From an uncultured Psychroserpens sp. (lineage in GTDB: Bacteria; Bacteroidota; Bacteroidia; Flavobacteriales; Flavobacteriaceae): 64,000 nt of DNA. The position numbers and the translations under genes were made by a program. Below the pieces are notes generated by a model. The model ran no database searches. It saw only the letters and a list, made by a program, of their open reading frames with translations, and was not told where the DNA came from. The DNA is taken from positions 186,001 through 250,000 of the forward strand of contig CANKZZ010000003.1 in NCBI GenBank assembly GCA_947488655.1. The letters are read 5' to 3'. Position 1 is the first letter of the stretch; each line of letters begins with the position of its first letter. Of this stretch, positions 1-64,000 are shown piece after piece.

Positions 1-71
1 GATAAAAATTTCCATGCGGTCTCCATTGAGATTGGTAAATTTTGTTTTTTATGGAGTCTGTAAATTTTCAT
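1..71 (-). CDS. SRPBCC family protein, N-terminal fragment (runs off window)
   Basis: Only the first 23 codons are inside the window. They begin MKIYRLHKKQNLPIS and continue with METAWKFL. This opening (short beta strand, Q-x-L-P, then an 'A-W-x-F' helix) is typical of the SRPBCC/START-like proteins found next to photolyase and carotenoid genes in marine bacteria. The start lies 6 bases beyond the tspO stop, so it should be co-transcribed as the next gene of the light cluster. No reaction can be assigned to it. The family call rests on the N-terminus and the neighbourhood only. Confidence 0.6.
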   Translation of the reverse strand, partial: MKIYRLHKKQNLPISMETAWKFL

Positions 72-77
72 AATTTT

Positions 78-539
78 TTAGTTGTATAAAGTTATATAAA
101 GGTTTAATGATGTGGCAATACATAACCAAAATAAATAGGGTAGTATGAGTATAGATTTACGCTTTAAGTCTCTTAAATAGGTGACTAGAAATGCACACAC
201 AATAATTGTTAATAAGGTAATATTTACTAAGGCGAGGTCTACTAGTTTTTGATTAAAAAATAAAAAGTTCCAGCTTATGTTTAAAAAAAACTGAATTATA
301 AATAATGTGTTAACTTTTTTTGTTGGACGTTGTAAATAGAGATGGGTCATGTAAATAGAAAAACAAACCATTATAATCGTCCAAGCTGCGCCAAATACCC
401 AACCATCTGGCGTCCAAGGTGCTTTGTTAAGTTGTTGGTACCAATCTCCTTTAGGACCATCTGCCATTAATAAACTCCCAATGCATAAGGCACTAAAATT
501 TATAAATAAAAAGATAACAAATGGTTTTAAAAACTTCAT
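78..539 (-). CDS. tspO: TspO/MBR family tryptophan-rich membrane protein
   Basis: This is a 153-residue membrane protein with five hydrophobic segments, as usual for TspO. It has the family signature in loop 1 (W-Y-Q-Q-L-N-K-A-P-W-T-P) followed by GWVFGAAWT. TspO proteins bind tetrapyrroles and porphyrins and are linked to photo-oxidative stress and, in Rhodobacter, to pigment gene control. A longer open frame reaches 593, but it would overlap the preceding mini-gene. The ATG at 539 gives the normal N-terminus (MKFLKPFVIF) and sits one base after that gene's stop. Its place among photolyases and glutathione peroxidase fits a photoprotective role (inference). Confidence 0.85.
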   Translation of the reverse strand: MKFLKPFVIFLFINFSALCIGSLLMADGPKGDWYQQLNKAPWTPDGWVFGAAWTIIMVCFSIYMTHLYLQRPTKKVNTLFIIQFFLNISWNFLFFNQKLVDLALVNITLLTIIVCAFLVTYLRDLKRKSILILPYLFWLCIATSLNLYITLYN

Positions 540-540
540 C

Positions 541-711
541 TTACTTTTTTTGAAGTTGTAAAATTTGATCTTCAATTTTTTGAGCCTCAGCATATTTTTT
601 GTCGCTCTCTCCTCTGTTTGTAGTTGATAGAGCGTGCCACTCTTTCATGAGTTTTTCGTATTTTTTCTGAAGTTTTTCAACCTCACTCGTTTTTTTAAAT
701 AAACCAAACAT
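541..711 (-). CDS. Lacal_2735-type mini-protein (56 aa)
   Basis: This 56-residue frame begins MFGLFKKTSEVEKLQKKYEK and ends in ILQLQKK. It is highly charged and predicted fully helical after the hydrophobic MFGLF tip. It matches what I recall of the Lacal_2735 family, a short flavobacterial protein of unknown function with an 'LST(T)NR' core; here LSTTNR is present. It lies between glutathione peroxidase (7-base gap) and tspO (1-base gap), so it is translated from the same message. A role in oxidative or light stress is inferred only from context. Confidence 0.75.
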   Translation of the reverse strand: MFGLFKKTSEVEKLQKKYEKLMKEWHALSTTNRGESDKKYAEAQKIEDQILQLQKK

Positions 712-718
712 AGCTATC

Positions 719-1258
719 TTATTTTAAGTGTTTAATAATTTTTGAACTCAGAGGGCTGGTCATAGAAAAGTAATAATCTACAAATTCTCCTGTTGGTGCA
801 ATTAGGTATTTTTGAAAATTCCATTTCACCTTAGAGTTGGCTACCCTATTTTTTCTTTTTTGCGTCAACCACTCGTACAAAGGATGTTGATTAGCATCTT
901 TTACATCTATTTTTTCTGTAATAGGAAATGTAACACCATAATTAATCTCGCAAAAAGATTCTATATCTTTAGCATTACCAGGTTCTTGATTCCCAAATTG
1001 ATTACAAGGCACACCTATAACAACAAGTGTGTCTTTGTAACTATCATAAAGTTCTTGTAACTCTTTATATTGGGATGTAAAACCACATTTTGATGCCACA
1101 TTTACAAAGAGAATGTACTTATCTTTATATGCGGAAAGTGATAACGGTTTACCATTTAGCCCATTAATTTCTATATCGTAAATAGAGGAGTAGTTAGCTG
1201 TTTCCGAAGCATTTGAAGTCGAACATAATGTTGCCATAAAAATTTTTATTGGGTTCAT
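719..1258 (-). CDS. Glutathione peroxidase family thiol peroxidase
   Basis: This is a 179-residue thioredoxin-fold peroxidase. The peroxidatic cysteine is Cys58 in NVASKCGFT. The conserved Gln is in PCNQFGNQEPG (about residue 87), and the Trp-Asn pair of the active-site tetrad is in VKWNFQKYL (about 146-147). It is a cysteine, not selenocysteine, enzyme. Such bacterial proteins usually use thioredoxin rather than glutathione to reduce peroxides. An open frame reaches back to 1360, but the ATG at 1258, one base after the stop of the upstream SDR gene, gives the right length. The N-terminal 20 residues look like a weak export or linker segment; location is unsure. Confidence 0.88.
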   Translation of the reverse strand: MNPIKIFMATLCSTSNASETANYSSIYDIEINGLNGKPLSLSAYKDKYILFVNVASKCGFTSQYKELQELYDSYKDTLVVIGVPCNQFGNQEPGNAKDIESFCEINYGVTFPITEKIDVKDANQHPLYEWLTQKRKNRVANSKVKWNFQKYLIAPTGEFVDYYFSMTSPLSSKIIKHLK

Positions 1259-1259
1259 C

Positions 1260-1943
1260 TTAAATTTTAAAGCTAACGATTCCGCAGTCCATTTCAAATA
1301 CTTGTCCAGAAATAGAACTTGCTTTATCAGATAATAAAAAGGCAGCCATACCAGCAACATCCTTAGGTTGTAAAAACTTTTTCATAGGATGACGCTCTGC
1401 AATGCTATCTATCATTTTATCATTTCTAAGTAATTTTGAAGCTAACTCAGTATTTGTAACTGTAGGAGCAATGGCATTAATTCTTAATGAGGTAGCAAGC
1501 TCAGCACCTAATGATTTTACTAAACCTTCAACACCAGATTTTGCAGCAGCAATACTTGCATGAAAAGGCATCCCTAATTTGGCAGCAACTGTACTAAATA
1601 ATACAATTGACGGATCGTTACCATTTTTAATACTACTTAAATAAGTTTGTATGGCTTTGACAGCTCCAATGACATTAATTTCATAATCTTCCCTAAAATC
1701 GTCTAAACTTAGGCGTTTTATAGGTTTTAAATTAATGCTTCCTGGGCAATAAACCAATCCGTCTGCAGCTTCGATTTCAGGTAGCTCATCTTTTAAAATA
1801 TCGCAGGTATGATGCGTGAGATTGTCATGCGAGAAACTTGGTGCTGTACGACTAATGTTTATGATTTTGTGATTTTCTAAGAGAGTTTCGACAATGGCAT
1901 TACCAATGCCTTTACTGCCACCTATAATTATATACGTTTTCAT
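1260..1943 (-). CDS. Atypical SDR family oxidoreductase
   Basis: This 227-residue Rossmann-fold protein has the nucleotide motif GGSKGIG at residues 8-14 and NVIGAVKA/NAIAPT-type strands of classical short-chain dehydrogenases. The catalytic Tyr of the Y-x-x-x-K motif is missing: the helix reads HASIAAAKSGVEGL, with Ile four residues before the Lys. The Lys and the preceding Ser (LFST) remain. It starts the tight run SDR-gpx-Lacal_2735-tspO. The 77-base gap upstream contains an inverted repeat. The substrate is unknown; SDRs of this 'HAxIAxAK' type recur beside photolyases, so a pigment or pterin substrate is possible (inference). Confidence 0.8.
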   Translation of the reverse strand: MKTYIIIGGSKGIGNAIVETLLENHKIINISRTAPSFSHDNLTHHTCDILKDELPEIEAADGLVYCPGSINLKPIKRLSLDDFREDYEINVIGAVKAIQTYLSSIKNGNDPSIVLFSTVAAKLGMPFHASIAAAKSGVEGLVKSLGAELATSLRINAIAPTVTNTELASKLLRNDKMIDSIAERHPMKKFLQPKDVAGMAAFLLSDKASSISGQVFEMDCGIVSFKI

Positions 1944-1960
1944 TATGATTGGTTTATATA

Positions 1961-1998
1961 ATTAAGCGTAATAGCTATTCTATACTACTACGCTTAAT
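1961..1998. repeat. Inverted repeat in the gap before the SDR gene
   Basis: A perfect 10-base inverted repeat (ATTAAGCGTA at 1961-1970 and TACGCTTAAT at 1989-1998) encloses an 18-base loop. It is the only structure in the 77-base gap between the 74-aa gene and the SDR gene. No T-run follows on the minus strand, so it is not a classical terminator. A leaky terminator, an RNA processing site or a protein site are all possible. Confidence 0.5.
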
Positions 1999-2020
1999 CT
2001 TAACTGAGATAATATTTATT

Positions 2021-2245
2021 TTATGCTGTTAATGGTTTACCATTTAAACGCTTTTCTACCTTTCGTTTAATGGCAGTAATTCGTTTCATGATATCCATAA
2101 TTTTCTCATCTTTTTTCTCTTTGTAAATTTTGTTTAAGTCCAAAACTAAAGCTTTCGCTTCTCGAGAAATCTTAACACGATCACTTGTTGAAAGTGATTT
2201 CATTTTGCGTTTTTCAAATTCTAAGGCTTTGTTAATAGTTTCCAT
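2021..2245 (-). CDS. Uncharacterised small helical protein of the light cluster (74 aa)
   Basis: This is a 74-residue, lysine-rich, almost entirely helical protein starting METINKALEFEKRKMKSL and ending RLNGKPLTA. I recognise no named domain. It has no Cys, Trp or membrane segment and is probably a soluble helical hairpin or nucleic-acid-binding peptide. Its start is 3 bases after the folE stop, so it is translationally tied to folE. Its position suggests a role in the photolyase/pterin cluster; nothing in the sequence itself gives a function. Confidence 0.75.
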   Translation of the reverse strand: METINKALEFEKRKMKSLSTSDRVKISREAKALVLDLNKIYKEKKDEKIMDIMKRITAIKRKVEKRLNGKPLTA

Positions 2246-2248
2246 ATC

Positions 2249-2944
2249 TTAATTATTTATATAGTTGTGTAATTCTAAAATTTTCTCTGGTGTGTTAAAT
2301 GCTCCACCATAATAACTGGTCACTGTTGCAGAGCTCTCATCTTTTATGCCTCTAGAGGACACACAAAGGTGTTTTGCGTCTATAATAACAGCAACATCAT
2401 TAGTGCCTAAAATAGACTTTAAATCTTCGGCTATTTGGTTGGTTAAACGCTCTTGTACTTGAGGACGCTTAGCATAATATTGTACAATTCTATTAAGTTT
2501 AGATAAACCTATAACCTTACCAGACGATATATAAGCTACATGTGCTTTACCAATAATTGGAACAAAATGATGCTCGCAATTAGAATAAAATGTGATATTT
2601 TTTTCAACCAACATTTGATTGTACTGGTACTTGTTATCAAATAATGCTATTGTTGGTTTATTAGCTGGATTTAATCCAGAAAAGATTTCGTCAATGTACA
2701 TTTTGGCAACACGTTTTGGTGTGCCTTTTAAAGAATCATCGGTTAAATCTAAACCCATAACATCCATAATTTCTTCAAACAGAATAGCGATGCGTTGTTT
2801 TTTCTCGTCATCACTAATCTTAAAAGCGTCAGGTTTCATTGGTGTCTCAAGTCCAGTAAATAGATGATCATCACCAATATCTGTAATTGAAAAGTCATTT
2901 AAAGAACGACTATTGTTTTTGAGGTTTATAGTATTTGTACTCAT
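2249..2944 (-). CDS. folE: GTP cyclohydrolase I
   Basis: This 231-residue protein carries the type I GTP cyclohydrolase core. The zinc ligands are visible as Cys123 and His126 in SNCEHHFVP and Cys194 in KHLCVSSRG. The substrate-binding region VIGLSKLNRIVQYYAKRPQVQE follows the first site. The enzyme makes 7,8-dihydroneopterin triphosphate, the first step towards folates and other pterins. An N-terminal extension of about 40 residues precedes the core. Location inside a photolyase cluster suggests a dedicated copy feeding the methenyl-tetrahydrofolate antenna of photolyases or another reduced pterin (inference). A housekeeping copy elsewhere would support this. Confidence 0.93.
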   Translation of the reverse strand: MSTNTINLKNNSRSLNDFSITDIGDDHLFTGLETPMKPDAFKISDDEKKQRIAILFEEIMDVMGLDLTDDSLKGTPKRVAKMYIDEIFSGLNPANKPTIALFDNKYQYNQMLVEKNITFYSNCEHHFVPIIGKAHVAYISSGKVIGLSKLNRIVQYYAKRPQVQERLTNQIAEDLKSILGTNDVAVIIDAKHLCVSSRGIKDESSATVTSYYGGAFNTPEKILELHNYINN

Positions 2945-2998
2945 TTAAGTCTTTTTAATGTGCTGTCCAAAGGAACTCATCTCCTTTGCCAAAGCACG

Positions 2999-3271
2999 TT
3001 ATCGTTTAGAAATCGAGTTGTGTGTAATTTGTTTTTGTCTAGAGCATTTAAAACGTCCTTCTTGAAATACTCTTAATTTTTCGTGTTTGGTTTTTCTACC
3101 TTGTACACGTTTGCGCCACATTTTAAAACTTTTAGGTTTCATTTCTCTGCGCATTAATTCTATGACATCTTGTTCTTTTAAGCCAAATTGAAATTCTATA
3201 GCTTCAAACGTGGTTCTATCTTCCCATGCCATTTCTATTACTCTATCTGTCGCTCTTATATCTAATTCCAT
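2999..3271 (-). CDS. DUF2805 / TIGR03643 family protein
   Basis: This 90-residue protein begins MELDIRATDRVIEMAWEDRT. An N-terminal helix-turn-helix-like segment (TFEAIEFQFGLKEQDVIELMRREMK) leads into a very basic tail (FKMWRKRVQGRKTKHEKL, then FKCSRQKQITHNSI). This matches the DUF2805 family, found next to photolyases and cryptochromes in marine bacteria. The fold resembles a small DNA-binding protein, but no function is established. A frame reaches back to 3304; the ATG at 3271, 4 bases after the upstream stop, gives the normal family N-terminus. Confidence 0.85.
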   Translation of the reverse strand: MELDIRATDRVIEMAWEDRTTFEAIEFQFGLKEQDVIELMRREMKPKSFKMWRKRVQGRKTKHEKLRVFQEGRFKCSRQKQITHNSISKR

Positions 3272-3275
3272 ACAA

Positions 3276-3701
3276 TTAAAATTGAAAACTATATTGCTCG
3301 TCAAATTTTACTTTAGCATCATATAGTTTATTCATAAACGCTTTATTTTCTTTAAACGTTTTATTGTTTTTAAAATGAACAAATTTACCTTGAGCATGAA
3401 TACTAATTCCGTTGGTTTTATAAATTACTAATTGATAAAACGGGATAATCCACGTGTAATTTTTAAGACCTTTTGTGACGTAAATTAAAATACCATTAGG
3501 TCTCATTTCTATATTAGCATAATTTATATCGGATACCGTATTTAAGTACTGCTGTAAATTAGGACTTACGTTTTCTATAATCATTCGTTTTGAACCTACA
3601 CCTCTCATTTTAAGAGATTCTAGAAAAGAATAAGGCTTACCAATCAAATCCTCTATGATGGATTTGTGCTCTTTATTGTGATATGTTGAATCTAAAATCA
3701 A
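3276..3701 (-). CDS. Uncharacterised protein, first gene of the second light-cluster unit
   Basis: This is a 141-residue soluble protein beginning with TTG (L/MILDSTYHNKEHKS). It has a mixed alpha/beta pattern with two consecutive strands (GILIYVTKG, WIIPFYQLVIY) and a C-terminal SIHAQGKFVHFKNNK stretch. I do not recognise a named domain. No ATG is available before residue 32, and the promoter -7 box lies at 3728-3721, so the TTG start leaves a leader of roughly 13 bases. It heads the unit that contains DUF2805 and folE and is directly behind the 30-bp operator, so it should be strongly co-regulated with the photolyases. Confidence 0.75.
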   Translation of the reverse strand: MILDSTYHNKEHKSIIEDLIGKPYSFLESLKMRGVGSKRMIIENVSPNLQQYLNTVSDINYANIEMRPNGILIYVTKGLKNYTWIIPFYQLVIYKTNGISIHAQGKFVHFKNNKTFKENKAFMNKLYDAKVKFDEQYSFQF

Positions 3702-3720
3702 AGTTACTTGCTTATTGATT

Positions 3721-3763
3721 CAAATTTACAAAATGTTTAATGTTTTTTTATTATCATTAAACA
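3721..3763 (-). promoter_or_regulatory. Promoter with 30-bp palindromic operator (second light-cluster unit)
   Basis: A -7 box TAAATTTG (minus strand, 3728-3721) matches the Bacteroidota TAnnTTTG consensus. Upstream lies an inverted repeat, TGTTTAATG (3734-3742) and CATTAAACA (3755-3763), spanning exactly 30 bp. Its centre is about 20 bp above the -7 box, where the -33 element should be. The same repeat with the same spacing precedes the other unit at 12368-12397. A regulator bound here would cover the -33 region; whether it represses or activates cannot be told. Confidence 0.65.
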
Positions 3764-3839
3764 AAATATTAACATATAAGTATAGTTATTATCTATAATA
3801 AAATTAGTATACTGATAATCAAATAGTTGTAATATGTTT

Positions 3840-5309
3840 TTAATCTTTAAACGTATGCTTTTTTAGAATTCTAAGGCTTTCTTCTTTAACCTTTTTGTTT
3901 TTTCTAAGTTTCCATAGTGTATTGCTTGCTTTTTTTCGTGTAGTATCCATATCAACAATAGGGTAGGGATAATCTTTACCCAACTCAAAATTATATAATT
4001 GTTGTTCCATATCTGTCATTAAATATGGCTCATGAGCAAATGCAATATCTAAATCTTTTAGCTCTGGAACCCATTTTTTTATAAAAATAGCATCAGGATC
4101 ATGTTCTAAACTATTTTTAATAGGATTGTATATTCTCAACATATTAGTGCCAGTTTCTCCAGCTTGCATTTGTAACTGCGGAAAATGTATACCTGGTTCA
4201 AAATCTAAAAACATTTGTGATAAATGTTGAGAGGCATCTTGCCATGGCTGCCAAAGATTATGAGTAAAGAATGATACCACTAAGGCACGCATTCTAAAAT
4301 TTAAATAACCAGTTTCAATAAGGCATCGCATACATGCATCAATTAGCGGGAAACCAGTTTGTCCTGTTTGCCAGGCAATTTGATATTTAATTGAGATGTC
4401 TTTTTTTAATTTATGAAATCCTTTATTAACGCTTTCATTTTCCATGGTGTGCTCCATTTCAAATTTTTGTATAAAGTGTGCCTGCCAACGTAATCTAGAC
4501 ATAAAGGCTTCTAAATCTTTTTTCTTAGTGGCTGTTTGTTTTAAAAAATAAGCTTGACGATATACTTCTCTAATCGATAAATTTCCCCAAGCAATGTATG
4601 GAGAGATTCTACTGCAACCTTTTCTTGCCAGAGCTGGTTTAGAAATATGCTGCATATAATTAACATAGCGTTTGGAAAGAAAAGAATCTAGATATTTTAA
4701 ACCTATAGTGCGTCCGCCTTTTTGAAAAATAGCATCTTTAGGCGTATCTAAGCTGGCTTTTGGCAGTAGGCTTTCTAAATTTTCAATTTCTGTAATGGTA
4801 AGTAATTGATTATTTGCAGGAGAAAATTTTAAAGGTTCTATTTCAAAAAACTCATTACATTTTTGGTTCCATTGCTCTCGGTTTTGTAATCCTCTTTGAA
4901 CACCGTTATGAATATTCTCATGCCAAGTAATTAAATTGTTTTTACAAAAGCGTTTAAATGATTTATCTCTGTTATAGGTAACTAAAATTCCTGTTTCTTG
5001 GTGTGAGTATATATCTCTAATAGTATAGCTAGACATTAATTGGTTTATAACTAAAATAATATCTGCTTCTACCGTTAAAATTTTACTATTATAAGGTTTG
5101 AGTTGTTGATTAAGATCTCTAAGAGATTCTTTTATAAAGTTCCAATGTCTTGTGCTGTAATGATTATCTTCTAGTAATATTTTTTCAAAAGCATAAAGTA
5201 TAAGGGTACGTTTACCTGTAGCTAAAGCATTGGCAATAGCCTCATTATCTTCTAATCTAAGATCGCGTTTAAGCCAAACGATATTTATATTTGACGTGTT
5301 AGTACTCAT
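3840..5309 (-). CDS. Cryptochrome/photolyase family flavoprotein (489 aa)
   Basis: This 489-residue protein has an N-terminal photolyase antenna domain (NIVWLKRDLRLEDNEAI) and a C-terminal FAD-binding helical domain (SRISPYIAWGNLSIREVYRQ, FMSRLRWQAHFIQKFE, TGFPLIDACMRCL, RMRALVVSFFTHNLWQPW). In the FAD pocket the usual NNGGWQW-type motif of CPD photolyases is replaced by PQLQMQAGETGTNMLRIYNP. That divergence suggests a separate cryptochrome or photolyase clade rather than a standard CPD photolyase. It overlaps the preceding FeS-type gene by 11 bases and is the last gene of the first unit. DNA repair and light sensing are both possible. Confidence 0.85.
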   Translation of the reverse strand: MSTNTSNINIVWLKRDLRLEDNEAIANALATGKRTLILYAFEKILLEDNHYSTRHWNFIKESLRDLNQQLKPYNSKILTVEADIILVINQLMSSYTIRDIYSHQETGILVTYNRDKSFKRFCKNNLITWHENIHNGVQRGLQNREQWNQKCNEFFEIEPLKFSPANNQLLTITEIENLESLLPKASLDTPKDAIFQKGGRTIGLKYLDSFLSKRYVNYMQHISKPALARKGCSRISPYIAWGNLSIREVYRQAYFLKQTATKKKDLEAFMSRLRWQAHFIQKFEMEHTMENESVNKGFHKLKKDISIKYQIAWQTGQTGFPLIDACMRCLIETGYLNFRMRALVVSFFTHNLWQPWQDASQHLSQMFLDFEPGIHFPQLQMQAGETGTNMLRIYNPIKNSLEHDPDAIFIKKWVPELKDLDIAFAHEPYLMTDMEQQLYNFELGKDYPYPIVDMDTTRKKASNTLWKLRKNKKVKEESLRILKKHTFKD

Positions 5310-6831
5310 CTTGATGTTCTATAATATGTAGCGCTTTCTCTTTAATCTTATTGAGGTCATCTTTACTCATTTTATCAAGTAAGCTATACATCATTCCCAT
5401 TCTAAAATTGTTGCCAAGTTGGTCTCGTTTATCGTCCAGAAAATTCCAGTAGAGACTGTTAAACGGACACGCATCGTCTTCAATTTTCTTAGATTTGTTG
5501 TAGTGACAATTTCCGCAGTAATTACTCATTTTATTTATGTAAGAACCCGAAGATACATATGGCTTTGTTGCAATTTTACCACCATCTGCAAATTGGCTCA
5601 TCCCTCTTGTGTTTGCTAATTGTACCCACTCTATAGCATCAACATAAACGCCCAAATACCAATCATCAACCTCATCTGGATTGGTTTGTGTTAATAGCGC
5701 ATAATTACCAGTAATCATTAAACGTTGTATGTGGTGCGCATAACCATTGTCTAATGAGTTATTAATGGTGTGTTTTAGACAATTCATTTTTGTATCACCT
5801 GTCCAAAAGAAATCTGGTAATTTATTATGGTTTTCGAGCTCGTTTTTAGTTTTGTATTCTGGCATTAATGCCCAGTACATGCCTCGCATATATTCTCGCC
5901 ACCCAATCACTTGTCTAACAAACCCTTCGACTTGAGATATGTGAATGTGTTCTCCATGTTTACGATAATAGTTCATTACAGTTGTGACTATATCTATGGG
6001 AGAAATAAGTTTTAAATTCATAGCAAATGAAAGCCTAGAATGAAATAAATATGCTTGGTCTGTATGCATTGCATCCTGGTAATCTCCAAAATGAATAAGT
6101 AATTCTTCACAAAAATATTTTAGTTGCTCTATAGCTTGCTGTCGAGAAATAGGATACGAAAATGTTTTGGTATTAAACCTTCCCATAGTTTTTACACCAG
6201 CAGATTCAATATCTTTTTTTACTTCGGAAATATCATTTTTAAACCCTTTGTAGTTGGGGATTTCTACATCGCCTTTCCATTTATTTCTGTTGCTTTTATC
6301 GTAATTCCATTTGCCACCTTCTGGTTGGCCAGCTACCATTAAAATATCATGTTTTTTGCGCATATCTCTGTAGAAATTCTCCATGAGATATTGTTTTTTA
6401 CCTTTAAAAAATGTTGCTAAATCATCTCTTTTGGTGTAAAAATGTTCTGCGGAAAATGGCTGACTTTTAATTTCTAAAAGTTTACAGAAATCGCTAAGCT
6501 GTTTATCTAATCTATACTCATCAGGAAAAATATATTCGAAGTTTTTTATGTCATTCTGCTCAATTAACAGATTGAGATTATTTGTTAAGCTCTGGGTATT
6601 TTTATCGTCGTTTAGTTTAAAATAGATTACATTATGATTTTGAGATTTTAAGTCGGTAGCAAATTGTCGCATAGCAGCAAAAAAGCCAATTACTTTTTGG
6701 ATGTGGTGCTGTACATAATCTGTTTCTTGACGCATTTCAAAAAGACAATAAATAATATCGTCATTGGTTTCTTTAAACCATGAGTGCTTTATGTTTAATT
6801 GATCGCCAAGTATGAGTCTTAAAGTTTTCAA
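5299..6831 (-). CDS. FeS-type bacterial (6-4) photolyase / CryB-like cryptochrome
   Basis: This 510-residue protein begins with a TTG codon (L/MKTLRLILGDQLN), the standard N-terminus of the FeS-BCP group. The four cysteines that hold the [4Fe-4S] cluster are visible: Cys351 in MNCLKH, Cys439 and Cys442 in NYCGNC, and Cys455 in DACPF. Relatives such as PhrB and CryB bind FAD plus 6,7-dimethyl-8-ribityllumazine and repair (6-4) photoproducts; that is family knowledge. A stop codon lies two codons before the TTG, so no ATG start exists. It lies 40 bases after CRY-DASH and overlaps the next cryptochrome. Confidence 0.92.
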   Translation of the reverse strand: MKTLRLILGDQLNIKHSWFKETNDDIIYCLFEMRQETDYVQHHIQKVIGFFAAMRQFATDLKSQNHNVIYFKLNDDKNTQSLTNNLNLLIEQNDIKNFEYIFPDEYRLDKQLSDFCKLLEIKSQPFSAEHFYTKRDDLATFFKGKKQYLMENFYRDMRKKHDILMVAGQPEGGKWNYDKSNRNKWKGDVEIPNYKGFKNDISEVKKDIESAGVKTMGRFNTKTFSYPISRQQAIEQLKYFCEELLIHFGDYQDAMHTDQAYLFHSRLSFAMNLKLISPIDIVTTVMNYYRKHGEHIHISQVEGFVRQVIGWREYMRGMYWALMPEYKTKNELENHNKLPDFFWTGDTKMNCLKHTINNSLDNGYAHHIQRLMITGNYALLTQTNPDEVDDWYLGVYVDAIEWVQLANTRGMSQFADGGKIATKPYVSSGSYINKMSNYCGNCHYNKSKKIEDDACPFNSLYWNFLDDKRDQLGNNFRMGMMYSLLDKMSKDDLNKIKEKALHIIEHQDEY

Positions 6832-6871
6832 TATTATTTATCTCAATTTAAATGTTATACTATCTTTTATT

Positions 6872-8182
6872 TTAAAACAGCGTTTCTTGCAGCCATAATT
6901 TTTGAAATTTGCCATTAGAATCATAACGTTGCGCTTGCAGGTCAACATTAAATTTTCTATCTCTAGGATCATTACCAACTCCTGCTACATACATCCAGTT
7001 TCCGTAGTTAGAATGCACATCATAATCTAAAAGCATAGCTTCAAAATAAGCAGCACCAATGCGCCAATCCAGTAAAAGTTCTTTTGCAAAATAGGATGCT
7101 ACATTTTGGCGACCTCGATTACTCATCCAACCAGTTTTTTTTATTTCTATCATGTTCGCGTTTACAAAGTTTGAGTTAGTTGTACCATCAATCCATGATT
7201 GAATGTTATTTTTATCTGTGTTCCAATCGTAGTCTTTTTGCAAAATTCCTCCAATTTTAAAAATGTCGTTTTTATGTTTTAGAGCAATGTATTTAAAGTA
7301 ATCTCTCCAAATTAATTCAAAAATGAGCCAATAGGTAGATTCATTTTTTACATGTTCTTTTTCAAATTTTTTAATTTGCCAATATATTGTTTTGGGAGAT
7401 AAACTGCCATTTGCCAACCAAGGTGAAAATTTTGAGCTAAAGTCCTTCCCAATTAAACCGTTTCTTGTCTTTTTATAAAACCCTAATTTTTTAGTTTCAA
7501 AGAAGTAATTATTTAATCTGGCTAGAGCCGAAGTTTCGCCACCTAAAAAAGGAAATGCACTGTTTGGATGCGTTTTAAAATCGTCAAATCCTAAAACAGT
7601 TAGACTTGGGATGCTTGTGTTGTTCTCTAAACCTTCAATTTTTTTTCCAGAAATAGTATCCTGACATGCTCTAACAGAACTCTGTTTTTCGACAATTTTT
7701 CTAAATACAGTAAATACTTTTGGGATGTCGTTAAATGACATGTTAATATCATCTGGATGGTACAAAAATTGGTCATAATGCTCATAAAAATTAACCTTAT
7801 TAGAAACTGATGACTTAACAGCAGTTAAAGTGTTGGTTTCTTCTTTAGTCCATTCTTTTTGTAAAAAGACAGATGTGACATTATGATTTTCTACTAAAGT
7901 TTTAATAGCTATTTCGGGAGATTTATTATAAACGAAAAGTTCTATATTTAAAGATTTGAGATTTGCTTTTAAATCTTGTATAGTCTCAATTAAAAATTTA
8001 GCTCTGTATTTTTCGGTTTTTTTAAATCCAAAGTTTGAGTTCTCAAAATGTTTAGGATCAAAACAGTATACAGCTATTACAGATTGATATTTTGATAATG
8101 CTGCATTAAGAACTTTGTTGTCCTTAGTTCTTAAATCATTTCTAAACCATACAAGTGCTATGTTGTTTTGTTCCGTCTGCAT
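6872..8182 (-). CDS. CRY-DASH family cryptochrome/photolyase
   Basis: This 436-residue protein has the antenna-domain start [15 protein letters not shown] and the FAD-domain motifs [37 protein letters not shown] and [22 protein letters not shown]. The C-terminus ([21 protein letters not shown]) is diagnostic of the DASH clade. Members bind FAD and methenyl-tetrahydrofolate and repair CPDs mainly in single-stranded or looped DNA. The start overlaps the end of the DUF2256 gene by 25 bases. Together with the two following genes it forms a run of three different photolyase-family proteins. Confidence 0.93.
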
Positions 8183-8301
8183 TTTTCGCTACAATATTTT
8201 ACATTTTCCCAATTTTTCTCCCATTTCTTACGCCAATTAAATGGCAATTTGCAAGTGTGACAGATTTTTGAGGGTAAGTTTGTTTTTTTATGGTTAGACA
8301 T
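8158..8301 (-). CDS. DUF2256 zinc-ribbon mini-protein (47 aa)
   Basis: This 47-residue frame begins [20 protein letters not shown] and ends EKCRRNKTT. Two CxxC-like pairs (C-H-T-C and Y-C-S-E-K-C) form a probable zinc ribbon, separated by the [12 protein letters not shown] segment that typifies DUF2256. It overlaps the upstream SDR gene by 8 bases and the downstream CRY-DASH gene by 25 bases, so it is translationally coupled to both. DUF2256 is commonly found beside photolyases, but its role is unknown. A DNA- or protein-binding helper for photolyase is a reasonable guess. Confidence 0.88.
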
Positions 8302-9718
8302 CTACGAGTTTATTAATCATACCGTTAAAAATCAATCCGTGAAACGGTAATACTGCATACCAATATAGTCGTCCCCAAAGTCCTCGTGGTCTAAAGGTGG
8401 CTGTTTGTTTTAAAAGGCCATCTTCAATTTTAAATTCTAGCCAAGCTTCTCCAGGGAGGCGCATTTCGGCATATAATAAAAGTTTTTGTTGTTGCTTATC
8501 TGCAAAAATGACACGCCAAAAATCTAAGGCATCACCTACATCTAATTGTGTAGGGTTTGTTCTACCTCTTCGTAAACCAATACCTCCAAAAAGTTTATCT
8601 ATATAACCTCTAATTTTCCATAGAATAGTGCCATAATACCATCCATTTTTACCACCAATACTCCAAATTTTATTTATGGTTTTTTCGGCATCTTTTACAG
8701 GACGCTCTTTGTAATCTTTAAAACAGCCATATTTTGGTACATTAATATATTTATGTAGTTGGTTTCTTAATCTACCACTACTTACCATAGAGTCTTTCCA
8801 GCTGGAAACAATACTATTTTGTTCGATTTTCTCAAAAGCTAATGATACTGCTTCTTTGTAAGATTTTGGTTGTACATTTAATAGGCTGTTTATATTACTA
8901 GGTTTACCTATAATTTGAACTCCCATACTGTCTACTAATGAGCTAGCAAGTTTATAAGAGGTTGATGTTACAAAGTATAACCAATATGACGATAATTTAG
9001 GTGTCATTACAGGCACTGTTAAAATATATCGCTTTAAACCTCGTACTTGTGCAAATTGCATTAGCATTTGTTTATAGGTCAAAATTTCGGGACCAAAAAC
9101 ATCATACGATTTGTTATACAAATCTTTTCTACCAACACTGCGATGCAAAAATGATAATACATCTCTTACCGCTAGTGGTTGAGTTTTTGTATTTAACCAT
9201 TTTGGGGCAATCATAAATGGAAGTTTCTCAACCAGGTCTCTAATAATTTCAAATGAAGAACTTCCTGAGCCTACTATAATCCCAGCTTTAAATATAGTTG
9301 TTGCGTACTTATTAGATTTTAAAATGTCTTCTACATTTTTACGAGATTGTAAATGTTTAGATAGATTTTCTTCATTGGTAATACCACTTAAATAAATTAC
9401 CTGCTTAACATTTGTTTTTTCTAGTTGGGCTTTAAAATTAGTAGCGCAACGCTCTTCTAGTGATTCAAAATCTTTTGAAGAGTTAGACATTGAGTGTATT
9501 AAATAAAAGGCAACGTCAATATCATTAGGGATATTTGTAAGTGTTTCTGGTTTTAAAAAATCTGCTTCAATGACATTTATAGTGTCATCCTCAGCATAAT
9601 TTTTATCTGCTCGCAACTTGTCTCTTACAGCGCATATAACCTGATGGTCATCATTTGCCAATAACGGTATTAACCGCTTGCCAATATAACCTGTTGCACC
9701 TGTAACGAGAATATTCAT
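8294..9718 (-). CDS. NmrA/YbjT-like NAD(P)-binding protein with DUF2867 domain
   Basis: This 474-residue two-domain protein starts with a Rossmann domain ([12 protein letters not shown], residues 5-16; [17 protein letters not shown]), as in extended or atypical SDRs. The second half (from about residue 320) is a DUF2867 domain ending in [20 protein letters not shown] and a hydrophobic [10 protein letters not shown]. Proteins of this layout occur with photolyases and carotenoid genes. A short-chain reductase role is suggested but no substrate is known. It sits 27 bases after the flavin reductase gene and overlaps DUF2256. Confidence 0.85.
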
Positions 9719-9745
9719 AATTTTATATGGTGTTTTATTTGGCTA

Positions 9746-10360
9746 TTATTTTGGTCGTTGGTACTCAAAACGCGCTTTTAATTTTGGAATAGCATAACCA
9801 TCTAAACCATTAATAGCTGCGACATTTGCTTTTGAGAGATTAATAAAACCATCATCTTCTAACAGTTCATTGTTAACATATAGACCAACAATTTTGCCTA
9901 TAACTAAAATGGTATCATTTGCATTTATAGGATATTCTTCTACAAATTGCATAGCCATTTTAAGAGGTGCATCTTTTACAAATGGTGCATGAAAATCATT
10001 ATTATATTCTGAAATGAGCTGTGTTTTATCAAATTCAGAAATGTTTGACTCATATTTAGCAGATGTATGATGTGCATCTTTTAAAATAGACTCATGTATA
10101 TGATTTATAGTATAAAATCCTGTTTTTTTTATATTATCATAAGTATTTCTTGTAACCGTAGTTGGTCTACAAAAAAAACCTAATAATGGTGGATTTGATC
10201 CTATATGAGTTACTGAGCTAAAGACAGCAACATTTTCAACACCATCTTGTGATTTTGTGCCGATTAAATTAGCCGATTTGTAGCCAGAACAACTATTAAT
10301 TAAGTTAATTCTATATAAATGATCAAATCCATCGAGCTCCTTGTTGCTAATGTATGCCAT
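9746..10360 (-). CDS. Flavin reductase family protein (FMN-binding split barrel)
   Basis: This 204-residue protein has the flavin reductase-like split-barrel pattern: KSANLIGTKSQDGVENVAVFS, then a conserved NPPLLGFFCRPTTVTRNTYDN loop and FYTINHIH. Such proteins bind FMN and reduce or transfer flavin electrons with NAD(P)H. The start codon overlaps the stop of the kinase-like gene (TAATG arrangement at 10360), so the two are translationally coupled. Reducing flavin for the neighbouring flavoproteins is an attractive inference but unproved. Confidence 0.85.
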   Translation of the reverse strand: MAYISNKELDGFDHLYRINLINSCSGYKSANLIGTKSQDGVENVAVFSSVTHIGSNPPLLGFFCRPTTVTRNTYDNIKKTGFYTINHIHESILKDAHHTSAKYESNISEFDKTQLISEYNNDFHAPFVKDAPLKMAMQFVEEYPINANDTILVIGKIVGLYVNNELLEDDGFINLSKANVAAINGLDGYAIPKLKARFEYQRPK

Positions 10361-11670
10361 TATAAGGTTTTAAAATTATTAATTTTAATGTCTCTAGCTT
10401 TTAAATCAAACATTAAATTATACAATCCAAAAAAGGTTCTATTTATATAAATAAAATGTTTAGAGCCTCTATTACCATTCATTTTGCGTAACTCTGTACT
10501 TTTAGAATAGCGTTCTCCTAACTCGGTTATTTTTCCGAAGAAAACACCGTCAGAGAAATCAAATGTTTCTTGATGAAAAGGTTGTGTAAATAAACTTAAC
10601 ATTTCATGAAACATCTCTGTAAAAAAAGCGACTTCTTTTGGACTATCATCTTCTCTAAGAATTTCTAACTGGTATAGTTTCTCTACAAAGAAAACTCTAT
10701 TTGTGATGTTTTCTTTCTTAGCTAATTCAAAATAAGGTACATAGAATTCATCTGGGATTGTTTTCATACAACCAAAATCTAAAGCGATAAGTTTACCTTC
10801 TTCGGAAATTAAAAAATTTCCAGGATGAGGATCTGCATGAACCTTTTTTAATTTATGAATTTGAAACATATAAAAATCCCAAAGAGCTTGACCTAATTGA
10901 TCTGAAAACTCTTGATTGGTATTATATGCTGTAAATTCAGACAAGTGTTCACCTTCCATATAATCCATAGTAATAATACGTTCAGACGAGAGGTCTTCGT
11001 AATATTGAGGAAACAAAAGATTTGGTATATGTGCACAATTTTTTGCTATTTCTTCACTTTGTTTAAGCTCTAAAATGTAATTGGTTTCTTCAATTAGTTT
11101 ACCTTCAACTTCTTTAAAATATTTATCAGAGTCTTTACCTTTTATATTAAACATACTCATGGCTATTGGTTTAACCATAGCTAGGTCTGATGCGATACTT
11201 TCAGCAACTCCTGGATATTGGATTTTCACAGCAAGTTTTTTCCCATTTTTTTCTGCAATATGGACTTGTCCAATGCTTGCAGCATTTACAGAAGTTGCAT
11301 TGAAGGTATCATAAATTTCGTTTGGTAATTTTCCGAAATATTTTTTAAATGTTTTTAAAACCAAAGGCGGAGATAATGGTGGCACAGAGAATTGAGCTAA
11401 TGAGAATTTCTCTACATAAGCTTGAGGTAAAATACTCTTTTCCATACTTAGCATTTGAGCAACTTTAAGTGCACTGCCCTTAAGTTGTTTTAGACTGTCG
11501 TAAATATCATCTGCATTATTTTGATTTAGACGTTCTTTTGCTTCAACCTCAGTTTTGGTTAATTTATCTCCGTAATATTTTAAGTAATTAACACCAACTT
11601 TTGCGCCTGTAGAAACGAGTTTTGAAGCGCGTTGTATTTTTGATGTTGGAATTTTGTCAATTGTTTTCAT
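10360..11670 (-). CDS. ABC1/AarF/UbiB-like atypical kinase
   Basis: This 436-residue protein has the ABC1 family layout. The N-terminal signature helix reads LKVAQMLS in place of the usual KxGQ. It is followed by an Ala-rich nucleotide loop (NAASIGQVH), the Lys strand (LAVKIQYPG), the Glu region, HADPHPGNFLI and the metal-binding LDFGCM. Relatives support quinone synthesis or lipid metabolism as atypical kinases/ATPases. Membrane segments are not obvious. It starts 10 bases after the TetR gene and couples to flavin reductase. Other marine photolyase clusters also carry an ABC1 gene, so a role in pigment or quinone photoprotection is likely but unproved. Confidence 0.88.
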   Translation of the reverse strand: MKTIDKIPTSKIQRASKLVSTGAKVGVNYLKYYGDKLTKTEVEAKERLNQNNADDIYDSLKQLKGSALKVAQMLSMEKSILPQAYVEKFSLAQFSVPPLSPPLVLKTFKKYFGKLPNEIYDTFNATSVNAASIGQVHIAEKNGKKLAVKIQYPGVAESIASDLAMVKPIAMSMFNIKGKDSDKYFKEVEGKLIEETNYILELKQSEEIAKNCAHIPNLLFPQYYEDLSSERIITMDYMEGEHLSEFTAYNTNQEFSDQLGQALWDFYMFQIHKLKKVHADPHPGNFLISEEGKLIALDFGCMKTIPDEFYVPYFELAKKENITNRVFFVEKLYQLEILREDDSPKEVAFFTEMFHEMLSLFTQPFHQETFDFSDGVFFGKITELGERYSKSTELRKMNGNRGSKHFIYINRTFFGLYNLMFDLKARDIKINNFKTL

Positions 11671-11680
11671 TGCTTGCTAA

Positions 11681-12337
11681 TTATTTCATTTGGATTTTCT
11701 CTTTGAAAATAAATTTTCCAAAGTCAATTAAGCTTCTTATTGGAGCCACATCTAAGACATCAAAACTTGTATTTACAGATTTCTCAATAAATAAATCTGT
11801 CTTTTCAAAAGCAGGTGAGGTGTCGTCTAACCAAAATTTCATGGTTAATAATAATTGCAACCATGCAGTTTCTTTTAAACCTCTTCTTTGAATTCTGTCA
11901 ATTTGCTCTTGTTTTATGTCTATTAAATCGATATCTAAATGCTCTATATAATTTGTAAAAGCATGTTTTAAATCTTTAAGTAAACTCAAACCTTTAAGGC
12001 TGTTTTTATGATGTTCTAATGCATATTTAACGTAGCTGCGATTAGCTGTTAAATTCTCAAAAAATGTGAAGTAGAAACTTAATAATTTATTTCTAGCATC
12101 AAAAGATTGATAATCTTCACTTTTTTCTAAAACACTAACTGTGTTATGATAAAATGCCACAAACACGTGTTTTTCTACCGCTTCAAAAGAACCAAAATGC
12201 TCGTAGAATTTTTGCTCTTCAAAGTTATTAGCTTTTGCAAATGCATAAACTGTTTTAGGTTGTTCTCCATGCTCTAAGACAAAATCCATATAAAATGAAA
12301 TAATGTCATTAGTACTAATTTTTTTCTTTTTTGCCAT
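11681..12337 (-). CDS. TetR-type transcriptional regulator
   Basis: This 218-residue protein has an N-terminal helix-turn-helix (TNDIISFYMDFVLEHGEQPK, then TVYAFAKANNFEEQKFYEHFG, where the second part is the recognition helix with the TetR-like F-Y-x-H-F). A ligand-binding-type C-terminal domain follows. It is the first gene of the photolyase unit and lies directly behind the 30-bp palindrome at 12368-12397, so autoregulation is plausible. The 30-bp palindrome is long for a TetR dimer and might instead be bound by a MerR/CarH-type light regulator encoded outside the window. The ligand is unknown. Confidence 0.82.
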   Translation of the reverse strand: MAKKKKISTNDIISFYMDFVLEHGEQPKTVYAFAKANNFEEQKFYEHFGSFEAVEKHVFVAFYHNTVSVLEKSEDYQSFDARNKLLSFYFTFFENLTANRSYVKYALEHHKNSLKGLSLLKDLKHAFTNYIEHLDIDLIDIKQEQIDRIQRRGLKETAWLQLLLTMKFWLDDTSPAFEKTDLFIEKSVNTSFDVLDVAPIRSLIDFGKFIFKEKIQMK

Positions 12338-12354
12338 GATGTTAAATTGTACAG

Positions 12355-12397
12355 TAAAGATACAAAATGTTTAACGATTATTATTAATTGTTAAACA
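12355..12397 (-). promoter_or_regulatory. Promoter with 30-bp palindromic operator (first light-cluster unit)
   Basis: A -7-like box TATCTTTA (minus strand, 12362-12355) differs from TAnnTTTG only in the last base. The inverted repeat TGTTTAAC (12368-12375) and GTTAAACA (12390-12397) spans exactly 30 bp. Its centre is about 20 bp above the -7 box, the same geometry as at 3734-3763. It precedes the TetR gene and the eight-gene photolyase unit. Confidence 0.65.
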
Positions 12398-12444
12398 AAA
12401 ATTAACAAGACATTAGAGTTTAGTAAAAATTTGGTAGGTAATTG

Positions 12445-13101
12445 CTAGCAGCAATTATCATCTTTGACAAGACTACAACTTACTACTGCTAAAAATGCTC
12501 CTATAAAAGGTGCTGTTAAATACAACCATAAATGTTGTAGGTTTCCAGAGACAATGGCAGGTGCGAGAGACCTTATAGGATTCATAGATGCTTTTGTCAT
12601 AGGACCAGCAAACATGGCTTCTAATAAAATTACAGATCCAACCGCAATGGCTGCCATTGTGCCTATTTCTTTACTTCCTGTCGAAACATTAATAATAACT
12701 AGCATTAAAAAAAAGGTTAAAATAAGTTCTAATACAAATGCTTTGTAAGGTTCAAAACCTTGTGCTGGTAATGTGCTGCCTAAGGTTTCACTCTCCGGAA
12801 ATAGGAAGAGGAGCAATAAACAAGCTAGAAAAGCACCAATAGCTTGGGCTAAAATATATTTTGGGACTTCTTTCCACGGAAACTTTTTAGCATATGCAAA
12901 TCCAAACGTTACTGCAGGATTAAAATGTGCACCAGATATTTCGCCAAAGGCATATATCATACTCATTACTATTAGTCCCCAAGTTATTGCAACACCTACG
13001 TGCGTAATGCTTCCTCCAGTGATTTCATTTATTGTCATGGCACCACAACCACAAAAAACCATGGCGAATGTACCAATAACTTCAGAGTAATATTTTTTCA
13101 T
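12445..13101 (-). CDS. Aquaporin (MIP family channel)
   Basis: This 218-residue protein has six membrane segments and two half-helices. The first signature is SGAHFNPAVTF. The second is NPIRS (SMNPIRSLAPA) rather than NPA, with the selectivity-filter Arg retained. The tail ends in DDNCC, a vicinal cysteine pair. A GTG 12 bases upstream also fits, but the ATG at 13101 gives the standard N-terminus MKKYYSEV. It transports water and perhaps small neutral solutes. Its own promoter should lie in 13102-13214, but I see no clear box. Confidence 0.9.
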   Translation of the reverse strand: MKKYYSEVIGTFAMVFCGCGAMTINEITGGSITHVGVAITWGLIVMSMIYAFGEISGAHFNPAVTFGFAYAKKFPWKEVPKYILAQAIGAFLACLLLLFLFPESETLGSTLPAQGFEPYKAFVLELILTFFLMLVIINVSTGSKEIGTMAAIAVGSVILLEAMFAGPMTKASMNPIRSLAPAIVSGNLQHLWLYLTAPFIGAFLAVVSCSLVKDDNCC

Positions 13102-13214
13102 TTGCAATCTCACTTTTAGGCTTAATTTAATTTAAGTTTTTCTTAACAACCAACACGTTTGCTTGTTTGTAAATTTACATGAACATTTAAAACTAATCAT
13201 TAAAACTAATACAA

Positions 13215-14063
13215 ATGAAAAAAATATTACTAGTATTTGCAGTGTTTGCTATGTCTTTTGCAGCATATGCACAAATTGAAACTCCAGCTCCAAGTCCGTT
13301 TTCTAAACTGGAACAAAAAGTTGGTTTAACCGATATAACTATAGAATACTCAAGACCTAGTGTAAAAGGAAGAACTATTTTTGGAGATTTAGAGCCTTAT
13401 GGTGGTATCTGGAGAACTGGAGCTAATAAAAACACTATAATTACCTTTAGTAGCGATGTAGCTATTGCAGGTCAGGATGTTAAAGCTGGATCATATGCAA
13501 TATTTACAAAATTAAACTCTGCTAAGGAGTGGGAGGTTGTTTTTTATTCAGATACCGAAAATTGGGGAGCACCAGCAAAATGGGATGACAGTAAAGTAGT
13601 TGCGACTGCAAAAGTAGAAGTAATGCAAATTCCTTTTAATGCAGAAACTATGACTATTGATATCAATAACATTTCTGCAACAGGAGGTACAATTGATATT
13701 ATATGGGAGAAATCTTATGTTGGTGTACCATTTACAGTTCCAACAGATAAAACAGTGACTGCAGCTATTGATAAAGCAATGGCTGGACCTAGCGCTAATG
13801 ATTATTATGCTGCTGCGGTTTATTATTTAGAAACAGGTAAAGACGCTAAAAAATCTAAAGAATGGATTGATAAAGCAATGTCTATGATAGAAAAACCTGG
13901 ATTTTGGCAAGTAAGAAAACAGTCATTAATCTATGCAGCTGCAGGAGAAAAGAAAGAAGCTATTGAATTGGCTAAAAAGTCTATGGCAGCAGCAAAAGAA
14001 GCTGGAAACCAAAATTATGTAAAGCAAAACATGGACTCTCTTAAAGAATGGGGAGCAATGTAA
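13215..14063 (+). CDS. DUF2911 secreted protein with C-terminal TPR-like helices
   Basis: This 282-residue protein begins with a signal peptide (MKKILLVFAVFAMSFAAYAQ). The DUF2911 domain spans roughly residues 25-160, with RPSVKGRTIFGDLEPYG and WRTGANKNT. The C-terminal part (YYAAAVYYLETGKDAKKSKEW onwards) is a helical, TPR-like repeat region. The function of DUF2911 is unknown; such proteins are abundant periplasmic or surface proteins of Bacteroidota. It stands alone, followed by a strong terminator. Confidence 0.9.
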   Translation: MKKILLVFAVFAMSFAAYAQIETPAPSPFSKLEQKVGLTDITIEYSRPSVKGRTIFGDLEPYGGIWRTGANKNTIITFSSDVAIAGQDVKAGSYAIFTKLNSAKEWEVVFYSDTENWGAPAKWDDSKVVATAKVEVMQIPFNAETMTIDINNISATGGTIDIIWEKSYVGVPFTVPTDKTVTAAIDKAMAGPSANDYYAAAVYYLETGKDAKKSKEWIDKAMSMIEKPGFWQVRKQSLIYAAAGEKKEAIELAKKSMAAAKEAGNQNYVKQNMDSLKEWGAM

Positions 14064-14095
14064 TTTTAGATTTTAGCATTTAAAACATTATAATT

Positions 14096-14128
14096 AGACC
14101 TTTTGATTTATCAAAAGGTCTTTTTTTT
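14096..14128 (+). terminator. Rho-independent terminator after the DUF2911 gene
   Basis: A perfect 11-bp stem (AGACCTTTTGA at 14096-14106, TCAAAAGGTCT at 14111-14121) with a 4-base loop is followed by a run of T to 14128. It ends the plus-strand transcript and touches the end of the convergent oxidoreductase gene. Confidence 0.9.
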
Positions 14129-15113
14129 ACTCGTATTTGAGACCTATTTGCGATCTAACAGTATCAAGTAAAGTGATAAGTTTTTTGCTAAAATCAAAGG
14201 TCATGATATCACTTTCTTTTTTATTATCTCTTATGAGTTGATTAAAATGTAAGGTCTCGTAATAGTAACCATTTTTGGTGTATCCAAAATCTATTGTTTC
14301 TTCTTTATCTTGGTGAATGAGCGTAACTGTTGTAGGCTCTTGAAATCTAGAATTAATTTTGATGGTACCACTTTCGCAATAAAAAATAGCTTCGGTTGGT
14401 GTTTTATCTAATAATGTGCTTTTTAAATGTGCCTCGACACCATTATCATAACTAAACACCATTAGACATGACGAGTCTACATCATTATCAAAAAATGTGG
14501 CTTTAGACTCTATATGTACAGGTTCACCCAACGTACTTAAAGCAGCAAAAATAGGGTAGATGCCAATATCAAGTAAACTACCACCTCCTAAAGTTTTATC
14601 AAATACACGAGATGTAAGGTCTATTTCTGGTTTAAATCCAAAATCGGCCTCAATTTTAACAATCTTACCAAAGGTTTCGTTTTCTATATGATTTAAAGCA
14701 AATTGATAGTGTGGAAGGAAATAAGTCCACATTGCCTCCATCAACAACGTGTTATTAGCCTTTGCAGTGGCTACCATTTCATCTACTTCATTTAGATTCA
14801 TCGCAAATGGCTTCTCGCATAACACAGCTTTTTTATGGTTTAAACATAAAATTGCATTTTCATTATGAAAAGCATGAGGTGTTGCAATATATACTGCATC
14901 AATATTTGGGTCGTTAACCAAAGCCTCGTACGTACCGTAAGCGTGACTTACATTATAATTTTTAGCAAATTCTGATGCTTTATTTAAATTTCTAGAAGCT
15001 ACAGCATAAAGTGTGGCATCTTCAATTTTAAGTAAATCTTGGGCAAATTTATTAGCAATTTTTCCTAGGCCTATAATTCCCCAATTTATATTTTTATGCT
15101 GTTTTGTATCCAT
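14127..15113 (-). CDS. Gfo/Idh/MocA family NAD(P)-dependent oxidoreductase
   Basis: This 328-residue protein has an N-terminal Rossmann domain with GLGKIANKFAQDL and the family signature CEKPFA (about residue 96), then the C-terminal alpha/beta domain (EADFGFKPE, GGGSLLDIGIYPI). These enzymes oxidise or reduce sugars, inositols or related hydroxy compounds. The substrate cannot be told. The start overlaps the end of the sodium:solute symporter gene by 20 bases, so sugar uptake followed by oxidation is a reasonable inference. Confidence 0.9.
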   Translation of the reverse strand: MDTKQHKNINWGIIGLGKIANKFAQDLLKIEDATLYAVASRNLNKASEFAKNYNVSHAYGTYEALVNDPNIDAVYIATPHAFHNENAILCLNHKKAVLCEKPFAMNLNEVDEMVATAKANNTLLMEAMWTYFLPHYQFALNHIENETFGKIVKIEADFGFKPEIDLTSRVFDKTLGGGSLLDIGIYPIFAALSTLGEPVHIESKATFFDNDVDSSCLMVFSYDNGVEAHLKSTLLDKTPTEAIFYCESGTIKINSRFQEPTTVTLIHQDKEETIDFGYTKNGYYYETLHFNQLIRDNKKESDIMTFDFSKKLITLLDTVRSQIGLKYE

Positions 15114-16797
15114 TTTTTGATTGAATTGATTGTAATAAGCAAGCGATAGCGATTACAATAGCACAACCAACAAAATTTAACCATAAAAATGGTAAGTTGA
15201 TAATATCGTATTCATTTAGTAAAAATAGAGCTATCACAATTACTTGAGTAATTAAACCAGCAACAAAAACTGCGTTGCCTTTTACGAATTTGAAGAAAAA
15301 GCCCAATAGGAAAATACCTAGCACATTTCCGTAGAAAATAGAGCCAATGATATTAACGAGCTGGATTAAATTTTCTGCAAGATTGGCTACACAAGCAACT
15401 CCAATGGCAATAATTCCCCATAATAATGTAAAATATCTCGATGCCTTGACCATTTGAGTATCTGATTTTATGGATGTGTTTCTCTTATATAAATCCATTG
15501 CAGTTGTACTCGCCAATGCGTTTAATTCACTAGCAGTACTAGACATTGCTGCGCTTAATATTACAGCGAGTAACAAACCAATTAATCCTCGAGGTAGGTT
15601 ATTTAAAATGAAATTTAAAAAAACATAATCCTTATCATTACTCTCCACTTTTATGTTTTGAGAATCACCAGCTTTTTCTATCAATGTGCGTGCCTCTGCT
15701 CTTAGAGCATCACTTTGAGCATTATATTTTGCAATAACCTCAGGATTAACCTTACCATTTGTGTTAGAAAACTCTGTGATTGTAGCTTTCTTCATTACGA
15801 AGATATCGTGTTGTTTTTCTTGAAGCGTCTTATAATCTTGAGCGTATTGAGAATTTAGAACAACGTCTGTTGCAGTAGGATTAAAATTTACAGGTGCTTC
15901 ATTAAATTGATAAAACACAAATACCATAACGCCTACCAACAAAATAAAGAACTGCATTGGTACTTTTAACAGACCGTTAAACATCATACCAATTTGCATT
16001 TCTTTTAACGACTTTCCAGATAAATAACGTTGCACTTGACTTTGGTCTGTACCAAAATAGGAGAGCATTAAAAAGGTACCACCAATTAGACCGCTCCACA
16101 CGGTATATCTATTATTAAAATCGAAAGAAAAATCAAGCACTTCCATTTTGCCACTTGCTCCAGCGATGTCTAATGCTTTTGAAAATGTAATGCCTTCTGG
16201 GAGTTTATCAATAATTAAACAAAACGCGATGATCATACCTGTAAAAATGACAATCATTTGGTGTTTTTGAGTAACATTTACAGCTTTTGTTCCGCCAGAG
16301 ACCGTGTATATTATAACGAGTACACCTATTATGACATTAAGTAATAATAAATTCCAACCTAATACCGCAGATAAAATTATAGCAGGAGCAAAGATGGTAA
16401 TACCTGCAGCTAGTCCACGCTGTATTAAAAATAAAATTGCGGTTAAGGTTCTCGTTTTAAGGTCAAACCTATTTTCTAAAAACTCATAAGCTGTATAAAC
16501 TTTTAAACGATGATATAAAGGAATAAAAACCATGCAAATAACAACCATGGCAATTGGCAAACCAAAATAGAACTGCACGAAGCCCATTCCATCATTAAAT
16601 GCTTGTCCAGGTGTTGATAAAAACGTGATGGCACTGGCTTGAGTTGCCATAACAGATAACCCAATGGTGTACCATTTTGAGGTATTGCCACCTTTTAAAA
16701 AATCTTGAACATTTTTGCTCCCTCGAGATTGATAAGTCCCATAAATAACAATAAGTAATAGCGTACTAATAAGTACAATCCAATCTAAAGTTTGCAT
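15094..16797 (-). CDS. Sodium:solute symporter (SSS family)
   Basis: This 567-residue protein has about 13 membrane segments. It carries the SSS N-terminal core (LGKG-type loop as LKGGNTSKWYTIGLSVMATQASAITFLSTPGQAF) and later SAAMSSTASELNALASTTAMDLYK. A hydrophilic insertion of roughly 90 residues (about 300-390) sits between later helices. Transport of a sugar, inositol or sialic-acid-like solute driven by sodium is likely. It is preceded by a 31-aa membrane peptide gene and overlaps the Gfo/Idh/MocA gene, forming a small uptake operon with the PIG-L-type protein upstream. Confidence 0.92.
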   Translation of the reverse strand: MQTLDWIVLISTLLLIVIYGTYQSRGSKNVQDFLKGGNTSKWYTIGLSVMATQASAITFLSTPGQAFNDGMGFVQFYFGLPIAMVVICMVFIPLYHRLKVYTAYEFLENRFDLKTRTLTAILFLIQRGLAAGITIFAPAIILSAVLGWNLLLLNVIIGVLVIIYTVSGGTKAVNVTQKHQMIVIFTGMIIAFCLIIDKLPEGITFSKALDIAGASGKMEVLDFSFDFNNRYTVWSGLIGGTFLMLSYFGTDQSQVQRYLSGKSLKEMQIGMMFNGLLKVPMQFFILLVGVMVFVFYQFNEAPVNFNPTATDVVLNSQYAQDYKTLQEKQHDIFVMKKATITEFSNTNGKVNPEVIAKYNAQSDALRAEARTLIEKAGDSQNIKVESNDKDYVFLNFILNNLPRGLIGLLLAVILSAAMSSTASELNALASTTAMDLYKRNTSIKSDTQMVKASRYFTLLWGIIAIGVACVANLAENLIQLVNIIGSIFYGNVLGIFLLGFFFKFVKGNAVFVAGLITQVIVIALFLLNEYDIINLPFLWLNFVGCAIVIAIACLLQSIQSKNGYKTA

Positions 16798-16798
16798 T

Positions 16799-16894
16799 TT
16801 AAAAGGCTTTTGTAATGATGTAAAACGCTATGATGTATATAATGTTGGCTGCGAGAACTAGTGTGTACATCTTATTCCATTTGTATTTCTCCAT
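16799..16894 (-). CDS. Single-span membrane mini-protein upstream of the symporter (31 aa)
   Basis: This 31-residue frame begins MEKYKWNKMYTLVLAANIIY and ends FYIITKAF. It has a short basic N-terminus and one membrane helix. It lies 1 base before the symporter ATG and 6 bases after the PIG-L gene stop, in a space with no other coding option. The pattern (positive head, one helix, tight coupling) resembles small accessory subunits of SSS transporters. I recognise no named family. Confidence 0.65.
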   Translation of the reverse strand: MEKYKWNKMYTLVLAANIIYIIAFYIITKAF

Positions 16895-16900
16895 AGTTTG

Positions 16901-19423
16901 TTAATTTTTTATTTGCTCTGGTTGATTTAGGTCATTTTTACCAAGGGATAAGATATTGGCAAATAAACGATAAGCACCAGATACTCCAGCAGGAAACTCT
17001 CTAAAAAAGCTTAAACCTGTATAAACATAATGACCTTTACCATGTTTTGCAACTAATAAACTCCCTGTTTTTGGAGTTTCTCCTTCATCATTCATAGACA
17101 ATATAGCAGTAAACTCGTTAGACCATTCATCTGGAAAATATAAACCACGTTCTTGCGTCCAGCCTTCAAAATCTTTTGACGTTATTTTATTTGGATAGTT
17201 TAATACTTCATGACTTTTTGCTAAAAATGTAACTTCGGCTAATTCATCGGTTACACGATCTCTTGATAATTTTAAATCATAAGGTGCAATTTGATCTACT
17301 TTTACACGATGGCTAGTATTGTATTGCACAATCATATTTCCGCCTTGAGCGACATAATCAAACAATAATTGTTGTTTAAATTTAAGGGCTTCGACAGTAT
17401 TATAAGCTCTAATTCCTACAACAACAGCATCAAAATGTTTTAAATTTTCTGCGGAAATATCGTCTGGTTTTAAAATAGAGACATTATAACCAATTTGTCT
17501 TAAACTCTCTGGTACCACATCTCCTGCACCTTCAATATAACCAATATTTTGACCTCTTTTTTTAATGTCTAAGCGAACTATTTTACTCTCGCTAGGTAAC
17601 AATACAGTTTGATAAGGTATGTGATCATAATCTATCTCAATAAGTTCTCTTGTATATATATTATCTCCAATAAACACCATAGGCGTTAATAGACCTTCAC
17701 TTTGCTCTTTTGGAGGCACAACGGTAAATATTAAGCGTTCTTCCTGACCCTTATTTGCGATGTTAACCTTTTGTTTTTCTGGGAATACACTCCAGTTATC
17801 TGGATGTGCAATTTTTACATAACCGTCGATATTATCTCTGCCAGCAGTTACAATAACTTCAATATCATGTTGCTTATCTGAGTCTAGAATAATTACTTTT
17901 TCTGAAATTTTAGCTGAGGCTTCGGTGATAATTTCAAAAGGTTTATATAATTCTCCTTTATCTGGTTCAGAATAGCGGTAAACAATAGGCTTAGTTATCG
18001 TTATTGGTGTTTTATTGATTAGAAGATTAAAATCAACATTGAAAACTCTAGGTGTTTCTGGTTCGCCAATAAACTTTTGGTCTGCTTTATACATTCCTAA
18101 AGTTCCTTTTTCGGCTAACCAATAAGGTGTTGTTGGCTTTTGATCGCTAGGAATTGTAATAGATTCTTTAAAATTAAATTTTGTATTATCGTCTAGATTT
18201 ATGTTTTTAGAAATCTCTAAGTCATTAGATGTTTTAATGCTTTGCAATACAATTGGTGCTTGGCTACGATTAAGTACTTCTATATCAAGTGCTATAGTTT
18301 CGTTTTGGGTTGCCCAATTTGTTTGTGCAGATACCTCTAAATATAATCCTGCACAAGCTTCTATAATAGATTTTAGCTCTTTAGTTTTGATGGCTCTCCA
18401 GTGGTTATCATCTACTTTAGACAGTAATTGGTAGGCATCTAATAATTGTGGAAGATGCTCTGAAGGGTTTCTAAAATTAAAATTCTCTTCTACGTCTAGT
18501 AAGATATCTCCAATAGCTTGTCCGCCTTTAATACGACTCCAGCTTGTATCTATGCCATCAAAGACATCCTCATTGTTATTTATATTGTCTCCTTTTAAAA
18601 ACTCTATATATTCTTCTTGTCTGCCACGTTGCGTTAATCTACCAAAACCTTGACACAAATGCTGGCTACTTGCAATTGAGGCTAACTCGTTATTAGATAG
18701 TCCTTTTAAAGGATAATAGACTCCAATATCTAGTTTAATCATATTGCTTTTGTCAATTTTATCAAACTCTTCTTGACTACCATATCTCCACCAAGACGTG
18801 TTATAAAATAGGCGTTTTGGTTGCCATAACTCTGTTGTAGATAATTGCTCAGGAAATGATGATGGATTATTAACAAGATCAAAAGCCTCCATACTTAATA
18901 GAGCAGAACTTGTATGATGACCGTGAGTTCTACCAGCTCGTCTATGGTCAAATCTATTAATAATAACATCTGGCTTAAATTGTCTTATTGCCAAAACAAC
19001 ATCGCTTAGTACTTTTTCTTTGTCCCAAATAGCGAGTGTTTCGTCTGGATGTTTAGAGTACCCAAAATCGTTAGCACGCGTAAATAATTGCTCGCCACCA
19101 TCTACACGTCTTGCAGCTAGTAATTCTTGTGTACGCATTACTCCTAAAAGTTCTCTTATTTCGGTACCAATTAAATTTTGTCCGCCATCTCCACGCGTTA
19201 ATGATAAATAAGCAGTTCTAGCTTTAATCTCGTTAGACATATATGCAATGAGACGTGTGTTCTCATCATCTGGATGTGCTGCAACATATAATACCGAACC
19301 TAAAAAGTTTAGTTTCTTAATAGATTCAAAAATTTCTGTAGACGTTGGTTTCTTGGGTTGTTGTGCATTAGTAATTGATAGGGAAAATAAAAATAGTAGG
19401 AGCAGGAATAGACGTGTCTTCAT
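16901..19423 (-). CDS. Secreted PIG-L family deacetylase, large form (840 aa)
   Basis: This 840-residue protein starts with a signal peptide (MKTRLFLLLLFLFSLSITNA). The N-terminal PIG-L/LmbE domain has the metal motif AAHPDDEN and the later HGHHTSS, and lies at about residues 45-260. The remaining part contains beta-sandwich, NPCBM-like or Ig-like regions and a C-terminal glutamine-amidotransferase-like fold (VVVGIRAYNTVEAL, GGNMIVQYNTS, HGKGHYVYTGLSFFREFPAGV). Such enzymes deacetylate N-acetyl-sugar groups. The frame extends to 19447, but the ATG at 19423 begins the signal peptide. It is first in the transcript leading to the symporter, suggesting extracellular deacetylation followed by uptake (inference). 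Confidence 0.88.
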   Translation of the reverse strand: MKTRLFLLLLFLFSLSITNAQQPKKPTSTEIFESIKKLNFLGSVLYVAAHPDDENTRLIAYMSNEIKARTAYLSLTRGDGGQNLIGTEIRELLGVMRTQELLAARRVDGGEQLFTRANDFGYSKHPDETLAIWDKEKVLSDVVLAIRQFKPDVIINRFDHRRAGRTHGHHTSSALLSMEAFDLVNNPSSFPEQLSTTELWQPKRLFYNTSWWRYGSQEEFDKIDKSNMIKLDIGVYYPLKGLSNNELASIASSQHLCQGFGRLTQRGRQEEYIEFLKGDNINNNEDVFDGIDTSWSRIKGGQAIGDILLDVEENFNFRNPSEHLPQLLDAYQLLSKVDDNHWRAIKTKELKSIIEACAGLYLEVSAQTNWATQNETIALDIEVLNRSQAPIVLQSIKTSNDLEISKNINLDDNTKFNFKESITIPSDQKPTTPYWLAEKGTLGMYKADQKFIGEPETPRVFNVDFNLLINKTPITITKPIVYRYSEPDKGELYKPFEIITEASAKISEKVIILDSDKQHDIEVIVTAGRDNIDGYVKIAHPDNWSVFPEKQKVNIANKGQEERLIFTVVPPKEQSEGLLTPMVFIGDNIYTRELIEIDYDHIPYQTVLLPSESKIVRLDIKKRGQNIGYIEGAGDVVPESLRQIGYNVSILKPDDISAENLKHFDAVVVGIRAYNTVEALKFKQQLLFDYVAQGGNMIVQYNTSHRVKVDQIAPYDLKLSRDRVTDELAEVTFLAKSHEVLNYPNKITSKDFEGWTQERGLYFPDEWSNEFTAILSMNDEGETPKTGSLLVAKHGKGHYVYTGLSFFREFPAGVSGAYRLFANILSLGKNDLNQPEQIKN

Positions 19424-19505
19424 TATTTGATAGTTAGTTAAAACCAAATATAATGAAGTCTATAAGTTGACTAGTTCTATTTAGATTTTCTTTAACGTTA
19501 AATTC

Positions 19506-19547
19506 GTTAACATAAAGTCCTTAAGTGTTAACATAAAGTCTATAAGT
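19506..19547. repeat. Tandem 21-bp repeat upstream of the PaaK-like gene
   Basis: Two adjacent copies of a 21-bp unit, GTTAACATAAAGTCCTTAAGT and GTTAACATAAAGTCTATAAGT (one base over 20 each; they differ at two positions), lie at 19506-19526 and 19527-19547. A further partial copy (AAGTCTATAAGT) is at about 19455. They sit in the divergent gap between the PIG-L gene and the PaaK-like gene and may be protein-binding sites or chance slippage. Confidence 0.6.
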
Positions 19548-19632
19548 AATGTTAAATATTTCGATTGTGTTGGTTAACTCATTATTATGAGTTGTTTTTG
19601 TTGTTTCTTTGAATCTTTTTTAAAAAATTTGA

Positions 19633-20940
19633 ATGAAGCTATTAGAAGATATAAGATATTATTCGTTTTGGATACTAGATCTAATTAAAGGTGGTCGTAT
19701 AAGAGCGCACTACAAGAATATTAAATATATACTTGAGAATTATAATAGCGAACGTTCTAAAATCATGAGAGATAAGCATCTCTCAAACTTGTTGCAACAT
19801 GCTGTTACAAATGCTTCATTTTATAAACCCTACTCAGGCTTTAATTCTATTAGTGAATTTCCCGTTATTGATAAGTTAATGCTTAGAAATTCATTAGATG
19901 ATTTTATAGCTAAAGATTATAAGAATAAAAAAAGTTTTGAGGCTAGTACTAGTGGCTCTACAGGAACTCCGTTTGTAGTCTTTCAAGATAAAAATAAAAA
20001 AAATCGAAATGCTGCAGATACCATCTATTTTGGAGAGCAAACAGGATTTAAAATAGGTCATAAATTATACTACATAAGAGCTTGGGGAGATATTGTAAAG
20101 AAAGCTAAATTAACCTCATTGCTACAAAATATTGTTTCAGTAAACGTTAAATATTTAAATGCTGAAAACAACGCTAAACTCATTGCAGATATTAAAAAAG
20201 GTAGGTCTAATAAAGCATTTTTAGGTTATCCGTCTGCATTTAAAGAAATATGTAAGTATTTAGATTCTATAAATTCTGAGCCTATAGAAGCAAACATTAG
20301 CTCAATGGTTTCTGGAGCAGAATATCTAAGTGATTCTACTATTGCTTCAGTAAAAAAGTATTTTGGTTTTGATATCTTATCACGTTATTCTAATACAGAA
20401 AACGGAATTTTATCTCAACAAATTAAAAATGGTGGCTCAAATTTTTATATTAATTGGGCAAGTTACTATATAGAAATTTTTGATTTAGAAGAAGATGTTC
20501 CTTGCGAATATGGCAAGTTAGGTAGAGTCATCGTGACCGATTTATTTAATTATCATATGCCATTAATTAGATACGACACTGGCGATTTGGCAATAATGGT
20601 TGAGGACGACAATAGTAAATATGGTGCGCCAACTTTCTCTAAGGTTGAAGGTCGACGTATGGATACCATTTATGACACTAAAGGTAATATTATGACCACT
20701 GTAGTTTATGAGTTAGAATATTTTCCGGAGTTTAAGCAATTTCAATTAATACAAGACGGACAAAAAGAATATCGAGTTAAGATTAACATTGATGGAGTTT
20801 TTAGTAAAGAAGAACAAATGAAAACTCTATTAAAATCATACCTTGGTGAAGACGCTATTATTGTAGTAGAGTATGTTGATGAAGTACCGCAATTAGCTTC
20901 TGGTAAAAGAAAATTTACCATTAATAATTATAGAGCTTAA
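19633..20940 (+). CDS. PaaK/CapK-like adenylate-forming enzyme
   Basis: This 435-residue protein is of the phenylacetate-CoA ligase-like family. The nucleotide loop is STSGSTGTPFVVF (about residues 105-117), followed by a tyrosine/arginine-rich segment, ENGILSQQ and PLIRYDTGDLAIMVE. The C-terminal mini-domain has GRRMDTIYDTKGN and ASGKRKFTI. Relatives next to surface polysaccharide genes are annotated CapK; others activate aryl acids. It has no partner genes here, so the substrate is open. It is preceded by the tandem 21-bp repeats. Confidence 0.85.
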   Translation: MKLLEDIRYYSFWILDLIKGGRIRAHYKNIKYILENYNSERSKIMRDKHLSNLLQHAVTNASFYKPYSGFNSISEFPVIDKLMLRNSLDDFIAKDYKNKKSFEASTSGSTGTPFVVFQDKNKKNRNAADTIYFGEQTGFKIGHKLYYIRAWGDIVKKAKLTSLLQNIVSVNVKYLNAENNAKLIADIKKGRSNKAFLGYPSAFKEICKYLDSINSEPIEANISSMVSGAEYLSDSTIASVKKYFGFDILSRYSNTENGILSQQIKNGGSNFYINWASYYIEIFDLEEDVPCEYGKLGRVIVTDLFNYHMPLIRYDTGDLAIMVEDDNSKYGAPTFSKVEGRRMDTIYDTKGNIMTTVVYELEYFPEFKQFQLIQDGQKEYRVKINIDGVFSKEEQMKTLLKSYLGEDAIIVVEYVDEVPQLASGKRKFTINNYRA

Positions 20941-21112
20941 ATTCTTACTTTGAGATTATTTTTAATCTCTAATATGCTAGGCTTAAATTTTACAACTACG
21001 CATCTCAACTATGAGAAGTGGTAAAACATGCTTAGTATTTAATTACTAAAGCGAAGGTATTGTTTAGTTGATGTTTCCGTAGAAAAAAATAATTTATAAC
21101 GTCAACATTTTT

Positions 21113-21655
21113 TTAGACAGCATCAGTTCCATCGTCTAGAAAACCTTCAATAGCATCTTTCTCAATAAGAGTAACACCTTTTTGCAAAATTAGATTATTA
21201 GGATAGGTTACTAAATCTCCATTATCTTGCCTTAAGTGTAATTGAAACGCTCTAATATCTTCTATAATAGCTTCTATTGGAAAATCTTTATCATGAATTC
21301 TGACTTTATCTCCCACTTTATAAGGAAAGGAGAAAAACATAATTATACCAGAAGTTACATTACTTAAAATAGACCAGATTGCAAATAGCGCTATACCAAT
21401 TACAGCAAAAACCGAAGAAAAAACTAATGCCATATCTTTAAATTCTGCTCCAAAAACAAAAGCCTCTATAATTAAAGCTATAATAAATAATGTTGCAGAT
21501 ATGTATCTGTTAATTAGATTAATACGTGCTTCGTTAATATCGCTCTTACGACCAATTTTTCTAACAATTGTATGGCTAAACAAGCGTACAATTAGGAGCA
21601 CAAGAAATATGATTGCTGTTATAATAAGTTCTGATTGGTAGGTTTCAATAAACAT
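21113..21655 (-). CDS. Small mechanosensitive channel (MscS family)
   Basis: This 180-residue protein has three membrane segments, the last being the pore-lining type (VFSSVFAVIGIALFAIWSILSNVTSGIIMFF), then a short MscS beta domain (PYKVGDKVRI, IEAIIEDIRAFQLHLRQDNGDLVTYPNNLILQKGV). The C-terminal alpha/beta vestibule of larger MscS proteins is absent. It is the last gene of the minus-strand group that starts with the DUF2520 gene. Confidence 0.88.
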   Translation of the reverse strand: MFIETYQSELIITAIIFLVLLIVRLFSHTIVRKIGRKSDINEARINLINRYISATLFIIALIIEAFVFGAEFKDMALVFSSVFAVIGIALFAIWSILSNVTSGIIMFFSFPYKVGDKVRIHDKDFPIEAIIEDIRAFQLHLRQDNGDLVTYPNNLILQKGVTLIEKDAIEGFLDDGTDAV

Positions 21656-21707
21656 ATAAAAAGTGTTTAATAAGTGTCTAAAATATAATACAACTTAATT
21701 AAAATTG

Positions 21708-22643
21708 TTAATTAAGTTGAAGAGTTTTACGCAACTCTTCGTCTGCATTTGTTTTTTTGCTCCAATAAGGAGATTTTATGGTTTCTAATTTTGTGGCTTT
21801 GGTAGTTAATGTTTTAGCATTTTTACCAAAACCATCATTGTAAGTTTCTTCCCAACTTGTGATCTCATAAGGAAAAGATGTATTATAATTAATGGTGAGC
21901 CTACGATCTAACTCATGGTAGTGTATAATATATTGTCCGTTATTATTTAAGGCTTTCGCATTATATGCTTTTAACTCTAAATGTTTAAATCTTAAAAATT
22001 CTAAAGATGGTATGGCTTTAAAACGCCCAACGGGTAAGCTTTTAGGATCTAGACGTAATTGTGTCCATAATTGATTCTCTAAAATAGACTTATCTAGTTC
22101 AAAATTTTGATCTGCTTCTGTTTCAAAATAACTATGCGACGTAATTTCAAACTGTTCTCGATTATTAATTTGAGTATAAACATGACCACACCATTCTTGT
22201 ATAGAACAACTCACTTTTAAGGCATGTTTATTATTACTAACAGGATAAAATGTAGATTGCATTATAGAATATGGATAAATACCAGTATTAAAATTTTTGG
22301 TGTAATTTAACTTTAAAACAGGCGTATTTTCTTTACTGTAATTATCTGCTTTTACTTGTATGTCCTTTAAAAAATCTTCGGTTACAAATACCAGTACAGC
22401 ATTGCCTTCTCTTATTTCTCCATACCTTGCTTGCTCTAATTTGTATGACGATATTTCTGCTTCACCAGCATACCAATAATCTTTAAATTCTTGGCTTGGA
22501 TTAAATGATTTTTTCTTCGGAAATGTCTTAGACGTTTCCATTACTGATTTTTCATTTATAGCTTGGTCTTTTTGTAAGGTAGAATCTTTACATGATGCTA
22601 ATATTCCGAAGAACATAAGCATTACTATTAGAAGTTTTTTCAT
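21708..22643 (-). CDS. Lipoprotein of unknown function, neighbour of maf
   Basis: This 311-residue lipoprotein has a clear lipobox (MKKLLIVMLMFFGILASC, Cys at 18). The mature part is soluble and beta-rich, with the paired motif SIQEWCGHVYTQINNREQFE. Members of this family are sometimes labelled as a septum formation inhibitor because of the adjacent maf gene, but none of the Maf motifs is present. The function is unknown. It follows maf by 35 bases on the same strand. Confidence 0.82.
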   Translation of the reverse strand: MKKLLIVMLMFFGILASCKDSTLQKDQAINEKSVMETSKTFPKKKSFNPSQEFKDYWYAGEAEISSYKLEQARYGEIREGNAVLVFVTEDFLKDIQVKADNYSKENTPVLKLNYTKNFNTGIYPYSIMQSTFYPVSNNKHALKVSCSIQEWCGHVYTQINNREQFEITSHSYFETEADQNFELDKSILENQLWTQLRLDPKSLPVGRFKAIPSLEFLRFKHLELKAYNAKALNNNGQYIIHYHELDRRLTINYNTSFPYEITSWEETYNDGFGKNAKTLTTKATKLETIKSPYWSKKTNADEELRKTLQLN

Positions 22644-22678
22644 AACTGTAAATTTTGCACAAATTTACGAACCAAACT

Positions 22679-23266
22679 CTACAGTGCCATACTGTTTAAC
22701 GTTTTGTAAAGGAGATGTGTAGGTAAACCTACAACATTGGTGTAAGAGCCTTCTATACCTGTAATACCAATTTGTCCAATCCATTCTTGAATCCCATATG
22801 CGCCAGCTTTATCAAATGGTTTAAAATTAGTGATGTAGTAATTAATTTCTTCTGTAGACAAGGCTTTAAAAGTTACCTTAGTTGTTGTGTTAACTGTTTT
22901 TTGAGATGATTTTGTTGTAAAACAAATTGAGGTAATCACTTCATGTGTAGTATTGCTCATAGAAGCTAACATATTATAAGCATCTTCATGATTTTTAGGT
23001 TTACCTAGAGCATCGTTATTGTGCCAAACAATGGTATCACTGGTAATTAAGATGTCGTTATGTTTTAGTTCATCCTTAAACGGTAAAGATTTTAATTGGG
23101 CTAAGTAATCGCTAATTTCAAAATGTGTTAATCTATTAGGGTATTCTTCCTTTATTGATTTAATTCTAATCTCAAAATCTAATCCCAACTCCTTAAAAAA
23201 TTGTTGTCTTCGAGGAGATCCCGAAGCCAAAATAAGATTATAGTCTTTTAGTATATCGTTAAGCAT
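22679..23266 (-). CDS. maf: Maf family nucleoside triphosphate pyrophosphatase
   Basis: This 195-residue protein begins with the Maf signature ILASGSPRRQQFFKELGLDF. It also has the catalytic-base segment ITSDTIVWHNNDALGKPKN and the C-terminal FDKAGAYGIQEWIG and GSYTNVVGLP. Maf proteins hydrolyse non-canonical nucleotides such as dTTP/UTP or modified pyrimidines to monophosphates. The start is 3 bases after the UbiA stop, indicating one operon. Confidence 0.94.
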   Translation of the reverse strand: MLNDILKDYNLILASGSPRRQQFFKELGLDFEIRIKSIKEEYPNRLTHFEISDYLAQLKSLPFKDELKHNDILITSDTIVWHNNDALGKPKNHEDAYNMLASMSNTTHEVITSICFTTKSSQKTVNTTTKVTFKALSTEEINYYITNFKPFDKAGAYGIQEWIGQIGITGIEGSYTNVVGLPTHLLYKTLNSMAL

Positions 23267-23269
23267 AAT

Positions 23270-24187
23270 TTATGAGTTTAGAAATAGAATAGGGTAGAGT
23301 ACAATTGATAAAATACCAAAAAGCATTACCAATTTATAAACGACACTTATATGTTTATAGTCAAAACGATTGCTAGCACTAAAAATCTTAATTGTAGTAT
23401 AAATTAAAGGCGCAATAACAAATAATAAAAAATAGCCAATTGCAACAGGTTGCTTGTATAAATAAGTTACCATATAGTATATTACTGCTCCAATAGGTAA
23501 CATACTTACGACAAATGCAATTTTATTGGCACGTTCTCGACCTAAAACGATAGGTAAAGTACTCATGCCAGCTTTATAATCTCCATCTATATCTTGTATG
23601 TCTTTAATAAGTTCTCGTACTAAATTAATTAAGAAAGCAAAGATGGCATAATCTAAAATTATATCTAAAAAGGTTAGTTGCGTTTCTCTATTTTGAGGCA
23701 TTATAGCTGGTAATAAATCAAAGATACCTACAATAATTATACTCATAGCTACTAACGCAGAGATAAGTATATTACCAAATAATACGGTACCTTTTAAGTA
23801 CGAGGCATAAACATATAATGCAACCGAAATAATAACAAAAATGGCAAAAAACGAGCTTTTACCTACACTATGAGCTAAGTAAAAACCTAAGAGCACAGCA
23901 ATAATATTGAGTGCAAAAAATAAATTATAAGCAACATTCTCTGAAATATGTTTGCCAACTATGACTTTATTTGGTTTATTAACACTATCGGTCTCAACAT
24001 CATAAATATCATTAATAATATTACCAGCTGCTGCAAGGCATAATGTTATAAATAAAAGAAGAGTAAAACCTAAAGTATTTAAGGTTGTAAGAACATCAAA
24101 TGGTTCTAATAAGGCGTACTTAACCAATATTTGCGCAATTATAATAAGTGCGAGATTTTTCCAGCGAATAAGATTTAGAATATGCAA
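23270..24187 (-). CDS. UbiA-type prenyltransferase (geranylgeranylglycerol-phosphate GGTase-like)
   Basis: This 305-residue protein has eight or nine membrane segments. The first Asp-rich motif is NDIYDVETDSVNKPNK and the second is DIQDIDGDYKAGMSTLP, both required for prenyl diphosphate binding. Homologues in Bacteroidota are usually annotated as geranylgeranylglycerol-phosphate geranylgeranyltransferase, but other aromatic or lipid acceptors are possible. The frame begins with TTG (L/MHILNLIRW); I see no ATG in a better place. It lies 37 bases after the HAD phosphatase gene. Confidence 0.88.
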   Translation of the reverse strand: MHILNLIRWKNLALIIIAQILVKYALLEPFDVLTTLNTLGFTLLLFITLCLAAAGNIINDIYDVETDSVNKPNKVIVGKHISENVAYNLFFALNIIAVLLGFYLAHSVGKSSFFAIFVIISVALYVYASYLKGTVLFGNILISALVAMSIIIVGIFDLLPAIMPQNRETQLTFLDIILDYAIFAFLINLVRELIKDIQDIDGDYKAGMSTLPIVLGRERANKIAFVVSMLPIGAVIYYMVTYLYKQPVAIGYFLLFVIAPLIYTTIKIFSASNRFDYKHISVVYKLVMLFGILSIVLYPILFLNS

Positions 24188-24224
24188 TTTAGAGTTGGTT
24201 GTTAGTTTTTATTACAGTTGATTT

Positions 24225-24755
24225 TTAATCATATTTAGCATCGAAATTTCCATCCCATTTGCCTTGAACTTTCATAATCTGTTCAATAATATCCCTCGCA
24301 GCACCTTGTCCACCTCCTTTATGAGATACATAATGACTAACCGCTTTTACTTCTATAGCAGCATCTTGAGGACAAACAGCAAGTCCTACTAATTTCATAA
24401 CAGGAATATCAGGTATATCATCACCCATATATAACACATTTTTTGCTTCAATATTATTATTTGTTAGATACTCATTGTATTGGTTGACCTTTTTATGAGC
24501 GCCTAAGTAAATATCTGTAATACCAAGTCCCTCTAAACGTTTTTGAACACCAAGATTGCTACCACCAGAAATAATACAAATATTAAAACCAGCATCCTTT
24601 GCAGTTTTTAGTGCATAACCATCTTTAATATTCATACGACGAAGCATGTCTCCATTTGTCATAATTGTAACAGTGCCATCTGTAAGTACACCATCTACAT
24701 CAAATATAAATGTGGTAATATGTTCTAAATATTCTTTATAGCTCTTGTCGTTCAT
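24225..24755 (-). CDS. KdsC-like HAD phosphatase
   Basis: This 176-residue HAD protein lacks a large cap. Motif I is FDVDGVLTDGTV, motif II is ISGGSN, motif III includes the Lys of AHKKVN, and motif IV is YMGDDIPDIPVMK. It matches 3-deoxy-D-manno-octulosonate 8-phosphate phosphatase, which makes KDO for lipopolysaccharide, and related tetrameric phosphatases. The start lies immediately before the DUF2520 gene's stop (no gap). Confidence 0.9.
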   Translation of the reverse strand: MNDKSYKEYLEHITTFIFDVDGVLTDGTVTIMTNGDMLRRMNIKDGYALKTAKDAGFNICIISGGSNLGVQKRLEGLGITDIYLGAHKKVNQYNEYLTNNNIEAKNVLYMGDDIPDIPVMKLVGLAVCPQDAAIEVKAVSHYVSHKGGGQGAARDIIEQIMKVQGKWDGNFDAKYD

Positions 24756-25541
24756 TTAATTATTTGATTTTTGTTTAAAGTTAGCCAAAGCATGCGTTTT
24801 TCTTATAGAGGCAGTCATTAACTTATAAATAGCGATATGATCATCATTAGAAAGCATTTTTAAATGCCTTTTAATTGTTTTTTTGTCATTACGTTTTGCA
24901 GGACCAGTTTGCGCTTTGTATGGCGAAAGATCTTGTACTTTATTAGCAGTCTCTACTATGAGAGGTTTGAGTAAATCAAATTCGGCACCTTGAGATTCTG
25001 TGATTTCATGAGCGACACGAAATAATTGGTTTGTAAAATTATTTACAAACACAGCAGCTAGATGTAGAGCAGCACGTTGATCACTATTAATGCGTTTAGT
25101 AATGGTTGAAATAGATTTAGCCAATTCTTTTAAAACAGGATAGTCTTTTTTCATTAAAGCTTCTAAGCAGATTGGGACAGTAGCAAAATCTATAGCTGCA
25201 TCTTTAGAAAAGGTTTGTAACGGATAAAATATACCTCGTCTATTTTTTTGATCAATATCATAACCACTTGCACTTCCCGATGTATGAACCACTAAGCGGT
25301 TTTCAAAAGGGAGTTGTTTAGATATTTCTGATATGGCATCATCGCTAACAGCAATAATATAAACATCTGCTTCAACGAGTTTAGAAATATCATCGGTTAT
25401 CTCTACTGTATTATCTAAAGGTCTAATGCTTTTAATACTGCGATTATACCATTGTTTAACGGTAACGTTTTCCGAAGAAAAAAAAGCTTTATATAAATGA
25501 TGAGCAACATTACCTGCTCCTAAAATTACTACTGAAATCAT
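24756..25541 (-). CDS. Rossmann-like and DUF2520 domain protein
   Basis: This 261-residue protein has an N-terminal NAD(P)-binding fold (VILGAGNVAHHLYKAF) and a C-terminal helical DUF2520 domain (RAALHLAAVFVNNFTNQLF, LSPYKAQTGPAKRNDKKTIKRH). The layout resembles ketopantoate or pyrroline-5-carboxylate reductases, but the substrate is unknown. A frame reaches back to 25586; the ATG at 25541 gives the Rossmann strand directly. It is first in the operon DUF2520-HAD-UbiA-maf, divergent from the globin gene. Confidence 0.88.
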   Translation of the reverse strand: MISVVILGAGNVAHHLYKAFFSSENVTVKQWYNRSIKSIRPLDNTVEITDDISKLVEADVYIIAVSDDAISEISKQLPFENRLVVHTSGSASGYDIDQKNRRGIFYPLQTFSKDAAIDFATVPICLEALMKKDYPVLKELAKSISTITKRINSDQRAALHLAAVFVNNFTNQLFRVAHEITESQGAEFDLLKPLIVETANKVQDLSPYKAQTGPAKRNDKKTIKRHLKMLSNDDHIAIYKLMTASIRKTHALANFKQKSNN

Positions 25542-25604
25542 ATCACAAAAATACAATAGAAATAAGAAATGATAATTATCATACATTAATTTAAATTCTG
25601 TAAT

Positions 25605-25612
25605 TACATTTG
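25605..25612 (+). promoter_or_regulatory. -7 box of the globin gene
   Basis: TACATTTG matches TAnnTTTG exactly and ends only 5 bases before the ATG at 25618. Transcription would begin at or next to the start codon, so the message may be leaderless. No clear -33 TTG lies at the usual distance. Confidence 0.5.
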
Positions 25613-25617
25613 TGACT

Positions 25618-26010
25618 ATGAGCCAAGATATTAGTAATCGCGAAGATGTGTTTTTATTAGTTAGTACCTTTTATAGAAAAGTGAGAAATGACAATACTCT
25701 GGGACCATTTTTTAATACTACAATTAAAAATTGGGATGCTCACATAGACCACTTAACTACGTTTTGGGAGACAAGTTTATTTATGACTAAAACGTTAAAG
25801 AAAAAGTACTACGGAAATCCGCTAGAGACACATATAAAAGTCGATAAAGACCATAATAATAGTATTACAGAGTTGCATTTTGGCATATGGCTTAATCTAT
25901 GGTTTGAAACATTAGACGAGCTGTTTAAAGGCGAAATCACCGAAAATGCAAAAAGACGAGCTAGAAAAATGGGGACGTTTATGTATTTAAAAATTTTTGA
26001 GGCCAGATAA
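25618..26010 (+). CDS. Group III truncated hemoglobin
   Basis: This 130-residue protein has the trHb3 pattern: a short N-terminal helix (DVFLLVSTFYRKVRNDNTLGPFF), the DAHIDHLTTFWE segment, YYGNPLETH with the proximal-side histidine, then HFGIWLNLWFETLDELF. It probably binds haem and handles O2, NO or peroxide. An in-frame GTG lies 6 bases upstream, but it overlaps the -7 box, so the ATG at 25618 is preferred. Confidence 0.88.
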   Translation: MSQDISNREDVFLLVSTFYRKVRNDNTLGPFFNTTIKNWDAHIDHLTTFWETSLFMTKTLKKKYYGNPLETHIKVDKDHNNSITELHFGIWLNLWFETLDELFKGEITENAKRRARKMGTFMYLKIFEAR

Positions 26011-26217
26011 AAATTTTGCTATTCTGATAGCATTTAATTTAAATATTATTGATGCTTAAAAGTTTAAATAATATAGCTAGGCAATATCATTAAGTTTCCT
26101 TAATAAGTTTTAAGAACTGTAAATATAATCTCCATTTGATTAAATAAGATCTTCTAGGTACAACATTTTAACACATATTTGGTACAATTTCTCCAATACT
26201 AAACAAACTAAAATACT

Positions 26218-26225
26218 TACCTTTG
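26218..26225 (+). promoter_or_regulatory. -7 box of the ResB-CcsA gene
   Basis: TACCTTTG matches TAnnTTTG and lies 26 bases before the start codon. The upstream 26030-26200 stretch is AT-rich with no other structure I can support; GGTACAA occurs twice there. Confidence 0.5.
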
Positions 26226-26251
26226 CAAAACAAAAATTAAGCCTTCCTGCT

Positions 26252-29200
26252 ATGCAAAAAAAACTTGCTAACATTCTATTTTCTACACGACTTACAGGTA
26301 TTTTATTTATAGTCTATTTTGTGTCAATGATAATTGGTACATTTTTAGACGCTGGCCAAGAGACTTCTCCAACACCATACTCTAGACATTACATCTATAA
26401 TTCATGGTGGTTTGAAGCTGTTCAAATAATTTTTGTAATTAATTTTATAGGTAATATTTTTAGATATAGATTATATAAAAAAGCTAAATGGGCAACTCTT
26501 ACACTCCATTTAGCTTTTATTTTTATCTTAATAGGAGCAGGTATTACGAGGTATATTGGTTTTGAAGGTTGGATGCCAATAAGAGAAGGTGAGACCGAAA
26601 ACACCTATCTTACAAGAGACATTTATTTAACAACATTTATTGACGGAGATTTAGTTATAAATGGGCAACAACAACGAAAAGTAGAACAAAAACGAGTTGA
26701 TTTTTCTGAACGTTTAGATAATGATCTTACCATCCAATCTAATTACGATGGTACACCTGTTACTATACAAGTAAAGAAGTTTGTAAAAGATGCAGAGTTA
26801 GATATTATACCAGGAGATGAAGGAGATTCATATCTTAAATTAGTTGAGGCTGGAGACGAAGGACCACATAGTCATCATATAAAAGATGGTGATAAGGATG
26901 GAGAATTAATACACAATATAGTTTTTACATTAAATAGTCCGCAACCTGGAGCTGTTAACATTACTACCAAGGGTAATCAAATGTTTATAGAATCTCCATT
27001 TGAAGGAGATTATATGGTTATGGCAACTCAAGAGACAGGTGCTTTAGTAAAAGATTCTATTCAACCATTTAAATTAAGAGCGCGTTATCAATTTGCTAAT
27101 ATGGCGGTTGTGTTTCCAAATCCTGTAATGCAAGGAGAATTTGGTGTGGTAAAAAAATCTCAATTATTACAAAGTAGAGAAGATGGAGTTGTGGTAGATG
27201 TTACTGCTAATGGAGAAACTAAGACTGTAAATTTATTAGGAGGACAATACATAAATGGTCGTTTTGAACAAGTTAATGTTGGTGGTTTAGATATAGCGGT
27301 AAAATATGGTTCTATTGTGAAAGAACTACCTTTTAGTATAAAACTTAATGATTTTGTTGCTGAGAGATACCCAGGAACCGAAGATAATTTTTCTGCCTTC
27401 TCCAGTGATGTAACAGTTATAAAACCAGAACAAACACCTTACGATTATAAGATTTTTATGAATCATGTCCTAGATGAAGAAGGTTATCGTTTTTTTCAGG
27501 CTAGTTTTTATCCAGATGAAAAAGGAACTAAACTCTCTGTAAACCATGATAGATGGGGAACTTGGGTAACCTATTTTGGATATATGTTATTGTACGTTGC
27601 TATGATGGCAATTCTTTTTGCTAAAGGCTCACGTTTTGGAGACCTTAAACGAATGCTCACAAAAGTTAAAGTTAAAAAAGCAAAGGCGCTTACTATTCTT
27701 TTACTTTTCTTCGGAATCGCTGGTTTCTCGCAAGAGCATAGCGAAGATGATGGACATAATCATCAAGCAGACACCGTACAAACTCCACAACATTTTGAAG
27801 GTGATGGTCATAATCATAACGTGCAGGCTAGTCCTACCGTAAATATTGAGCGCCCAACTAAGGCTCAAATAGATTCTGTTATACGTACCAATATAACACC
27901 AAAAGCACACTCAGATAAGTTTGGAGAATTAGTAATTCAAGATTATAGTGGTCGTATGATGCCAATGAACACCTTTGCATCAGATGTGCTTAAAAAATTG
28001 AGCAAACGTGACTACTATGAAGATTTTGATGCAAACCAGGTCATGCTGTCAATGCAAGAAAGTCCTTTGTTTTGGTACAATGTTCCAATTATATATTTGC
28101 CTAAGCGAAAAGCCGATTCATTACGACATATTATTGGTGTTGACGAAAGTGTAAAGTATGTATCTATTACAGATTTTTTGACAGATGACGGACGAAATAA
28201 AATAGGACCATACCTTAAAGATGCCTATGCTGCCGAAGTGCCTAATGCCTATCAAAACCAGCTTAAAGAAGCTTATGATCGCATGAGTTTGTTATTTAAT
28301 ACGCTTGATGGTCGTTCATTAAAGATTTTTCCAATCCCAAATGATGAAGGGAATAAATGGATTTCATCTGTAGAATATAAAGAAGATTATCGTGAGCAAA
28401 TAAAAGATACACTCTACGGAAAATTTATAGAAAATAGCTTTAGCTTTTATTTGGGAGAATTATATAGAGCAAAAAAATCTGGAGATTATGCACTTGCAGA
28501 TCGTTTATTAACAGGATTTAAAAATAGTCAAGCCGAAGTTGGGAGTGAGGTTATGCTATCTGATAAAAAGATTAAAACCGAAATTCTTTATAACAAATAT
28601 GATATTTTTAAAACACTCTATTCTTACTATTTAGGAATTGGTTTTTTACTCTTTATTTTAATTATTGTACAAATTTTCAAGTCAAAAAGTAAAGGAGTTA
28701 ATGTAGTTATTAAAGGTTTGACCATTGTAATATCATTATTATTTTTAATTCATACAGCTGGTTTAATTATACGTTGGTACATATCTGGTCATGCACCATG
28801 GAGTAATGGTTATGAAGCAATGATTTATATTGCTTGGGCAACCATGTTTTTTGGTCTATTGCTAGCTAACGAGTCTAGTGCTGTTACAGGTAAAATATCA
28901 ATTATTTACAATTTTTTAGGTGGAAAAAACAAATCGTATTTAACCATTGCAGCAGGTGCCTTTGTAACAGGTATGCTTTTATGGGTAGCACATATGAACT
29001 GGGCAGATCCTGCCATAGGTAATCTACAACCTGTGTTAGATAGTTATTGGTTAATGATACACGTGGCAGTTATTGTCGCTGGATATGGACCACTTGCTCT
29101 TGGGATGATTCTTGGATTTACCGTTTTGCTGTTAATGATTTTTACTACTGAAAAAAATAAAGCTAAAATGATGCTCAATATTAATGAGCTAACTATAATT

Positions 29201-29590
29201 AATGAAATGTCATTAACTGTTGGTTTGGTTCTGTTTACCATAGGTAATTTTCTTGGTGGAATGTGGGCAAACGAAAGTTGGGGACGATATTGGGGTTGGG
29301 ACCCAAAAGAAACTTGGGCACTCATTAGTATTATTATTTATGCTTTTGTTATTCATATGCGTTTAATACCAGGTCTAAGAGGTCGTTTTGGTTTTAATCT
29401 TGCTTCGGTATTAGCGTTCTCAAGCATGTGTTTTACCTATTTTGGTGTTAACTTTTATTTGGCAGGTTTACACTCTTACCAATCGGGTCAACAAATTTTA
29501 AGCTATCAATATATAGCGGGAACCTTAGTGTTTATAACTATAATTGCGTTATTAGCTTATAGAAAATATGCAAAATATTATAGAAAGTAA
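26252..29590 (+). CDS. ccsA: Fused ResB-CcsA cytochrome c biogenesis protein
   Basis: This 1112-residue fusion combines System II cytochrome c assembly factors. The N-terminal part (to about 490) is ResB/CcsB-like, with early membrane helices, a large periplasmic domain, and a final helix before residue 470. A linker contains a signal-like hydrophobic stretch and two DGHNH clusters. The C-terminal part (from about 785) is CcsA with the haem-handling WWD motif (ESWGRYWGWDPKETWALI, about residue 1005) and flanking histidines. The complex exports haem and attaches it to apocytochromes outside the membrane. It is monocistronic here. Confidence 0.94.
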   Translation: MQKKLANILFSTRLTGILFIVYFVSMIIGTFLDAGQETSPTPYSRHYIYNSWWFEAVQIIFVINFIGNIFRYRLYKKAKWATLTLHLAFIFILIGAGITRYIGFEGWMPIREGETENTYLTRDIYLTTFIDGDLVINGQQQRKVEQKRVDFSERLDNDLTIQSNYDGTPVTIQVKKFVKDAELDIIPGDEGDSYLKLVEAGDEGPHSHHIKDGDKDGELIHNIVFTLNSPQPGAVNITTKGNQMFIESPFEGDYMVMATQETGALVKDSIQPFKLRARYQFANMAVVFPNPVMQGEFGVVKKSQLLQSREDGVVVDVTANGETKTVNLLGGQYINGRFEQVNVGGLDIAVKYGSIVKELPFSIKLNDFVAERYPGTEDNFSAFSSDVTVIKPEQTPYDYKIFMNHVLDEEGYRFFQASFYPDEKGTKLSVNHDRWGTWVTYFGYMLLYVAMMAILFAKGSRFGDLKRMLTKVKVKKAKALTILLLFFGIAGFSQEHSEDDGHNHQADTVQTPQHFEGDGHNHNVQASPTVNIERPTKAQIDSVIRTNITPKAHSDKFGELVIQDYSGRMMPMNTFASDVLKKLSKRDYYEDFDANQVMLSMQESPLFWYNVPIIYLPKRKADSLRHIIGVDESVKYVSITDFLTDDGRNKIGPYLKDAYAAEVPNAYQNQLKEAYDRMSLLFNTLDGRSLKIFPIPNDEGNKWISSVEYKEDYREQIKDTLYGKFIENSFSFYLGELYRAKKSGDYALADRLLTGFKNSQAEVGSEVMLSDKKIKTEILYNKYDIFKTLYSYYLGIGFLLFILIIVQIFKSKSKGVNVVIKGLTIVISLLFLIHTAGLIIRWYISGHAPWSNGYEAMIYIAWATMFFGLLLANESSAVTGKISIIYNFLGGKNKSYLTIAAGAFVTGMLLWVAHMNWADPAIGNLQPVLDSYWLMIHVAVIVAGYGPLALGMILGFTVLLLMIFTTEKNKAKMMLNINELTIINEMSLTVGLVLFTIGNFLGGMWANESWGRYWGWDPKETWALISIIIYAFVIHMRLIPGLRGRFGFNLASVLAFSSMCFTYFGVNFYLAGLHSYQSGQQILSYQYIAGTLVFITIIALLAYRKYAKYYRK

Positions 29591-29710
29591 ATATTCCTTT
29601 TCTTATAGCTGCTTTTAGATAAAGCACGTATTTTATTCATACAGATTAATAGTTAGATAGTTTTATGGTCAACTTTGCTACTTAAAATTACAGCTATTAA
29701 TTTAAAAATT

Positions 29711-29803
29711 ATGAACACCGAAAATATCATATTATTATGCATACTATTTATCTCTATAGTAACAGTTGCTTGGGGAATTCACATAGTTAATTCAAAGCGA
29801 TAA
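29711..29803 (+). CDS. Single-span membrane mini-protein (30 aa)
   Basis: This 30-residue frame begins MNTENIILLCILFISIVTVA and ends HIVNSKR, with one membrane helix and a positive C-terminus (inside-positive orientation). It lies in a 456-base gap between ccsA and mscL. It resembles the 36-aa membrane peptide at 31321, in layout rather than in sequence. No named family. Coding is plausible but unproved. Confidence 0.4.
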   Translation: MNTENIILLCILFISIVTVAWGIHIVNSKR

Positions 29804-29941
29804 CGATCATTCTATTCTAATATAGAGTAGATATTGACTTAATTCATTTAAATTTAAAACGGTTTATATAATGTTCAACAATTTATATTGTGCATTTTAT
29901 AAATCTTTTTAAGTTTACATCTACATTAAAAAAAACATACT

Positions 29942-29973
29942 TTTCACACTAAGTTTCACACTAAGTTTCACAT
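29942..29973. repeat. 12-bp tandem repeat upstream of mscL
   Basis: TTTCACACTAAG occurs at 29942-29953 and 29954-29965, followed by a partial third copy (TTTCACAT). It lies just above the mscL promoter. The rest of 29591-30046 holds the 30-aa frame at 29711 and otherwise nothing I can support. Confidence 0.55.
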
Positions 29974-29988
29974 AGTAGAGCTAAACAA

Positions 29989-30019
29989 TTGTAAATTTTA
30001 AGCGATTAAAACACCTTTG
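29989..30019 (+). promoter_or_regulatory. Promoter of mscL
   Basis: TTG at 29989-29991 and CACCTTTG at 30012-30019 (one base off TAnnTTTG) are separated by 20 bases, the right spacing for a Bacteroidota sigma factor. Start of transcription near 30026 would give a leader of about 20 bases. Confidence 0.5.
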
Positions 30020-30046
30020 GCTCATTTCAGAATAAAAAATACAATT

Positions 30047-30487
30047 ATGAAGTTTTTAAAAGAATTTAAAGAGTTTGCAGTTAAAGGTAATATGATGGAT
30101 ATGGCTATTGGTATCATCATAGGAGCTGCATTTAATAAGGTTATTGATGTCTTGGTGAAAAAGGTTTTTATGCCACCATTGTCTTTAATGACAGACGGTT
30201 TAGAATTTCAGGATAAAAAATATATTTTAAGAGATGCAGTTTATAACGTTGAGGGAGACGTTACAACTAACGAAGTTGCCATTGAATATGGTATGTTGTT
30301 TGAAACCTTTTTAGATTTTATGATAGTGGGTATGACTGTATTTATTGTAGTTAAAGCAATGAATAGATTAAAAGATAAAGCTCAAGATCCTAAAAATGCA
30401 GTTGTAAAAACACCAAAAGATATTGAGTTACTTTCTCAACTTACCGAATTAATGGAAGAGCAAAATACACTACTAAAGAAAAAGTAG
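30047..30487 (+). CDS. mscL: Large-conductance mechanosensitive channel
   Basis: This 146-residue protein begins MKFLKEFKEFAVKGNMMDMA, followed by the pore helix GIIIGAAFNKVIDVLV, a periplasmic loop and the second helix (FLDFMIVGMTVFIVVKAMNRL). The C-terminal cytoplasmic helix (ELLSQLTELMEEQNTLLKKK) is present. It releases solutes under hypo-osmotic shock. The frame begins at 30017, but the ATG at 30047 is the family start. Confidence 0.95.
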   Translation: MKFLKEFKEFAVKGNMMDMAIGIIIGAAFNKVIDVLVKKVFMPPLSLMTDGLEFQDKKYILRDAVYNVEGDVTTNEVAIEYGMLFETFLDFMIVGMTVFIVVKAMNRLKDKAQDPKNAVVKTPKDIELLSQLTELMEEQNTLLKKK

Positions 30488-30609
30488 ATTTATAACATTT
30501 AGTCTATTTTTTACTAGGTGCATTACATGTTAGTTATATTTAAAATCATTAAATAGATAATTTAATCGGTTTTAAAATATAGTAGCGCTTTTTGTTGTGA
30601 GAATTATGG

Positions 30610-31041
30610 TTAGCGTGTTTGTAAATTGTTGTCTGCTTCATTTATTTTTTTCCACACAAACTCGCTATTTAATTTAAAACTACCTATGTAATCAAAATTA
30701 CAATCATTTGGAGCTATTATAGATAAAAAAGACTTTTGAGATGAATCTCTATATAAATGGTAAACTTCACCTACAATAGGTTCAAAATTATAACGCGAAT
30801 TATATACAAGATTGTTATATTCTAATTCTTCTATCATTTTATCATAAGCTGCTTTAAGCTCTAAGTATTTGGCTTGTATTTGCTTATTTGCTTTTTGGAT
30901 GTTTCTGTTTTTCCATGTAGAATTATCGGTAATTTTTATGGCAGGAGCACCTACATTTGTAGCATACGGTTTTAATGATGCATCATAACGTTGTGAATCT
31001 TCATTATAAACAACCTGATCTGGTTTTTTGTCTTTAGACAT
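30610..31041 (-). CDS. DUF2452 domain protein
   Basis: This 143-residue soluble protein starts MSKDKKPDQVVYNEDSQRYD and has the family signature SLKPYATNVGAPAI plus a central helix (KANKQIQAKYLELKAAYDKM) and VGEVYHLYRD. The family is of unknown function; some databases transfer a cyclohydrolase name to it without support, and I see no such catalytic motif. A TATCTTTA -7-like box at 31077-31070 fits as its promoter. Confidence 0.88.
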   Translation of the reverse strand: MSKDKKPDQVVYNEDSQRYDASLKPYATNVGAPAIKITDNSTWKNRNIQKANKQIQAKYLELKAAYDKMIEELEYNNLVYNSRYNFEPIVGEVYHLYRDSSQKSFLSIIAPNDCNFDYIGSFKLNSEFVWKKINEADNNLQTR

Positions 31042-31145
31042 AGTATAAAATTTGTTTTGTAAAGATAAAGCGCATTTATTTCTCGAAGAAGTTAATTTGA
31101 CGTTAAAACTTTAACTAATTTAGAGGACTAACAAATGTATATGAC

Positions 31146-31331
31146 ATGAATTTTATTAAAAAGTTAGGGTTGGCTAATATTCTTTTATTAGTGCTTTGTG
31201 GTTTAATTATAGGTGTTTCTGAGTATCTTTTTTTAAGAGGAGACCAGCTTCATGCTATCTTTATAGGGCTTTGGGCTCCAACCTTATTATTGATTGTTAT
31301 ATTCATAAAACAAATAAAAAATGGACGCTAA
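31146..31331 (+). CDS. Two-span membrane mini-protein (61 aa)
   Basis: This 61-residue frame begins MNFIKKLGLANILLLVLCGL, has two membrane helices and ends KQIKNGR. Its last 11 bases overlap the start of the next mini-gene at 31321, which argues that both are real and translationally coupled. No named family. Confidence 0.7.
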   Translation: MNFIKKLGLANILLLVLCGLIIGVSEYLFLRGDQLHAIFIGLWAPTLLLIVIFIKQIKNGR

Positions 31332-31431
31332 CGATATAGTAATATACTTTTCTATTTTTGTGTCTGTATGTGTATTAGTATGGGCGATTTGGATTATTAA
31401 AATCTATAACAAGGTAGATAAAGGTTTGTAA
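31321..31431 (+). CDS. Single-span membrane mini-protein (36 aa)
   Basis: This 36-residue frame begins MDANDIVIYFSIFVSVCVLV and ends IYNKVDKGL. It has one membrane helix with acidic N- and basic C-terminus. It starts 11 bases before the stop of the 61-aa gene. The pair could be subunits of a small membrane complex or regulators of a partner encoded elsewhere; nothing identifies it. Confidence 0.6.
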   Translation: MDANDIVIYFSIFVSVCVLVWAIWIIKIYNKVDKGL

Positions 31432-31488
31432 AATAAATTTTAGCAAAAGTTAGTTATTAATATGGGCTAGCAGCTCATAATATTAATT

Positions 31489-31635
31489 TTACTCTAATTT
31501 AGATTTATTAACAATCTCTCTTAAACGCTCCTTACGTAGCTCGGCTTCTTTTTTTAATTTATTCTTTTTTTGAGCCATTAACTTAGAATGTTTGGCTTTA
31601 TTATTACCGTTTTTTTGTCCCTTTGGTTTTGGCAT
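31489..31635 (-). CDS. Lysine-rich mini-protein (48 aa)
   Basis: This 48-residue frame begins MPKPKGQKNGNNKAKHSKLM and ends EIVNKSKLE. It is extremely basic at the front and helical behind. Such peptides often bind RNA or ribosomes, but I recognise no family. It ends before the HAD phosphatase gene in the direction of transcription: the phosphatase stops at 31666, 30 bases upstream, so it is probably the second gene of that transcript. Confidence 0.6.
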   Translation of the reverse strand: MPKPKGQKNGNNKAKHSKLMAQKKNKLKKEAELRKERLREIVNKSKLE

Positions 31636-31665
31636 TATATAAGTATTACTTAAGTAATTTAAAGC

Positions 31666-32331
31666 CTAAACTACAGTTAATTTAGAAGCAAATGTTTTAT
31701 ACTTAATTTCGTTAAAATTAGTAATCACAACATCAGCTTTACTGTAATCCTGATCTTTACTATGCAAACTATTATAGCCAACACAATAAATTCCAGCAGC
31801 TTTTGCAGCAGTTATTCCATTTGTAGAATCTTCTATTACAAAACAGTCATTAGGTAGCTGACCAGATAGTTTGGCAGCCTTTATAAAAATTTCGGGATGA
31901 GGTTTAGAAGCCTTTAGGTCTGCTCCACTAATTTTAGCAGAGAAGTATTGATCTAAATCAAAACGTTTAAAAATACGATTGATGTTTTTCATTGACGCAG
32001 AAGATGCCAATACCAAAGTCATACCGTTACTATGATAGTCTTTAATAAGATCTAAAACACCATCTAATAATTGAAGCGACGTATCATTTTTAAATAAAGA
32101 TTTAAAATGTTTACGCTTAATATCGGTTAAGGTTTGTGCTCCTAAGGGTAAATTAAAGTATGAAATAAGTTGATTAGAAATATCCATGGTTGACTGTCCA
32201 GTAAAGGATGCATAAAGTGCATCTGGCACATCAATATTGATATCATTAAACATTTGGTAGTAGGCTTTATGATGAAGTGGCTCAGTATCTACGATGACAC
32301 CATCCATATCAAATAATACAGCTTTAAACAT
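31666..32331 (-). CDS. HAD family phosphatase, beta-phosphoglucomutase-like
   Basis: This 221-residue protein has HAD motif I FDMDGVIVDTEPLH, motif II LASSAS, motif III SKPHPEIF and motif IV VIEDSTNGITAAKAAG. The alpha-helical cap between motifs I and II is of the size found in beta-phosphoglucomutases and sugar phosphatases. Its exact substrate is unknown. Confidence 0.9.
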   Translation of the reverse strand: MFKAVLFDMDGVIVDTEPLHHKAYYQMFNDINIDVPDALYASFTGQSTMDISNQLISYFNLPLGAQTLTDIKRKHFKSLFKNDTSLQLLDGVLDLIKDYHSNGMTLVLASSASMKNINRIFKRFDLDQYFSAKISGADLKASKPHPEIFIKAAKLSGQLPNDCFVIEDSTNGITAAKAAGIYCVGYNSLHSKDQDYSKADVVITNFNEIKYKTFASKLTVV

Positions 32332-32818
32332 TGGTTGGTTGAATTAATTAGCTCTACGAATATATGTATTTAGGTGTTGAATATCAATATGTTTAAGGTA
32401 GAATTTTACGTGATTAGGGTTTATTGGCATATAAGTTCGATTAAGTGTAATATATTAGATGTTTATGGTTTCAAGATGCATTATCTAATTTAGTTTAGGA
32501 TTATCAAAATCGATTGAATGCTTATTTCTCATGTTGATGAACATTTTTAGTCAATAGAGAAATGAGATTTTTACGATTTAGACTACATTTTTGAGCTATT
32601 ATTCTTACAATAAATTGTTGAATATCAATTTGATATGGTTTTTTGAGTTTTATATCGTAAATATAGTAGAGACTTGTGATATTTAGAATAAATTTAATAA
32701 TCCCTATACGCTTAATGGCATTGATAGCAAACCCAATTTACCTATGTACATATCAATCTTAATTTACCAATTAAAATAGATATGGGTTTGACTTGCCTTT
32801 CTTTAAATATCATTAAAG
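32332..32818. other. Long AT-rich gap before the giant T9SS gene
   Basis: No coding frame is convincing in these 487 bases. A 13-base direct repeat GTTGAATATCAAT occurs at 32376-32388 and 32617-32629. An 8-base inverted repeat CAAACCCA (32728-32735) and TGGGTTTG (32783-32790) lies just above the start of the giant gene and could form a leader hairpin or operator. I see no clear -33/-7 pair. Confidence 0.5.
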
Positions 32819-35800
32819 ATGAAGGGAGTACATCATGTAATTAGTTTTATTGTATTTGTAGTATTTGCAATGTCAAATACTGTAGCTCAATCAGGAATTT
32901 ATGAGAGTTATATTATCATAGATTCTGGATCAGGAAATCAATATTTTGATTTGCAGGCTACTACAGCAAATACCGATTTTGAAGGTGCTAACCTTGGCAG
33001 CTTTAGCTGTACTAGTGCTTTGATATTAAACGGAGCTCAGAATAAAGTCTATAAATGCAACACTGAAAATATCTTAAATAGTTTTCTAAACTATCGTATA
33101 TACCTTACCTCAGATACACCACCAGCATTCACAAACAATATGTCGATGCCTTTTTTAAGTAATGACGGTGCAACTTCTATTTGCAGTCCGAGTAATGGTA
33201 TAAATCAGACTTGGGAACAAGCAACTTCAAATACGAATATTTTAAGTGCATTGCCTTTAGGTACCTATTTTTTAGAAGTGTATACCACAGCAGATTATGA
33301 GTTAAGTTTAGGTGCAGGAGTTGCAGGTACGCATTTTTCAAATAACGGAACCTTTAATTATAAAGCGACATTTTCAATAGTAGATACAACAGCACCAATT
33401 CCAGATGCAGCAACCTTATCAGACATCACAGCAGAATGTGAAGTTACAAGTTTAACACCACCAACAGCAACCGATAATTGTGGAGGCTCAGTAACGGTAA
33501 CAAATGACGCTACACTGCCAATTTCAGGAGAAGGCACAACAACAGTCGTGACTTGGACGTACGATGATGGCAATGGAAACACATCAACACAAACTCAAAA
33601 TGTCATTATAGATGATATCACTGCACCAACACCAGATGCAGCAACCTTATCAGACATCACAGCAGAATGTGAAGTCACAAGTTTAACACCACCAACCGCA
33701 ACCGATAATTGTGGAGGCTCAGTAACGGTAACAAATGACGCAACACTTCCAATTTTAGGAGAAGGCACAACAACCGTAGTGACTTGGACGTACGATGATG
33801 GCAACGGAAACACATCAACACAAACCCAAAATGTCATTATAGATGATATCACTGCACCAACACCAGATGCAGCAACCTTATCAGACATCACAGCAGAATG
33901 TGAAGTCACAAGTTTAACACCACCAACAGCAACCGATAATTGTGGAGGCTCAGTAACGGTAACAAATGACGCTACACTGCCAATTTCAGGAGAAGGCACA
34001 ACAACAGTCGTGACTTGGACGTACGATGATGGCAACGGAAACACATCAACACAAACCCAAAATGTCATTATAGATGATATCACTGCACCAACACCAGATG
34101 CAGCAACCTTATCAGACATCACAGTAGAATGTGAAGTCACAAGTTTAACACCACCATCCGCAACCGATAATTGTGGAGGCTTAGTAACGGTAACAAATGA
34201 CGCAACACTTCCAATTTCAGGAGAAGGCACAACAACCGTCGTAACTTGGACGTACGACGATGGCAATGGAAACACATCAACACAAGCCCAAAATGTCATA
34301 ATTGACGATGTTTCTGGACCAGTAGTGCCAACATTACCAGTAATAACTGGTCAATGCGATGCAACGGTTCCGGTACCTACAACGACAGATGGTTGTTCTG
34401 GAACGATTACAGGTATTACTACAGATCCTTTAAGTTATAATACACAAGGTTCTTTTGCTGTGACATGGAATTTTGATGATGGTAATGGAAACAATATCGA
34501 TGTTGTTCAAAACGTCGTTATCAATGATACCACAGATCCGGTTGCTGTTTGTCAAGATTTAACTATTCAGTTAGATAATACTACGGGTTTAGCAACTATT
34601 ACTGGAGCACAAATAGATAATGGATCTACTGATAACTGCGGAAATGTAAATTTTTCATTATCGCAAAATTCATTTGACTGTACTAATATCGGAACTAATG
34701 TTATTATTCTAACTGTCGATGATGGTAACGGAAACACAGACACATGTACAGCAACAGTGACTGTTACTAGTCCAACTATTTCAGGAGGAACGGTTTTAGG
34801 CTTTTTGAATAATAATCAAACCATTGCAGATGAAGATAATTTAGTAGAAGTAACTGCTTGTCCGGATGAGCCACAAAACGCATCATTTAATTTGTATGGT
34901 CATACAGGAACCATTGCTTATTGGCAAACTTCTAATAATGGTGGAGTTACATGGACTAATGTTGCAAATACAACAACAACATATTTTTATCCAAATATTC
35001 TCGAAACAACTTTAATTAGAGCGGTCATTCAAATTGGTTCTTGTCAGGCAACATCTTCAATAATTATAGTTGCAGTTATTCCACCAGATGTACCACCAAC
35101 GATTGTTGGACCAGATGAATTTACTATTTGTCTAGGTGAGTCTATTACTGTTGTTGCTGAAAGTTCTTTTGGTATAAACCCAGAACTTGATGACGGAGGT
35201 CAGTTCAACCAAGGAAATTTACCAGGTTGGGAAGTAGATGGATTAAATGGTATAACAAATTGGAATGCCTCAGGTAGTAATTCTGACCCAACAGGTTGGA
35301 GAGGTATTAGTAATGGTAATGGCAATAATGGAAGCAACATAACCGCGGGTGTTCGTTATAAAAATCAAGGAGGAAACAAATTTGCTATTAGCTATGGCGA
35401 TTTTGGAGCACCAAATATTACAACTCTTGAAACTCCAGTGTTTAATACTTTAGGCTTATCAAATGCTAGTCTCGATTTTCAGTCTGCTTATCATGTGCAA
35501 GCAGGAGCTATGGGAATTGTAGAATTATCTGTAAATGGTGGTGCAACTTATTCTGAAGTGTTATTTAGTTTTTCTGGACCAGGAGATTCTGGCGGATTTA
35601 TTAATTTAGGAAATGGAGTTAATAATGTACCAACGATTCAATTGCAAGATCCATCTAATGCAATATCTATTGATTTAACTAATTATATTGGGCTTACAAA
35701 TTTAAAAATAAGATTTACGTTTACATCAACTGCTAATAGCTCATGGGCAATTGATGGGATAACGATTCCGCAAGCACCAGTTGATGAGGTTATAGAATGG

Positions 35801-37474
35801 GAAGATGGTACAGGCACAGTTGTAACAACAGGTTCTTCAACATTAATAACACCTGTAACTCCTGGAGTACAAACGTATGGAGTAACATCTTTAATAAATG
35901 GATGTAGAGCAGATGGCCCAGAAGGTACAGAGTTTGTTTCGGTGAATGTGAGCTTAGCTTATGCAGGTAAAGATATCACACCTATTGCAGGAGAATGTGG
36001 ACAAGACACAGTAAGTTTAAATGCTTATGATAATTCATTGACTGCAGCAGATAACATTGTAAATGAAGCTTTTGACAATAATTATATCACAGGTACATAT
36101 CCAGGAACAGGAGAAGCTGGTGTCTGGAATGTTGTTACTGCACCTACAGGTTGTGGAAACTCATTTTCATTTTCAAATTTAGGTGATCCAAGAGCTACAT
36201 TTACTGGAAATCCAGGAACTTATACATTATCTTGGACGGTTGATGGTTGTATAGATACAGTTGAAGTTACTTTGGATAACTGCCAAAGTTTAGATTTTGA
36301 TGGTGTAAACGATCATGTTAATTTTAATAATAGTCATAATTTATCTGGAGATTTTAGTATGTCACTATGGATAAAACCTGAGTCTATTGGAGGTCAACGT
36401 ACTCTAATATCAAAAAGAGATCCTAATAATTCAAATACAGGTTATGACTTAAAACTTAATAATACAGGTCGATTAGTGTTTAGTTATGATAATAATAGTA
36501 TAAATTCTGATATTTACAATTTAGGTAATGATAGATGGTATCATATATCTGTAGTTCATAATAACAATACTTACTATATGTATATAGACGGAATTGAAGT
36601 ATATTCTGGAAATGGTACATCGCCTACAACCAATGCAGCAGATTGTATACTTGGAGCTACCGAAAGACCTGTTGGTACAAGACGTTTTTTTAATGGATGG
36701 ATGGATGAATTGCGTATATGGAATACTGCATTAACAGTAAACCAAATAAGAGAAACAATGAATCAGGAAATTGAAGATAATACAGCTGTTAGAGGAACTG
36801 TCATCCCTTTAGATATTGCAGGTTTAAATTGGACAGATTTAGATGGTTATTATCGTATGGATGTTAATTGTGGATATTTAACAGCCTATAAAGGTGTAAG
36901 AGGTCGATTGAGAAATATTAATTCTGCACAACAAGAGACTGCGCCAATACCATATACATCAAGAGTAGACGGTCAAGACTGGGCAACAGATAATACATGG
37001 ACAAACTTTAATGTTTGGGATGCACCAAATAGTTTAGGAATTGATGGTACAACACCAATTGACTGGAACATCGTGCAATTATCTCATGATGTAAATTCTG
37101 GTAATAAAGATATTACGGTACTTGGTCTTATCTCTGATACTTCAAATAAAACCTTAGATATTAAAGATCCTATGACTGCTCAAGATGAAACAAATGATGG
37201 ACAATTTTTAAGAGTAACTCATTATTTAAAATTAGATGGCGATATTGATTTGTTTGGAGAATCACAATTATTGCAAGATGAAGGTAGTTTGTTAGATGTG
37301 ACTAGTTCTGGAAAGTTAGAGCGTGACCAGCAAGGAACAACAAATCTCTATAATTATAACTATTGGAGCTCTCCAGTAAGTACTTTGAGCATTACGTCAA
37401 ATAATAATCCGTATAGTATTGCTGCTATTTTAAAAGATGGTACGACCTCGTCAGCACCATTAAATTTACAATGA
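32819..37474 (+). CDS. Giant T9SS-secreted adhesin-like protein, N-terminal part before an in-frame TGA
   Basis: This 1551-residue frame begins with a signal peptide (ends at about TVAQ, residue 24). After a unique domain come four near-identical 77-residue HYR/Ig-like repeats (about residues 188-495; TATDNCGG, TWTYDDGNGN), then two diverged repeats, a beta-rich central region, and a LamG/concanavalin-like lectin domain (LDFDGVNDHVNF to about residue 1325). It then enters the flavobacterial YWSSPVS module and stops at TGA 37472-37474, mid-module. Reading on in the same frame continues the module and reaches a T9SS sorting domain at 38875. The sorting signal is therefore lost unless the stop is read through or is an error. 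Confidence 0.85.
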   Translation: MKGVHHVISFIVFVVFAMSNTVAQSGIYESYIIIDSGSGNQYFDLQATTANTDFEGANLGSFSCTSALILNGAQNKVYKCNTENILNSFLNYRIYLTSDTPPAFTNNMSMPFLSNDGATSICSPSNGINQTWEQATSNTNILSALPLGTYFLEVYTTADYELSLGAGVAGTHFSNNGTFNYKATFSIVDTTAPIPDAATLSDITAECEVTSLTPPTATDNCGGSVTVTNDATLPISGEGTTTVVTWTYDDGNGNTSTQTQNVIIDDITAPTPDAATLSDITAECEVTSLTPPTATDNCGGSVTVTNDATLPILGEGTTTVVTWTYDDGNGNTSTQTQNVIIDDITAPTPDAATLSDITAECEVTSLTPPTATDNCGGSVTVTNDATLPISGEGTTTVVTWTYDDGNGNTSTQTQNVIIDDITAPTPDAATLSDITVECEVTSLTPPSATDNCGGLVTVTNDATLPISGEGTTTVVTWTYDDGNGNTSTQAQNVIIDDVSGPVVPTLPVITGQCDATVPVPTTTDGCSGTITGITTDPLSYNTQGSFAVTWNFDDGNGNNIDVVQNVVINDTTDPVAVCQDLTIQLDNTTGLATITGAQIDNGSTDNCGNVNFSLSQNSFDCTNIGTNVIILTVDDGNGNTDTCTATVTVTSPTISGGTVLGFLNNNQTIADEDNLVEVTACPDEPQNASFNLYGHTGTIAYWQTSNNGGVTWTNVANTTTTYFYPNILETTLIRAVIQIGSCQATSSIIIVAVIPPDVPPTIVGPDEFTICLGESITVVAESSFGINPELDDGGQFNQGNLPGWEVDGLNGITNWNASGSNSDPTGWRGISNGNGNNGSNITAGVRYKNQGGNKFAISYGDFGAPNITTLETPVFNTLGLSNASLDFQSAYHVQAGAMGIVELSVNGGATYSEVLFSFSGPGDSGGFINLGNGVNNVPTIQLQDPSNAISIDLTNYIGLTNLKIRFTFTSTANSSWAIDGITIPQAPVDEVIEWEDGTGTVVTTGSSTLITPVTPGVQTYGVTSLINGCRADGPEGTEFVSVNVSLAYAGKDITPIAGECGQDTVSLNAYDNSLTAADNIVNEAFDNNYITGTYPGTGEAGVWNVVTAPTGCGNSFSFSNLGDPRATFTGNPGTYTLSWTVDGCIDTVEVTLDNCQSLDFDGVNDHVNFNNSHNLSGDFSMSLWIKPESIGGQRTLISKRDPNNSNTGYDLKLNNTGRLVFSYDNNSINSDIYNLGNDRWYHISVVHNNNTYYMYIDGIEVYSGNGTSPTTNAADCILGATERPVGTRRFFNGWMDELRIWNTALTVNQIRETMNQEIEDNTAVRGTVIPLDIAGLNWTDLDGYYRMDVNCGYLTAYKGVRGRLRNINSAQQETAPIPYTSRVDGQDWATDNTWTNFNVWDAPNSLGIDGTTPIDWNIVQLSHDVNSGNKDITVLGLISDTSNKTLDIKDPMTAQDETNDGQFLRVTHYLKLDGDIDLFGESQLLQDEGSLLDVTSSGKLERDQQGTTNLYNYNYWSSPVSTLSITSNNNPYSIAAILKDGTTSSAPLNLQ
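33380..34303 (+). repeat. Four tandem 231-bp coding repeats
   Basis: Units start at 33380, 33611, 33842 and 34073, each 231 bp (77 codons). The last three begin GATGATATCACTGCACCA. Copies differ at few positions, so they are recent duplications or are kept alike by gene conversion. Each encodes one Ig/HYR-like domain with a conserved Cys pair (AECEV and DNCGG). Confidence 0.93.
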
Positions 37475-38875
37475 ACTGTTGCTCAAGATGCTATAGGTAG
37501 CTCATCACCAATCACACAAAGTAGCAGATGGTTGTATGCCTATGAAAATTATCCTGTAGGTAGTACTCCAGAAGAAGGCTATGCACAATGGAGAGATTTA
37601 TCGGAATCTGATATTCTGAATACTGGATTAAGCTTTACTATGAAAGGAAGTGGAGCAGGAGATCCTGTTTTAGATGTTCAGAATTACGTTTTCGTTGGAA
37701 AGCCTAATAACGCATTAATTTCAACTCCTCTAACTATTGGTAACCAAGCATTGGTTGGTAATCCATATCCTTCTGCGATTGATGCAAATCAGTTTATAAG
37801 AGATAATCTTCCTGGAGCATCAGGTAATGCTGGTTCTACACAAAGTACAGATGGAACGTTATATTTCTGGGAGCACTATGCCTCTAATTTTACTCATGTA
37901 CTTGAGGATTATGAAGGAGGTTATGCGACGTATAACCTCTCTGGAGGAAATCCAGCAGTGTCTCCACCATTAATTAGTGGTAATGGAACATCGACGAAAT
38001 TACCAGGTCAATACGTGCCAGTTTCTCAAGGGTTTTTCGTAACAGCAAGCCACCTTGGAGGCCAAATTCAATTTAAAAATAGTCAACGAGTATTTGCACG
38101 GGAGACAGGAGTAAATTCTGAATTTATTAGATCTAATAATCCTAATATTTATACATCACAAGATTATCCAAATCCAGGGGTAAAACGTATTCGTTTAGAT
38201 TTTATAACTCAAGAAGGGGCAAAACGTCCACTTCTATTAGCATTTGTTCCTAGTAATCAAGCGACCGATGGTTTTGATTATGGTTATGATGCGGTGAATT
38301 CTGATGCTGAATTCTCAAATGATATGTTTTGGGATATTGAAGGTGAAGATTACACAACTCAAGGTGTTGGTGATTTTGATGATTCAAAACAATATCCTTT
38401 GGTCGTATATATTAGTACATCAGGATTATATGAGATATCTCTTAATGGTTTAGAAAATTTTGAAGAAGCTATTAATCTTTATATTTACGATGCTTTGTTA
38501 GATAGCTATGTTGATATTACAGAAAATACATTTCAAATGGTATTGGATGCAGACACTTACACGAATCGCTTTTTTATTGCTTTTTCTGAGGAGGCTCCAT
38601 TGTCAACTGTAGACGAAGAGTTAAATTTATATAATATTAGTTATTTTAATTCTACACATGAGATTTATGCCAAAATGCCTAATAATTTTGAAGTAAAAAA
38701 AATTCAGCTAATTAATCTTTTAGGTCAAGAGATCTTGAGTTGGAGTAGTTTATCAAAATTCGAGTTTGATGGGGCGATAAGAATTCCTGTTAAAAATCTT
38801 ACAGAAGGTGCTTATGTTATTAAACTTACTACAACAAAATCAACATACAGTCGTAAAATTGTTGTAAATAATTAA
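37475..38875 (+). pseudogene. C-terminal part of the giant T9SS protein after the in-frame TGA
   Basis: This continues the frame of the gene at 32819 after one TGA. The first codons read TVAQDAIGSSSP and then WLYAYENYP, the normal continuation of the YWSSPVS module, where homologous modules often have Trp before the Thr. The first possible own start is a TTG at 37532, with no promoter. The rest holds GFTMKGSG-like repeats, a domain repeated in the next gene (RIRLDFITQEGAKRPLLLAF to NRFFIAFSEE) and a T9SS type A sorting domain (FEVKKIQLINLLGQEILSW to YSRKIVVNN). A single G-to-A change (TGG to TGA) explains the break. Confidence 0.75.
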
Positions 38876-39002
38876 TAGCAAAGTCGCTCATATTTGAATA
38901 ATTTATGCATTTCATCGAATATTTATGTATTTCAAGGAGATAAATCCTTTTTAATAGTATATTAGCACCACCTAACTAATACTTCATTAAACCCCAAATC
39001 TA

Positions 39003-39821
39003 ATGAAATCGCTATACTACTTATGTTTTGCTATACTTTTTTTAATACCTACTAAAGGTATTTGTTCATCATATAATAATGATGAGAATTCTACAACAAA
39101 TAGTCAAGTACAACGAGTTCGCATTGATGTGACAACTTCAATGGGTTTTGTGCGTCATTTATTATTGGCGTTTACGCCAGATAATGCTGCAACAGATGCT
39201 TATGATTATGGTTATGATGCAGTAAATGCGGATAACTACTCAGATGATAGTAGTTGGATGGTTGGAGAGCAACGCTGTGTAATTCAAGGCGTTGGTGCAT
39301 TTCAGCATACTAAAGCATATCCTTTAGGATTATTTTTATCTAATGCTGGTAATGTTGAATTTACACTTACAAGTCTAGAACATTTTGAAGAGGCAATAGA
39401 AGTTTATATTTATGACTCAATTAACGGTACCACGACATCAATTGTAGATAGCAGTTTAATTGAAACCATGCCAGAAGGCGATAGTACAAATCGTTTCTAC
39501 GTGACGTTTACTAATAATGTTAGTATCATGGATTTTTCTGATAGTACGTTGTCAACTTCAGAGGCTCAGGTTAGCACACCGCAAATGAGTTATATTAGTT
39601 CAACTAAACAACTTCAGGTTCATGTAACACAAGATTTTGAGGTTCAAGAAATTCACCTATATAATATTTTAGGTCAAAAGGTTAAGCAATGGTCAAATTT
39701 AACTTCTAATTCAACAAGAAGTTATAACATATCATTATCTCATGTAACTAAGGGTACATATTTGGTTAGCTTAAAGACAAAGACAGGTAAATTCAATAAA
39801 CGATTGATTGTTTCAAAATAG
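39003..39821 (+). CDS. T9SS type A sorting-domain protein, paralogue of the giant protein's C-terminus
   Basis: This 272-residue protein has a signal peptide (MKSLYYLCFAILFLIPTKG), one beta-rich domain (VRIDVTTSMGFVRHLLLAF to NRFYVTFTN) and a sorting domain (VQEIHLYNILGQKVKQW to FNKRLIVSK). Both domains align well with the last 230 residues of the interrupted gene upstream (LLLAF, YDYGYDAVN, NFEEAI and YIYDA-like blocks). It looks like a duplicated C-terminal module supplied with its own signal peptide. Export by T9SS and attachment to the surface is expected. Confidence 0.85.
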   Translation: MKSLYYLCFAILFLIPTKGICSSYNNDENSTTNSQVQRVRIDVTTSMGFVRHLLLAFTPDNAATDAYDYGYDAVNADNYSDDSSWMVGEQRCVIQGVGAFQHTKAYPLGLFLSNAGNVEFTLTSLEHFEEAIEVYIYDSINGTTTSIVDSSLIETMPEGDSTNRFYVTFTNNVSIMDFSDSTLSTSEAQVSTPQMSYISSTKQLQVHVTQDFEVQEIHLYNILGQKVKQWSNLTSNSTRSYNISLSHVTKGTYLVSLKTKTGKFNKRLIVSK

Positions 39822-39893
39822 TAAAAACCCTTTAGTTAAATCATTTTGATGCCATTCTTTTTTTGTAATTTTAGAGTTACAAAATTAGAATCC

Positions 39894-41060
39894 ATGTCAA
39901 AGAAAACATTAGGCTTAAATACTATTTGCACTCATGTAGGAGAAATTAAAGATGAGCAATTTAAAGGAGCTGTTTCTCCTATCTATTTATCAACCTCTTA
40001 TGAGTTTGATGATGTAGAAATTAAGCGCTATCCTAGATATTTTAACACACCAAATCAAGAATTTTTAGCTAAAAAAATTGCAGCATTAGAGCATACAGAA
40101 GCTGCATTGATTTTTGGTAGCGGTATGGCAGCAATAAGTCATATGTTTCTTGCTTTTTTGCAAAAAGGAGATCATATAGTTGTACAGAATACGTTATATG
40201 GTGGAACAAGTAATTTTATAAGAGAAGAATTTCACAAATACGGTATAGAGTATACGTTCACAAATGGTTATGCGGTTTCAGATTTTGAGGCAGCAATTCA
40301 ATCAAATACAAAATTAATACATATCGAAACACCGTCTAACCCGTTACTCACAATTACAGATGTTAAAGGTGTTGCCAAATTAGCTAAATCTAAAGGCATA
40401 GTTACTACAATAGATAATACTTTTGCAAGTCCTATAAATCAAAACCCAATAGATTTAGGCATCGATATTGTTATGCACTCAGCAACTAAATATTTGGGAG
40501 GTCATAGTGATATTCTTGCAGGTGCAGTTGCTAGTTCTCAAGAACATATAGATCGCATCTGGAATGTCTCTAAAAATCTAGGAGGAAGCCTGAGTGATAT
40601 GACCGTTTGGATGTTAGAGCGAAGTATGAAAACCTTAGCGCTTAGAGTGAAGGCACAAAATAAAAATGCACGTAAATTAGCTAAGTTTTTAGAGGGTCAT
40701 AAAGACGTTTCTAAAGTATATTATCCAGGTTTAAAAAATCACCCAGAGCATGAGTTAGCTAAAGCACAAATGCATGATTTTGGAGCTATGCTATCTTTTG
40801 AATTGGTTGAAGAGATGGATGCCATGTCATTTATGAAACAACTAAATCTAATAAAACCATCAATGAGTTTAGCAGGAGTAGAAAGCACAATGTTATTGCC
40901 ATCTCAAACCTCACATGCATTACTAAGTCAAGAACAAAGAGATGCTGTAGGTATAAGTAACCAATTAATAAGATTTTCGGTAGGAATAGAAACCTACAGA
41001 GATTTAAAATTTGATATTAACCAAGCCATAATTAATACTAAAACCACAACTTTTGCATAA
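39894..41060 (+). CDS. Cys/Met metabolism PLP-dependent enzyme (trans-sulfuration family)
   Basis: This 388-residue protein has fold type I motifs: YPRYFNTPNQEFLAKKIAALEH, SGMAAISHMFLAFLQKGDH, LYGGTSNF, TIDNTFASP and the PLP lysine in HSATKYLGGHSDILAG. The C-terminal SLAGVESTMLLPSQTSHA is typical. It could be cystathionine gamma-synthase, cystathionine gamma-lyase or methionine gamma-lyase; the sequence alone does not decide. The frame reaches back to 39846, but the ATG at 39894 gives the standard MSKKTLGLNT start. Confidence 0.9.
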   Translation: MSKKTLGLNTICTHVGEIKDEQFKGAVSPIYLSTSYEFDDVEIKRYPRYFNTPNQEFLAKKIAALEHTEAALIFGSGMAAISHMFLAFLQKGDHIVVQNTLYGGTSNFIREEFHKYGIEYTFTNGYAVSDFEAAIQSNTKLIHIETPSNPLLTITDVKGVAKLAKSKGIVTTIDNTFASPINQNPIDLGIDIVMHSATKYLGGHSDILAGAVASSQEHIDRIWNVSKNLGGSLSDMTVWMLERSMKTLALRVKAQNKNARKLAKFLEGHKDVSKVYYPGLKNHPEHELAKAQMHDFGAMLSFELVEEMDAMSFMKQLNLIKPSMSLAGVESTMLLPSQTSHALLSQEQRDAVGISNQLIRFSVGIETYRDLKFDINQAIINTKTTTFA

Positions 41061-41943
41061 AAACAATAAACATTCTAAAGGATATGATTTTAATCTTTTG
41101 GTAAAAGCTACACCTCAATTAGAACCATTCGTTTTTACTAATTCCTTCGGAAATGTAACTATAGACTTCGCAAATCCTAAAGCAGTAAAATTGTTAAATA
41201 CCGCCTTATTAAAGCAACACTATAATATAAATTACTGGGAATTTCCTGACGCTAATTTATGTCCTCCAATTCCTGGTCGTGTAGAATATATTCACGTTAT
41301 AAATAATTTGCTAAATAAATCTGGTATTAAAGAAAATATCACAGTACTAGATATTGGTACAGGAGCAACGTGTATCTATCCATTATTAGGTCATGCTTCT
41401 TATAATTGGACGTTTATCGCTTCAGAAATTGACAAACTAGCCATAAAGTCTGCTCAAACAATAATAGATAAAAACAAGCTTAATAACAATATCACCATTC
41501 GTCATCAAGACAATGAGCAAAACATACTAACAGGAGTATTAAATGCAAACGATAAAATAAGTGCAGCAATGTGCAATCCACCTTTTTATAAAGATGAAGA
41601 AGAGGCAAATGCAAACACCTTATTAAAACAAAAAGGCTTAGGTAAACAAACTCAAAAAGTAGAAAGAAATTTTAGTGGTACAGCAAAAGAGTTATGGTAT
41701 CCAGGAGGAGAGAAGGCCTTTGTTCATAATTATTTGTATCAAAGCTCATTGCTAAAAACAAATTGTTTTTGGTATACGTGTTTGGTTTCTAAAACACAAC
41801 ATGTTTTAAGTATGGAAAACTCACTTAAAAAACTTGGTGCAACAGATTTTAAAATTTTACAAATAGCTTTAGGAAATAAAATAAGTAGAGTTGTAGCTTG
41901 GACTTTTTTAACAAAAGAAGAACAAACACAATGGAATTCATAA
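41053..41943 (+). CDS. rlmF: 23S rRNA (adenine-N6)-methyltransferase RlmF
   Basis: This 296-residue protein begins with the RlmF N-terminal pattern (HKNNKHSKGYDFNLLVKATPQL), then the SAM motif DIGTGATCIYPLLG, SEIDKLAIKSA and the catalytic NPPF (MCNPPFYKDEEE). It methylates A1618 of 23S rRNA. The first usable codon is TTG at 41053, 8 bases inside the preceding gene; a stop lies 8 codons earlier and no ATG exists, so TTG (or a rarer codon) must be used. Confidence 0.92.
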   Translation: MHKNNKHSKGYDFNLLVKATPQLEPFVFTNSFGNVTIDFANPKAVKLLNTALLKQHYNINYWEFPDANLCPPIPGRVEYIHVINNLLNKSGIKENITVLDIGTGATCIYPLLGHASYNWTFIASEIDKLAIKSAQTIIDKNKLNNNITIRHQDNEQNILTGVLNANDKISAAMCNPPFYKDEEEANANTLLKQKGLGKQTQKVERNFSGTAKELWYPGGEKAFVHNYLYQSSLLKTNCFWYTCLVSKTQHVLSMENSLKKLGATDFKILQIALGNKISRVVAWTFLTKEEQTQWNS

Positions 41944-42075
41944 ATAACAAGAATGAGCCATAAAGTTAAAATATAACATACAGTGTTGCTGTTTTTCTCA
42001 TCAATAAATTAGTAAATTAGCTTAAGTTGGGTAGGTTACTAGGAGAGTTAATTAGCAAAAAAAAGACGATTACAA

Positions 42076-42792
42076 ATGAAATTAGATATACTCGCATTTG
42101 GAGCTCATCCTGATGATATAGAACTAGGATGTGGTGGCACCATAGCTAAAGAGGTTGCAAACGGAAAAAAAGTTGGATTAATAGATTTAACTCGTGGCGA
42201 ATTAGGTACTAGAGGGACAGCATTTACGAGAGACCAAGAGGCGAGTGATGCAGCAAAAATTTTAGGAGCAACTGTTAGAGAAAATTTGGGGTTTGCTGAT
42301 GGCTTTTTTAGTAATGATAAAACACACCAATTAGAGGTTATTAAAATGATTAGAAAGTACCAACCCGAAATGGTGTTGTGCAATGCTATTGATGATAGGC
42401 ATATAGATCATGGTAAGGGAAGCAAATTGGTTAGTGACGCATGTTTTTTAAGCGGACTTTTAAAAATTGAGACAAAATTAGAAGGAGTTATACAAGAAAA
42501 GTGGAGGCCAAAATATGTGTATCATTACATACAATGGAAACAGATAGAGCCAGACTTTGTGGTGGATATTTCAGGATATATAGATTCTAAAATGGCTGCT
42601 GTTGCTGCATATAAAACACAATTTTACGATCCAAATAATACAGAACCAGAGACACCAATTACAAGTAAAAATTTTACAGATAGTATAGATTATAGAGCAA
42701 GAGATTTAGGTCGTTTAGTAGGAGTAGACCATGCCGAAGGATTTACAGTAGAGCGCTATCTCGCTGTAGATAGTTTATTTGATGTAAAGTAA
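42076..42792 (+). CDS. bshB1: Bacillithiol biosynthesis deacetylase BshB1
   Basis: This 238-residue PIG-L enzyme has the zinc motif GAHPDDIELGCGGT and the later HIDHGKGS, plus the specific RGELGTRGTAFTRDQEA. BshB1 removes acetyl from GlcNAc-malate in bacillithiol synthesis, which Bacteroidota use as a low-molecular-weight thiol. It is unrelated in role to the large secreted PIG-L protein at 16901. It is followed at 5 bases by an unknown gene. Confidence 0.93.
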   Translation: MKLDILAFGAHPDDIELGCGGTIAKEVANGKKVGLIDLTRGELGTRGTAFTRDQEASDAAKILGATVRENLGFADGFFSNDKTHQLEVIKMIRKYQPEMVLCNAIDDRHIDHGKGSKLVSDACFLSGLLKIETKLEGVIQEKWRPKYVYHYIQWKQIEPDFVVDISGYIDSKMAAVAAYKTQFYDPNNTEPETPITSKNFTDSIDYRARDLGRLVGVDHAEGFTVERYLAVDSLFDVK

Positions 42793-42797
42793 ATAAA

Positions 42798-43547
42798 ATG
42801 GGTTGGAAATGTTCACTTATTATTATTGAGTCTATAGATAATTTTAAGGATGACGCTGCAATTTTAAACGCCATTGGTAAATCTAATTATCAATTTGAGC
42901 GCAATTGTGCTTTTGATGAGTGCATTTACCCAATGGATGAGTCTATAAACATTGGTTATTACAACGGTAATGTTATTATTAGTGATGATTATCAACTAAC
43001 AAATACAAGTTTAGAACGTGCTCAAAATTTAAACCTTGTAGCGCACGAAAAACAATTAATTACGTTATTTCCAAAATCTGAAATTTTAACGGTTGCATGT
43101 CACAGTGGAGTTAATTATCATGGCTATTCACTTATAGAAAGTGGTGTTAAGACACGATTAAAAACAATTTCGTCAAGTGATGATAAAAAAGAGTTTGGAC
43201 GATTGTTAAATGAAGAGTTAGAAATTTATAAGTCGGCACAACAACAAGATGGTGTCTACTCTTGGACATATGATGATGACGCAGAGGATTATGAAGAAGA
43301 TCAACTCATGGAAGATTTTACATTTAAAATTGCAGCGAGACGATTAGGTATAGCGCTAGATAAATATGATGAAAGTGAAGAGTTACTTGAGCGTATTGTA
43401 TTTAAAAAATATATAAAGTCTAAGGATACTATTTCTATAGAAGATAAAGTGGCTCATGCTAAAAAAATAACTTGGATAAAATATGCCATCATTATTAGTG
43501 TTATATTAATATGGCAAATATTAAAACGTACTGTTTTTTCTAAATAA
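42798..43547 (+). CDS. Unknown protein with C-terminal membrane anchor (DUF6928-like?)
   Basis: This 249-residue protein begins MGWKCSLIIIESIDNFKDDA and has a soluble domain with strands around NVIISDDYQL and ILTVACHSGVNYHGYSLIESG. A strongly acidic stretch (YDDDAEDYEEDQLMED, about 155-170) follows, and one membrane helix near the end (WIKYAIIISVILIWQIL). The start resembles the DUF6928 group, but this is a weak call. It is 5 bases after bshB1, so it is in the same transcript. Confidence 0.7.
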   Translation: MGWKCSLIIIESIDNFKDDAAILNAIGKSNYQFERNCAFDECIYPMDESINIGYYNGNVIISDDYQLTNTSLERAQNLNLVAHEKQLITLFPKSEILTVACHSGVNYHGYSLIESGVKTRLKTISSSDDKKEFGRLLNEELEIYKSAQQQDGVYSWTYDDDAEDYEEDQLMEDFTFKIAARRLGIALDKYDESEELLERIVFKKYIKSKDTISIEDKVAHAKKITWIKYAIIISVILIWQILKRTVFSK

Positions 43548-43619
43548 TTAGAGCATCAAATAGTTGCATAGATTATTAGTTAAATTTATGTTTTAATTGA
43601 ATAATTTTAAAAAAAAGTC

Positions 43620-43650
43620 TTTGTAGTAACTGTGAATTATTTTACATTTG
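43620..43650 (+). promoter_or_regulatory. Promoter of tRNA-His
   Basis: TTTG at 43620-43623 and TACATTTG at 43643-43650 are separated by 19 bases, an ideal Bacteroidota promoter. Transcription would start near 43657, about 20 bases before the tRNA. Confidence 0.8.
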
Positions 43651-43678
43651 CACACGCATTGAAAAATGCGCACAAATG

Positions 43679-43752
43679 GTGGTTGTAGCTCAGCTGGTTA
43701 GAGCGTCGGTTTGTGGTACCGAAAGTCGCCGGTTCGAACCCGGTCTTCCACC
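43679..43752 (+). tRNA. tRNA-His (anticodon GTG)
   Basis: All arms fold: D-stem GCTC/GAGC, anticodon stem TCGGT/ACCGA with loop TTGTGGT (anticodon GTG), and T-stem GCCGG/CCGGT with loop TTCGAAC. The base before position 1 is G (43678), the expected G-1 identity base, opposite C73 (43752). CA follows, so CCA is only partly encoded. The acceptor arm GTGGTTG/CTTCCAC has two adjacent T-T oppositions (pairs 5-68 and 6-67). Confidence 0.95.
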
Positions 43753-43761
43753 CAGAAAAGC

Positions 43762-43791
43762 AAAGCTTCTCAGAAATGAGGAGCTTTTTTT
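43762..43791 (+). terminator. Rho-independent terminator of tRNA-His
   Basis: A 10-bp stem (AAGCTTCTCA at 43763-43772, TGAGGAGCTT at 43777-43786, one G-T pair) with GAAA loop is followed by a T-run to 43791. Confidence 0.92.
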
Positions 43792-44000
43792 GTGGTCTTA
43801 TTTAGAGCTTAATAAGTTAACGTTGACTTTCATTATCTAAACATTTTTGCGGGTTTTTTACAAACGGATAGGTAAACTGCTTGGCGTAACTCTTTGGGCA
43901 ATGCACATTGCCTAAGGCAGTACTTTTAAGATAAGCTTTACCTTACTCTATTTTAAGCCTTGGAGATTGGTTAATCATTTATTTTTTTTAATTCCTACAA
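43792..44000. other. Non-coding gap after tRNA-His
   Basis: No credible gene. A short inverted repeat GGGCAATGCACATTGCCT at about 43897-43914 could form a hairpin. The remainder is unremarkable AT-rich sequence before the shared terminator. Confidence 0.45.
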
Positions 44001-44040
44001 AAAAAGGCTCAAAATATTAAAAATATTTTGAGCCTTTTTT
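44001..44040 (-). terminator. Perfect 18-bp hairpin, bidirectional terminator
   Basis: AAAAAGGCTCAAAATATT (44001-44018) and AATATTTTGAGCCTTTTT (44022-44039) are perfect inverted repeats with a 3-base loop. T-runs occur on both strands, so it can end the minus-strand M28 transcript and any plus-strand read-through. Confidence 0.85.
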
Positions 44041-44046
44041 GAGTTT

Positions 44047-44128
44047 TTGCGTTAGCGATAGTAGCGACATCCTTTTTGTTTTTTCAAAAAGATATAGCGA
44101 ATAGCGCGACCCTTTAGGGTAACGCCCA
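44047..44128. repeat. Composite palindromic intergenic element
   Basis: A GC-richer patch directly behind the peptidase gene contains several nested inverted repeats: CTTTTTG/CAAAAAG, and ACCCT/AGGGT inside GCGACCC...GGGTAACGC, flanked by TAGCGA copies on both sides. This arrangement resembles REP/BIME-like mobile intergenic elements. The 'GCGCGACCC..GGGTAACGCCC' end looks like sequences I associate with other flavobacterial genomes, but I cannot verify copies here. Confidence 0.5.
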
Positions 44129-44132
44129 AATA

Positions 44133-45695
44133 TTACTTACTCTCTGCTTTATCTACGATAATTCTCGCATCTCTGTTTGCTATTTCCCATGCTGTATAAA
44201 ATACTAAACGTGTTCTGTTTTCTAACAAATCGTATTGTATTTTGTCTGGTGTATCACTAGGTTTATGGTAATCATCATGCGTACCATTGAAATAGAAAAT
44301 TACCGGAATATTGTTTTTTGCAAAGTTATAATGGTCACTTCTGTAGTAAAAACGATTTGGATCGTTCTCGTCATTATACGTATAATCTAAAACGATATTG
44401 GTGTATTTTTTATTTACTTCTTCGGAAATGTTATGTAACTCGGTACTTAATTTATCGCTTCCAATAAGATATACGTAGTTTCTGTCTCCTTCTCGTTTTG
44501 GATCTGTACGACCAATCATATCAATGTTTAAATCTGCTACTGTATTTTTTAATGGGAAAATTGGGTCGTTATCTGAGTAGTGTCTAGATCCTAATAGACC
44601 TTTTTCTTCTCCCGTAACGTGTAAAAATAAAATAGAACGTTTTGGTCCATCACCATTATCTGCTGCAGCTTTAAAAGCTTGTGCAATCTCTAGTATTGCC
44701 ACAGTTCCTGATCCATCATCATCTGCACCATTATAAACTTGACCATCTTTAATACCTTCGTGATCTAAGTGTGCAGAAATAACAATAATTTCATCTGGTT
44801 TTTCGGTTCCTTTTATGAAAGCTACTACGTTTTCAGATTCTACAGGTTCTGATTGGCTTTTAATAGAACCAGTTAAACTTGTAGTTATAGTTTTAACCTC
44901 TTGAGAATCCATAATTTCTGGATAGATAGCTTTGGCAAAATTTGTGTTAGCCATCATAAAAATCATTGGTGTTTCATTGCTTTTTAATGAAATTCTACCT
45001 GCTGTACCTGCAGCTGCAATTCTTTGAAAGTAAGGACCATATTGACCCATCATTTCGTCATTAATAAATATTAAAGCTTTTGCACCATTATCTTTTGCAG
45101 CATTACTTTTTGATGATAAAGAACTACGTCCTGCGCTCCATTTTGTGTCTTCGGTAGTACCAGAGGTTACAAAATTACCTTCTGCATCTTTAGGTTCTCC
45201 TGCTTTTGCTAATACAATTTTACCTGTAACATCTAAATCTTTATAATCTGAATAGTTATCGGCATCTATACCATAACCAACATATACAACATCTGTAATG
45301 TTTAACTCCTGAGAATTTGCACTACCAAGAATTAAAAAGTCTTTATAATTCTCCATAGTTGCACCATTAATAGAAATATTAACATCTGCAGCTTTTTGTT
45401 TTTCTAAGGGTACTTCTTGAAAATAATCATCGCCTTTAAGAGGAGAAGGGATACCCATTTGTATGTACTTGTTTTTTAAATATTCTACAGCTTTCTTTTG
45501 ACCTGGTTCTCCAGTTTCTCGACCTTCAAACTCATCTGATGCATAGGTGTAGAGCATTTCTTTAAGCTCATTTGATGTTATAGAATTACCATAAACTGTT
45601 GGGTCTACAGGAGCTTTGTTGGCAGTTTTTTGGTTAGAACTACCACAGCCAACTAGTAGTAAACCAGCAGCTAGGAATTTTAATGTTAACTTCAT
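44133..45695 (-). CDS. M28 family metallopeptidase lipoprotein with PA domain
   Basis: This 520-residue lipoprotein has the lipobox LAAGLLLVGC (Cys 17). Residues about 115-285 form a PA (protease-associated) insert (DVVYVGYGID, KIVLAKAG, AKDNGAKALIFIND). The M28 core carries zinc ligands in ISAHLDHEG, NGADDDGSGTVAILE, TGEEKGLLGS, DMIGR and YRSDHYNF. It is expected to be an aminopeptidase at the cell envelope. The tandem gene upstream is a shorter paralogue. Confidence 0.92.
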   Translation of the reverse strand: MKLTLKFLAAGLLLVGCGSSNQKTANKAPVDPTVYGNSITSNELKEMLYTYASDEFEGRETGEPGQKKAVEYLKNKYIQMGIPSPLKGDDYFQEVPLEKQKAADVNISINGATMENYKDFLILGSANSQELNITDVVYVGYGIDADNYSDYKDLDVTGKIVLAKAGEPKDAEGNFVTSGTTEDTKWSAGRSSLSSKSNAAKDNGAKALIFINDEMMGQYGPYFQRIAAAGTAGRISLKSNETPMIFMMANTNFAKAIYPEIMDSQEVKTITTSLTGSIKSQSEPVESENVVAFIKGTEKPDEIIVISAHLDHEGIKDGQVYNGADDDGSGTVAILEIAQAFKAAADNGDGPKRSILFLHVTGEEKGLLGSRHYSDNDPIFPLKNTVADLNIDMIGRTDPKREGDRNYVYLIGSDKLSTELHNISEEVNKKYTNIVLDYTYNDENDPNRFYYRSDHYNFAKNNIPVIFYFNGTHDDYHKPSDTPDKIQYDLLENRTRLVFYTAWEIANRDARIIVDKAESK

Positions 45696-45792
45696 TATTT
45701 AATTGTTACAAGGATTAGTTGTACGATATTACAAAAAATCTGTCTGAGTTCTTATTAAGACTATAAGTCTTTAAGCAAAATTTAACAACTTA

Positions 45793-46827
45793 TTAAGAGT
45801 CTTGGTCAACTACAATTCTCTTTTTAGAATTTGCTAAGTACCAGGCGGTAGCAAAAATGAGTTTTGTTCTCTTTTCTAACAATTTATAGTTTAGCTTTTC
45901 TGGAGTGTCTGTAGGTTGATGATAATCTTTATGTTCTCCATTAAAATAGAATATTACTGGTACGCCTTTTAAAGCAAAATTGTAGTGGTCTGATCTATAA
46001 TAATAACGATTTGGTTCATTATCTCTATTAAGTTTATAGTCTAGTTCTAAGTTTGTAAATTCTTTATTTGCAGCTTCTGAGATATAATGAAGTTGAGTAC
46101 TCAAACGGTCTGCACCAATAAGATATATGTAATTAGGGCTAGAGGCGTGTGCCTCATCAACACGACCTATCATATCTATATTTAGATTGGCAACAGTGTT
46201 TTTCATTGAAAAAACAGGGTATTGTGTATAAAATCTAGAACCGGTAAGTCCAACCTCTTCTCCTGTTAGATGTAAAAACACGACACTTCGTTTAGGTTTA
46301 TATCCATCTGCAGCAGCCATTTTAAAGGCTTGAGCCATTTCCATAACAGCAGCAGTGCCAGAGCCATTATCATCTGCTCCATTATAAATTTCAGTATCGT
46401 TAAATCCTTCGTGATCTGAGTGTGCAGATATGATGATAACTTCCTCCGGAAATTCACTACCTTCAATAAAAGCAATTACATTTTGTGAACTCTTTATACC
46501 ACCAGAAAAGTAAGATTCAGGAATGTGTTGATAATATTTTGACCCTAATGGCGATGGTATTTGTTCTTTTAGATAATAATCTTTAATAAATTTTGACGCC
46601 TTATGATGACCAATTTCTCCAGCTCTACGACCTTCAAACTCATCAGTAGAGAATGCGTAAACGTGCTCTTTTAGTTCCTCTTCATTGATAGTGTTGAGAT
46701 ATGTGTCTATAGTTTTTGAGTCTTCAAAAACGATACTTTCTTTAAGAAGCTCGATTTTTTGGGTATGTCGTAAAGTAGAACATGAGCCAACTAAAGCAAG
46801 AGATAAAGCAACAAGAGGAAATTTCAT
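45793..46827 (-). CDS. M28 family metallopeptidase lipoprotein, short paralogue
   Basis: This 344-residue lipoprotein has a lipobox (ALVGSC, Cys 16) and the complete M28 core: ISAHSDHEG, NGADDNGSGTAAVME, TGEEVGLTGS, DMIGR and YRSDHYNF. It lacks the PA insert of the next gene; the protein jumps from the LGSKYYQHIPES region straight to the SSQNVIAF strand. Close similarity over the core shows a tandem duplication with domain gain or loss. It should precede the 520-aa gene in the same direction, 97 bases away. Confidence 0.92.
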   Translation of the reverse strand: MKFPLVALSLALVGSCSTLRHTQKIELLKESIVFEDSKTIDTYLNTINEEELKEHVYAFSTDEFEGRRAGEIGHHKASKFIKDYYLKEQIPSPLGSKYYQHIPESYFSGGIKSSQNVIAFIEGSEFPEEVIIISAHSDHEGFNDTEIYNGADDNGSGTAAVMEMAQAFKMAAADGYKPKRSVVFLHLTGEEVGLTGSRFYTQYPVFSMKNTVANLNIDMIGRVDEAHASSPNYIYLIGADRLSTQLHYISEAANKEFTNLELDYKLNRDNEPNRYYYRSDHYNFALKGVPVIFYFNGEHKDYHQPTDTPEKLNYKLLEKRTKLIFATAWYLANSKKRIVVDQDS

Positions 46828-46906
46828 TATGAATTGTAATAATTGGCTGAATATGATTCAAATAAAACAAAAAAAAAGCTAATACAGAAGTGTTAACTCA
46901 TTTTAA

Positions 46907-47248
46907 TTATTGATTATCAATATCATCAATTTCTAAACCTTCTAATTCTTCAATAGATTCTTCTTCTAACTGTTCTTCTTTTTGTTCCATTTGCTCTGTG
47001 TTTCCTACTTGAGATTCGGTAAAAACAGATTTGTAAGTTGTAAGAGCTAAGGTTATAATGGTAATTAAAAAAACTAATTGAATCGGTTTTTTAAATTGCT
47101 GTTTGTCTTTAGATACAACAAATGTTAACAATCCAAAAATTAAAGCAGCAATTGCAGGAATAAACGCAATTTTAAATAATGGTGTCACCGCAAGTATTAA
47201 GGCTAAAATAGAGGTGATAAATCCAAGAACTAAAAATAATTTTTTCAT
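46907..47248 (-). CDS. Small membrane protein with acidic tail
   Basis: This 113-residue protein has three membrane helices (LFLVLGFITSILALILAV, IAFIPAIAALIFGLLTFVV, PIQLVFLITIITLALTTY) and a very acidic C-terminal tail of about 30 residues (EQMEQKEEQLEEESIEELEG). No named domain is recognised. The start lies 4 bases after the DUF3108 stop, so it is co-translated with that exported protein. Confidence 0.75.
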   Translation of the reverse strand: MKKLFLVLGFITSILALILAVTPLFKIAFIPAIAALIFGLLTFVVSKDKQQFKKPIQLVFLITIITLALTTYKSVFTESQVGNTEQMEQKEEQLEEESIEELEGLEIDDIDNQ

Positions 47249-47252
47249 GTCA

Positions 47253-48032
47253 TTAGTATTTTAAACCTGTTGCAGATTTTATTTTTAATTCTCCACTACC
47301 AACTGCAATCTTAAATTTTGCATAAACAGGTACCTTGTTTTGGTCTGCAGTAAGCCATATAACATTATCATTACTGCCTTTAAGTACATTACTATTGCTT
47401 AGAGAGATTCCCAACTTATAACATTCTTTTTTTCCTAAAGCTGTATTAATTGTTTCTTTACTGAGATACTTAATTCTTACTACAGTTTCTTTATTGTCAA
47501 AAAGTACAGTAAAATTTTGGCTGTCTCCAATAGTTGCTTTGTGGATATCTAGATTTCTAATATGATACAGTGTAGTAACCAAATCTCTTGTAGAAGATCC
47601 TATTTTTACCGTTTTTTTCTCTTCCCATGTTGTACCATCTCTACGTTTTTTACGCATTACACTAGCTACATTTTTATTTCTATAGCTAAAGGTGTATTTC
47701 ATAAATTTCTCATAACCACCTTCGTTAATATCTCTATTGTATAAATACGGTGTCAACGTTTTTGGGTTTACATAGCTCTCATATAAATCTCTAATCTTGA
47801 AAAAACTATCCCAATTACTGTAAGTTGCTGCAGTACATTTTAGCTTTAGTAAAGTAGATTTTGAAGTTTTTACTGTACTGGTTTCCATAATTACTTGAGC
47901 TAACTCATTAAGTAAACCATTCATGTTGTATGAGGCACTAAAGGTTAATTTTTCTCCTGCAGCAATCGTGTTATTTTGTGCAGTGAGCATAAATGAACTC
48001 AAAATAATAAGTAGAGATAGAAATGATTTCAT
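47253..48032 (-). CDS. DUF3108 domain secreted protein
   Basis: This 259-residue protein has a signal peptide (MKSFLSLLIILSSFMLTAQ) and one DUF3108 domain (ITAGEKLTFSASYNMNG-type start, YESYVNPKTLTPYLYNRDINEGGY, TVLFDNKETVVRIKYL, WLTADQNKVPVYAKFKI). Such periplasmic beta-rich proteins have no established function. A TTG one codon earlier opens the frame at 48035, but the ATG at 48032 is preferred. Confidence 0.88.
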   Translation of the reverse strand: MKSFLSLLIILSSFMLTAQNNTIAAGEKLTFSASYNMNGLLNELAQVIMETSTVKTSKSTLLKLKCTAATYSNWDSFFKIRDLYESYVNPKTLTPYLYNRDINEGGYEKFMKYTFSYRNKNVASVMRKKRRDGTTWEEKKTVKIGSSTRDLVTTLYHIRNLDIHKATIGDSQNFTVLFDNKETVVRIKYLSKETINTALGKKECYKLGISLSNSNVLKGSNDNVIWLTADQNKVPVYAKFKIAVGSGELKIKSATGLKY

Positions 48033-48198
48033 CAAAATGCGTTTTATTGTTATAACGGTGGTAGTACCATTTATTATGCCAAATGTAGTAGGATTAATTC
48101 AAAACAAAAAATGTAAGATTTGTTGATATAAATTGTGCATTTAGACATAGACTGTCTTGAGTATAATAGCTTAGTTTAATTGTATCGTTGTAATTAGG

Positions 48199-50352
48199 CT
48201 ATGTAACTTGAAATTTTGTAGTCAATCTTAACATATTTTCACTTAAGCTGAGTAACCAATTTAATTGTTCCCAAATTAGATGTGCTTCTTTGTGAGACCG
48301 TTCATTATCGGTTTGTAAAATCGTTTCATTTGTAAGCTTTTCTATAGAAAAGCCTAATTTTTTAGAGGGATATTCTAAGGAAGAAACACTGGAATTTATA
48401 ATTGGTAACTCAAAATTAATTGTTTTTAATTGCGAACAAACGAGATCTAGGTTTTCTTGTATTTTTTCTGAAATTAATACAAATTTATTAGAGGCTTTTG
48501 TTGTTTGATGATTTTGAATATAAGCACTTAAAGAGGCTAATGATGCTAAAAAACTTTGATTAATTTCAACAAGTTCATAAATATGGTCTAAGTTATTCTG
48601 TTTAGATTTTGGCTCTTGAGCCATACGCTGAAAAGCAGCACTTAAATTAGACATTTGTAAAAATGCCTCCTTACGATTAACTTTTAAGCTGGTTGGTATT
48701 TCTCCTTTTTGTTGATAGTAGCTACTAATTGATTTAAAAAAGGAAGTATTAGCCTTTAATCCATCTTTAATATTATCTCCAATTTCCATAAATGACCATG
48801 CTGGTAATAACCAACGCATTGCAGAATATGATAGAGCAACACCAATGAGAGTATCGAGAACTCTAAACTGAATAACTTTTAAAATGTCTGGTTGTAAAAT
48901 AGCGTAAATAAAAATTACACTAAGTGTTATAAAAGTAGATGATGCTTTATAATTTTTCTTCACCATAGAAAATGCAATCACTAATGCAATCACACCTAAT
49001 GCGCCATACACGTAGGGATCATTTATTAAAAACACTAAACCACTTGCAATTATTGCACCTATAAATGTGCCAATGATTCGGTCTTTAGAGCGCGTTTTAG
49101 TTAAGCCATAACTTGGTCGCATGATAATGATTATGGTAAGAATAATCCAATATGGATTTTGCAAATCAAAAAACAACCCAATCCCATAACCTATGATAAC
49201 GGTAAGCGCTAAACGCAAAGAATGTCTAAAAATGGTAGATCTAAAACTTAAGTTTCTTAATAACAATTTAGGATCATAATTTTGCGAAACAATAAAACGC
49301 TTAAGTTTCTCTTTCTCTATAAAATGCTCTGAGGTTAATTTGTGATTACCCAACAGCCATTTTATTTTTTTAAGTTTTTCAAATTGTTTCTTTTGATACT
49401 CTAAGTAGTTTTGAAGCATTAAATACCGCTCGTAATCTTCTGGACGATTTTCATTTTTAAATTTCTGAATATTAATTTCTAACGCATCAAAAAAAGAGGA
49501 TAATTCTTGGTTAGAGCCCAGTTTTTTTGGTTCATTAAAATTTGCTGCAATATTTCTAAGTTGATTTGATAATTCTAATATTAGCTTTTGAAAATCACTT
49601 TTATACTCTGGATGCATTTTAAAAACAGTATCCATTTTATTATAATTTACAGGATTAGCTATTGCAGTTTCTAACAATTCTACTAGCTGTATAAATATTA
49701 ATAAACGCCTACTTTGGTAATTAGATTTCCCTGATGTTTTACGATAAGATATTAAAATTTCTCGTAAGGTTTCGTGATGCTCAGTTAACTCTATTTGTAA
49801 AGACATTAGTTGTGTTTGCAGGCTATTTCTATTAGGTTGTTCTCCAATGAGTTTTCGTCTGGTGTCTAAAAAATTGGCTGAGATTAATATAATTTCGATG
49901 AGCGTTTCTTCAGTCTCTGCTTTAGGATTTATGTAAAACCATATAGTAGATAACAATAAATACCATAAACCACCAACTCCTATAAGCAAAGCATATTCAT
50001 AGACTTCTAAATAGGCAGATGTGTGTGCAAAACTTAAAACCAAAGCTAATAATCCCGAAAAACTTATTAAAGAGGCTCTAAAGCCATAAATAGAAATATA
50101 TGCAATGCTAAATGTTAGCACACTAAGCACAGGAAAAAGAAAAATATTAGAAATATGAAAATAGCCTCCAATAAAACTTATTATCACCACTAACAAAGCC
50201 GATAATAGTATGCCAATTTGTTTATGTTTTAAACTACCGCTTACATCACTGGGAGAACACCAAAAAGCACCAAAACAAATCGCAAGGCCAATATCTAACT
50301 TATTGGTTACTATGCCTAAAATTATAGGTACAGTAATAGCTATGCCAATCAA
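48199..50352 (-). CDS. FUSC family membrane protein (YccS-like)
   Basis: This 717-residue protein (from TTG at 50352) has an N-terminal cluster of five or six membrane helices, a cytoplasmic helical domain of about 200 residues, a second helix cluster with the FUSC core (NPYWIILTIIIIMRPSYGLTKTRSKDRIIGTFIGA) and a helical C-terminus. Relatives are thought to export aromatic acids. Coding-like sequence (KELLEFLKSTSFSKAI) continues in frame upstream to a stop near 50445 without an ATG, so the real start may be a rare codon such as ATT at 50427. Confidence 0.85.
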   Translation of the reverse strand: MIGIAITVPIILGIVTNKLDIGLAICFGAFWCSPSDVSGSLKHKQIGILLSALLVVIISFIGGYFHISNIFLFPVLSVLTFSIAYISIYGFRASLISFSGLLALVLSFAHTSAYLEVYEYALLIGVGGLWYLLLSTIWFYINPKAETEETLIEIILISANFLDTRRKLIGEQPNRNSLQTQLMSLQIELTEHHETLREILISYRKTSGKSNYQSRRLLIFIQLVELLETAIANPVNYNKMDTVFKMHPEYKSDFQKLILELSNQLRNIAANFNEPKKLGSNQELSSFFDALEINIQKFKNENRPEDYERYLMLQNYLEYQKKQFEKLKKIKWLLGNHKLTSEHFIEKEKLKRFIVSQNYDPKLLLRNLSFRSTIFRHSLRLALTVIIGYGIGLFFDLQNPYWIILTIIIIMRPSYGLTKTRSKDRIIGTFIGAIIASGLVFLINDPYVYGALGVIALVIAFSMVKKNYKASSTFITLSVIFIYAILQPDILKVIQFRVLDTLIGVALSYSAMRWLLPAWSFMEIGDNIKDGLKANTSFFKSISSYYQQKGEIPTSLKVNRKEAFLQMSNLSAAFQRMAQEPKSKQNNLDHIYELVEINQSFLASLASLSAYIQNHQTTKASNKFVLISEKIQENLDLVCSQLKTINFELPIINSSVSSLEYPSKKLGFSIEKLTNETILQTDNERSHKEAHLIWEQLNWLLSLSENMLRLTTKFQVT

Positions 50353-50452
50353 AATAGCTTTAGAGAAACTTGTGCTTTTTAGAAATTCTAATAATTCTTT
50401 AGCGTTATTTGAAAATAATTTATAAATGAGGTTCTGTTTTTGTTATTAACGT

Positions 50453-50460
50453 CAAAGATA
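50453..50460 (-). promoter_or_regulatory. -7 box of the FUSC gene
   Basis: TATCTTTG (minus strand) matches TAnnTTTG. It would start transcription near 50446, upstream of the extended FUSC frame, supporting a protein start above 50352. Confidence 0.5.
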
Positions 50461-50514
50461 CAATTACAACTAGTATGCTTGATAAATAAATAGTATTATC
50501 ACATAAATCAAAAA

Positions 50515-50560
50515 ACTCAATGTTGAGTAATTATTCCTCAATTGGGTAATTATTACTCAG
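50515..50560 (+). promoter_or_regulatory. Cluster of candidate activator sites upstream of the kinase-regulator pair
   Basis: ACTCAATGTTGAGT (50515-50528, perfect arms ACTCAA/TTGAGT) is followed by CCTCAATTGGGT (50536-50547), each trailed by AATTATT, and by a half site ACTCAG (50555-50560). The same type of site, ACTCGTCTGGGT followed by AATT, lies upstream of the sigma-54-type promoter at 53447. The distance to the sigma-54-like sequence at 50646 is about 100 bp. Confidence 0.5.
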
Positions 50561-50645
50561 TTTCGTTCAATATTCGTATCTTTAATATTAATTTAATCAA
50601 TTGGTAATTAGTAACTTATAATCATAGAGATGATATAAGTGTATT

Positions 50646-50661
50646 GGGCATGCTAATTGAA
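50646..50661 (+). promoter_or_regulatory. Sigma-54-like promoter of the kinase-regulator operon (weak)
   Basis: GGGCAT at -24 and TTGAA at -12 keep the 10-base GG-to-G spacing of sigma-54 promoters (TGGCAY-N5-TTGCW), but the -12 element ends in GA instead of GC. It is supported mainly by its position about 100 bp below the candidate activator sites. The leader to the kinase ATG would be about 205 bases, with no coding content but a palindrome ACATTATTATAATGT. Confidence 0.35.
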
Positions 50662-50878
50662 TATAGTTTGGAATCAAAACCTAAAACACTTTATTTGTCT
50701 CATACTATAAACCTTAAGTGGGCAAAAGTGCTGATGTTAAGTGTATTATAAAAAGATTTTAAGATAATAAAATATTAAATCTGAAATTTTAAAACTTATA
50801 ATTATGAGATGTTGTTTATACAATAGGTCGTATTACATTATTATAATGTTATGATGTCATAATTAGATACTATAAATA

Positions 50879-51970
50879 ATGAATACCACCGAACAAGAAC
50901 TAAAAGAACGAATTAAGGAGTTAACTTGTCTCTATGAAGTATCATCTATTATTGGTAATACTGACGCAGAGATGTTAAATACAACACTCAAATCTGTAGC
51001 ATATAGTTTAAAAAAAGGATTTCAATATCCTGATAAGACTGAAGTTTGCATAAGTCATGAAGACATTTTAATTTTCACCAAAGAGTTTGTACAAAAAGAT
51101 TTAATCTTAAGGTCGAGTATAAAAATTTTTAACCGTATTAAAGGTGAAATTGTAGTCCATTTAAATACAAATGGATCTAAAGCAATAACTTTTTTAAGAG
51201 AAGAGCAATTACTCCTAGACAATATATCTCTTAAAATAGGTAGTTTACTAGAGCGTATAGAAATTCAAAATAATGAGACCTCTTTAAAACGACAAATGGA
51301 ACACGCAGACCGTCTTGGTATACTTGGAGAAATAACTGCAGGAATTGCGCACGAACTTAACACACCTTTAGCAAATATTCTAGGCTTTGCAGAGTTGCTT
51401 AAAAATGATTTAGAATCAAATACTAAATCAATAAACGATATAGATAAAATTATTAAAAATGCCATTTTTTCAAGAGAGGTTGTAAAAAAATTAATGTTTT
51501 TTGCCTGTGAAATGCCTCAAGAAATGAGGCGTGTTAACTTTGTACCTCACATAAAAAACGCTATTAATTTATTAGACGCTACATTTAAAAAAGAAAATGT
51601 AAAATATATCTTCAAAATCGAAGATGAAGACTTATGGTTAAAAGCAGATCCAATACAGTTAACTCAAATTTTATTTAATTTATTAATTAATGCTATCTAT
51701 TTTTCGCCCAAAGGAGGTAGTGTTACAATAGAAGCTTATAGTACTAAAGAAAATATTGTATTAAAGATTTTAGATGAGGGTAAAGGGTTTACAAAGCAAG
51801 ATTTGGGTAAAGTGTTTCAACCCTTTTTTACTACAAAACCTTTAGGCGATGGTTCTGGTTTAGGATTAAGTGTGGTTCATGGTATTGTAGCATCTCACAA
51901 CGGGAGAATTACAGCAAGAAATAACAAAAAGCAAGGCGCTATATTTACGGTAACGCTGCCAAAAGAATAA
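50879..51970 (+). CDS. Soluble NtrB-like sensor histidine kinase
   Basis: This 363-residue protein has no membrane segment. An N-terminal sensory region (about 1-135) has a coiled-coil start (EQELKERIKELTCLYEVSSI), typical of GAF-like input domains. The phosphoacceptor is His158 in EITAGIAHELNTPLANILGF. The ATPase domain has NLLINAIYFSP (N box), DEGKGFTKQDLGKVFQPFFTTK and GDGSGLGLSVV. It is 9 bases upstream of the response regulator and is its likely kinase. Confidence 0.92.
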   Translation: MNTTEQELKERIKELTCLYEVSSIIGNTDAEMLNTTLKSVAYSLKKGFQYPDKTEVCISHEDILIFTKEFVQKDLILRSSIKIFNRIKGEIVVHLNTNGSKAITFLREEQLLLDNISLKIGSLLERIEIQNNETSLKRQMEHADRLGILGEITAGIAHELNTPLANILGFAELLKNDLESNTKSINDIDKIIKNAIFSREVVKKLMFFACEMPQEMRRVNFVPHIKNAINLLDATFKKENVKYIFKIEDEDLWLKADPIQLTQILFNLLINAIYFSPKGGSVTIEAYSTKENIVLKILDEGKGFTKQDLGKVFQPFFTTKPLGDGSGLGLSVVHGIVASHNGRITARNNKKQGAIFTVTLPKE

Positions 51971-51979
51971 GATATAATT

Positions 51980-53308
51980 ATGCAGTTACGCAAAGAAAAT
52001 ATACTCGTAGTAGATGACGATATTAATATTTTAGAGTTGTTACAACGTCATTTACAATCATGGAATTATCATGTTTTTAAAGCCATCTCTGTTAAAGAAG
52101 CGGTTACTATTTTACGAGATACAAATATTAACTTACTCATTACAGATTTAAAAATGCCAGAGGTAGATGGTTTTGAGCTAATAAAATTTGTCTCAGAGCA
52201 TTATCCAACATTGCCAAAACTGGTGGTAACAGGTTATCCATCAGTACAAGACTCATTAGCTGCAATTAAATCTGGAGTGGTAGATTATTTAACCAAGCCA
52301 TTTACAAGAGATGAACTAAAAACTGCAATAGATAAATCTTTATTAACCTCAAATGATAATAATCTTACAATAGTTAAACCTTCCGAAGAAAATAATAAAG
52401 AGTTTGGAGAAATTATTGGAAACTCAGATAAAATAAACCACGTTTTACAAATTATAGAACGCGTAAAAAATAATAAAGCTACAGTTTTTATTAAAGGAGA
52501 AAGCGGGACAGGTAAAGAGTTAGTTGCGCGTGCTATTCATTATCAGGGCAAATTTTCTAGAGCGCCATTTATAGCAGTAAATTGTGGTGGTATCCCAGAA
52601 AATCTCTTGGAAGCAGAGTTGTTTGGTTATCTCAAAGGTGCCTTTACAGGAGCAGAAACAAATAGAGAAGGATTATTTCAGGCAGCAAATGGTGGCACTA
52701 TTTTTTTAGATGAAATTGGTAATGCATCATTAACCGTACAATCGCGATTATTAAGAGTACTTCAAGAAAAAGAGGTCGTTAGAGTAGGTTCTACAAAAGC
52801 AGAAAAAATAGATGTACGTATTATTGCAGCTACTAACAGTGATTTGCGAGAAATGATTCAAAAACAAACTTTTAGAGAAGATTTGTATTATCGCTTAACT
52901 GTTGTAGAAATTAATGTTGCGCCATTGCGCGAGCGTAAAGACGATATTCATCTCTTAGTAGATAAATTTTTATTTAAATATGGAGTAGAGTATAAAGACC
53001 GTTTTTTAAAAATTACACCAGAAGCATTAAGTGTATTAAAAAGATATGATTGGCCAGGTAATATTAGAGAATTAGAAAACATTATACAACGAGCAGTAAT
53101 CATGTGTGATAGAATAGTAGATATCACTCATTTACCAGATCATTTAAAATATGAATTAAATTTTTCTTCGGAAACTTTACAGCCTTTAAAAATAATAGAG
53201 AAACAATACATTGAGAAAGTATTGAGAATTACAGGAAATAACAAAACGAAGGCTGCCGAAATACTTCAAATTGATAGAAAGACTTTACGAAATAAACTTT
53301 TAGATTAA
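51980..53308 (+). CDS. NtrC-type sigma-54-dependent response regulator
   Basis: This 442-residue protein has a receiver domain with phosphoacceptor Asp56 (LLITDLKMPEVDG), an AAA+ domain with Walker A GESGTGKE (173-180), the sigma-54 contact loop GAFTGA (220-225) and Walker B GGTIFLDEIGN, then a Fis-type helix-turn-helix (NNKTKAAEILQIDRKTLRNKL). It activates sigma-54 promoters when phosphorylated. A terminator and a sigma-54-type promoter follow directly, pointing to the glutamate dehydrogenase region as a target. Confidence 0.95.
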   Translation: MQLRKENILVVDDDINILELLQRHLQSWNYHVFKAISVKEAVTILRDTNINLLITDLKMPEVDGFELIKFVSEHYPTLPKLVVTGYPSVQDSLAAIKSGVVDYLTKPFTRDELKTAIDKSLLTSNDNNLTIVKPSEENNKEFGEIIGNSDKINHVLQIIERVKNNKATVFIKGESGTGKELVARAIHYQGKFSRAPFIAVNCGGIPENLLEAELFGYLKGAFTGAETNREGLFQAANGGTIFLDEIGNASLTVQSRLLRVLQEKEVVRVGSTKAEKIDVRIIAATNSDLREMIQKQTFREDLYYRLTVVEINVAPLRERKDDIHLLVDKFLFKYGVEYKDRFLKITPEALSVLKRYDWPGNIRELENIIQRAVIMCDRIVDITHLPDHLKYELNFSSETLQPLKIIEKQYIEKVLRITGNNKTKAAEILQIDRKTLRNKLLD

Positions 53309-53331
53309 TACATTTTAAGTGGTTAAAAATT

Positions 53332-53343
53332 ACTCGTCTGGGT
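53332..53343 (+). promoter_or_regulatory. Candidate activator site upstream of the glutamate dehydrogenase region
   Basis: ACTCGTCTGGGT followed by AATT; with flanks it gives AATTAC and GTAATT arms around an 8-base spacer. It has the same layout as CCTCAATTGGGTAATT at 50536 and lies about 104 bp upstream of the sigma-54-type promoter. Confidence 0.5.
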
Positions 53344-53391
53344 AATTTTGTACCACTTAGAAATAAGTTACAAATGTTAATAAATTGATTG

Positions 53392-53417
53392 AAACCCTCT
53401 TAATTAGAGGGTTTTTT
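53392..53417 (+). terminator. Rho-independent terminator after the response regulator gene
   Basis: Perfect 9-bp stem AAACCCTCT (53392-53400) and AGAGGGTTT (53406-53414), 5-base loop, T-run to 53417. It separates the kinase-regulator operon from the next transcript. Confidence 0.9.
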
Positions 53418-53446
53418 GCGTTTGGAGATATGAGGTGATGTTGATT

Positions 53447-53462
53447 TGGCATAGGCATTGCC
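53447..53462 (+). promoter_or_regulatory. Sigma-54-type promoter upstream of the glutamate dehydrogenase region
   Basis: TGGCATAGGCATTGCC has GG at -24 and GC at -12 with the invariant 10-base spacing (TGGCAY-N5-TTGC). It stands between the terminator of an NtrC-type gene and the dehydrogenase gene. Transcription would start near 53473. The first frame downstream is the 45-aa ORF at 53582. Confidence 0.65.
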
Positions 53463-53581
53463 TTTTGGTATATGTATACTATTAATACATATTTAAAAGT
53501 GAAGATATTAAGTAAAACAAAAAATTTTAAAAAACACCAAAACCATTACTACAATTAGTTTAACAGTATAATTTAAATATT

Positions 53582-53719
53582 ATGATTTTCAATACAATAC
53601 TATCGGCTGTAAAAGGAAATACTTGTAGACGTAATAAGTCTAACGTAAAAACAGCAAGACATCAATATATCATTGATAAGTACCATGAAAGATCTGTGAC
53701 CAACAGGTATTTTAGATAA
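53582..53719 (+). CDS. Possible basic mini-protein between regulator and glutamate dehydrogenase (45 aa)
   Basis: This 45-residue frame begins MIFNTILSAVKGNTCRRNKS and ends RSVTNRYFR. It is basic, has one Cys and no membrane span. It is the first ATG frame after the sigma-54-type promoter. A 19-codon frame (MYVKNIDIDTIAYILSKRA) lies at 53753-53812 between it and the dehydrogenase. Both could be leader peptides. I recognise no family, and coding is not certain. Confidence 0.4.
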   Translation: MIFNTILSAVKGNTCRRNKSNVKTARHQYIIDKYHERSVTNRYFR

Positions 53720-53840
53720 GACAATTTAACAACAAACACTACTTACTAATTTATGTATGTAAAAAATATAGACATTGATACAATAGCATATATTTTAAGT
53801 AAAAGAGCGTAAAAAGCATAAACCCGAATAAGAAATAAAA

Positions 53841-55145
53841 ATGACCACATTAACAGCAAATTTGAAAAAAACATCCAAAAAAGCACCTGTTAGAGGTATG
53901 ATGGATAATGTTATGGAGCAGTTTGAAAGTGCTGCAAACCAAATTAATTTACACCCAAATATTAGAAAAATATTAAGCATTACTAATAATGAAATCATTG
54001 TAAATTTTCCAGTAAAGATGGATAATGGAGATGTAGAAATATTTACTGGTTATCGTGTACAACATAATAATGCATTAGGTCCTTACAAAGGAGGATTGCG
54101 CTATCATCCAACTGTAGATATTGATGCAGCTAGAGCATTAGCCATGTGGATGACCTGGAAAACCTCATTGGCAGGTTTGCCATATGGAGGAGGAAAAGGG
54201 GGCATTAAACTAGATCCTTCTAAGTATTCACAATCAGAATTAGAAAGAATTACACGTCGTTTTACTTTTGCTTTAGCAGATAATATTGGGCCAGAGCATG
54301 ATATTCCTGCTCCAGATGTGAATACAAATAGTCAAACAATGGCTTGGATTGCAGATACTTATATGAGTACACGTCCTCCAGCAGAGCGTACAGCTAATCA
54401 ACATGTGGTTACTGGTAAACCAGACGGAAGTGGAGGATTAGAAGGTCGTGATAGAGCCACAGGTTATGGCGTATATCTATCTATTAAATTTTGGTCTGAG
54501 AAAAACAATAAAAACCTTCAAGGCAAGAAATTTATTGTACAAGGATTTGGTAATGTAGGTTATTGGGCAGCACATTTTTTAGAAAAAGATGGTGCTAAAC
54601 TAGTAGCTGTACAAGATGCTCATGGTAGTATTCAAAACCAACGAGGTATCAAAGTAGAAGACTTATTTAAGTATAGTCAAATCAATGATGGTAGTATTGT
54701 AGATTTTCCTGATGCTAAATTAGTTGATAACAATAAGTTTTTTACTCTGGATTGTGATATTTTAATTCCTGCTGCATTAGGCAATCAAATTACTTTAGAA
54801 AATGCCCCAAGAATAAAAGCACGACTCATTGCAGAAGGTGCCAACGGACCAACAAATGTAGAAGGTGAGAAAATTTTGTTAGAACGTGGTATTACGATTA
54901 TACCAGACATTTTATGTAATTCAGGAGGAGTCGTAGGTAGTTATTTTGAGTGGTTACAAAACCGTAATGGAGAGATTTGGCAATTAGATGAGGTAATGGC
55001 CAAATTGGATAAAAAGATGAAAGAATCTTTTAATAAGGTGTATGAATATGCGATAAATGAAAAAATAGATATGCGTACTGCAGCGTTTTGTATAGCTATA
55101 GAACGTATTGAAAAAGCATACATACAAAGAGGGATTTTTCCTTGA
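53841..55145 (+). CDS. gdhA: Glutamate dehydrogenase (Glu/Leu/Phe/Val family)
   Basis: This 434-residue enzyme has the substrate and catalytic region GYRVQHNNALGPYKGGLRYHP and LPYGGGKGGIKLDP (catalytic Lys), the aspartate-containing DIPAPDVNTN, the NAD(P)-binding fold VQGFGNVGYWAAHFL and AEGANGPTN. Length and motifs fit the hexameric 430-residue class that interconverts glutamate and 2-oxoglutarate. Control by the neighbouring NtrB/NtrC-like pair would link nitrogen or starvation sensing to glutamate metabolism (inference). Confidence 0.95.
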   Translation: MTTLTANLKKTSKKAPVRGMMDNVMEQFESAANQINLHPNIRKILSITNNEIIVNFPVKMDNGDVEIFTGYRVQHNNALGPYKGGLRYHPTVDIDAARALAMWMTWKTSLAGLPYGGGKGGIKLDPSKYSQSELERITRRFTFALADNIGPEHDIPAPDVNTNSQTMAWIADTYMSTRPPAERTANQHVVTGKPDGSGGLEGRDRATGYGVYLSIKFWSEKNNKNLQGKKFIVQGFGNVGYWAAHFLEKDGAKLVAVQDAHGSIQNQRGIKVEDLFKYSQINDGSIVDFPDAKLVDNNKFFTLDCDILIPAALGNQITLENAPRIKARLIAEGANGPTNVEGEKILLERGITIIPDILCNSGGVVGSYFEWLQNRNGEIWQLDEVMAKLDKKMKESFNKVYEYAINEKIDMRTAAFCIAIERIEKAYIQRGIFP

Positions 55146-55164
55146 TAATATAAATGGTAAAGAG

Positions 55165-55584
55165 ATGAAATACAGAAGTTTAATATTAGAAAAAAAGGAA
55201 TATGTCTACTTAAAAAGGATACTAAATATCTCTGGTTATGTAGAAGATCACGAAACTCAAAAGTGTTTAATGTTATTAGCCGAAGAGTTAAAATCTGCAC
55301 ATATTGTAGATAACAAAGACATGCCAAATGATGTGATAAGATTTAATAGTAAAGTTACAGTTAAATTCAATAACGGTTTAGAAAAAACGGTACAGCTGGT
55401 TATACCTATAGATAGAAGTGTGAAAGAAAATAAAATTTCAATTCTTACACCAATGGGTTCTGCACTGATAGGATATGCTAAGGGAGATTTAATTGATTGG
55501 AATTTTCCTAACGGAAAACAACAAATTAGAATTATAGATGTCACTCAAGAGGAAATATTTAGCGACACAGATATAGTAATTTAA
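55165..55584 (+). CDS. GreA/GreB-family (Rnk-like) factor
   Basis: This 139-residue protein starts MKYRSLILEKKEYVYLKRIL. It lacks the full GreA coiled coil; the short N-terminal helical part is followed by the GreA C-terminal FKBP-like domain (GSALIGYAKGDLIDWNFPNGKQQIRIIDV). This layout matches Rnk-like regulators of nucleoside diphosphate kinase and RNA polymerase. The frame begins at 55108 inside the dehydrogenase gene, but the ATG at 55165 gives the standard start. Confidence 0.85.
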   Translation: MKYRSLILEKKEYVYLKRILNISGYVEDHETQKCLMLLAEELKSAHIVDNKDMPNDVIRFNSKVTVKFNNGLEKTVQLVIPIDRSVKENKISILTPMGSALIGYAKGDLIDWNFPNGKQQIRIIDVTQEEIFSDTDIVI

Positions 55585-55595
55585 AATTAGTAGAT

Positions 55596-56015
55596 ATGAC
55601 AACCATAAATACCGAGATATTTAATCACGATACCAATGTTGATGTTACTCATAAGATTAATACTATGGAGTTAGATAATTGGATTAATCACTTAAAATAT
55701 ATTAAAAAGGAGCTAGTCAATCTAATAAATATTTGTAGCCAAGATTTAAAACATAAACTAGGAGATGATAGTGTGTTGGAGCGTTTTAATAAAAAAGAAA
55801 TAGAAAATGACACATTTTTAAATGCGCTTTTAAATTATGCCAGTTCAAGATCTAATATTGCTGAGTGTGAAGATACCCAATGTGATATGGTTTATATCAA
55901 AGAGCACGAAAGTTATAGAAGAAGTTATTTGTATCACTTAGATAAGTACAGACGATTAAAAGATGAGTTTTTTAATAAGGTACAAGGACAATTTACACTT
56001 TTAAATATTAATTAA
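55596..56015 (+). CDS. Helical protein of unknown function, paralogue of the next gene
   Basis: This 139-residue, acidic, helical protein has a core MELDNWINHLKYIKKELVNL, a linker with two Cys (AECEDTQCD) and a C-terminal helix (YLYHLDKYRRLKDEFFNKV). The next gene repeats this pattern (DLSELNTWIQVLESINTELD, then HYLNLVNEFNGFRNQ), so the two are paralogues. Two-helix proteins of this type could bind stress-related partners; no named family. Confidence 0.75.
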   Translation: MTTINTEIFNHDTNVDVTHKINTMELDNWINHLKYIKKELVNLINICSQDLKHKLGDDSVLERFNKKEIENDTFLNALLNYASSRSNIAECEDTQCDMVYIKEHESYRRSYLYHLDKYRRLKDEFFNKVQGQFTLLNIN

Positions 56016-56054
56016 TTTTTACAATAACGTTTGACTTCAATATATAAAATAGAT

Positions 56055-56411
56055 ATGCATAGGAGATTATGCATACAAAAAGACCTAAGCGAGTTAAACA
56101 CTTGGATACAAGTACTAGAATCAATTAATACCGAATTAGATTATTTATCCATAATAGAAAAACAGTTAATAAAAATTGGAGCTATTACTAGTGCTATTCG
56201 AGCATTTCGTAGAAAAAATATTTTAGTAATGGCTAACCTTTGCAAATATGAACAAGAGCTAAAAACCGAGATTGAATATGGTAAAATTGAATATGATTCT
56301 ATACGCTTAAAGAGTCATATTCTTAAAAGAGAACACTATTTAAATTTAGTAAATGAATTCAATGGTTTTAGAAATCAATGTTATATGCAACTCAAAAAAT
56401 TTAAGAGATAA
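56055..56411 (+). CDS. Helical protein of unknown function, paralogue of the previous gene
   Basis: This 118-residue helical protein begins MHRRLCIQKDLSELNTWIQV. It repeats the W-I/V-x-x-L plus E-L-x-x-L heptad pattern and C-terminal HYLNLVNEF of its neighbour, with a basic middle (AFRRKNILVMA). The frame opens with TTG at 56031, but the ATG at 56055 is preferred. It is 39 bases after the previous stop and belongs to the same transcript. Confidence 0.7.
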   Translation: MHRRLCIQKDLSELNTWIQVLESINTELDYLSIIEKQLIKIGAITSAIRAFRRKNILVMANLCKYEQELKTEIEYGKIEYDSIRLKSHILKREHYLNLVNEFNGFRNQCYMQLKKFKR

Positions 56412-56423
56412 AGGCTTTTAAAG

Positions 56424-56539
56424 TTTTACTTAGGCACACAAAATCAAGGTTTGTTGATAATAAATTAGTTAGTGTTATTATAGGTTTTGTGTCTAAATAA
56501 CCGCAAAGATGATTGACTTTGCGGTTAGCCTAAGTAAGA
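56424..56539 (+). ncRNA. Candidate structured RNA, three-way junction, upstream of the stress-protein gene
   Basis: Three helices close on one another. P1 is TTACTTAGGC (56426-56435) with GCCTAAGTAA (56528-56537). P2 is ACACAAAATC (56436-56445) with GGTTTTGTGT (56483-56492, one G-T pair), extended by ATAATAA/TTATTAT (56457-56463 and 56475-56481). P3 is TAACCGCAAAG (56498-56508) with CTTTGCGGTTA (56517-56527). P1 abuts P2 and P3 with no spacer; only 5 bases join P2 and P3. No T-run follows, so P3 is not a terminator. Orientation is assumed from the downstream gene. Confidence 0.55.
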
Positions 56540-56572
56540 TATAAGTAAATGTAGAACTTAAAAAAAAATAAA

Positions 56573-57403
56573 ATGAAAAAAATTTTAATACCAACAGACT
56601 TTTCATTGAATAGTTATCAAACTATAGATTATATAGTTGAGCTATTTAAGAATGAACATTGTGAGTTTTATTTTTTAAATACGTTTACTTATGATGTTAA
56701 CAGTTTAAATGCAATAGAACTGCTTCAAGCAGATGATGAATGGTATGATAAGCCAAAACAAGAATCTTTGAGATTACTAGGTAAAATTGTTGAGCGCTAC
56801 ATACCAAGAAAAAATACAACAAACCATTCGTTTAATGCAATTTCAGATTGTATTGATTTAACAGAGGGTATTGTAGTCAATGTTGAAAAAATAGGGATAG
56901 ATTTAGTGATTCTTACAGGTAAACCAGGTAATAAAATAAGCAAAAACACAGGTAACACTTTAGAAAGAGTTAGATGTTGTCCTATTCTTATAGTGCCACC
57001 ACATGCATCAATTTGTAAAAGCATTAATTTAACTATAGCTTCAAATTTTAAACAAAAAATAAATACGTTAGAGCTTTATAAGTTTATTAAAGTACTCGAA
57101 AACACGAATATTGAAATTGAAATTTTAGTTTTAGAGAAAGAAAACACATTAGATATTGATGCATCAAATAATTTAGAGGTGTTAATTGATTATTTGAGTC
57201 GCATTTTAAATAAATCTATAGGGTTAAAATATATTAGTTCTTCTTTTTGTATTAAGGATTATGCTCAATTAAATTTAAGTAGTATTATGTGTATAATAGA
57301 TAGAAAACCAGATTTGTTTAGAAAAATAGGTTTATTAAAATCTAATATCATCCCTATTTTAAAACAAATACGTGGTAATACTGTATTAACAATACATCAA
57401 TAA
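56573..57403 (+). CDS. Two-domain universal stress protein (UspA-like)
   Basis: This 276-residue protein begins MKKILIPTDFSLNSYQTIDY, the typical Usp strand-turn, and the first domain ends with the nucleotide loop LTGKPGNKISKNTGNT followed by CPILIVPP. The loop has the G-x-x-G part but a shortened spacing before the last Gly. The second half (from about residue 145) keeps the fold pattern but lacks a clear ATP motif. It is expressed behind the structured leader at 56424 and lies in the dehydrogenase/Rnk region. Confidence 0.88.
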   Translation: MKKILIPTDFSLNSYQTIDYIVELFKNEHCEFYFLNTFTYDVNSLNAIELLQADDEWYDKPKQESLRLLGKIVERYIPRKNTTNHSFNAISDCIDLTEGIVVNVEKIGIDLVILTGKPGNKISKNTGNTLERVRCCPILIVPPHASICKSINLTIASNFKQKINTLELYKFIKVLENTNIEIEILVLEKENTLDIDASNNLEVLIDYLSRILNKSIGLKYISSSFCIKDYAQLNLSSIMCIIDRKPDLFRKIGLLKSNIIPILKQIRGNTVLTIHQ

Positions 57404-57482
57404 GGTGTTGGTTTTTAAAATGTTATATTGCTTTATGATTGCAATATTTTAAACAGTTAACCTTAACTTAGTATCATAAAAA

Positions 57483-57512
57483 CAAAAAACCCATAACTTT
57501 CGTTATGGGTTT
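57483..57512 (-). terminator. Rho-independent terminator of tRNA-Ser
   Basis: An 11-bp stem AAACCCATAAC (57487-57497) and GTTATGGGTTT (57502-57512) with a 4-base loop; on the minus strand it is followed by a T-rich run. Confidence 0.9.
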
Positions 57513-57519
57513 ACTTTTG

Positions 57520-57604
57520 CGGAGAGTAAGGGATTCGAACCCCTGGAGGTGTGACCCTCAACAGTTTTCAAGACTGCCGCATTCGACCACTCTGCCAACT
57601 CTCC
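57520..57604 (-). tRNA. tRNA-Ser (anticodon TGA)
   Basis: Acceptor stem GGAGAGT/ACTCTCC pairs fully, with discriminator G. The anticodon loop CTTGAAA gives TGA, and there is a long class II variable arm (GAGGGTCACACCTC) and T-arm GGGGTTCGAATCCCT. CCA is not encoded. Confidence 0.97.
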
Positions 57605-57638
57605 AAAGTGTCTCATTAGGTTTCCCTAATTGCGAGTG

Positions 57639-57670
57639 CAAATATAGTATCCTTTTTTAATTCTTTCAAA
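57639..57670 (-). promoter_or_regulatory. Promoter of tRNA-Ser
   Basis: On the minus strand, TTTG (57670-57667) and TATATTTG (57646-57639) are separated by 20 bases, an ideal Bacteroidota promoter, about 35 bases above the tRNA. Confidence 0.75.
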
Positions 57671-57779
57671 TAAAAGTTGCTTTTTTTAATGGAATTAATT
57701 TTACTATAGAATTATTTTATAGCCTAACACAAATTTTTGAGTCATCAAACCTTATTTTTACAGAAATATTAAATCATCA

Positions 57780-58409
57780 ATGAGTACAATAGATCAATTA
57801 AAATGGCGCTATGCAACTAAGAAATTTGATGCAACCAGAGTGCTTTCCGAAGAAAAATTAGATATACTTAAACAAGCTTTTAATCTTACAGCAACTTCTT
57901 TTGGGCTCCAATCTCTAAAATTGGTAATAGTTACTGATAACTCTATTAGAAATGAACTTGTACAACATTCGTATAATCAAAAGCAGGTCGTAGATGCCTC
58001 TCATCTATTAGTATTATGTATAAACGATAATATTATTGATAAAGATGTTGATTCGCTTTTTGATGCTATTAAAACTATACGTGCCACTCCCGAAACTATT
58101 TTAGCGCCTTACAGAAACGATTTAAAAAGTATGATGGCCTCAAAAACTGTTGAAGAGCGTGTAGAATGGTCAATAAAACAAGCTTATATTGCCCTTGGTA
58201 ATTTAATGACGGTTTGTGCAATTGAAAAGATTGACTCTTGCCCAATGGAAGGTTTTAATCCTTTACAGTATGATAACATCTTAAATCTTAAAGAGAAAGG
58301 TCTAAAATCTGTATTACTATTACCTGTAGGTTATAGAGCAGATGATGATATGTTTGCTACCTTTAAAAAAGTGCGAAAACAGGTAAGTGAAACGGTTATA
58401 GAAATATAG
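57780..58409 (+). CDS. Nitroreductase family NAD(P)H-dependent oxidoreductase
   Basis: This 209-residue FMN enzyme begins MSTIDQLKWRYATKKFDATR and has LTATSFGLQSLKLVIVTD, the central QAYIALGNLMTVCA and C-terminal PVGYRADDDMF segments of NfsB-like nitroreductases. It reduces nitro compounds, quinones or flavins with NAD(P)H. It stands alone. Confidence 0.92.
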   Translation: MSTIDQLKWRYATKKFDATRVLSEEKLDILKQAFNLTATSFGLQSLKLVIVTDNSIRNELVQHSYNQKQVVDASHLLVLCINDNIIDKDVDSLFDAIKTIRATPETILAPYRNDLKSMMASKTVEERVEWSIKQAYIALGNLMTVCAIEKIDSCPMEGFNPLQYDNILNLKEKGLKSVLLLPVGYRADDDMFATFKKVRKQVSETVIEI

Positions 58410-58482
58410 TTAATAGGCTATATTTATATTATATTTGTTTAGTAGTTATACCTAATATTAAATTCACTAGTTACAAATTATT

Positions 58483-58902
58483 ATGAAAAATTTATTATTC
58501 ATCTTAGCATTAGCTTTTACTTTACAATTATCTGCGCAAGACAATCTAAATTGGATCTCAGATAATGGTATAGCTCAAAAACATTCTGAGAATCAAAATA
58601 AACCTATTTTAGTTTTTGTGACTAATAATCCAAAAATTGATGTTTCGGCACTATTAAAGAATCTTGTAAATAATGATAAGCTTTTAACTAAAATCTCTAC
58701 AAATGCTATATTATTAATGTTAGATGTTTCTGATACAAAATCATCAAATGCAAGATTTGGCATTCATTATACAAAACAAACAGGTGCGCCAGGATTATCT
58801 TTAATTGATAACCATGGAAAAACTCTTATAAATCCACTAGTTGATTTTAATTCTGAAGAAAAAGTACTTACATTTTTAACTTTGTTAAACGATAAAATAT
58901 AA
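58483..58902 (+). CDS. Secreted thioredoxin-fold protein without cysteines
   Basis: This 139-residue protein has a signal peptide (MKNLLFILALAFTLQLSAQ) and a thioredoxin-like fold (PILVFVTNN, TNAILLMLDVSD, cis-Pro segment TGAPGLSLIDNHG). There is no Cys at all, so the CxxC redox centre is missing. It may have a binding or structural role. It starts 73 bases after the nitroreductase and lies 7 bases before the DegT-like gene. Confidence 0.75.
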   Translation: MKNLLFILALAFTLQLSAQDNLNWISDNGIAQKHSENQNKPILVFVTNNPKIDVSALLKNLVNNDKLLTKISTNAILLMLDVSDTKSSNARFGIHYTKQTGAPGLSLIDNHGKTLINPLVDFNSEEKVLTFLTLLNDKI

Positions 58903-58909
58903 TTATTAC

Positions 58910-60103
58910 ATGCCTGGATTTGAATTATTTGGTGACCTTGAGCGCAAAGAAGTTAATGATGTATTAGATAATGGTGTTTTGATGCGCTATGGCTTTGATG
59001 GCATGCGTAATGGGCATTGGAAAGCTAAAGAATTAGAACACGAACTTGCTAACACATTTAATTCACATCATGTACAACTTGTTTCTAGTGGTACAGCAGC
59101 TGTATCTGTTGCATTAGCATCTGCAGGTGTTGGAGCAGGAGATGAGGTTATAATGCCAACATTTACATTTGTAGCCAGTTTTGAGGCTATTATGATGTTG
59201 GGAGCCATACCAGTTCTTGTTGATATTGATGATACGCTAACTCTAGATCCAGAGGCAGTAAAAGCAGCAATTACTCCCAACACTAAGGCAGTTATGGTAG
59301 TACAAATGTGTGGGAGCATGGGCGATTTAAATGCGCTTCAAAACATTTGTAAACAACATAAATTGTTACTTATAGAAGATGCTTGCCAAGCTATTGGTGG
59401 GACATACGAAGGTAAACCACTTGGTAGTATAGGTGACTTAGGCTGTTTCTCGTTTGATTTCGTAAAAACAATAACATGTGGAGAAGGTGGAGCTGTGATA
59501 ACCAATAATGAAGAGTATTACATAAATGCAGACCATTATAGTGATCATGGTCATGACCATATAGGAAACGATAGAGGAGCAGAAACTCATCCTTTTTTAG
59601 GGTATAATTTTAGAATATCTGAGTTGCATGCAGCAGTTGGTTTAGCTCAAGTAAGACGTTTACCAGAGTTTATTGCTATACAAAAAAAGCATTATACAAT
59701 ACTTAGAGATGCTGTTGCTTCATTACCTGAGGTTACGTTTAGACGTGTGCCAAAAGGAGGAGAGGAGAGTTATGCATTTTTAAATTTCTTTATGCCAAAT
59801 TTAGAAATTGCAAGAAAGGTGGTAGAGAATTTTAAAACTAATGGGATTGATGTATGCTGGAACTATTTTGACAATAACTGGCATTATGTTAAAGAGTGGA
59901 ATCATTTAAAAAATCAAAAATCTCTGTTTCCTTTATCTTCGGAAGTAAAGCAAGGTTTAGAGCGCATAAAAAATACATCGTTTGATCAATCTGATCATTT
60001 TATAGGTCGAAATATCTCTTGCTTAATAAAAATGTCGTGGACAGAGGAAGAAGTTATCCTTAGAGCGTCTAAAATGGTAGATGCTATAAAAGCAGCGCTT
60101 TAA
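58910..60103 (+). CDS. DegT/DnrJ/EryC1/StrS family PLP aminotransferase
   Basis: This 397-residue enzyme has the family motifs SSGTAAVSVALASAGVGAGDEVI, EDACQAIGG and the PLP lysine at Lys186 (CFSFDFVKTITCGEGGAV), then GYNFRISELHAAVGLAQV. It transfers amino groups to a keto-sugar, commonly for surface polysaccharide or modified amino sugars. No sugar genes adjoin it. Its final bases overlap the convergent ribB gene by 4. Confidence 0.92.
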   Translation: MPGFELFGDLERKEVNDVLDNGVLMRYGFDGMRNGHWKAKELEHELANTFNSHHVQLVSSGTAAVSVALASAGVGAGDEVIMPTFTFVASFEAIMMLGAIPVLVDIDDTLTLDPEAVKAAITPNTKAVMVVQMCGSMGDLNALQNICKQHKLLLIEDACQAIGGTYEGKPLGSIGDLGCFSFDFVKTITCGEGGAVITNNEEYYINADHYSDHGHDHIGNDRGAETHPFLGYNFRISELHAAVGLAQVRRLPEFIAIQKKHYTILRDAVASLPEVTFRRVPKGGEESYAFLNFFMPNLEIARKVVENFKTNGIDVCWNYFDNNWHYVKEWNHLKNQKSLFPLSSEVKQGLERIKNTSFDQSDHFIGRNISCLIKMSWTEEEVILRASKMVDAIKAAL

Positions 60104-61257
60104 TAATTAACATATTCTACAATCTCTAAACCATAACCAATCATACCAACACGTTTGGTTTGTTGTGTGTTCGTTATAAGCTTAAGCTTGTGTATATTTA
60201 AATCATGTAGTATTTGAGCTCCAATACCAAAATCTTTAGAGTCCATTTCTATACGAGGAGCTTTAGCAATTTCACCATCTACTTGATTGTCTTTTAAAAT
60301 ATTTAGACGTTTAAGTAAATTCATTGATTGTGATTGCTGGTTGATAAAAACAATGGCACCTTTTTTTTCGGCATTAATGACTTTAAACATATCATCAAGC
60401 TTCTCATCTGCATTATTTGTAAGGGTTCCCAAGATATCGTTATTTACCAATGTGGCATTAATTCTAGTTAATACATGCTCATCTTTAGACCAAGTTCCTT
60501 TTGTTAATGCAATATGAATTTGATTATTAGTAGTTTGTTGGTAAGCACGCAATCTATACTGGCCAAAACGTGTTTCTATATTAAAATCTTCTTTCTTTTC
60601 AATTAAAGAATCATGCTCCATGCGATAAGCGACTAAATCTTCAATAGACACAATTTTTAAATCAAACTTCTTGGCTACTTTCATTAATTCTGGCAATCTA
60701 GCCATAGAGCCATCTTCATTCATTATCTCAACAATAACTCCAGCAGGTTCTAAACCAGCTAGTCTTGCAAAATCAATAGCAGCTTCTGTATGTCCAGTTC
60801 TTCTTAAAACACCTCCATCTTTAGCGACTAACGGGAAAATATGACCAGGTCGTGCTAATTCAAAAGGTTTAATTTTAGGGTCTATAAGTGCTTGCACTGT
60901 TTTAGATCTATCACCAGCAGATATTCCTGTGGTTACTCCGTTACCCTTTAAATCTACAGATACCGTAAATGCGGTTTCCATAGGATCTGTATTATTGGTA
61001 ACCATCATATGCAAGTCTAATTCTCTACATCTACTCTCTGTTAAAGGAGCACAAATTAATCCTCTACCATGAGTTGCCATAAAATTGATAGTCTCTGGCG
61101 TTATTTTGCTAGATGCAGCTAAAAAATCTCCTTCATTTTCTCTGTTCTCATCATCAACAACAATAATAACTTTACCTTGTTTAATATCTAGAATCGCTTC
61201 TTCTATAGTATTTAACTTTGTTTTAGTTGTGCGTTGTGCAGTATTGGTAGTCATCAT
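60100..61257 (-). CDS. ribB: 3,4-dihydroxy-2-butanone-4-phosphate synthase with decayed GTP cyclohydrolase II domain
   Basis: This 385-residue protein has an intact RibB domain (VIIVVDDENRENEGDF, GVTTGISAGDRSKT, RRTGHTEAAIDFARL). The second half (from about residue 225) aligns in layout with RibA (FGQYRLRAY, KDFGIGAQILHDLNIHKLKLITN), but the zinc-binding Cys triad is absent (region reads RINATLVNNDILG). Only the riboflavin four-carbon step is expected to work; a separate GTP cyclohydrolase II should exist elsewhere. Its product feeds flavin and the ribityllumazine antenna of FeS photolyase. Confidence 0.9.
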   Translation of the reverse strand: MMTTNTAQRTTKTKLNTIEEAILDIKQGKVIIVVDDENRENEGDFLAASSKITPETINFMATHGRGLICAPLTESRCRELDLHMMVTNNTDPMETAFTVSVDLKGNGVTTGISAGDRSKTVQALIDPKIKPFELARPGHIFPLVAKDGGVLRRTGHTEAAIDFARLAGLEPAGVIVEIMNEDGSMARLPELMKVAKKFDLKIVSIEDLVAYRMEHDSLIEKKEDFNIETRFGQYRLRAYQQTTNNQIHIALTKGTWSKDEHVLTRINATLVNNDILGTLTNNADEKLDDMFKVINAEKKGAIVFINQQSQSMNLLKRLNILKDNQVDGEIAKAPRIEMDSKDFGIGAQILHDLNIHKLKLITNTQQTKRVGMIGYGLEIVEYVNY

Positions 61258-61285
61258 TTTGAGTTTAGAAATGCAAAGATATGGC

Positions 61286-63658
61286 TTATTTTTTCTCTAC
61301 TGAAAAGTCTTCGGCGATTTTCTTTCGTCTTAAATTATAAACTATTGGATAGACTATAAAACCTACAATAGATGAGAGAAAGGTGTTTGAATACTTTGCT
61401 TTATTAGAAAATTTATAAAGAGCATTATATATAATTATAGAAGCAATAGAATATATAATATATATAAATCCTGAAACAGCTGATAATTCTAAAGATGCAG
61501 ATGTCGCAGCAGCTAGTTGACTACCTTTAAATACGAAATGCAGAATTAAAAGTACAACAGCAAAGCAATAGAAAATTAAGGCATATTTTGAATATGTTGT
61601 ATAAGTGTTACGACTTGTATTAAAACTTTCAATATCTACTATTTGAGATATAGCATCTGTGCTGTTTTCAGATTTTTTAAGTGCACTAGTTTTTAAGACT
61701 TCGCTAATTTTTTTCTTCTGAAAGAAATAGAACAAAAAGTATAATGGCAAACCAAATATTGCAAAAACTAGAGCGTTAGACACATTACTTAATCCTAAAT
61801 GTTTAAATAGATTTGATTGGTCTATAAATGATTTAATTAAGGCAAATAAATACATAACACCAATTACTAAGCCAGTAACAAACAATGCTTGTCCCAAGGC
61901 AGGGAAACCATTATTTCTAAGAATAGCTCCTGGTAGTGCAATTAAAACAGAGATTATATAGAGTACGAAAGCTAATTTAGAATTTTCTTCATATTGATAT
62001 TTTAACCTTAGCGATTCTTCATATTCATGATCTGTAAGATTACCTCCAAATTTTAATTCTTGTTTAGAAATACCTCGAGATTCTAAAATAGCAACAGAAG
62101 AATTTTTGTAGGCTATATCATAATCATATTGTCTGTAATGTTTAACTACATCTATTAACTTATCATTATCATATGTTCTAAGAGTATTTAATTCTTCAGA
62201 GTTTGAGTCTAATACATTAGTATCAAAAACAAGTGTTTTACTCTTTATACCAAATAGTTTTTTAAGTGGATTTAGTAGTCCGTCAGATTCAAACAACGGT
62301 CTGTCTTTTGTAGCTCGTCTCGTTAAGTAAATACTCAAAGGAAACATTATTGCTGTAGATAGCCATGTAGCTAATATGGGATTTAAAGAGTCGTCTAATG
62401 AACTGTTCTTAGCGAAAATACCAATGAAATGATATGTTAGAAATAATAGAATTGCTATTACTAAAGGTAAACCTATACCTCCTTTTCTAATCAAAGCACC
62501 TAATGGAGCTCCAACAAAAAATAGTATTATGCAGGCAAGTCCTAATACATATTTTTCATGTAAAGAAATAACATGCTTATTTCTCCATTTGGTCTGTGCT
62601 GTAAAGTTTTGTTTATTAGAACTAATAATTTGTTTTGTACTGGTAATGGTATTATTTGCTAAACCTAATATTTGAACTTTAGTCTTATCATTAAAGAGTT
62701 TTAAAATATCACCATTATATAAACTATCGCTATTTGGAGAGATATTTTTATTCAAAGATGCTATAGAAGTTCTATTATATAAAGTTTTTGAGAAGTCTTT
62801 TAAAGCGGAATTTTTTTTCTCGTACAAACTATCTACAGTGTAAATTAAATCGCTCACATTAAGCATGTTGTAACGGTTGTCATAACTTTGATCATCCATG
62901 TCAACATCATTAAATCCTTCTATATCAACGTTTATAATGTATTCTTCAAAATAGCTTTTGGCATGTGGCTTCTTTTTATTTTGTTTTGGGTCTCTATTTA
63001 CAATTTCTTCATAATAATTACCTTTGTATAGAATTAACTGCAGTATATTAGAGTTTTCATTACCTTCAAGTAATCCACTTTCAGCAACTATAACAGTTCT
63101 GTTTTTGGCATTTGTAGCTGCTTTTTTGTGTATAACGACATTTTTTAAAAACTCGCCATTTTCTCCGCTTTTATCTTCAACCTTAATATTATAATTACCA
63201 ATATCATTAAATTGACCTTTTGTTATGGCAAGAGCAGGTTTTACTTGAGCAATATTTTTTCTAAGATTATAGACATTTTTATTAGCCCAAGGAATTACAT
63301 TATTAGAGAAAATAAAGGTTACCACACCTAGTAAAACAATAAAAATGCTTAAACTTTTCATGGCACGTTGCAATGATATGCCTGTAGATTTCATTGCAGC
63401 AAACTCGTAATTCTCTGCAAATTGTCCAAATACCATTATTGATACGAGCAATATAGTAAGCGGAAGTATTAAGGGGATAAGCGTAGGAGTTACATAAAGC
63501 AGTAATTTTATTATTACAAAAGAGTCTAAATCTTTTCCTGCTAAATCTCCTATATATAGCCAAATAGCCTGTAAAACAAAAATGAACATGAGTATAATAA
63601 ACACGCTCAAAAATGTTTTTAGGTAGGTCGTAAGTATATACCTATCTAGTATTTTCAT
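61286..63658 (-). CDS. LptF/LptG-type permease with extra membrane domain
   Basis: This 790-residue protein starts with the YjgP/YjgQ permease fold (MKILDRYILTTYLKTFLSVF; LTILLVSIMVFGQFAENYEFAAMKSTGIS), a periplasmic beta-jellyroll part (about 130-350) and closing helices (GAPLGALIRKGGIGLPLV, TWLSTAIMFPLSIYLTRRA). The usual LptF/G end lies near residue 450. A further 340 residues contain six more hydrophobic spans in two similar halves. The protein moves lipopolysaccharide to the outer membrane with LptB; the role of the extension is unknown. It lies 17 bases after lolA. Confidence 0.88.
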   Translation of the reverse strand: MKILDRYILTTYLKTFLSVFIILMFIFVLQAIWLYIGDLAGKDLDSFVIIKLLLYVTPTLIPLILPLTILLVSIMVFGQFAENYEFAAMKSTGISLQRAMKSLSIFIVLLGVVTFIFSNNVIPWANKNVYNLRKNIAQVKPALAITKGQFNDIGNYNIKVEDKSGENGEFLKNVVIHKKAATNAKNRTVIVAESGLLEGNENSNILQLILYKGNYYEEIVNRDPKQNKKKPHAKSYFEEYIINVDIEGFNDVDMDDQSYDNRYNMLNVSDLIYTVDSLYEKKNSALKDFSKTLYNRTSIASLNKNISPNSDSLYNGDILKLFNDKTKVQILGLANNTITSTKQIISSNKQNFTAQTKWRNKHVISLHEKYVLGLACIILFFVGAPLGALIRKGGIGLPLVIAILLFLTYHFIGIFAKNSSLDDSLNPILATWLSTAIMFPLSIYLTRRATKDRPLFESDGLLNPLKKLFGIKSKTLVFDTNVLDSNSEELNTLRTYDNDKLIDVVKHYRQYDYDIAYKNSSVAILESRGISKQELKFGGNLTDHEYEESLRLKYQYEENSKLAFVLYIISVLIALPGAILRNNGFPALGQALFVTGLVIGVMYLFALIKSFIDQSNLFKHLGLSNVSNALVFAIFGLPLYFLFYFFQKKKISEVLKTSALKKSENSTDAISQIVDIESFNTSRNTYTTYSKYALIFYCFAVVLLILHFVFKGSQLAAATSASLELSAVSGFIYIIYSIASIIIYNALYKFSNKAKYSNTFLSSIVGFIVYPIVYNLRRKKIAEDFSVEKK

Positions 63659-63675
63659 TTAAAGGTTGGCTTGGC

Positions 63676-64000
63676 CTAGTCTAACTTATTGATGTAATAT
63701 TCTTTGTACTTATTCTCGTCAAAAGTAAATAAGGTTTTCGAAATTGGCTCGTTTGTTTTAAAAGAATTAACAGTCAATGTCGTTTTTGTACCGTTTTTAC
63801 CAACTTCAATTAGTCTATAGATGTGTTTGGTTTTAGCATCTATGCCTAAGAATATTTCTTTAATTTCAGAGTTTGTGTCAATTGGGTTTAGTTTTACAAA
63901 TTGAATTTTTCTTCCTTTGACATCTTGTACAATATCCATTGCATAAGTATAACCGTCTTTATAAAAAGACATCATTTTACTAGGAGTGATACTGTTTTCA
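63676..64000 (-). CDS. lolA: Outer-membrane lipoprotein carrier LolA, C-terminal part (runs off window)
   Basis: The frame is open through the right edge (ENSITPSKMMSFYKDGYTYA). It has the C-terminal LolA beta pattern, with the IYRLIEVGKNGTKTTLTV and LFTFDENKYKEYYI strands. LolA shuttles lipoproteins across the periplasm. Its start lies outside. Position next to LptF/G is common in Bacteroidota. Confidence 0.82.
   Translation of the reverse strand, partial: ENSITPSKMMSFYKDGYTYAMDIVQDVKGRKIQFVKLNPIDTNSEIKEIFLGIDAKTKHIYRLIEVGKNGTKTTLTVNSFKTNEPISKTLFTFDENKYKEYYINKLD

Follow-up and report, generated by a model that had tools for sequence, protein, structure and literature searches.

A recurring 30-bp palindrome as the probable operator of a CarH-type photoreceptor-repressor

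Two palindromes and two gene units

The stretch of DNA analysed here, which we call the window, is 64,000 nt long and carries two sets of genes on its minus strand. One centres on folE; the other begins with a TetR-type gene and ends with a photolyase family gene. A palindrome of the form TGTTTAA-N16-TTAAACA and a -7 box precede each.

78..593, minus strand: TspO/MBR protein
719..1360, minus strand: glutathione peroxidase; the listed open reading frame overlaps the short-chain dehydrogenase gene
1260..1943, minus strand: short-chain dehydrogenase
2249..2944, minus strand: folE, GTP cyclohydrolase I
2999..3304, minus strand: DUF2805 protein
3276..3701, minus strand: first gene of the folE unit, 141 residues, TTG start, without a Pfam match
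3721..3728, minus strand: -7 box TAAATTTG serving the folE unit, separated from palindrome 1 by 5 nt
3734..3763, minus strand: palindrome 1, proposed CarH operator, located by exact scan; the site at the same gene is kept in relatives
3840..5309, minus strand: photolyase family protein, 489 residues, last gene of the photolyase unit
5299..6831, minus strand: photolyase-related protein (DPRP), 510 residues
6872..8182, minus strand: photolyase/cryptochrome family protein, 436 residues
8294..9718, minus strand: NAD-binding/DUF2867 protein (SDR474)
9746..10360, minus strand: flavin reductase-like protein
10360..11670, minus strand: ABC1/AarF-type kinase
11681..12337, minus strand: TetR-type protein, first gene of the photolyase unit; Pfam recognises TetR_C_23 alone
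12355..12362, minus strand: -7 box TATCTTTA serving the TetR/photolyase unit, separated from palindrome 2 by 5 nt
12368..12397, minus strand: palindrome 2, proposed CarH operator, located by exact scan; a site stands before the TetR gene in all nine fetched relatives with a CarH orthologue

The true start of the glutathione peroxidase gene is probably further in than that of the listed frame.

A pattern scan found these two exact copies of the palindrome and no third within the 64,000 nt. Allowing up to two mismatches gave four matches in all, against a shuffle mean of 3.0; the two extra matches are at chance level. The original prediction that the palindrome occurs exactly twice is thus right for the window but not for the genome, which holds three further exact copies. 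Its description of the two sites was accurate. The arms extend beyond the seven-base pattern, to 9 bp at palindrome 1 (TGTTTAATG/CATTAAACA) and to 8 bp at palindrome 2 (TGTTTAAC/GTTAAACA), and the centre of each palindrome lies about 20 bp upstream of a -7 box, for which the Bacteroidetes consensus is TAnnTTTG. On the minus strand, both sites read in the order TTAAACA, TTTTG, box, with a gap of 5 nt between palindrome and box. Palindrome 2 stands 30 nt upstream of the TetR start codon, and orthologues of the first gene of the folE unit start 29-31 nt past the palindrome.

Further copies of the palindrome and the geometry of its promoters

The source genome (G000; 3.6 Mb in 20 contigs) contains five exact copies and none of a reversed control pattern; with up to one mismatch the numbers are 14 and 5. 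Beyond the window, one exact copy (C4:540686) stands directly before crtI in a run of genes ordered carH-crtI-crtB-crtZ-crtY (L012), and another (C5:38761) before a gene with a fasciclin domain recognised by Pfam. The third (C2:164649) lies between presumed genes for a LacI-type regulator and a SusC-like protein, in what we take to be a maltose-type locus. Nine copies have one mismatch. Five of these lie inside genes (L007, L014, L015, L020 and L021) and were dropped. Of the four outside genes, one precedes a second fasciclin gene (L018) and one a Porph_ging/GLPGLI gene (L016); the others lie between presumed periplasmic-binding-protein and TonB-receptor-like genes (L019) and between genes that we take to be PdxJ-like and CBS-domain-like (L017).

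We also varied the spacer from 2 to 30 nt in 11 genomes of the same genus. N16 accounted for 43 of the 75 listed matches, and the other 28 spacer lengths averaged 1.1 matches each. The N16 spacer is specific. Chance palindromes might be suspected in DNA of 68% A+T, in which matches with two mismatches are no commoner than in shuffled sequence. However, exact matches are expected 0.004 times per window and 0.23 times per genome, as against the five observed, and 120 Markov-simulated windows contained none. Together with the absence of the reversed pattern, the preference for N16 and the persistence of the site in orthologous promoters of other genera, these numbers rule out chance, to which we assign a negligible probability.

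To see which genes follow the palindrome, we took those starting within 450 nt of 73 exact sites in 18 genomes. The sample was selected from palindrome listings; it covers G246, G267 and G303 in part, and takes in none of the sites of G154, G027, G153, G034 and G130. A called frame encloses one of these sites, and another is farther than 450 nt from any gene start. The recurrent neighbours are a fasciclin cluster (16 site-gene pairs in 13 genomes), the TetR gene of the photolyase cluster and crtI (12 pairs in 12 genomes each), the first gene of the folE unit (9 in 9), Porph_ging/GLPGLI-like genes (6 in 6) and a gene cluster without Pfam match or name (4 in 4). HtpG-like, SDR474, LacI, SusC and one short unnamed family were found in two genomes each, and a katG-like peroxidase, OsmC and a polyketide-cyclase/SRPBCC-like protein are single cases supported by Pfam. 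Some neighbours are probably bystanders: a thiouridylase-like gene found across the site from fasciclin genes (8 pairs, 7 genomes), and several other genes that likewise lie on the far side. The original prediction had proposed looking for the palindrome upstream of carotenoid, photolyase, SRPBCC and rhodopsin genes: it was found at carotenoid genes, at the photolyase cluster and at one SRPBCC-like gene, but the sites inspected yielded no recognisable rhodopsin gene. The site at LacI/SusC, present in two genomes, fits a light regulon poorly.

The position of the palindrome relative to the promoter is also recurrent. At 25 of the 73 sites the start of TAnnTTTG coincides exactly with the palindrome centre, against 0.11 expected from spacer composition, and at 22 sites TAnnTTT[GA] starts 6 nt past the palindrome end. 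The second placement is shifted from the first by 20 bp, roughly two turns of the helix. A third placement seemed to emerge 35 nt before the palindrome end (13 of 82 gene-side rows), but the T-rich sequence flanking the arm accounts for part of this signal. All 12 crtI sites have the box at the centre and an ATG 0-4 nt past the palindrome, implying that the crtI transcript may be almost leaderless. A palindrome over the -7 box and start, or over the -33 region, is suitably placed for repression.

A CarH-like protein and its co-occurrence with the palindrome

The original prediction proposed a single regulator for both halves of the cluster, either the TetR-type protein encoded at 11681 or a MerR/CarH-type protein encoded outside the window. 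A gene of the latter kind adjoins crtI in the source genome, on another contig than the window (C4:540743-541639). Its product, of 299 residues, is the only match in that genome. It has a MerR helix-turn-helix at the N-terminus (PF13411, MerR_1, E 2e-16) and a helical B12-binding domain (PF02607, B12-binding_2, E 3e-08). Pfam gave no match to the Rossmann B12 domain, although an AlphaFold model (mean pLDDT 89.7) does match full-length Thermus CarH, chains of which are the top 12 PDB hits of a structure search. Alignment with Thermus CarH (E 1e-11) shows both W-x9-EH and ExHExG. Among 60 homologues, W-x9-EH is present in all and ExHxxG in 57, the remaining three lacking the glycine; W143, E153, H154, E191 and H193 do not vary among the 57 aligned proteins. 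In the accompanying run of crt genes, Pfam identifies crtB as SQS_PSY, crtY as Lycopene_cycl and crtI as a member of the amino-oxidase family; it returned no match for crtZ. By sequence and predicted structure, the protein has every CarH trait that we checked.

We then compared the distribution of protein and palindrome across the family, in 299 genomes. Of these, 235 have the palindrome and 242 a CarH-like protein (E up to 1e-15), the latter comprising 220 with clade A orthologues (E below 1e-60) and 22 with weaker matches, a cut-off chosen after both classes had been seen. Exact palindromes occur in 217 of the 220 genomes with an orthologue and in 18 of the 79 without, namely in 8 of the 22 with a weaker match and 10 of the 57 with none. 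The Fisher p of 3e-43 for orthologue versus rest counts genomes as independent despite their kinship. With the looser cut-off of E up to 1e-15, the fractions are 225/242 and 10/57. An exact palindrome is missing from three genomes that have the orthologue (G020, G092 and G135), and some of those with the palindrome but no CarH are incomplete (G079, 81%; G147, 73%; G271, 76%). Outside the family, 285 genomes of the class gave a similar picture: a CarH homologue is present in 187, of which 140 have the palindrome, as against 9 of the 98 that lack one.

The association can also be followed within genera. Among 61 genera with two genomes, eight vary in the presence of the CarH orthologue; five of these agree (5-0, 2-0, 6-0, 5-0 and 4-0), one ties (0-0) and two disagree (0-1 and 1-2). 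In the genus of the source genome, ten genomes, the source included, have CarH and two to seven N16 copies each, while neither CarH nor an N16 palindrome was found in G299, which is 99% complete.

The palindrome often lies right beside carH. In 20 of the 30 CarH loci closest to the query, a copy with at most one mismatch begins 10-25 nt past the end of carH, ahead of the crt genes; one further locus has it 223 nt past the stop, and in nine none was found there; all seven fetched same-genus loci have it. In 31 named loci it follows the matched carH end by 16-39 nt in 21, mainly of Psychroserpens and Mariniflexile, and it was not found beside carH in 9 of the 10 named loci L240-L249, mostly of Flavobacterium. 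By this pattern the source genome probably belongs to Psychroserpens. Among the 29 class genomes in which both places were listed, 22 have a palindrome no more than 1.5 kb from carH, and nine of 20 selected CarH loci from 19 other families have the exact T-type palindrome (TGTTTAA-N16-TTAAACA) in the 3-5 kb fetched.

The TetR-type protein is the other candidate: it would bind both palindromes and regulate its own unit, 30 nt downstream of palindrome 2, and the site before its gene is conserved, at 59-63 nt before the TetR start in nine of nine fetched clade-A relatives. Eight of these nine have a second exact palindrome before the first gene of the folE unit, and the gene content in between varies. 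However, the palindrome is found in 44 of 45 genomes with a CarH orthologue and no TetR match, as against 9 of 22 with a TetR match and no CarH orthologue; genomes with both have it in 173 of 175 cases and those with neither in 9 of 57. The site is confined neither to genomes with this TetR nor to its neighbourhood, and of the protein itself Pfam recognises the C-terminal domain alone. In addition, orthologous TetR genes (57-65% identical) of seven genomes that have a clade-B CarH only, as well as TetR genes of CarH-less genomes, lack the palindrome or have another form of it. In the clade-B genomes the TetR promoter has exact TGTCTAA-N16-TTAGACA (the C-type) in three cases (L123, L126 and L129), an N17 version of it in one (L128), half-changed forms in two (L124 and L125) and none of these in one (L127). 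These counts and the altered sites led us to reject the TetR protein, which we now regard as a very improbable regulator. The palindrome tracks CarH across genomes, supporting the idea of one regulator for both halves and favouring the MerR/CarH type encoded elsewhere, with sites at crtI promoters beside carH.

The operator letter and a predicted light switch

The C-type palindrome allowed a closer look at the link between site and protein. It is present in exact form in 16 of the 299 family genomes: ten of the 21 clade-B genomes, G135, the clade-A genome G185 and four genomes (G006, G021, G121 and G271) whose copies fall within long open frames and were discounted as chance occurrences. G295, whose weak match is a broken clade-A copy, was excluded from clade B. 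G135 has both CarH clades and one C-type site beside folE. Residue 26 of CarH, in the second, or recognition, helix of the helix-turn-helix, is Lys in 16 of 20 clade-B proteins and Ile in 38 of 40 of clade A. The four clade-B genomes with Ile26 contain two, three, three and four T-type copies and no C-type copy; among the 16 with Lys26, nine have exact C-type copies and four have one T-type copy. The carH promoters themselves follow the same trend. With Lys26, 14 of 16 contain a C-type palindrome within two mismatches, as two copies 51-53 bp apart in 11; with clade-B Ile26, two of four have an exact T-type palindrome, one a copy with two mismatches and one none. Against a strict pairing, G185 has Ile26 and a C-type copy, outside genes, that ends just before carH. 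In a tree of 60 proteins both clades are well supported and Lys26 requires one change (support 78/67), leaving no need for many independent Ile/Lys changes. With a single origin and these exceptions, we read the data as one natural swap with some leak, not as a statistical series.

These observations bear on the possibility that some other regulator, inherited together with carH, reads the site and that CarH is a bystander. Linked genes are inseparable by co-occurrence alone. Nevertheless, the site adjoins carH in distant families and occurs in the promoters of clade-B carH genes; both of its arms fit the half-site of CarH, and its letter shifts with the CarH clade. We consider a bystander role highly unlikely, and conclude from the sequence comparisons that CarH very probably reads the palindrome.

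According to two reports, CarH of Thermus, Bacillus and Myxococcales binds tandem 11-bp repeats, nnnnTnnACAn (PMC9304148; PMC8156234). Both arms of the palindrome hold such a TnnACA half-site: TTAAACA contains TAAACA, by definition of the pattern, and the clade-B form contains TAGACA. We searched for tandem repeats, but a further TnnACA at +/-11 or +/-22 bp, on either strand, was seen in only 0-2 of the 73 sites. The class I CarH/LitR proteins of Thermus thermophilus, Bacillus megaterium and Myxococcus xanthus share with this one the MerR helix-turn-helix, the B12-binding fold, the signature residues, crt linkage, the half-site and a site over the promoter; they differ in that their operators are tandem direct repeats, in contrast to two inverted half-sites with a fixed gap, and in that the regulon here is scattered over numerous loci and includes photolyase, folE, peroxidase and fasciclin genes. 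The failure to find tandem repeats suggests an operator variant that is new for a known photoreceptor family. Classic MerR-family operators are likewise palindromes or pseudopalindromes bound by a MerR-type winged helix (PMC8156234), but the N16 gap is wide for that class and the position over the -33 or -7/start region suits repression. In a literature search that mostly left out subscription journals, we found no account of the site or of a Bacteroidota CarH operator.

Our overall reading, which we hold with considerable confidence, is that the palindrome is the operator of a CarH photoreceptor-repressor for pigment, DNA-repair and antioxidant genes. The site, its putative regulon, its tie to CarH and the swap of the operator letter with CarH clade emerge from genome comparison; adenosylcobalamin (AdoCbl) binding, dark repression and release by light are extrapolated from known CarH proteins. 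In the dark, AdoCbl-bound CarH would bind the inverted repeat through the TAAACA in each arm. It would cover the -7 box and start site at the crtI, GLPGLI-like and many of the fasciclin promoters, and the -33 region at the TetR/photolyase and folE units, in either case keeping RNA polymerase away. Light would break the cobalt-carbon bond, so that CarH leaves the DNA, with joint induction of the carotenoid, photolyase, pterin, peroxidase/TspO and fasciclin genes.

By analogy, CarH probably reads the palindrome in a light- and B12-dependent way. Instead, it might read the site as a B12-independent or redox regulator, or as a MerR-type activator. CarA (PMC9304148) and the class II LitR proteins (PMC9758184) are reported to work without B12, and three of the 60 homologues lack the ExHxxG glycine. 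The Pseudomonas class II proteins PplR/PmlR are a pertinent case: they have a light regulon of phrB, folE, cryB and SDR genes, a partner LOV protein and the site TGTACA-N12-TGTACA (PMC9758184). The folE/SDR/photolyase type of regulon and the TnnACA form of TGTACA are alike, but the B12 residues are kept here and the spacing differs. The retention of all five signature residues in every aligned protein argues against B12 independence, and the site over the -7 box and start region argues against activation. We regard such a regulator as unlikely, and prefer CarH as a B12-dependent light sensor.

If so, CarH is the likely switch by which light controls carotenoid and DNA-repair genes in a very common bacterial group. 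One light-induced member of that group, the flavobacterial species Chryseobacterium lacus, which also has crt genes, has been reported without a known light regulator: RNA-seq showed crt genes up in light, and the authors found no car/lit genes and proposed an unknown regulator (PMC7064467). The 30-bp site can be searched for, which allows light regulons to be predicted; B12 supply would be tied to photoprotection, and the residue/base swap is a natural one. There may be, with about even chances, a B12-photoreceptor regulon throughout the class Bacteroidia, with a geometry so far not known from CarH operators: inverted TnnACA half-sites, 16 bp between 7-bp arms, a -7 box locked in 20-bp steps, residue 26 (Ile/Lys) largely setting the third letter of the arm (TTAAACA/TTAGACA), and a reach to surface fasciclins and perhaps B12 uptake. 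Were this class-wide reading true, the dark CarH assembly must meet two-fold symmetric DNA, unlike the Thermus crystal complex.

Finally, other residues occur at position 26. Clade-A proteins with Ala26 (G092) and Val26 (G135) come from genomes without the T-type palindrome, which proves little because G020, with Ile26, lacks it too. In G594, which has Val26, TGTTCAA-N16-TTGAACA stands just before carH as the only copy in the genome; copies were also present in 4 of 35 other genomes searched.

The proposed operator at crtI and carH promoters

At the crtI promoter of the carH-crtI locus in the genome that holds the window, as at 11 other crtI promoters, only 0-4 nt separate the end of the palindrome (TGTTTAA-N16-TTAAACA) from the crtI start codon, and the -7 box falls within the palindrome; the crtI transcript is predicted to be nearly leaderless.

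L012:5001-5030, crtI-promoter palindrome

In clade B, 11 of the 16 carH promoters of the Lys26 type carry two C-type palindromes (TGTCTAA-N16-TTAGACA, allowing up to two mismatches) with a spacing of 51-53 bp. These twin copies suggest paired binding and autoregulation.

L103, L105-L107, L109-L111, L114, L118-L120, clade-B carH promoters with paired C-type palindromes

Palindromes near TonB-receptor-like and SusC-like genes

A cobalamin riboswitch, identified with Rfam, lies shortly downstream of a one-mismatch palindrome, and the two are flanked by genes for a periplasmic binding protein and a TonB-receptor-like protein.

L019:3001-3030 (G000 C4, around 309282), one-mismatch palindrome
L019:3093-3297 (G000 C4, around 309282), cobalamin riboswitch

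This arrangement, a possible link between the predicted B12 sensor and B12 uptake, was absent from the 73 exact sites examined.

Another palindrome, exact and common to G000 and a second genome, G267, lies between LacI-type and SusC-like genes of what is presumably a maltose-type locus. It does not fit a light regulon.

L011:5001-5030 (G000 C2:164649), exact palindrome, LacI-type/SusC-like intergenic
L216:2001-2030, exact palindrome, LacI-type/SusC-like intergenic

Neighboring genes in the window

On the far side of palindrome 2 from the TetR-type gene lies an aquaporin-type gene, which also adjoins TetR in six of nine fetched clade-A relatives.

12445-13113, aquaporin-type (MIP) gene
719-1360, glutathione peroxidase frame as listed

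The peroxidase frame shares about 100 bp with the upstream SDR gene, so the true start of the peroxidase gene probably lies downstream of the annotated one.
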